A stretch of 22,544 bases of DNA. Origin: a virus. The stretch spans positions 1-22,544 of IMG/VR virus record IMGVR_UViG_3300021976_000076. One strand, written 5' to 3'. The notes below the pieces were generated by a model. That model had not been told where the DNA came from and did no database searches. It saw only the letters and a program-made list of their open reading frames with translations. Positions 1-22,544 of this stretch are shown piece after piece (position 1 is the stretch's first letter; the number at the start of each line of letters is the position of its first letter). Both the position numbers and the translations under genes were made by a program.

Positions 1-1
1 A

Positions 2-70
2 GATAAGACGGTTGCTAATCCTGTAGTATTCGAGGACAACAACCTGACGTTCACGATTACCAAGAAGTAA
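2..70 (+). CDS. 3' end of a rightward gene (partial)
   Basis: An open frame runs from the window edge to TAA at 68-70 and encodes 22 residues ending TFTITKK. The beginning lies outside the window, so the product cannot be named. The alternating Thr and hydrophobic residues would fit a beta-rich domain end, but this is weak. The frame is supported by the strong hairpin terminator that begins 13 bases after the stop, which marks the end of a rightward transcription unit facing the leftward cluster. Confidence 0.6.
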   Translation, partial: DKTVANPVVFEDNNLTFTITKK

Positions 71-83
71 TGTAAGACAGAGA

Positions 84-121
84 AAAGGGCCAGGTCACTT
101 AAGACCTGGCCCTTTCTTTTT
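84..121. terminator. Bidirectional intrinsic terminator between convergent genes
   Basis: A perfect 13-bp stem (84-96 pairing with 103-115) with a 6-base loop (ACTTAA) is followed by CTTTTT on the + strand. On the - strand it is followed by TTTTCTCT, so it can work both ways. It lies between the end of a rightward gene (70) and the end of the leftward cluster (190). Confidence 0.92.
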
Positions 122-189
122 GCCTAATTAATTTTACGCATGTAAATGGGCATTGGCAGGATTAGCCTCAATTCCAGTTGAATTTTGCC

Positions 190-381
190 TTACTTTCTTT
201 TTGAAATACAAGCTACTTCTTCTAGGAATATGTAACTCTGCGAATTAGACCACGCTTCTTCTCCTCTAGCTATAGCATCGATTATATGTTCGAATGCATC
301 ATTACACTGTTGTTCATCTACAAAATTGATAAACAGATTAGAACTATGCTGCTTAAAGATAACAATAAGAGTATTCCACAT
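190..381 (-). CDS. Small hypothetical protein (63 aa)
   Basis: Last gene of the leftward cluster, just before the bidirectional terminator. ATG at 381 is preceded on the - strand by AGGT at suitable spacing. The protein begins with a hydrophobic stretch (TLIVIF) and has a central acidic helix-like segment (IDAIARGEEAW). No signal peptide, Cys motif or known domain is visible. I do not recognise the family. Length and context fit the small accessory proteins common in phage early regions. Confidence 0.7.
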   Translation of the reverse strand: MWNTLIVIFKQHSSNLFINFVDEQQCNDAFEHIIDAIARGEEAWSNSQSYIFLEEVACISKRK

Positions 382-385
382 CGAT

Positions 386-739
386 TTACCTCAATTTCGG
401 TGGCGGAGTAACTAATGGACGAATCTTTCCAATGCAGTGATTCTCTTTGTAGTATTTATCAGCCTCATCCCATGTTTCAAATGGTCCTACAGCATGGCCA
501 CCATAGAAATCGTCAAGGATAATGGTATAAGCACTATAGATCTTATCATGAGAACAGAATTGAAGGCGCTCGGGGTTGTATCGGATATACAACCCCGACA
601 TAGTAAATTCACGACAGAAACAGCAGATTTCTCTTTCGGGCTCCTTAATCCTATTAGCAGCAGTAGCCGAGTATCCCGTAATCTTTTCGTAGTCCTTTTC
701 ACAAGCCGAGTGCGTCCATCTACTCATTGCGCAGTCCAT
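386..739 (-). CDS. Hypothetical protein with a Cys/His cluster (about 117 aa)
   Basis: Unrecognised protein. Residues Cys39, Cys40, Cys42, Cys62 and His64 form a CCFC...CSH pattern that could bind zinc, which is inference only. The start is uncertain. ATG at 739 overlaps the upstream gene by 16 bases and has only AAGAGA directly before it. An internal ATG at 727 would make a 4-base ATGA junction with the upstream stop, the style seen elsewhere in this phage, and would shorten the protein by four residues. It ends 5 bases before the next gene begins. The + strand ORF over the same DNA is a shadow. Confidence 0.65.
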   Translation of the reverse strand: MDCAMSRWTHSACEKDYEKITGYSATAANRIKEPEREICCFCREFTMSGLYIRYNPERLQFCSHDKIYSAYTIILDDFYGGHAVGPFETWDEADKYYKENHCIGKIRPLVTPPPKLR

Positions 740-1005
740 TCTCTTGTGTAATCAGGAACAACAGTAACTGTCTGCCAGCAGCTATACGTGTCGTCATATA
801 GTGACTTATCCGCTTTCTCTAAAGTCCAATAGTGGAAGCACCGAATAAGAATAAGAGAACCATCACGACATTTCTCAAATGGCTCTTGCTCTAATGGAGA
901 GACCTTACCAACTACTTCAATAACCTCCCATACAAAATAACCGCTATTACTGTAATCACTGTTCGTAGTCCGCCACACCCGCTGCATATCCATTCCATCC
1001 AACAT
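724..1005 (-). CDS. Hypothetical protein (93 aa)
   Basis: The open frame extends to an ATG at 1053, but ATG at 1005 is the better start: GGAGGT lies about 8 bases before it and it avoids a long overlap with the gene ending at 1007. The mature sequence is rich in Trp, Tyr and acidic residues and has no recognisable domain. Its codons for R-V-W-R-T contain one copy of the TGTGGCG heptamer. It sits in the leftward series of small genes and is probably co-transcribed with its neighbours. I do not recognise it. Confidence 0.68.
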   Translation of the reverse strand: MLDGMDMQRVWRTTNSDYSNSGYFVWEVIEVVGKVSPLEQEPFEKCRDGSLILIRCFHYWTLEKADKSLYDDTYSCWQTVTVVPDYTREWTAQ

Positions 1006-1006
1006 T

Positions 1007-1411
1007 TCATTTACCTCCGCGATAGAAATTAACGAAGTTAGAAACGTCTCCACCCTCAGGGTTATCCTGAATGAAGTGACTCAAGCGTACAAAACAACGG
1101 GGATTCTCTGTGAAAGAAGAGCCACCTCCGACAGCCATTACGAGATAACCTGACAGAGAGTTGAATGCATAAACCATTGATCCTTCAAAAGGCGTTTTAC
1201 CAACGGCATGCAGCTCTTCTTTATTTGTTACCTCACCCTCAAGTGCATAGAGTTTACACGAAGGATCGAATACCTTATACCATTTATCCGTATAGGGCAG
1301 CAAGGTAAATTTGTAGATAGGATTAACCAATTTAGCAGCTGCTGCTTTTCTTTCCCTTTCCTCTTCCATAGCCAGCATGAATTCAGCTTTGATTTCCTCG
1401 ATAGATCTCAT
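1007..1411 (-). CDS. Hypothetical protein with N-terminal charged helix (134 aa)
   Basis: ATG at 1411 is preferred over the longer ATG at 1450 because GGAG lies 7 bases upstream and the gene then starts 2 bases after the end of the gene at 1413-1604. Residues 1-27 are strongly charged and Ala-rich (EEERERKAAAAK) and probably form a helix or short coiled coil. The rest is a mixed segment ending in Gly, Asn and Phe-rich sequence. No known domain is visible and the function is unknown. Confidence 0.68.
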   Translation of the reverse strand: MRSIEEIKAEFMLAMEEERERKAAAAKLVNPIYKFTLLPYTDKWYKVFDPSCKLYALEGEVTNKEELHAVGKTPFEGSMVYAFNSLSGYLVMAVGGGSSFTENPRCFVRLSHFIQDNPEGGDVSNFVNFYRGGK

Positions 1412-1412
1412 T

Positions 1413-1604
1413 TCATTTCTCCTTTTCTTTTTGCGAATCGATAACTTCAAATGAGCCAGTGTGGTAGTAAAAGCGCACAGGACTACCTTCCTTGTCTAAG
1501 GTAAATTCTGTTTTATCACACTGAAGGCACGGCTGTATATCAACCACTATTCCCTCTACGTTAAGTCTGACACTAATGACACGGTCGCCTACTTTTATTG
1601 CCAT
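1413..1604 (-). CDS. Small hypothetical protein with beta-barrel-like sequence (63 aa)
   Basis: ATG at 1604 has GGAG 8 bases upstream, in a GGAGAATTGAA cassette shared with other genes of this cluster. The start MAIKVGDRVISV followed by alternating hydrophobic residues resembles small SH3- or KOW-like barrels (VGDRV motif), but I cannot assign it further. A CLQC motif is present. The C-terminus is a Lys/Glu tail (QKEKEK). It could bind nucleic acid, which is inference from the fold impression only. Confidence 0.66.
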   Translation of the reverse strand: MAIKVGDRVISVRLNVEGIVVDIQPCLQCDKTEFTLDKEGSPVRFYYHTGSFEVIDSQKEKEK

Positions 1605-1681
1605 TTCAATTCTCCAATCTCAATTGATAAATTCAGGGAATGCACAATTCCGGTCGAATTGCACACTCCAGCATTCATCAA

Positions 1682-1804
1682 TTACTCAACTGTCCAAATT
1701 TCAATGTGACCATTCTCAGACTCTGCTTTCTTCTGCGCATCATTGGTATTGTGAAAAATACCAACAATATCTTTCATGTAGTTAAATGCAACATAGACAG
1801 TCAT
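1682..1804 (-). CDS. Small hypothetical protein (40 aa)
   Basis: A short leftward gene found by reading the - strand: ATG at 1804 preceded by a strong GGGAGGTGAAGATAAG ribosome site, ending with TAA at 1682-1684. The product begins MTVYVAFNYMKDIVGIF and ends EIWTVE. This layout, a beta strand then a charged helix (NDAQKKAESE) then a final beta strand, is typical of tiny phage proteins that show a 'function plus value' pattern around a helix, but no name applies. It fills what would otherwise be a gap in the cluster. Confidence 0.72.
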   Translation of the reverse strand: MTVYVAFNYMKDIVGIFHNTNDAQKKAESENGHIEIWTVE

Positions 1805-1840
1805 CTTATCTTCACCTCCCTTCTAATTGATAACTTCACA

Positions 1841-1868
1841 GTGAGCACAGCATTTAATCTGTGCTCAC
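1841..1868. repeat. Perfect 10-bp inverted repeat
   Basis: GTGAGCACAG (1841-1850) pairs with CTGTGCTCAC (1859-1868) around an 8-base loop. It lies in the 70-base gap between two leftward genes, just upstream of the strong ribosome site of the 40-residue gene. No U-run follows in the leftward direction, so it is more likely an mRNA hairpin or a protein-binding site than a terminator. Confidence 0.6.
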
Positions 1869-1874
1869 GAGCAA

Positions 1875-2060
1875 TCACACCACATAAGTAATGTCCTCAA
1901 ATTCAGGACTCCATTTACTGATATTAATCCGATAAGACGAACCATATGGGAATGACTTTCGTGCAAGATAACGTAGATAATTGATACAAGACTCATCTTT
2001 TGCAACTGCGAATAGCTTGTAGTTTCGGCCATCATCAGTAATTCGAATTGCATATTTCAT
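1875..2060 (-). CDS. Small hypothetical protein (61 aa)
   Basis: ATG at 2060 has GGAGAATTATA immediately upstream, the same ribosome-site cassette as other cluster genes. The protein starts MKYAIRITDDGRNYKLFAV and is basic and aromatic in its middle. A longer alternative frame over the same DNA (1865-2053) lacks a good ribosome site and is rejected. I do not recognise the family. It is part of the leftward operon. Confidence 0.7.
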   Translation of the reverse strand: MKYAIRITDDGRNYKLFAVAKDESCINYLRYLARKSFPYGSSYRINISKWSPEFEDITYVV

Positions 2061-2096
2061 TATAATTCTCCTATCCTAGATCTCGCCACAGTGCGC

Positions 2097-2381
2097 TTAG
2101 GCCATTTGATCAACGTCATCCAATTCAAATTCCAACACGTGATTGTTAACATATTCCTGAATGGCATCGAAAATCAGATCCTGCTCATAGGTCAGAATAA
2201 AGGTAGGCACATTCTGCTTGCGCTCGAAGTCAAAAGAGAACATTTGCTCAAAGTGAATGTCACGAGTATTGCGCTGTGTGGCGATCAATTCGTAATTGGT
2301 AGCTGTGTTCTCAACAACAAACTGCTCAGCAGCACCTGTAGTATAGTCGCGGATTTCAAATTTAATGGTTTCGATAAGCAT
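2097..2381 (-). CDS. Acidic hypothetical protein (94 aa)
   Basis: ATG at 2381 is preceded by GAGGAGAATTGTC. The protein is acidic, especially at the C-terminus (ELDDVDQMA), and has beta-rich N-terminal sequence (MLIETIKFEIRDYTTG). It carries the TGTGGCG heptamer in the codons for L-I-A-T-Q. Immediately after the stop, the same frame continues A-H-C-G-E-I to another stop, so the C-terminus may once have been longer. The function is unknown. The + strand ORF of 168 aa over this region has no ribosome site and is a shadow. Confidence 0.7.
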   Translation of the reverse strand: MLIETIKFEIRDYTTGAAEQFVVENTATNYELIATQRNTRDIHFEQMFSFDFERKQNVPTFILTYEQDLIFDAIQEYVNNHVLEFELDDVDQMA

Positions 2382-2396
2382 GACAATTCTCCTCTT

Positions 2397-2639
2397 TTAG
2401 AACTGAACGCGAATAGTAATGCAAGTAAAAGGAACGGTGCTCTTGTCACCATTAGCAGCTCTGATAACTACAAATTCATAAGTATGATCAGTAAATTCAA
2501 TAAACTCAGAGCTAACTCCTCCATACTTAACCCATTCCGGCTTAGTGTAGATGATATAAGTGAGCTCACAATGAGCTTTATTGTAAGCAGCAATTAAACG
2601 CAGCTCAATGGGGGAAGGGAAATAATTAAGACTTTCCAT
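2397..2639 (-). CDS. Small hypothetical protein (80 aa)
   Basis: ATG at 2639 has GGAG about 9 bases upstream. It is the first gene downstream of the TGTGTACAT inverted repeat, so it may be the first gene of a separately controlled leftward unit. The sequence has a helical N-terminus (SPIELRLIAAYNKAH) followed by beta-like segments with Tyr and Thr. No known domain is visible. Confidence 0.68.
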   Translation of the reverse strand: MESLNYFPSPIELRLIAAYNKAHCELTYIIYTKPEWVKYGGVSSEFIEFTDHTYEFVVIRAANGDKSTVPFTCITIRVQF

Positions 2640-2724
2640 GACAGAGACTCCAGTTCTTGAGGTGTTTTCCTTTTTCTTTTTTAGTCTACACCGGATTTCC
2701 TTTTATTTCTCTATCATTGTGGGA

Positions 2725-2759
2725 TGTGTACATACACCCATAACAGACATATGTACACA
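2725..2759. promoter_or_regulatory. Inverted repeat, candidate operator
   Basis: TGTGTACAT (2725-2733) and ATGTACACA (2751-2759) are exact reverse complements separated by 17 bases. Each arm also contains the palindrome TGTACA, and the two centres are 25 bp apart. The site lies in the 171-base gap between leftward genes starting at 2639 and ending at 2811. A dimeric or tetrameric repressor could bind here. No convincing -35/-10 pair was found. The winged-helix-like protein encoded at 3116-3733 is a possible ligand, but that is inference. Confidence 0.5.
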
Positions 2760-2810
2760 AAAACTCCACTTGAAATTTTGTCCTAATTTTTCTAAATGCC
2801 TGATTTATGA

Positions 2811-3119
2811 TCATAGTTCAAATAATTTACCTAAAGACCCGTCATTAGGCTTTTTATTTGATGATGTTTCGCCATCAATCGGGAGATCAGTTAAATAAGT
2901 ACGATTTATCTGCTTATATGGTGGTCTTTCCTCAACTGTTAGTTTATTAGTAGTAATGTTAGCCTTCTCAATCGTCTTTTTAGCTCTATTCATATGTAAT
3001 TCATAGTTTTCAGATATTTTTGCTGCTATTTCAGACATATCACGACTTACTAATAAAACTCTACCATGTAATGATAAAACTAATAAGTCTCCATAGTCTG
3101 TTGTAATATCATATCTCAT
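2811..3119 (-). CDS. Hypothetical protein coupled to the winged-helix-like gene (102 aa)
   Basis: ATG at 3119 overlaps the TGA of the upstream gene in an ATGA junction, and AAGGAG lies 8 bases before it, so the two are translated together. The N-terminal half alternates hydrophobic residues (LLVLSLHGRVLLVSRD). The middle is a basic helix rich in Lys, Asn and Thr. The end is polar and probably disordered (ETSSNKKPNDGS). I do not recognise it. Coupling suggests a partner or co-regulated role with the 205-residue protein. Confidence 0.7.
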   Translation of the reverse strand: MRYDITTDYGDLLVLSLHGRVLLVSRDMSEIAAKISENYELHMNRAKKTIEKANITTNKLTVEERPPYKQINRTYLTDLPIDGETSSNKKPNDGSLGKLFEL

Positions 3120-3733
3120 AATTTCATCTCCTTTTGGTATTCTTTAAGCATCATTATCACATCATGTGATAAATCAACGGATTTTTCTAAGAATAATGCT
3201 GTAATTTCAGGATTAAATACTTCATTAAGCTTTATAGTTCCCATTTCAATAGTAAGACGGTATAAATCTAAATTCTTAATCAAATCTCGATACTCTTCAG
3301 GACATACATTGATATATTTCTTAAATACATCGTATGTATTTTTAATTCTTTTATCCGATTCAATCATACTCTTGTGTACATCGGGCATAATTCCAGCCAC
3401 AGCCTGACTTGTTCCCTTGTTTGCATCAATAAGAGAAACAGTTGCTCTAAATTGTGACATAAGAGTATTAATCAGTGCTTGCATACTCATAAGCTGACTA
3501 TCAATAACATTAGAGTAATTAGATGATACAACCGACATGTCAGCATTAGCAGATTCTTCAGGCATAACCCATTTGCGCACATTGTTCTTTTTGAAGTAAC
3601 TTTGGTCTTTGTCCATATATTTCTGCATTGTGCTTAATGGGATGTCTAATGCCTTAGATAGTTGATTAACACCCATTGCTCCATTTTGTTCTATCAGTCG
3701 TCTAACATCGGCATGTAACCTGTCATTACTCAT
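3116..3733 (-). CDS. Winged-helix-like N-terminal domain protein, possible regulator (205 aa)
   Basis: First gene of the leftward cluster, reading away from the large non-coding region. ATG at 3733 has AGGGAGA 5 bases upstream. Residues about 9-59 look like a helix-turn-helix with wing: DVRRLIEQNGAMGVNQLSKA, then LDIPLSTMQKYM, then the basic strand NVRKWVMPEE. Residues about 65-205 are nearly all helical with many Met, Ile and Lys residues and probably oligomerise. This is the layout of a DNA-binding regulator or a replication/partition accessory protein. Its position beside repeat arrays fits either role. The fold call is inference from sequence pattern only. Confidence 0.65.
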   Translation of the reverse strand: MSNDRLHADVRRLIEQNGAMGVNQLSKALDIPLSTMQKYMDKDQSYFKKNNVRKWVMPEESANADMSVVSSNYSNVIDSQLMSMQALINTLMSQFRATVSLIDANKGTSQAVAGIMPDVHKSMIESDKRIKNTYDVFKKYINVCPEEYRDLIKNLDLYRLTIEMGTIKLNEVFNPEITALFLEKSVDLSHDVIMMLKEYQKEMKL

Positions 3734-3929
3734 GTTTCTCCCTTATAGAAATAAAAGTGGATTGGTCGGTCGTGCATGGCTAGTCAGCTTATGTCCGATT
3801 TTACCCTCCAATGTCCATTTATCGGAATGCATGGGGACTCTCTATGGACCATGCTAGCACAGTGCTGGATATCCGCAAACGGGAGATGGATACCCATATG
3901 TACGTCTTTGCACTGACTTCATAGATTTC

Positions 3930-3962
3930 AAGCATAGAACACTCTCTTCGTTCGTTATGCTT
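3930..3962. repeat. Hairpin-forming inverted repeat
   Basis: AAGCATA (3930-3936) pairs with TATGCTT (3956-3962). GAAC (3937-3940) pairs with GTTC (3950-3953) after a 2-base bulge, leaving a 9-base loop. TTATC follows on the + strand, so it could be a weak terminator or part of a structured RNA. Confidence 0.4.
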
Positions 3963-4107
3963 TTATCTATTAACTCTTAATAAGGAATAGATCGCGAATT
4001 CGTGCAAAAGCGGGGACTGCGCCCCCATACACTCATTCACTCTCATGCATCAAACTTTTTTAATTTAAGTTTGGATTCAAGCCCACATATTAGATGATAT
4101 AGCATTC

Positions 4108-4129
4108 ATGAGTTATTAATGAGTTATTA
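4108..4129. repeat. Perfect tandem 11-bp repeat, iteron-like
   Basis: ATGAGTTATTA occurs twice with no spacer (4108-4118 and 4119-4129). The 11-bp period is one helical turn, so a protein could bind both copies on the same face. It sits at the edge of the most AT-rich part of the non-coding region. Confidence 0.6.
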
Positions 4130-4297
4130 TAGGTCGTGCTATTTATATTATATTGTATGTTATGATGCCCGTCATAGCGTATTACTTCCATCGAAATCGT
4201 ATTTATCCTATATCACTAAGAGTAACGCTAATATACTAACACACAGTAAGGCGCATATATAAGAACATTAAGGCTTTAAGACAAAGCAACGATCTAT

Positions 4298-4356
4298 TAT
4301 TCCTACATTACACTATTCCTACATCAGAACTTTGATTCATTATAACGTACCTACAT
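4298..4356. repeat. CCTACAT direct repeats at 16-bp multiples
   Basis: CCTACAT begins at 4302, 4318 and 4350, which are spacings of 16 and 32 bp. The first two copies share the longer core TATTCCTACAT (4298-4308, 4314-4324). The regular spacing suggests repeated binding sites rather than chance. Confidence 0.5.
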
Positions 4357-4486
4357 TGAGACATTAATATCTTGTCCAATAAATCCATGCGATTTTATGA
4401 GCGGTAGTCCCTAAGATCTACAAAGAAAAATAAAGGAACCATCTCAGAAAAATTAGAGAACCCTAAAAGAAAATCTAAAAATCCAA

Positions 4487-4573
4487 AATCAAGATTCCAA
4501 CCTGCTAACGCAGGGCTCAATCAAGAATCAGTCAATCAAGAATCAACCTTTACAAAGCATTAAATCAAGAATC
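4487..4573. repeat. AATCAAGAATC direct repeat array (four copies)
   Basis: Copies lie at 4487-4497 (AATCAAGATTC, one mismatch), 4519-4529, 4534-4544 and 4563-4573. Start-to-start spacings are 32, 15 and 29 bp. A short hairpin (CCTGC-TAAC-GCAGG, 4501-4514) lies between copies one and two. All copies point the same way. They resemble iterons or a multi-site operator upstream of the rightward genes. Confidence 0.65.
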
Positions 4574-4627
4574 CATCCCAAGAGCGTGTGGCGTTAAAAC
4601 AAAAATAAAATAAAAGGTAACATCCTT

Positions 4628-4807
4628 AGAGGCCATATGTGAACGTGACAGCCTGAGAGCCTCTGTAAGCCCCTGAGACCCGAATACCCCTACCCGTGTG
4701 CCTATTTGGACTGTTAGAGCCTCAGGGAGGACACTGGGTACCTCAAATGAGGGATTAGAGAATCTGGGCAGGCTGGAGGACTTCTGAGGAAGTGATGTGG
4801 GTCACAT
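4628..4807 (+). promoter_or_regulatory. G+C-richer leader with inverted repeats upstream of the rightward genes
   Basis: Complementary pairs include AGAGGC (4628-4633) with GCCTCT (4659-4664), CCCTGAG (4671-4677) with CTCAGGG (4721-4727), CCTCA with TGAGG (4741-4752), and ATGTG (4795-4799) with CACAT (4803-4807). The composition differs from the AT-rich surroundings. It may be a folded 5' leader RNA. No known riboswitch or terminator pattern was recognised. Confidence 0.4.
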
Positions 4808-4893
4808 TCCTTGCTTTTGGAGATCCTTATGTGAGAGATTGAACGTGGGAGATTAGCTGTCTCTCCACGGATAAGTGAGGATTGGGGACTTTA

Positions 4894-5151
4894 ATGGAAG
4901 AGACGTTTCAGGACAAGGCAATTAGACTTGTTCAAGATTACGTAGAAGATCACTTTGATAAGTCAGATCCTAAAATTCCTTCTTTTGGAGTTTATGAAGT
5001 TTGGTTCTCTAAGACACTTCAGAACTGGAAAGCTTTAATTTCTACAACTTTACCAGATCAGATGTACTACGAAGTGACTTATAACGGAGATTTAAAAGAG
5101 ACTTACATTGACGCTTACAAGAAGTTTGATAACGTAAGGATTGCAGACTGA
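4894..5151 (+). CDS. DUF6275-like small phage protein (85 aa)
   Basis: First gene of the rightward unit. The open frame extends to a TTG at 4882, but that codon has GAGG only one base before it. ATG at 4894 has GGGG about 7 bases upstream and is preferred. The segment VWFSKTLQNWKALISTTLPD, followed by MYYEVTYNG and YIDAYKKFDNV, matches my memory of a conserved small phage family (DUF6275) with no known biochemical function. The protein is soluble and acidic at the N-terminus. The next gene starts at the stop codon (TGATG), so translation is coupled to the Acb2-like gene. Confidence 0.8.
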   Translation: MEETFQDKAIRLVQDYVEDHFDKSDPKIPSFGVYEVWFSKTLQNWKALISTTLPDQMYYEVTYNGDLKETYIDAYKKFDNVRIAD

Positions 5152-5366
5152 TGGAAAAGAAAGATTTAGAGAACAGATTTAGTTTTCACCCTGCTACTAC
5201 AGAAGAGAAGAAGCAAGCTTACGAGACTGTGAGAAACTTGTGTTTAAGAGCTGCTATTGATTTGAATGATTTGGTTCCTGAAGGCCATGAAAGAGACTTA
5301 GCAATTGATGCTTTAGACACTGTGATGTTCTGGGCTAATGCAGGGATTGCGAGAGATGGAAAATGA
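5151..5366 (+). CDS. acb2: Acb2/Tad1-type cyclic-nucleotide sponge (anti-CBASS), 71 aa
   Basis: The protein has the signature of the Acb2 hairpin family. There is an N-terminal NRFSFHPAT segment, a first helix (ETVRNLCLRAAIDLNDL), a turn with VPEGHERDLAIDAL, and a second helix ending MFWANAGIAR. Family members bind cyclic di- and trinucleotide signals as a multimer. This stops CBASS effectors being activated after infection, and some also bind Thoeris signals. The length (71) is at the short end for the family. The usual P-x-x-RE-x-S-L-A turn is slightly altered here: H-E-R-D-L-A. It overlaps both neighbours by a few bases, so it is co-expressed with the leading accessory genes. The fold assignment is confident; activity in this phage is inference. 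Confidence 0.85.
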   Translation: MEKKDLENRFSFHPATTEEKKQAYETVRNLCLRAAIDLNDLVPEGHERDLAIDALDTVMFWANAGIARDGK

Positions 5367-5530
5367 TGAATCCTGTTTACCATTTTCAACGGGTACGAGA
5401 TTTGATTGAAGAGTACGTACCTTCACGAGAGAGAAGTTTAGTTCTTATTAAGATTGATGAAGCTGAGCTTTGGCTGACTAAATGTGAGCCAACGGAAGAG
5501 GCTAAATTGAGAGACACTTCAAACCGATGA
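5363..5530 (+). CDS. Second short hairpin protein with an Acb2-like signature (55 aa)
   Basis: ATG at 5363 makes an ATGA junction with the stop of the Acb2-like gene; a second ATG follows directly at 5366. The product contains [20 protein letters not shown], which follows the P-S-R-E-x-S-L-x-L-x-K-[IL]-x-E-A-x-x-W pattern of the Acb2 second helix more closely than its neighbour does. It lacks the N-terminal RFxxHP segment and the terminal ANAxIAR. It may be a minimal hairpin relative, a diverged duplicate, or a member of the small phage family often annotated only as hypothetical. The stop overlaps the next ATG (ATGA at 5527). Confidence 0.75.
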
Positions 5531-5805
5531 AATTTCGTAAAAAGCCTGTAGAGATTGAGGCTTACCAAACTGAAGTAGAGTTAAATATTGAAACTCTTGA
5601 AGGCACGATGCACGCTAATGTTGGTGATTGGATTATTACAGGTCTAAGGGGAGAGCAGTACCCTTGTAAGCCTGACATTTTTGAAATGTCCTATGAGCCA
5701 GTAATAGAAGGAAATAAAGATTTAGAGGAGTACCTAGCGAAACCTTTCTTTGAACAGGTTAAAGAACTTGAAGAACTTGTAGAGGAAGCTAATAGACGAG
5801 AGTAG
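5527..5805 (+). CDS. PGDYG-type small phage protein (92 aa)
   Basis: It begins [12 protein letters not shown] and contains [19 protein letters not shown] followed by [18 protein letters not shown]. This is the hallmark layout of the widespread phage protein usually annotated as PGDYG domain-containing; its biochemical role is unknown to me. Residues about 72-92 form an acidic helix that looks like an added tail. ATG at 5527 overlaps the upstream stop (ATGA). Very similar small proteins occur in phages of many bacteria, so it says little about the host. Confidence 0.8.
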
Positions 5806-5813
5806 GAGGGGGA

Positions 5814-6566
5814 ATGGCAACAGACGCACAGAAGAGGTTTTATGCAATTAGAGCAGCTTTACAACCAGCAGAAAAAGCTCTAATTAACTACTACGAATTA
5901 AACTGGTTCCTACGCCACACTGTTCCAACAGTTGAAGAGGTCTTTCAACATTTACGTAAAACTAGACCTAATCTAAAACAGACAACAGTTAACTATTACT
6001 TAGGCAGAAAGCCTGTAATTGCAGCCTTAAAGAAACGTGGAATTCCCTTTGAGCAACACACACAATCTGAATTAACAGGCCCACAACAAGCTGCTGCAAT
6101 TACAGTAATGAACATGATGGATGAGAGATCTATTGCTGAGAAGTTAGATCAGCTTGGAATTACCTCATCTCAATACTATGCTTGGTTGAGTGATCCACAA
6201 TTTAAGAATTTCTTAGATAGTTTAGCAGATCAAAATAAGATTAACGTACGTCCCGCAGCTGTGGCGGAATTCACTAAAAAGATTAATCAAGGTGACTGGA
6301 ATGCAATTAAGTTCTGGTTAGAAACTACAGGAGAACTAGCAGACAGTAACGCGCCACAGAGCGAGCAGTTACTCGTAATGTTTGTTGAAATTATCCAGAA
6401 ACACGTTAAAGATCCTCAGGTAATGATTGCAATTGCGATGGACCTTAAGCAAGCTATGAATAATAGAACTCTTGAAGTTATAGACGAAGCTCCCCCACTT
6501 GAATTAACAGGTGCAGTGGTTGAGGATCAAGAGTTATTAGATGCTAAAAGGAAACTAGGTGTCTAA
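5814..6566 (+). CDS. terS: Terminase small subunit (probable)
   Basis: A strong GGAGGGGGA ribosome site lies directly before ATG at 5814. The 250-residue protein has an N-terminal helix-turn-helix-like part and a central segment, ITSSQYYAWLSDPQFKNFLD, with the look of a phBC6A51-type terminase HTH. It is followed by a helical segment NQGDWNAIKFWLETTG, the G-D-x-x-A-[IM]-K-x-[WY]-L-E-x-T-G signature of many small terminases. Small terminase recognises the packaging site and loads the large subunit. The large subunit gene is 2.5 kb downstream, separated by fibre-like genes, which is an unusual distance. A regulator is the main alternative. Confidence 0.72.
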   Translation: MATDAQKRFYAIRAALQPAEKALINYYELNWFLRHTVPTVEEVFQHLRKTRPNLKQTTVNYYLGRKPVIAALKKRGIPFEQHTQSELTGPQQAAAITVMNMMDERSIAEKLDQLGITSSQYYAWLSDPQFKNFLDSLADQNKINVRPAAVAEFTKKINQGDWNAIKFWLETTGELADSNAPQSEQLLVMFVEIIQKHVKDPQVMIAIAMDLKQAMNNRTLEVIDEAPPLELTGAVVEDQELLDAKRKLGV

Positions 6567-6763
6567 TGTGCGGTGAAGAAATTTCATCGGAATTGCAGAA
6601 AGTAATTAGAGAACTGTTAGAGTACGATGAACAAAAAGTAATTATTACTTCAGTACCTTGTAAAGATCCTAAACCTGTTACTTTTGAAGACATGTGGAAA
6701 GTGCGTGACTCATATCTTCATAAGGTTCCTTATACTCACATTGATTCGAAGTATATAGTATGA
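6566..6763 (+). CDS. Small hypothetical protein (65 aa)
   Basis: ATG at 6566 shares its A with the terminase small-subunit stop (TAATG). The protein starts MCGEEISSELQKVIRELLEY, a charged helix, then a beta-like stretch KVIITSV and a C-terminal Asp/Lys/Tyr-rich segment. No known domain is visible and the function is unknown. It is translationally coupled on both sides. Confidence 0.7.
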   Translation: MCGEEISSELQKVIRELLEYDEQKVIITSVPCKDPKPVTFEDMWKVRDSYLHKVPYTHIDSKYIV

Positions 6764-6918
6764 ATTTAATTTTGTTTATTACAATAAATGATGATAGTAC
6801 ATTTAAAGTATTCAGGGCACTTGTAAATTCGGAGCAACTTTTCAGGGATGCAGTTATTAAGGTAGATTATAATTACACGCCATGGCCTAGACATAACGGG
6901 AACTTGTTATGGCAGTAA
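6760..6918 (+). CDS. Small hypothetical protein (52 aa)
   Basis: The frame starts at ATG 6760, in an ATGA junction with the previous stop, and ends with TAA at 6916-6918, overlapping the next gene's start by 10 bases. The product begins MNLILFITINDDSTFKVFRA, a beta strand pair, then a helix, and ends in a Trp- and Pro-containing tail. I do not recognise it. Support comes from the exact coupling at both ends, since it fills the only gap between two coding regions. Confidence 0.65.
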   Translation: MNLILFITINDDSTFKVFRALVNSEQLFRDAVIKVDYNYTPWPRHNGNLLWQ

Positions 6919-7499
6919 CCTTCACCCCCAACATTGGTTTAGCTAAAGTCACAGAAGCAGAGCTTGCTGAAAATTGGGCAGTTGGTACAGAACTAGCTGA
7001 AGACAATAATCTGATCATTGAAGACGTTACAGACATTAATTTAATCACGACTACTCCTGCTGTTATTGGAGCTACTACAAATCCTAACTTTGGTGCTGGA
7101 GCTGCACAATTAGAATACAGTAACGTTGAAGGATTCATTTTTGGAACTTTTTCTATTGCTGCAATTGATCCTGGTGTTGCTCCGGGAACAGGTACAGGAG
7201 CTTATGGGATTGCTTTACCTTTCTTAGCAGATGTTACTTTTCATGTAGTAGGTGCAACTCTAACTGATGTTCCTGGAGTTGCACATTGTATTGGTGAAGG
7301 TTATATGATAGATGCTAACTCTATTCCCTTCAGTGGTACATTTGCATTAGATATTGTGCATATTGCTGGTGTAGCTTATCTTAGAATGATCACAGAAGGT
7401 TACACAGGTAAAACTGTTTTATGGGTAGGACCTTCTACTCCTAATGCAATTGCTACTGGTGATTCATTCACTGGTACTTTCATGTATAAGAGTGCATAA
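6909..7499 (+). CDS. Fibre or receptor-binding-like protein, paralog 1 (196 aa)
   Basis: First of three adjacent genes with the same design. The short N-terminal part begins MAVTFTPNIGLAKV. A Gly-, Thr- and Ala-rich beta-sandwich-like domain follows, containing TPAVIGATTNPNFGAG, then GTGAYGIALPFL, and near the C-terminus GDSFTGTFMYKSA. Similar Gly-rich domains occur in phage tail fibres and surface proteins, and I infer a virion surface role. It is less similar to paralogs 2 and 3 than they are to each other. The start has only a weak ribosome site (GGGAAC) and overlaps the preceding gene by 10 bases. Confidence 0.7.
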   Translation: MAVTFTPNIGLAKVTEAELAENWAVGTELAEDNNLIIEDVTDINLITTTPAVIGATTNPNFGAGAAQLEYSNVEGFIFGTFSIAAIDPGVAPGTGTGAYGIALPFLADVTFHVVGATLTDVPGVAHCIGEGYMIDANSIPFSGTFALDIVHIAGVAYLRMITEGYTGKTVLWVGPSTPNAIATGDSFTGTFMYKSA

Positions 7500-7642
7500 T
7501 GAAAGTAGAAGAGATCCCTCAGGAAATAATTGACATCTTGGATGAAGCAGCAAATAAGAAACATAGTAAAGAAGGAATAGTACTTCAGACACTAGCTAAG
7601 ATTTTAACCAGGTACGATGAGCTTTGTGAATTTAGGATCTAA
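7499..7642 (+). CDS. Small conserved phage protein (47 aa)
   Basis: Start and stop are both shared with the neighbours (TAATG on each side). The sequence IPQEIIDILDEAANKKHSKE, then GIVLQTLAKILTRYDEL, matches a small helical protein I recall from many actinobacteriophages (pattern K-x-H-S-x-x-G-x-V-L-x-x-L-A-x-I-L-x-R-Y-[DE]). Its role is not known to me. It lies between fibre-like paralogs 1 and 2. This resemblance is one reason for suspecting an actinobacterial host. Confidence 0.75.
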   Translation: MKVEEIPQEIIDILDEAANKKHSKEGIVLQTLAKILTRYDELCEFRI

Positions 7643-8229
7643 TGGGAACCACAGTAACTTCTAACTTAGGACTTATTAAGCCAGATACTAATGAATCCAT
7701 AAAAGCGAATATGCCAACATTCGCTGGGTGGGCTGCTCAGAATACAATCAACATGGATAAAATTGATGCTTTATTTAGAGCTTCAGTTGCATCCTATACA
7801 CCTACATGGGGAGGTAGCATTACTCCTCCTACTTTAGGTGCAGGTGGATTTACAGACGCTAAGTATATTAGAATCCATCCTAGAATGGTTGCAGTTTTCT
7901 TTAGGCTTTATTTTGGTGGTGTAGGTGCAGCTTTAGGATCTGGTAGTTATACCATCAGCCTCCCTGTGGCGATAGACCCTGTTTTTCTTCAAGCATCTGC
8001 CATATTTAGTGCTTCAGTACCAATGGGAAAAATGATATTTCAAGATAATAATGCAGTGGCATCTAGCTCAGTTTTTAGTTTAAATTATAGTGTTGCATTT
8101 AATGCTATGATAGCTTATGTAACAACAGTAGGTGCAGCATGTGGTACTTGGGGTCCTACAATACCTGTAACACTAGGACAACAGGATAGGTTTACTGGTT
8201 ATTTCGTTTATCCAACGGCGGTGCCCTAA
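7642..8229 (+). CDS. Fibre or receptor-binding-like protein, paralog 2 (195 aa)
   Basis: The N-terminal anchor-like part reads TSNLGLIKPDTNESI, then a helix up to about residue 48 (NTINMDKIDALFRASV). A beta-rich domain follows: YTPTWGGSITPPTLGAG, then GSGSYTISLPVAIDP, and a C-terminal RFTGYFVYPTA. The pattern TPTWGG...PTLGxG...GSGxYTISLP is shared with many phage fibre tips and head-surface proteins. A position just upstream of the large terminase is uncommon for tail fibres. A head fibre or decoration protein is therefore an alternative. The codons for P-V-A-I contain a TGTGGCG heptamer. Confidence 0.75.
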   Translation: MGTTVTSNLGLIKPDTNESIKANMPTFAGWAAQNTINMDKIDALFRASVASYTPTWGGSITPPTLGAGGFTDAKYIRIHPRMVAVFFRLYFGGVGAALGSGSYTISLPVAIDPVFLQASAIFSASVPMGKMIFQDNNAVASSSVFSLNYSVAFNAMIAYVTTVGAACGTWGPTIPVTLGQQDRFTGYFVYPTAVP

Positions 8230-8795
8230 TGGTTCTTAGTTTAGAAAGTCCTATCGGTTCTGACTTTATGAAGAACTTTCCTGCTTTGAATACTGTGAAT
8301 TGTGATGACATTGATAATTACGCTGGTCCTTGTTTAGTTACTCATCCTATTCAGACTTATGTTCCTGCATTAACCTCTGCGGGCACTACTCCTGTATTAG
8401 GAACGGGTAATACTTTAGTAGGTAAATATTACAAGATTTTTGATCAAATTTTTACATGGGGAGAGTTTAGATTTGGAACTACAGGTGCTTCAGCAGGTAC
8501 TGGTGCTTTTCGAATAAGTTTACCATTTAAAGCTAAGACTAATATTTCATCTGGTAATCCTTTTACTGTTCCTATTTCAGTGGGTAGTGCTCATGCTTTT
8601 AATACGGCGGCTGATACATCTCGACAGCCTATGGTTACACAGTTGGCCAGTCCTGACTACATAGTTTTTAGTATTAAGATGGCTACTGGTGGAGCATCTA
8701 AATTTGCAGGAAATCTTATTCCTTTTACCTGGGCTGTTGGAAGTCCAGGAGACGGTATTATGTGGAGTGCTCATTATCAAAGGGATCCATCATGA
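8229..8795 (+). CDS. Fibre or receptor-binding-like protein, paralog 3 (188 aa)
   Basis: Starts at a TAATG junction. The N-terminal part MVLSLESPIGSDFMKNFPAL aligns with the N-termini of paralogs 1 and 2 in spacing. The domain beginning YVPALTSAGTTPVLGTGN, with GASAGTGAFRISLPFK and a C-terminal GDGIMWSAHYQRD, repeats the paralog-2 pattern. The copies are strongly diverged at the surface positions, as expected of binding proteins under selection, but this is inference. Its end overlaps the next gene by 4 bases (ATGA). Confidence 0.75.
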   Translation: MVLSLESPIGSDFMKNFPALNTVNCDDIDNYAGPCLVTHPIQTYVPALTSAGTTPVLGTGNTLVGKYYKIFDQIFTWGEFRFGTTGASAGTGAFRISLPFKAKTNISSGNPFTVPISVGSAHAFNTAADTSRQPMVTQLASPDYIVFSIKMATGGASKFAGNLIPFTWAVGSPGDGIMWSAHYQRDPS

Positions 8796-9094
8796 CATCT
8801 CCTACACCAACTTCAAGAGCTAAAGTAGTTGCTACTAATGCTCCAACTGCTCAAGAGGTTGCAATACTTCATAGTAATTCAGATGTAGATTCTAGTGTTA
8901 ATGCACAGCATCATACCTTAGGTATTCAACATAATCAGTCTAATCCTGGTGATCATAAACATGATGGGAAGTCTTCTAGAAGAATTGGTACAAGCATTAA
9001 TCCTGCTTTTCCTACTACCGCTTCTGCAACTTATTCACAAGTTCAAATACAGGCTATTATCGATGCTCTAAGAGCTATAGGATTTGGAACGTAG
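8792..9094 (+). CDS. His-rich virion-associated protein (100 aa), function unknown
   Basis: ATG at 8792 sits in an ATGA junction. A longer frame from 8762 lacks support. The middle contains SDVDSSVNAQHHTLGIQHNQ, followed by PGDHKHDGKSS. The H-H-T-L-G-x-x-x-N-Q-x-x-P-G-D-H-x-H-D-G motif is one I recall from proteins near fibre and terminase genes in actinobacteriophages. The His cluster may bind metal. The C-terminus is a helix (QVQIQAIIDALRAIGFGT). It is probably a partner of the fibre-like proteins, but no function is proven. Confidence 0.72.
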   Translation: MTSPTPTSRAKVVATNAPTAQEVAILHSNSDVDSSVNAQHHTLGIQHNQSNPGDHKHDGKSSRRIGTSINPAFPTTASATYSQVQIQAIIDALRAIGFGT

Positions 9095-10536
9095 TGAGTT
9101 CTGATTTTTTAGAAGAACTAGCTCGTAGACTAGTTCACGCAGCTGCCAAACCAAATGTTTTATCTTATGTACCTAATTCATCTGTACATCAAGAATTTCA
9201 TGAATCTAATAAGGTAGGTCGTCTGTTACGAGGGGGTAACAGAAGTGGAAAATCTACCGCTGGAATTGTAGAGGATATCTGGAGAGCTACAGGAAAACAT
9301 CCTTATCAAGCTACACATGATTTACCTGTAAGAGGTAGAATTGTAACAGTGGATAAAGACAATGGTATTGAAAAAATTATTAAACCTTTACTCGCACAGT
9401 GGACACCTCCTAGCGAATTAGTGAATGGCTCTTGGGAGGATTCGTGGAAAAATAGGGGAGCGCTACTAACTTTTAGAAATGGCTCAACTATTGAAGTAAT
9501 GACACATCAACAAGAAGTTGAATCTTTTGCTGGTATTCCTCTTCACTTTATTCACTTTGATGAAGAATGTCCTAGTGCAATCTTCAATGAGTGTCGTCTT
9601 CGTTTAATTGACTTTAATGGTTGTTGGTACATGACCATGACTCCTGTTGATGGACAGGATTGGATTTTCGATAGATTTATTGTATCTGCTAATAAAAATG
9701 TAGACATGTTCGAAGTTAATATTGCTAGTAATCCCCATTTGAACAAAGAAGCTCTTAAGATACTTAGTGAAGATTTAACTGAAGAAGAAAAAGATGTTAG
9801 AGAAAAAGGTATCTTTGTTCCTAAAGGTGGGTTGATTCTTAGAGAATTCGACTACACAAGGCACGTCATTAAAGGTGGAGGACCGATACCAAAACACTGG
9901 ACTATTAACATTTCTATAGATCATGGATTTAATAATCCTACTGCTGCTCTTTGGCACGCTGTTTCCCCTCAGGGCAGAGTAGTTACATTCAAAGAGCATT
10001 ATAAAAGAAAATTAGTCATTAAAGATCACGTTAAAAGAATTAAAGAGATTAATGAAGAAATTGGCAGAGAGCCTGTCATGTATATGTGTGATCCTTCAAT
10101 GAGTCAGAAAACTGCTGAAACAGGTACTTCACCTTTACAGATTTATAGAGATAATGGGATTCCTTTAATACCTGCTAAGAAAGATGTAGATGGCAGGATT
10201 AATAAAATGAATGAGTATTTAAAATACGATATGTGGAGTATTACGGAAGCGTGTCCTAATACAATTAAGGAGATTAGAAGTTATAGTTTTATGATTTTCA
10301 ACTCTCCAAAGATTGCGGACAGAAATAATGTTAGAGAACAACCTAAGAAAAAGAATGATCACTGTCCTGACTCTTGTGGTTACTTTTTTAATTTTATGCC
10401 GTATATTACTCCAGAGGTTAAAAATTTGGCTCGTGGACGGAGTTTAACAGAAATTAATAGAGAAGATTTTCCCTGGGAAGTTGATTCTCAATTTATTCAA
10501 TCTGATCCAGATAATTATGCCTTTGGAGAGATTTAA
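9094..10536 (+). CDS. terL: Terminase large subunit
   Basis: ATPase and nuclease that packages DNA into the procapsid through the portal. The start is GTG in a TAGTG junction. Walker A is GGNRSGKS (residues 47-54), Walker B IHFDEE (153-158), and the coupling motif TMTPVDG (181-187). The C-terminal RNase H-like nuclease has Asp276 in SIDHGFNNP, Asp333 in MCDPS and a third acidic site near Asp422-Asp426 (NDHCPDSCGYF). The length, 480 aa, is normal for the family. It is intact and co-expressed with the downstream head genes. No intron or intein is seen. Confidence 0.96.
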   Translation: MSSDFLEELARRLVHAAAKPNVLSYVPNSSVHQEFHESNKVGRLLRGGNRSGKSTAGIVEDIWRATGKHPYQATHDLPVRGRIVTVDKDNGIEKIIKPLLAQWTPPSELVNGSWEDSWKNRGALLTFRNGSTIEVMTHQQEVESFAGIPLHFIHFDEECPSAIFNECRLRLIDFNGCWYMTMTPVDGQDWIFDRFIVSANKNVDMFEVNIASNPHLNKEALKILSEDLTEEEKDVREKGIFVPKGGLILREFDYTRHVIKGGGPIPKHWTINISIDHGFNNPTAALWHAVSPQGRVVTFKEHYKRKLVIKDHVKRIKEINEEIGREPVMYMCDPSMSQKTAETGTSPLQIYRDNGIPLIPAKKDVDGRINKMNEYLKYDMWSITEACPNTIKEIRSYSFMIFNSPKIADRNNVREQPKKKNDHCPDSCGYFFNFMPYITPEVKNLARGRSLTEINREDFPWEVDSQFIQSDPDNYAFGEI

Positions 10537-11129
10537 TGAGTCGTCATGTGATGCATAGATTTATAGAGAAATATGGCAGATTGCCAACGGAAGTGGATCC
10601 TGATTACTTGGAGATGTTGCGGATGAGCAAATATCTTACTCAAGATGTTCCCATGTTCAAGCCTGGTAAATGCGGTAATTGTGGAGCATCTAAGAACGAT
10701 GGAAGAAAGTACGTTGATTTTCAGTTAGAGATTGATTGGTATGGGACCTTGTATTTATGTGGGCATTGCATAAAAGATGTAGCTACAGAGTTAGGTCTTT
10801 TTGACGAATTAGTGCAAAGTCTTTTAAAGCAGGAAGAAGAAATTGCTGCATTGACATCGGTGAAGGAAAAGGGAGTAGAGCTTCCTGCAAACTTAATAAA
10901 GGCTTGGGAGGAGTTTAAGGAATACTATGATAGTGTACATTCTTCTGGGAATTATACTCCTTCTGATATTGGCTCTATGGTGGAGTCTGAATCATCCGCC
11001 CGTGAGTCAGCAGTTAATGAACCAACAACTAATACAACAAAATCGAGAGCTACTAAATCGACTTCAAGCTCCCGACGTGAGAACATTCGCAGCCTTACAG
11101 AATTACTCGACAATAGTTCCAAGCAGTGA
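10536..11129 (+). CDS. Zinc-ribbon protein with a Ser/Thr-rich tail (197 aa)
   Basis: ATG at 10536 overlaps the terminase stop (TAATG). Cys46 and Cys49 (KCGNCG) with Cys75 and Cys78 (LCGHC) form a four-Cys zinc ribbon around a beta core (KYVDFQLEIDWYGTLYL). A helix follows (residues about 80-130). The last 65 residues are Ser/Thr/Glu/Arg-rich and look disordered. That tail is encoded by the same DNA as the start of the membrane protein at 10927. A role in packaging or late control is possible given the position, but unproven. Confidence 0.82.
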   Translation: MSRHVMHRFIEKYGRLPTEVDPDYLEMLRMSKYLTQDVPMFKPGKCGNCGASKNDGRKYVDFQLEIDWYGTLYLCGHCIKDVATELGLFDELVQSLLKQEEEIAALTSVKEKGVELPANLIKAWEEFKEYYDSVHSSGNYTPSDIGSMVESESSARESAVNEPTTNTTKSRATKSTSSSRRENIRSLTELLDNSSKQ

Positions 11130-11283
11130 TGAATACTTTCCTAAAGATGATGCATCAGAAGAAAAACAATTAAGAGATATTAGTGGTGTAGGTGAAGAAG
11201 TAACGTATCTTAGTCCTGATGAAGTACGCCAGTACGCTATGAATGATTTTGGTATGGGTTTTGATGAAGAGATTCAGCGATGA
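10927..11283 (+). CDS. Small membrane protein overprinted on the zinc-ribbon gene (118 aa)
   Basis: ATG at 10927 has TAAGGA about 5 bases upstream. The N-terminus is a clear transmembrane helix (VYILLGIILLLILALWW, residues 3-19). It is followed by a Gln-rich helix (SQQLMNQQLIQQNRELLNRL) and an acidic C-terminal part ending FGMGFDEEIQR. The first 203 bases lie inside the zinc-ribbon gene in another frame. After 11129 only this frame is open, and it runs to an ATGA junction with the portal gene. Both frames therefore look used. The function is unknown; membrane anchoring upstream of the portal gene is unusual for a head protein. Confidence 0.8.
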   Translation: MIVYILLGIILLLILALWWSLNHPPVSQQLMNQQLIQQNRELLNRLQAPDVRTFAALQNYSTIVPSSDEYFPKDDASEEKQLRDISGVGEEVTYLSPDEVRQYAMNDFGMGFDEEIQR

Positions 11284-13415
11284 CGTATCCAGATGATCCT
11301 AAAGGTTTAACTAGTGTAGGAGATATTTTTACAGCGGAAGGTAAGGATGCTGATAAATTAAGAATAAGATTAGCTGCTATTGGAATGGAATGGTTTCATC
11401 GCTGTCAGAATCAAAGGATTAGACAAGAGAGACAGTGGTATCTTAATTTAGCTTTCTTTTATGGTAACCAGCATGTACAATTCAGACAGACGACAACAGG
11501 TAACAACTTTGATCTACATACACCTAAGGCACCTTACTATAGGGTACGCATCGTAGTTAATCAGGTTAGAAAGATTGTTCGCAAAGAGATATCTAGATTG
11601 TGTGCGCAAAAGCCTAATGCATTTGTTGTACCTTCTTCAACTGAAGATGCTGACATCTTTGCTGCACAAGCAGGTGAACAGATTTGGGACTCCCTGTGGC
11701 GTGGATTAAAATTTAATAAAGTACTTAGAGAAGCAGTGTTTTGGCAAGCTGTTTGTGGTAATGGATTTATTAAAACTTATTGGGATGCTAATAAGATAGA
11801 TCTTGATAGTTCAAAAGATCCTGATCCTATGAATCCTGGTGCTGATACTAAGGTATATGGTGTTATTTGTATTGATAACGTAAGTCCTTTTCACGTTTTT
11901 GTACCTGATCTAATGTGTACAGATATTGAAGATCAGCCTTACATTATTCACGCACAAATTAGAAACAATTCATGGATTAAACAGAGTTTTGGTATTGATG
12001 CAATTAGCGATAAGTTAGAATCAGTAGATGAAGGTTTACTTAATGTAATGGGAATTAGTAAGCATGATAGTAAGAAAGATCAGAGTATAATTTTAGAAAT
12101 TTGGGTTAAGCCTGGTTATCTACCAGAGCTTCCTGAAGGTGGTATGTTTACTATTGCTGCTAGTAAACTAGTTCAAGGTTTTGCTAAATGGCCATATGAA
12201 CATGGACAATATCCTATTTCTAAGATAGATGCTAGTCCTACGGGTAAATTTTACAATTCATCAATTATTGAAGACCTAATTCCTTTACAGCAAGAACTTA
12301 ATCGTTCTCGTAGTCAGTTAATTGAATCAAAGAATAGGATGAGTAAGCCTCAATTAATAGCTGAAAAAGGTTCAATAGATGCTAAAATGATTACTACTGA
12401 ACCTGGACAAGTTATTTTTCACGCAGTTGGCAGTGCTCCGCCACAGCCACTTCCTTTACAGAATCTCCCTAGCTATGTAACAGAAGAAATTAACCGGTTG
12501 TACGACGATATGGCTGATATTAGTGGACAGCACGAAGTAAGTAATGGAAGTACACCGCCTGGAGTAACCGCTGCAACTGCAATTAGCTTCTTGCAAGAGC
12601 AAGATGAAAGTTTAATTGCTGGTCATTACAACTCTATTGAAGAAGCAGTAGAAAAAATTGCCTCACAAGCTTTGATATTTGTTAAGATGTATTGGGATGA
12701 AGAACGTACTGTTAAAGTTGTAGGTCTTGAAGGTACGTTTGATGTTCAAACATTTAAGAATTCAGATCTTCGAGGTAATTCTGATATTAGAGTTGAATCA
12801 GGTTCTGCACTTCCTACTTCTCGTGCTGCTAAACAAGCATTTATTATGGATCTTATGAAGATGGGCTTTATTCAACCTGATGAAGGTTTGGAAATTCTCG
12901 AGGTTGGCGGCCTTAATAGAATTTATGAGCGTATCCAGGTAGATAAACGACAGGCACAAAGAGAAAATCTTAAGATGCGTGTTATTACTGAAGAAGATCA
13001 AACAAAACACATGCAAGAATGGCAGTCACAGCAGAATCCAGAAGTTAAAAAAGACATTGATGCTGGTTTGAATCTGGAACCTCCATTACTTGTTCCCGTT
13101 CATACTTATGATAATCACGAAATTCACATGGCACTTCATAATACGTATCGTAAAAGTCAAAATTTTGAGGGTGCTTCTACACTAACTAAGGCTATATTTG
13201 AAGAACATGTTAGACAGCATGCAGAAGCAATGGCTGGAATGATGACTCATCCTCTTACTGGTATGGATCCAAGTAATCCAAATGCACCAGATCCAGAAGA
13301 GGAAGAAGCAACTCTACAACAACAAGATCAAGAAAATTCGCAAGAAGATTCACAAGAAAGTTCGGGTCCTGTTCCAATGCCTGAGATGTCAGGAGATCAG
13401 CCACAGGGAGGTTAG
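11280..13415 (+). CDS. Portal protein
   Basis: The 711-residue size is close to the P22 portal. The N-terminal region contains RKEISRLCAQKPNAFVVPSS and a long alpha/beta body. Residues about 318-352 hold the core SIIEDLIPLQQELNRSRSQL preceded by DASPTGKFYN, typical of portals. The C-terminal 60 residues are acidic and Gln-rich and probably form the barrel or a disordered tail. The dodecameric portal is the DNA entry port and head-tail joint. It lies directly after the terminase block and before the scaffold, the usual order. Two copies of the TGTGGCG heptamer lie in this gene, in different codon frames (L-W-R at 11695; P-P-Q at 12439). Confidence 0.92.
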   Translation: MTYPDDPKGLTSVGDIFTAEGKDADKLRIRLAAIGMEWFHRCQNQRIRQERQWYLNLAFFYGNQHVQFRQTTTGNNFDLHTPKAPYYRVRIVVNQVRKIVRKEISRLCAQKPNAFVVPSSTEDADIFAAQAGEQIWDSLWRGLKFNKVLREAVFWQAVCGNGFIKTYWDANKIDLDSSKDPDPMNPGADTKVYGVICIDNVSPFHVFVPDLMCTDIEDQPYIIHAQIRNNSWIKQSFGIDAISDKLESVDEGLLNVMGISKHDSKKDQSIILEIWVKPGYLPELPEGGMFTIAASKLVQGFAKWPYEHGQYPISKIDASPTGKFYNSSIIEDLIPLQQELNRSRSQLIESKNRMSKPQLIAEKGSIDAKMITTEPGQVIFHAVGSAPPQPLPLQNLPSYVTEEINRLYDDMADISGQHEVSNGSTPPGVTAATAISFLQEQDESLIAGHYNSIEEAVEKIASQALIFVKMYWDEERTVKVVGLEGTFDVQTFKNSDLRGNSDIRVESGSALPTSRAAKQAFIMDLMKMGFIQPDEGLEILEVGGLNRIYERIQVDKRQAQRENLKMRVITEEDQTKHMQEWQSQQNPEVKKDIDAGLNLEPPLLVPVHTYDNHEIHMALHNTYRKSQNFEGASTLTKAIFEEHVRQHAEAMAGMMTHPLTGMDPSNPNAPDPEEEEATLQQQDQENSQEDSQESSGPVPMPEMSGDQPQGG

Positions 13416-13421
13416 GTTTAA

Positions 13422-13901
13422 ATGACACATCAACTTGCCGCATCTTTTGCTCCTGAATACGCTGATAAACGACGTTCATATAGAAATGATTTTGAAAATC
13501 GTATTGTAACTGGTGCTGCTGTATTTACTGCAAATGGTGCTGGTTCTACAACTACAATTGTTGGTGCAAACGCTGCTCCCGGAGCGGGTACTAACATTAC
13601 TCGTTTAGACGATGAATTTAAACTCTTTACTACTGCTGGTGTTCTTAAAGAAGAAACAGTTTTCCGTGTTGTTTCTCAAGTTGTTGCAGGATCTACTACG
13701 ATTACATTTACGCCCGCAGCAGCTGTGGCGACTGCCTCTGGTGATTTTATGAAGTTAACAGGTGTTATGAATCAGTCAAGTACTGGTGAAATGGATCGTA
13801 GATTAGTTGCATTAGGATTTTCTGCTCTTCGAGTTGCTACAATGACAGAGAATGATAAAGCTTTTCAACTTAGAGTTTCTGACGATCCTGGATCACTGTA
13901 A
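13422..13901 (+). CDS. Probable head protein with a capsid-like beta domain (159 aa)
   Basis: GGAGGT ending the portal gene serves as ribosome site, with ATG at 13422. Residues about 33-114 form a repetitive beta pattern: GAGSTTTIVGANAA, then FKLFTTAGVLKEETVFRVVS, then STTITFTPAAAVATASGDFM. The same pattern occurs in the insertion region of the major capsid protein (residues about 141-219). A helical C-terminus contains DRRLVALGFSALRVATM. It may be a head-surface or connector protein. I do not recognise a named family. Confidence 0.75.
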   Translation: MTHQLAASFAPEYADKRRSYRNDFENRIVTGAAVFTANGAGSTTTIVGANAAPGAGTNITRLDDEFKLFTTAGVLKEETVFRVVSQVVAGSTTITFTPAAAVATASGDFMKLTGVMNQSSTGEMDRRLVALGFSALRVATMTENDKAFQLRVSDDPGSL

Positions 13902-14074
13902 TGGCAGCAGGTAAGGCTACTGGTTATACAGACTTTTATAAAGGTACAGATAAAACTCCTGGATCTTCTGTTAGTGATCAAATTGGTTCTACAGATAATG
14001 AAGAGTTAGATCCTGATACTCGTAGAAAGTTAGCCATTAAGAGAAGGCTAGCAAGGTCAAAGAGGAGTCAGTAA
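13901..14074 (+). CDS. Small basic hypothetical protein (57 aa)
   Basis: Starts and ends in TAATG junctions with the portal-adjacent protein and the scaffold. The N-terminal 40 residues are polar and Gly/Thr/Asp-rich. The C-terminus is strongly basic (RRKLAIKRRLARSKRSQ) and could bind DNA, RNA or the acidic scaffold. No known family is recognised. The perfect coupling on both sides supports it as a real gene. Confidence 0.75.
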   Translation: MAAGKATGYTDFYKGTDKTPGSSVSDQIGSTDNEELDPDTRRKLAIKRRLARSKRSQ

Positions 14075-14823
14075 TGGGTCAGCCTACACCTCCAGGAGAT
14101 TTACCCCTTATTGAGGGGTTAGATCCTTCTTGGAACGAGCTTGTAAATTATATTCCTGAAGATAAAAGGGCTGAATTTGGTCCTAAATTAAAGGAACGTG
14201 TTACTTCTGCTACTTCTGAATATGAACCACTTAAGCAGTGGGAAGGATTTCAGAAATCTGGAGTAACTCCGGATCAGGCAGATACAGCTCTTAGATTATT
14301 CAATCTTATTGAAACGAATCCTCGTCAGGTATATGATGCTATCGCAGGTCATTTAGGAATTACAACTGAGCAAGCTAAAGAAGTTGTTAAAGAAGTAAAA
14401 GCAGATCAGGCTGCTAATCCTTATGATTCTAAAATTAAGACAATGGAAGAGCAGATGGCGACAATGTCGCAGATTATGCTTGCACAACGACAGATGACTG
14501 CAAAAGAGCAACAGGATGCCGAGATGGATGCTGTGGTGGATCAAGAACTTAGTGATATTAAAAAGAAGTACGGCAATGATGTTCCCGATGATCAAATTCT
14601 TATGCGTATGTATACAAAGAATATGACAGCTGAAGAGGCTTATCAAGAATATGCTGGTTTTGTAACCGATGTTAGAAGTCGTCGACCTGCTCCTATGATT
14701 ATGGGTGCTGGAGGAAACATTCCTAGTAATAGGGCTATTGATCCTACTAAATTAAACAGTAAAGAAACAAAGAACTTAGTAGCTCAGATGCTTGACCATG
14801 CAAATGCAGAAGCAAATAAGTAA
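14074..14823 (+). CDS. Scaffolding protein
   Basis: The 249-residue protein lies directly before the major capsid gene. It has an acidic, Pro-containing start, a helical segment (QADTALRLFNLIETNPRQVY), a predicted coiled coil around residues 120-165 (Lys/Glu/Met/Gln-rich) and a polar C-terminal tail (KNLVAQMLDHANAEANK). This is the usual design of a procapsid scaffold, which binds capsid monomers through its C-terminus and leaves before packaging. No protease motif is visible. The assignment rests on position, composition and resemblance to scaffold proteins. Confidence 0.82.
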   Translation: MGQPTPPGDLPLIEGLDPSWNELVNYIPEDKRAEFGPKLKERVTSATSEYEPLKQWEGFQKSGVTPDQADTALRLFNLIETNPRQVYDAIAGHLGITTEQAKEVVKEVKADQAANPYDSKIKTMEEQMATMSQIMLAQRQMTAKEQQDAEMDAVVDQELSDIKKKYGNDVPDDQILMRMYTKNMTAEEAYQEYAGFVTDVRSRRPAPMIMGAGGNIPSNRAIDPTKLNSKETKNLVAQMLDHANAEANK

Positions 14824-14910
14824 GTAGTACTGAGGGTCTAAATCCTCAACGTAGTTGAATTAGTTAAAGATTTATTATTTTAATTCATTCTATGTTGGAG
14901 GGCAGTAACT
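14824..14910 (+). promoter_or_regulatory. Leader of the capsid gene with a strong ribosome site
   Basis: An 87-base gap breaks the tight coupling seen elsewhere. TGAGG (14831-14835) pairs with CCTCA (14844-14848). The next 40 bases are very AT-rich and contain TTGAAT and TATTTT-like blocks with poor spacing, so a capsid promoter is possible but unproven. GGAGG (14897-14901) is the only strong ribosome site and lies 9 bases before ATT at 14911. Confidence 0.5.
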
Positions 14911-16146
14911 ATTACTACCACACTTACTACCGCTGCTAATATTCTTAAAGAGGTTTACGAGCCTAAGGTTCGAGACCAGTTACAGTCTGAAGTTATTACT
15001 ATTTCTCGAATTGAAAAGACCTCTGAAGGAGTTGAAACTAACTCTGTAGGTGGTAAGTATGTTCGATTTGGTGTGCGTGTTCAGAGAAACCATGGTATTG
15101 GTTCTCGAAATGAAATGGAAGCTCTTCCTAGTCCTAAGACTCAGGACTACCGAGATGCTCAGTTAAGGCTTTCTTATGGTTATGGTGCGATTCAGCTTTC
15201 GGGTCAGTCTTTTGAATTAGCAGAATCGGATACTCAGGCTTTTGCTAGTCTTTTAGATCAGGAAGTTGATGGTATTAAGGAAGGTCTTAAAAAGGAGACC
15301 AACCGACAGGCTTATGGAACTTCTCAGGGTGTTTTAGCAATTGCAGCTTCTGGTTCTACGACTACTTTTGTTGTTTCGAATCTTGCGGGTTTACAGTATC
15401 TTGAAATTGGTATGCTTGTAGATATTTACAACTCTACGAGTACTGTTATTACTCCTGTTCTTTCTACTGCTAGTGTTAGTATTACAGATATTACCCCCGC
15501 TACTCTTACAGTTACCATTTCTACAGCAGCTGCTGTAGGTGCTGGTTTCTTTATGACTCGTGGTGGTTCACACCAGAAAGAGCCTGTTGGTTTTGAGCAG
15601 ATTGTTGCAGGTTTAGCTACTACAGCAACTGCTCTTGGTAATGGTGCTGGTGCTCTTTATAATATTACACATGGTACATGGACTGGAAATATGGATACGA
15701 CTGCGGGAGCTATTTCCGAAGGTCGTATGATTAACATGATTGATGCGATTCGTACTCGTGGTGGCACTACTACTGTTGGTTTTTGTTCTCTTGGTGTTCG
15801 TCGTGCATATGCAAACTTGTTAGAGCAGCAGCGTCGTTATGTTAATACTACTAAGTTTACTGGTGGTTTTTCTGGAATTGCTTTCACTACTGACGGTGGA
15901 GAGATTCCTATTGTTGCAGATTTCGATTGCCAGGCCGGACGTCTTTATTTCTTAAATGAGAAGCAACTTAAGATTTATCGTGCAGCTGATTGGTCTTTCA
16001 TGAATCGTGATGGAAATATGTGGCAGCGTCTTATTGACTCTTCTGGTGAGTATGACGCTTATCGGGCACGGTTGTTTAGCTATTGGCAGATTGGTACACA
16101 CCGTCGTAATACCCACGGTCTCATGACTGCTATTATTGAAGCTTAA
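14911..16146 (+). CDS. Major capsid protein (HK97 fold), apparent ATT start
   Basis: The reading frame is open from a stop at 14881-14883 to TAA at 16144-16146. There is no ATG in frame until well inside the domain, and the only GTG (15073) lies inside conserved sequence. Reading from ATT at 14911 gives (I)TTTLTTAANILKEVYEPKV, which matches the usual M-T-T-L-T-T-A-A-N start of this capsid family. The product is then 411 aa. Residues about 141-219 form a beta-rich insertion (GSTTTFVVSN ... TLTVTISTAAAVGAGFFM). The N-arm, P-domain helices and C-terminal A-domain (RVRYF-like, GEYDAYRARLFSYWQIGTHR) are as expected. The shell protein is normally the most abundant product, so the start codon is remarkable. 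Confidence 0.9.
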   Translation: MTTTLTTAANILKEVYEPKVRDQLQSEVITISRIEKTSEGVETNSVGGKYVRFGVRVQRNHGIGSRNEMEALPSPKTQDYRDAQLRLSYGYGAIQLSGQSFELAESDTQAFASLLDQEVDGIKEGLKKETNRQAYGTSQGVLAIAASGSTTTFVVSNLAGLQYLEIGMLVDIYNSTSTVITPVLSTASVSITDITPATLTVTISTAAAVGAGFFMTRGGSHQKEPVGFEQIVAGLATTATALGNGAGALYNITHGTWTGNMDTTAGAISEGRMINMIDAIRTRGGTTTVGFCSLGVRRAYANLLEQQRRYVNTTKFTGGFSGIAFTTDGGEIPIVADFDCQAGRLYFLNEKQLKIYRAADWSFMNRDGNMWQRLIDSSGEYDAYRARLFSYWQIGTHRRNTHGLMTAIIEA

Positions 16147-16148
16147 AA

Positions 16149-16469
16149 ATGCGTGAAAATACCAATCTTTCTGTCTACGGTACGCAGGGAAACAATATAG
16201 CAGCAAACACCACTGTGGCGTCTCTTGCTGTACCTGCTGCTGGTAGATATAAAGTATGGGGAATGGCTAGACATACTTTAGCTGATGGTTTAAAAATTAC
16301 ATCTCCTATTGCAATGATTATCTGTTCAGGACCTAATGATACTGCTATGTTTGGTCCTATTGTTGTTGATATGGCTGCGCCTGGTAACATTGTTATTCAA
16401 TTAAATACCGCCACAGGAGCGGCTGATACTGCTGCTGCTAATATCTATGCTGAGTTACTTAATCAATAA
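16149..16469 (+). CDS. Probable head decoration protein (106 aa)
   Basis: Begins 3 bases after the capsid stop. The protein is small, rich in Ala, Thr and hydrophobic beta strands (YKVWGMARHTL, IAMIICSG, NIVIQLNTATG), and lacks Trp-rich or catalytic motifs. A capsid-adjacent small beta protein is often a decoration (cement) protein or head fibre, but I do not recognise this one by sequence. Two TGTGGCG heptamers, one on each strand, lie in this gene (16214 and 16409). Confidence 0.72.
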   Translation: MRENTNLSVYGTQGNNIAANTTVASLAVPAAGRYKVWGMARHTLADGLKITSPIAMIICSGPNDTAMFGPIVVDMAAPGNIVIQLNTATGAADTAAANIYAELLNQ

Positions 16470-16705
16470 TGGTTACACATACTAGGGTGCATACGCAGAT
16501 TGGATTTGCTAATCCCTATTTAATTTGTGAAAATGAGAAATGTAAGAAGCGTGTTCCTTACTGGCATGATCCAGATCGTTGTGGTTGTGATGGTAAATCT
16601 TTTAATTATCCTTGTGAACATGAAGCTGGTGTTATCTCTATTTGTCCATCTTGGGGTCCTGTTGACGGGTGTACATGCGAAACACTGTGTGTTAAGCCTA
16701 AATAG
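16469..16705 (+). CDS. Cys-rich small protein, probably zinc-binding (78 aa)
   Basis: Starts in a TAATG junction. Nine Cys (20, 25, 38, 40, 49, 59, 68, 70, 74) and several His residues surround the motif WHDPDRCGCDGKSFNYPCEH, followed by CPSWGPVDGCTC. I recall close relatives in many actinobacteriophages, where the G-F-A-x-P-Y-L-I-C and C-P-S-W-x-P-V-D-G-C segments are strongly conserved. The function is not known to me. The Cys pattern suggests one or two zinc sites. It is the last gene before a hairpin, so it probably ends the capsid transcript segment. Confidence 0.82.
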   Translation: MVTHTRVHTQIGFANPYLICENEKCKKRVPYWHDPDRCGCDGKSFNYPCEHEAGVISICPSWGPVDGCTCETLCVKPK

Positions 16706-16711
16706 TGTTTA

Positions 16712-16746
16712 GGGTGGTCGTGATTAACCCCAAATCGTGGCCACCC
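16712..16746 (+). terminator. Hairpin after the capsid module, possible terminator or attenuator
   Basis: GGGTGGTCGTGATT (16712-16725) pairs with AATCGTGGCCACCC (16733-16746) over 14 positions with three G-U pairs, leaving a 7-base loop. ATTATTCT follows, which is only a weak U-tract, so it may reduce transcription or protect the capsid mRNA end rather than stop all reading. It sits in the 65-base gap between coupled gene blocks. Confidence 0.5.
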
Positions 16747-16770
16747 ATTATTCTCTAGAAAGGTATTAAA

Positions 16771-17193
16771 ATGCCAAGTACTCCTGCAAAGAAAGCTGTT
16801 CCTAGTTTATCTACTCTTACAGGAAGGGAAGAAAGTAACGAACCTTATGTTTCTGATAGTGTAGTTGCTCTTAGAACAGATAGAACTCCTGCTCAGTTAG
16901 CTGCTGAAACTCCGGAGGAGACAGCAGAGCGTTATGGAATTGATACTGAAATTAGTGATGAAGATGCAGACAATCCTCGTGTTCAGGCTTATCGTGATAC
17001 TCTTGTAAATCAGGTTCCTTCAGGTACTCATCTTCACCCAGATATTGCAATGGATTTGCAGAATCGAGGTGTTGCTGAACAGCACACCGATAATGCTCAG
17101 GTAAAGCGAGTTATTGTTGATACTTACGATTTTGCTCCTGATGCAGCACATAACGACAAGTGGACTAAGCCTGAAGACGATAAAGACGAGTAG
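16771..17193 (+). CDS. Acidic hypothetical virion-region protein (140 aa)
   Basis: AAAGG lies 8 bases before ATG at 16771. The protein is strongly acidic (many Asp and Glu, ending KPEDDKDE), with an N-terminal Ser/Thr/Pro-rich section and a C-terminal segment QVKRVIVDTYDFAPDAAHND. It lacks Cys and membrane segments. It is located between the capsid module and the homing endonuclease, where small head-completion proteins are common, but I cannot assign a role. Confidence 0.75.
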   Translation: MPSTPAKKAVPSLSTLTGREESNEPYVSDSVVALRTDRTPAQLAAETPEETAERYGIDTEISDEDADNPRVQAYRDTLVNQVPSGTHLHPDIAMDLQNRGVAEQHTDNAQVKRVIVDTYDFAPDAAHNDKWTKPEDDKDE

Positions 17194-17209
17194 TACGGTA
17201 TATTTTTAA

Positions 17210-17608
17210 ATGTGGACTGATCAAAGAGACCTGGCCTACTGTGCAGGTCTCTTTGAGGGTGAAGGAAATATTCAATTTTTTAAACAGCAAAATAAATTAA
17301 AAGATGGTTCTTACGGCAGGAGTTTTAGATCTTTACAGCTAAAAATTGAAATGACTGATAAAGAACCTTTAATTAGGTTTGGGGAATCTCTAGCTATTGG
17401 AAAAGTAAGTGGACCTTATATTAAACCTGATAATAGAAAATCTACTTATACCTTTAGCGTTACTAAATTTGAGCATGTACAGTATGTTATTAGCAGTATT
17501 TGGTACTGGCTGAGCCCTAGAAGAAAAGAGCAAATATCTAAGGCTTTAAAGAGTTATCTAAGCCATGAAATGATAAGGAGGCCATACCGCCGTGAATCAA
17601 ATAGATGA
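17210..17608 (+). CDS. LAGLIDADG homing endonuclease, free-standing (132 aa)
   Basis: Residues 8-19 are LAYCAGLFEGEG, a clear LAGLIDADG motif with the expected catalytic acid at Glu18. A single motif and 132 residues suggest a homodimer that makes a double-strand break in DNA lacking the gene, so the gene is copied during repair. It is not inside a recognisable intron: neighbours appear complete. The ribosome site is weak. Its last 17 bases overlap the start of the next gene, and the GGAGG used by that gene lies inside the endonuclease gene. It is a mobile gene that probably invaded the junction between two head genes. Confidence 0.88.
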   Translation: MWTDQRDLAYCAGLFEGEGNIQFFKQQNKLKDGSYGRSFRSLQLKIEMTDKEPLIRFGESLAIGKVSGPYIKPDNRKSTYTFSVTKFEHVQYVISSIWYWLSPRRKEQISKALKSYLSHEMIRRPYRRESNR

Positions 17609-18035
17609 ATGGATATCACAAGAGTTTCAAAATCTTGCTGAAGTACTTTCTGATTATGATCCTTATTTGGCACTGGAAATGGTTCCTTTAGCTGAATGGG
17701 ATAAATTAATTGATAAATCTAAAGTTTTTCGAGTTATAGATACCAGAAAAAATCAAATAGTTTTATATGCTGATTCACTCGCCAGTCCTCAAGATATTCT
17801 TGCTAGAGTATGGAGTATGGATCAGAACAAGAATAATGTAGTAGCCAATCTAGATGCTAGAAATGCAGCGGCGCAAGCTCTTCAAATGAGAAAAAATTTA
17901 GATGAAATAGAAGCTCAAAAAGATTTTGCTCTGTTTGTTGCTAAGAATCAAAAAAGTAGATGGGTACACGAGGGACGAGTTAAAGATGAACACTTTAGAG
18001 ATTTAGGATCCGTTAGAAAAGTAATTGACAAATGA
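17592..18035 (+). CDS. Conserved head-tail region protein (147 aa), function unknown
   Basis: GTG at 17592 with GGAGG about 10 bases upstream starts the frame. There is no closer in-frame ATG. The sequence SDYDPYLALEMVPLAEW, DKSKVFRVIDTR, IVLYADSLASPQDI, VVANLDARNAAAQALQMRK and NQKSRWVHEGRVKDEHF follows a conserved pattern I recall from actinobacteriophage head-tail regions. Probably helical at the C-terminus. It overlaps the adaptor gene by 4 bases (ATGA). The exact role (for example minor head protein) is not known to me. Confidence 0.78.
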   Translation: MNQIDEWISQEFQNLAEVLSDYDPYLALEMVPLAEWDKLIDKSKVFRVIDTRKNQIVLYADSLASPQDILARVWSMDQNKNNVVANLDARNAAAQALQMRKNLDEIEAQKDFALFVAKNQKSRWVHEGRVKDEHFRDLGSVRKVIDK

Positions 18036-18685
18036 TAGTACAAGATGTAATAACCAGAGTTCGTCGAGTCTTCGGTGATGCGGCTGCTGTTCAGGTAACA
18101 GATGATGATGTCATTCGATGGATTAATGATGCACAGGTTGAAATAGTCAAAAGAAATGACGCTGCTTTACAGAAAACAGATCTCATTGATTTAGTAGTTA
18201 ACCAAGCTACGTATGTAATGCCCACAGATTTATTAATTCTTCGTTCTTTACGCTTTAAGTATTCGTCGTCTTTAAGCTTTAGTGCATTAAGATATAAAAA
18301 CATGCAAGAATTTGATGATTCTGTTGATGGATGGGACGGTACACTCTATAGTGCAGCTCCTCCACAGTGGTTTACAATGTATGAGGGCAAAGTAATTTTA
18401 TTTCCTGTTCCAGATCAGTCAATGGTAGACGGTTTAAAAGTTCTCTATAACCAGAAACCGACTGATGTAGTAGGTCTAGGTGATACATTAGCACTACCTA
18501 TTATCTATCATAATTCAATAATGCAGTACTGTATGTGGCAGGCTAGTTTATTAGATGAAGATCATGAACCTGCTCTGATGTATAAAACTAATTTTGTAGA
18601 AGATATGTCTATTTTATCAAGTAAAGAAACTTCTGATCCTGTTGCAACGTATCCTGTCATTACAGTGCTGGAGTACGATCAATAG
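18032..18685 (+). CDS. Head-tail adaptor (connector) protein
   Basis: The 217-residue protein begins MIVQDVITRVRRVFGDAAAV, then TDDDVIRWINDAQVEIVKRN, a pattern shared by phage connector adaptors (P22 gp4 / T7 gp11 type) that bind the portal. The middle is beta-rich (PPQWFTMYEGKVILFPVPD) and the C-terminus helical. It lies directly before the nozzle gene, as in podoviruses. It starts at an ATGA junction. Confidence is good for an adaptor role and moderate for the exact family. Confidence 0.85.
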   Translation: MIVQDVITRVRRVFGDAAAVQVTDDDVIRWINDAQVEIVKRNDAALQKTDLIDLVVNQATYVMPTDLLILRSLRFKYSSSLSFSALRYKNMQEFDDSVDGWDGTLYSAAPPQWFTMYEGKVILFPVPDQSMVDGLKVLYNQKPTDVVGLGDTLALPIIYHNSIMQYCMWQASLLDEDHEPALMYKTNFVEDMSILSSKETSDPVATYPVITVLEYDQ

Positions 18686-18697
18686 AAAGGAGGTACA

Positions 18698-20272
18698 ATG
18701 GCCACTCAAATCTTGAGGCTTGGACCTTTTAGTGGAGGATTAAATACTAGTTCTGATCCTGTCTTAATTGGAGATAACGAGCTTATTACCTGTCTTAATT
18801 TTGAACTTGATATAGATGGATCATTAGTTAGCAGACCAGCAATTCAAGTTATTGCTAATGGTGGAAGTAATCGAAGAATCCTAATTTTTGGTTCGATCGT
18901 ATTTAGTGGTACACTTTACCTCTTCTCTACATTCAATGATAGAACTTTTGTTAGTTCTACTGCTGGTCTTGCCTGGACTGAATTAGCTCCTGGTGGATTA
19001 CCTCGTGAATGTAGAACTATGGAAGTTTATAATAATACAGTTTGGCTACCAGCAATGCCCACGAGTGCAAATGGTGGAATGTCTTGGACACCTGGTGGTG
19101 GTGCTGTTGCAGTTGCAGCTTTACCTAGAGCAGAAAAGTGTGTAGTTCATAAGAATAGATTGTATCTATGTCCTGGTGAATCTGCTACAGCTAACGCATC
19201 TAGATTATCTTTTTCTGCTGCTGCTGACTTTACTACGTGGCCTGGAACTAACTTTATTGATGTGCAGCCTGGTGATGGAGATACTTTAAATAATGTAGTC
19301 GTATATCAGGATAATTTATTACTTTTTAAGGGTGAAAGTACGCATGTTCTTGCTTACGATTTAGATCCCGTAGATGCTATTCTTCGTGAAATCAATCCTG
19401 TTGTAGGTTCAGGTGGTAGTTTCGGTGTTACTCAATATGAGAATACCGTATACTGTATGCATCGTAATACAGTATATGAAATCACTAACTTTAATTTTGC
19501 TAAGATTAATATTAAGGTGCCATTAGTATTTGATAATGCACTACCTACAGGTACAACCGCTCGCTTTGAGAATCAACATCTTAGTTTACTAGGTGAACGT
19601 TTAATAGTTAGATATTTTAATCGTACTTATTCTTTTCAATTAAGAACTCGTACTTGGTCCGAATGGGAAAAGACAGACGATACCTCTACTCTTGAATGGC
19701 ATATTTTTGGTCCTTTAGTAAGAGCTAGAGATTTAACAGGTTCAGGGTTAGATAGTTATTATACAGGATATTCTTTTGATGTGTCTTCTGGTGGTTACAA
19801 AGTTATCAAACTTATTGATGGTAGAACGAGTGGTGCAATAGAAGGTACAGGTGCTAACAAGTTCTTCTGTATTGCAACCACTAAAGATTACGACATGGCT
19901 GATCCTGTTCGATTTAAGAGGCTGTTTTGGTGGGGTGCAGATGTTATTACAGGTCAAGATATTACAGGGTCTATCACCCCTATTACTCTTATCAATTCAG
20001 TTACTTGGGATGCGTTAACTACTGAGACTTGGGCTGATTTACTTACGTGGGGGAGTCCTATTTCAGGCTCTGTGGCGTTTATGGAAACTATTCCTGGCGA
20101 TGATGTTGCAAATACCAATAAGTTGATTAAATTTGGTAAAGCCATGAGATTTAGAAAAGCCAATTTTTCAGTTAAAATGGAGACTGATGGTAGTCCTAGT
20201 CAGCCCACTAAAATATTCCAATTTACAGCTGTAGTAGCAATTAAACAACTTGTCTCAGCGAGAATTTCCTGA
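18698..20272 (+). CDS. Tail nozzle or tail-hub protein (probable)
   Basis: A textbook AAAGGAGG site precedes ATG at 18698. The 524-residue protein starts MATQILRLGPFSGGLNTSSD and has DNELITCLNFELDIDGSLVSRPA, the same opening as podoviral nozzle proteins that bind the adaptor ring. The rest is a repetitive beta pattern with many GxxY and W residues, as in a beta-propeller (several four-strand blades are likely). It lacks enzymatic motifs. The role is inferred from position and the N-terminal motif. A TGTGGCG heptamer (20071) encodes S-V-A-F. Confidence 0.82.
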   Translation: MATQILRLGPFSGGLNTSSDPVLIGDNELITCLNFELDIDGSLVSRPAIQVIANGGSNRRILIFGSIVFSGTLYLFSTFNDRTFVSSTAGLAWTELAPGGLPRECRTMEVYNNTVWLPAMPTSANGGMSWTPGGGAVAVAALPRAEKCVVHKNRLYLCPGESATANASRLSFSAAADFTTWPGTNFIDVQPGDGDTLNNVVVYQDNLLLFKGESTHVLAYDLDPVDAILREINPVVGSGGSFGVTQYENTVYCMHRNTVYEITNFNFAKINIKVPLVFDNALPTGTTARFENQHLSLLGERLIVRYFNRTYSFQLRTRTWSEWEKTDDTSTLEWHIFGPLVRARDLTGSGLDSYYTGYSFDVSSGGYKVIKLIDGRTSGAIEGTGANKFFCIATTKDYDMADPVRFKRLFWWGADVITGQDITGSITPITLINSVTWDALTTETWADLLTWGSPISGSVAFMETIPGDDVANTNKLIKFGKAMRFRKANFSVKMETDGSPSQPTKIFQFTAVVAIKQLVSARIS

Positions 20273-20498
20273 GAGGAGATGGACAATTCTTTATCAAGGG
20301 AAACAGTTTCTTCCGTATAGCGCTGGAAACAAGATTTATGGTGGTGGAAGAGACGCACCAAACATCGGACCTGTAGATCCTACTGGACATAGAGAACGAG
20401 ATTTAAAATACCAAGCAAGACGTTCTGCAATGTTACGCCGTTTAAAAGCAGTACAGAACGGTGACTACATGAACAGTGATGCACAAAGGAGTATTTGA
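20250..20498 (+). CDS. Small conserved structural-region protein (82 aa or fewer)
   Basis: The longest frame starts at TTG 20250, inside the nozzle gene end, with no ribosome site before it. A GAGAGGAG site (20271-20278) sits 7 bases before an in-frame ATT at 20286, so the real start may be ATT, giving about 70 aa. Contained motifs are PYSAGNKIYGGGRDAPNIGP, DPTGHRERDLKYQARRSAML and a C-terminal GDYMNSDAQRSI. I do not recognise the family with confidence. The basic helix suggests a DNA or protein contact in the tail or head. It couples to the next gene by TGATG. Confidence 0.65.
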   Translation: MSQREFPERRWTILYQGKQFLPYSAGNKIYGGGRDAPNIGPVDPTGHRERDLKYQARRSAMLRRLKAVQNGDYMNSDAQRSI

Positions 20499-21151
20499 TG
20501 ATTGATAATGGTGCAGGTGATTACGTCAGCAATGCTGGAACTGCACTTGGTAGAGGTGCAGTAAAAGTTGCAAAGAAGGCTGTAGCTAAAAGTTTGGCAA
20601 GTCGTTCACAGCCTGTTGTTAGAAAGCCTTCTAGTTCTAGAAGTTCTGGAGGCTATAGTTCTGGAAGTAGAAGTTCCTCAGGTTCAGGAGGATATTCTCC
20701 TGGAGGAGGGGGAGGAGGGGGAGGTGGTTTTTCTGGAGCGCCTTCACTCTCGTCTTATTTAGGAACTGATTCAGCTTATCAGACAGCTATTAGTGGTGGA
20801 AAAAGAAGTTTAACAGATTTCCTTAGTGAGATGACTCGCAGGCGTGGTGAAGCGGGTACTCAATTTAATCAGACTACAGCATCTATGGAACGTGATCGTG
20901 TTCAGCAATTAGACGATTTGCGTAATGAGTTTGCTTCTCGAGGTTTAATTCAGTCTGGTCTTTATGGTCAAGAGCAAGGAAAGTTTCAGCAGAAATTTAC
21001 AGAACAGCAGACAGCTTTGCAGCAACAGCAAACTGCTTTACTTGCTGATTTAATGGGACAAGAAAAGAATTATCGCAGAGAGAACGATCTCGCCACACAG
21101 CAGGCGAAGCAAGAAGCTTTATTAAGACGCTCTCAGAAGTTTAGTCTTTAG
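20498..21151 (+). CDS. Gly/Ser-linker and coiled-coil virion protein, possible internal/ejection protein (217 aa)
   Basis: ATG at 20498 has AAAGGAG 7 bases upstream; a TTG three bases earlier is less likely. Residues 1-43 are basic. Residues 44-77 are a Ser/Gly/Tyr linker ending in nine consecutive Gly. From about 85 on there is a Gln/Glu/Arg-rich helix containing DDLRNEFASRGLIQSGLYGQ and repeated QQQ. The F-A-S-R-G-L-x-x-S-G-x-Y motif is one I recall from phage internal or tape-measure-like proteins. P22-like phages encode ejection proteins at this position. The assignment is inferred from position, composition and this motif. Confidence 0.75.
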   Translation: MIDNGAGDYVSNAGTALGRGAVKVAKKAVAKSLASRSQPVVRKPSSSRSSGGYSSGSRSSSGSGGYSPGGGGGGGGGFSGAPSLSSYLGTDSAYQTAISGGKRSLTDFLSEMTRRRGEAGTQFNQTTASMERDRVQQLDDLRNEFASRGLIQSGLYGQEQGKFQQKFTEQQTALQQQQTALLADLMGQEKNYRRENDLATQQAKQEALLRRSQKFSL

Positions 21152-21165
21152 TTAAGGGGATCATT

Positions 21166-22437
21166 ATGGGCTACACTGATCCTGGATCTATGCTTGCACA
21201 AACTATAGCTAGATTAGTAGCTAGTCCTCGTGTTCAGTATTTAGGAAAATCTCTTCAAGGAACTTTACCTCAAGCATCCGGTCCTTTTCGTACAGGAAGT
21301 CCTAGTAGTTCACAACCAGCAAATCCTGGAGCTTCACCAAGAACTAGTAATTTAGGACAGATTGCTGGTAGAGGTATTGCAAGTGCTTTAGGTGCTCTTA
21401 CACAAGGTGTTCAACAACAGCAGCCTACTGATCCGTTAATGGATCTTTATGCACAACTAATTAATCAATTACAACAACCTGTTGATCAACCTACTGGTAT
21501 TGATAAAGAAGATTTAATGCGTCAAGTACAAGCTGCGATTAATCCAATTTATGATGCAAGAGAAGCTACAGCAAAAGCAAGTACAGGTAAGGCTTCAGCA
21601 GATGTTCAAAGTATGTACGGCGATTTAGCTAAGAATTATGAACAGCTAGCACCTCAACAGACAGCTCAAGCTGCTGAAGCTCAGAAACAAATTGAATCTT
21701 TATATGGTCAATTGCGTAGCAACATTGAAGGTAGTTATTCTCGAGTTTCTAAAGAGCAAGGTGATCTTTTCAAGAGTTTGGGTATTGAATCTGCTCTTCC
21801 TGATGTCTTATCTGATCAGGCTGCTCCTGTTCAAGAAGCTTCAGCAGCTGCATCAGAAAATCAAGCACAGCAATCACAGCGTTATATGGATATGGGACAA
21901 GCTGATTCAACTTATTATCGTGAAGGCTCTCCAATTGCTAAGATGACTGGTAATGAAATCTCTACAGATATGCTTTCTAAACTTCAAGATTATATTAATC
22001 AGGCTGAGTCTGAGAGAACTGCCGGAATTCAATCTGGATACTTGGATCAACTTGGACAAGCTCAAACTCAATTAGGACAGCAACAGGGTCAAGCTCAGAG
22101 TGAAACTGCTCGTAGACAAGAAATGCTCTGGTCTATGTTACAGAGTCAAATGCAGAGTAAGCAGCAAACGGCTTTAACTCCTGATACCTTTATGAGTCAG
22201 CTACCTCAGAATATTCAGCAGTCTGTGGCGGGTGCTTTTACTAGTCTTCAAAGAAGTCCTGAAGCTGTTTATGGTAAAGTTGAAGATAAGCGTAATCCTG
22301 TTCCTGGTAGTTTTGTTGCAACAACTCCTGAATGGTATATGCAGCAAGCTGATAAGATGCTTCAAGAAGGTCAGATTGATGCTACAACTCATCAAGCTTT
22401 ATTAATGTATTTGCAATTAAACTTTAAAGGGCAGTAA
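21166..22437 (+). CDS. Gln-rich coiled-coil protein, possible internal/ejection protein (423 aa)
   Basis: AAGGGGATC precedes ATG at 21166. The 423-residue protein is Gln-, Ala- and Ser-rich with long amphipathic helical segments (about residues 95-330) and little Cys. An N-terminal section is Pro/Ser/Gly-rich. The C-terminal 60 residues are more globular (PEAVYGKVEDKRNPVPGSF). This fits an internal virion protein that leaves the head with the DNA. No lytic enzyme domain is seen. One TGTGGCG heptamer (22224) encodes S-V-A-G. It is coupled to the next gene (TAATG). Confidence 0.72.
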   Translation: MGYTDPGSMLAQTIARLVASPRVQYLGKSLQGTLPQASGPFRTGSPSSSQPANPGASPRTSNLGQIAGRGIASALGALTQGVQQQQPTDPLMDLYAQLINQLQQPVDQPTGIDKEDLMRQVQAAINPIYDAREATAKASTGKASADVQSMYGDLAKNYEQLAPQQTAQAAEAQKQIESLYGQLRSNIEGSYSRVSKEQGDLFKSLGIESALPDVLSDQAAPVQEASAAASENQAQQSQRYMDMGQADSTYYREGSPIAKMTGNEISTDMLSKLQDYINQAESERTAGIQSGYLDQLGQAQTQLGQQQGQAQSETARRQEMLWSMLQSQMQSKQQTALTPDTFMSQLPQNIQQSVAGAFTSLQRSPEAVYGKVEDKRNPVPGSFVATTPEWYMQQADKMLQEGQIDATTHQALLMYLQLNFKGQ

Positions 22438-22544
22438 TGGGAAGTAACCAAGATCTTACTAATATTTTAGCTAGTTTAGTAAGAACAAATGCAACTAGAC
22501 CTCCTGATTTTCAACAGGTTACCGGGCTAAGTCAATCTATTCTT
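22437..22544 (+). CDS. 5' part of the next late gene (partial)
   Basis: Starts in a TAATG junction and is open to the window end (36 codons): begins MGSNQDLTNILASLVRTNAT. Too short to identify. The N-terminus is helical and resembles the start of the previous gene only loosely (LASLVR against IARLVAS), so it may be another internal virion protein. Confidence 0.7.
   Translation, partial: MGSNQDLTNILASLVRTNATRPPDFQQVTGLSQSIL

Follow-up and report, generated by a model that had tools for sequence, protein, structure and literature searches.

A clade of uncultured phages appears to start its major capsid gene at an AUU codon

The stretch of DNA analysed here (the window), 22,544 bases long, is the whole of one IMG/VR virus record, in which genes were found in the order terminase (9094-10536), portal (11280-13415), scaffold, capsid and SU10 adaptor (18032-18685). 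The gene upstream of the capsid gene (14074..14823, + strand) encodes a 249 aa product that is a probable scaffolding protein, judging from its position between the portal and capsid genes; the phrogs that this product matched, all of them weakly, have no assigned function, and the order is kept in relatives. Matching gene order around the capsid gene was also found in the cultured phages Shocker and Brad. Elsewhere in the window, the translation of an ORF lying amid the structural genes (17210-17608) contains a GLFEGEGNI motif and resembles a LAGLIDADG-type homing endonuclease, and a region of ~1.1 kb between leftward and rightward genes (3734-4881) holds no ORF of 60 aa and is possibly a divergent control region.

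The major capsid protein (MCP) gene (14911..16146, + strand; 411 codons plus stop) was assigned from profile searches and from purifying selection on its codons. Residues 2-411 matched phrog_14242 (major head protein; E 9.4e-81), with the alignment beginning at residue 2 of the protein and position 2 of the model, and the match to the Pfam family SU10_MCP (PF17236) scored 36.7 bits, above the cut-off of 24.1 (E 4.5e-9); a comparison with solved structures gave no sequence match. The frame is open from 14884, after a TAA at 14881-14883, to the stop ending at 16146. A sequence-only reading of this DNA had claimed that the frame contains no ATG, GTG or TTG until the GTG at 15073, and that an ATT lies 9 bases past a GGAGG. 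Sequence and translations agree on the former, and the coordinates of the latter were confirmed (GGAGG at 14897-14901; ATT, the putative start codon, at 14911..14913, + strand; 9 nt between). The peptide directly after the ATT is TTTLTTAANILKEVYEP.

Relatives were gathered by protein and DNA-pattern scans of IMG/VR, some of the related records being fragments. The same reading had left to be checked whether relatives also carry ATT, and they do: the arrangement was found in 13 other IMG/VR contigs, yielding 9 further distinct MCP variants with ~67-91% protein identity to the MCP of the window and coming from many separate metagenome assemblies. ATT stands at the homologous codon in the window and in L002, L003, L005, L006, L008, L012, L018, L020 and L022, and all 10 distinct ATT sequences lack an upstream in-frame ATG, GTG or TTG before a stop is reached. 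In every ATT variant, the sequence GGAGGGCAGT ends 3 or 4 bases 5' of the ATT. When the pattern GGAGGGCAGT-N2-5-ATTACTAC was used, 13 of 13 IMG/VR stretches proved to be capsid genes; none of the 46 stretches carrying GGAGGGCAGT-N2-5-DTGACNAC encodes a capsid relative. Since ATT is the usual Ile codon of these genes (207 of 230, the remainder being ATC), its invariance over other Ile codons would by itself be weak evidence. Codon bias alone does not, though, account for the invariance of codon 1, as ATG, GTG and TTG are absent there in all ten sequences. Strong comparative evidence comes instead from the presence of a non-canonical codon in 10 of 11 members of the clade, as against a canonical start elsewhere in the family.

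The history of the start codon was read from a tree of 64 proteins, with 11 in the ATT clade and 53 outside it. The 53 sequences outside the clade all use ATG, GTG or TTG, placed at the homologous codon or close to it; distant relatives (46-57% identity) carry a canonical start at the ATT-homologous codon or 1-3 codons upstream. In the cultured actinophages Shocker, DS1 and Brad, the annotated MCP ATG falls exactly at the ATT-homologous position. Two changes are needed on this tree: ATT was gained at the base of the clade of 11, which is well supported, and in L004 the codon reverted to ATG. The latter sequence is sister to L003 inside the window's own subgroup (96-99% support), and its placement is independent of the outgroup, which is long-branched. 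The presence of ATT throughout the clade's other members, together with canonical starts in sister groups, indicates an inherited start and not a misread G. These comparisons confirm the observation that one lineage of uncultured phages has the putative start of its MCP gene at AUU.

The ribosome-binding site GGAGGGCAGT (14897..14906, + strand) consists of the Shine-Dalgarno (SD) core GGAGG followed by a conserved GCAGT. It is invariant in all ATT-starting leaders; in L004, which starts with ATG, it has degenerated into AGAAGGGTTT. For comparison, the third base was invariant at 24 of 114 four-fold sites in the MCP genes (21%), so that ten straight invariant bases would be unlikely without constraint (~0.21 to the tenth power, with sites treated as independent). 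GCAGT is conserved beyond the requirement for an SD. In pairing calculations of the upstream 17 bases with the 16S tail CACCUCCUUUCU (an assumed actinobacterial-type tail, which may not be that of the host), ATT genes gave -9.8 to -10.8 kcal/mol, whereas the median for ATG genes was -8.9 and the value for L004 was -7.7; ATT leaders pair more strongly than those of other family members (Mann-Whitney p 6e-6, uncorrected for shared descent). No second exact copy of GGAGGGCAGT was found in the window, where near matches were as frequent as in shuffles.

Further upstream, the leader contains a hairpin, TGAGG/CCTCA (14831-14835 / 14844-14848), followed by a conserved ACGTAGTTG (14849-14857), the whole element spanning 14830..14857 on the + strand. 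Hairpin and ACGTAGTTG are common to the whole clade, and the innermost pair covaries, being G-C in the window, L003, L004, L005, L008, L010, L011 and L020, and A-T in L002, L006 and L012. Each capsid leader has a single copy of the element, and nothing else in the scanned records matched it as closely; an Rfam search of the leader returned no family. In silico folds of the leader bury the SD in part, often by pairing the 3' arm of the hairpin or ACGTAG with the SD region, which makes an SD-hiding leader switch possible. This partial burial of the SD counts against the proposed AUU initiation. A single conserved SD-hiding fold was rejected: the folds and the partners of ACGTAGTTG vary between members, with z-scores from -0.4 to -4.6, and no common switch is claimed for this reason. 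In L004, the site upstream of the ATG reads AGAAGGGTTTGGAATG, with both the SD core and GCAGT lost, and the hairpin is unchanged. The retention of the hairpin in an ATG-starting leader suggests a function independent of the AUU start; having lost ATT and GGAGGGCAGT together, L004 instead points to GGAGGGCAGT as the element tied to that start. As a single event, this return is no more than suggestive of a coupling between GGAGGGCAGT and AUU.

Several other explanations for the ATT were weighed. A base-call or assembly error, with G as the true base at 14913, would require one substitution to give back ATG, the codon carried by the close relative L004; this reading is refuted by the recovery of ATT in ten distinct sequences from separate assemblies, and L004 differs across the entire Shine-Dalgarno region, beyond the start codon. 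Translation could also begin downstream, at GTG 15073, the first canonical start in the window, or in some relatives at codon 5, where five members of the ATT clade have an ATG as a potential start and the others Leu; this ATG was seen in L006, L010, L011, L012 and their copies. A start at 15073 would, however, lose 54 family-conserved residues (including ILKEVYE and DQLQSE), and these are under purifying selection, with a pN/pS of 0.22 over codons 2-55 versus 0.30 over the remaining codons, which indicates that codons 2-55 are translated. The first downstream canonical start, moreover, differs in place from relative to relative, and none is common to all. We therefore consider a downstream start very improbable. 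Much the same holds for initiation elsewhere followed by a frameshift, for example from the ATG at 14892 (MLEGSN..., overlapping the SD) with a +1 shift. This ATG, at -19, was found in the window, L002, L003 and L005, but is missing in L006, L008, L010, L012 and L020, and no sign of a slippery site was seen. The spacer of L008 and L020 has lost one base (8 versus 9 nt), altering the frame relation with SD and ATT kept, which argues against frameshifting.

A harder alternative concerns the meaning of the start and not its existence. The AUU could be genuine and carry no regulatory significance, having arisen as a chance change that was tolerated through the strong SD and kept by drift. This would fit with the single occurrence of the ATG-to-ATT change, with the possibility that the SD core alone compensates, and with L004 as proof that the AUU/SD combination can be undone. 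Against it, ATT, one base away from ATG, was retained in nine lineages while four-fold sites diverged widely, and the conservation of GCAGT exceeds the need of an SD. We regard drift as a serious contender, at somewhat less than even odds. Distinctly less probable, and on balance unlikely, is that GGAGGGCAGU-AUU forms a dedicated element tying capsid synthesis to IF3 or free 30S subunits, or that a late phage or host factor makes AUU efficient; if this were so, the most abundant virion protein would be switched at the start codon itself.

Taken together, these comparisons favour SD-driven translation of the clade's MCP from the AUU at 14911, a reading to which we assign a probability of about 0.9. 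GGAGG would pair with the 16S rRNA tail and position the 30S subunit, and the initiator fMet-tRNA would read AUU through near-cognate pairing, giving the expected product fMet-TTTLTTAAN, that is, an N-terminus of (M)TTTLTTAANILK. The strong SD, perhaps with GCAGU, may offset the weak start codon, and AUU might then act as a set-point on capsid synthesis, possibly varying with the levels of IF3 or free 30S. IF3-dependent or timed control is plausible, infC-like control through IF3 being only an analogy. A high capsid output might be reached through abundant mRNA, through the SD, or in a host that is less strict in selecting starts.

Ten phage records, fragments among them, gave no match to the IF3 domain PF00707. 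A phage-encoded initiator tRNA for AUU was considered and rejected: the tRNAs in five related records comprise Leu(UAA) and odd tRNA-like genes, the latter without the three G-C anticodon-stem pairs of an initiator. In three related contigs, these odd genes (L109:718-787, L110:1501-1571 and L111:1501-1591, all above the Rfam tRNA cut-off) lie ~0.6-1.1 kb upstream of a tRNA-Leu(UAA). The anticodon loop of one is 6 nt long, another reads as AGG, and another has a greatly extended anticodon stem. When the same genomes were screened mechanically for near-cognate codons preceded by an SD, no other convincing AUU start emerged. Small proteins made up of a stand-alone ANTAR domain, in frames of 63-99 codons, are encoded in four related contigs of 43-47 kb (G012:32849-33037 and 33592-33849; G013:11953-12144; G009:45481-45678; G005:14194-14490). 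The ANTAR domain is known from RNA-binding antiterminators; no obvious ANTAR dual-hexaloop motif was seen in the capsid leader. The related phage G012 (L126-L128) also has a gene whose product contains an Acb2/Tad1 hairpin domain; members of this family are known to block nucleotide-signal defence. The nearest cultured relatives, at <41% identity, infect Arthrobacter, Microbacterium and Cellulosimicrobium, and a G+C of 38-42% is low for hosts of these types.

AUU starts are regarded as rare, weak and fit for low-output regulatory genes. The AUU clade, with its matched ribosome site and a natural revertant lacking both, offers a clean comparison through which the attainable strength of an AUU start, and the reason for its retention, could be studied. 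There is also a practical consequence, in that gene finders limited to ATG, GTG and TTG would truncate or miss this hallmark phage gene. Among phages, gene 26 of T4 reportedly has an internal AUU start (attributed to Nivinskas et al. 1992), so that a phage gene using AUU would have a precedent; that start lies inside a baseplate gene and its product is a minor one, unlike the MCP. The SU10-type/phrog_14242 MCPs of Shocker, Brad and DS1 are homologous (38-40% identity) with a matching N-terminal position, but start at ATG.

In E. coli, infC (encoding IF3) and pcnB have natural AUU starts, against which IF3 discriminates (Sacerdot et al. 1996 and Binns and Masters 2002, as cited in PMC2268962 and PMC13009471). 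Excess IF3 inhibits non-canonical starts (PMC2268962). Both E. coli genes have a low output and encode regulators or enzymes, one of them with self-feedback, whereas the capsid gene encodes the major virion protein. Compared with AUG, an AUU start yields much less protein in both E. coli and S. aureus (~10% in the latter; PMC13009471), and would be an odd choice for the most abundant virion protein. Comparable cases are S. aureus cvfC1 (AUU) and ccpN (AUA), in which a conserved near-cognate start follows a strong, extended and conserved SD, with ~10% of AUG output in reporters (PMC13009471). The capsid AUU resembles them in combining a conserved near-cognate start with a strong conserved SD, but cvfC1 and ccpN are chromosomal, low-demand genes, and the capsid GCAGT sits 3' of the SD core with no obvious added pairing to the 16S tail, unlike their extended SD. 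In Yersinia pestis, the AUU of RcsD-Hpt is a working start with a ribosome-binding site, proven by mutation (PMC10191623); it is an internal start in a frameshifted gene of one species, whereas the capsid AUU would be the sole start clade-wide. These published starts support the chemistry of AUU initiation. A literature search, with most subscription journals outside its scope, found no AUU or ATT start of a phage capsid gene. While AUU starts are thus known in cellular genes such as infC, pcnB and cvfC1, a clade-wide AUU start for a phage MCP appears to be new.
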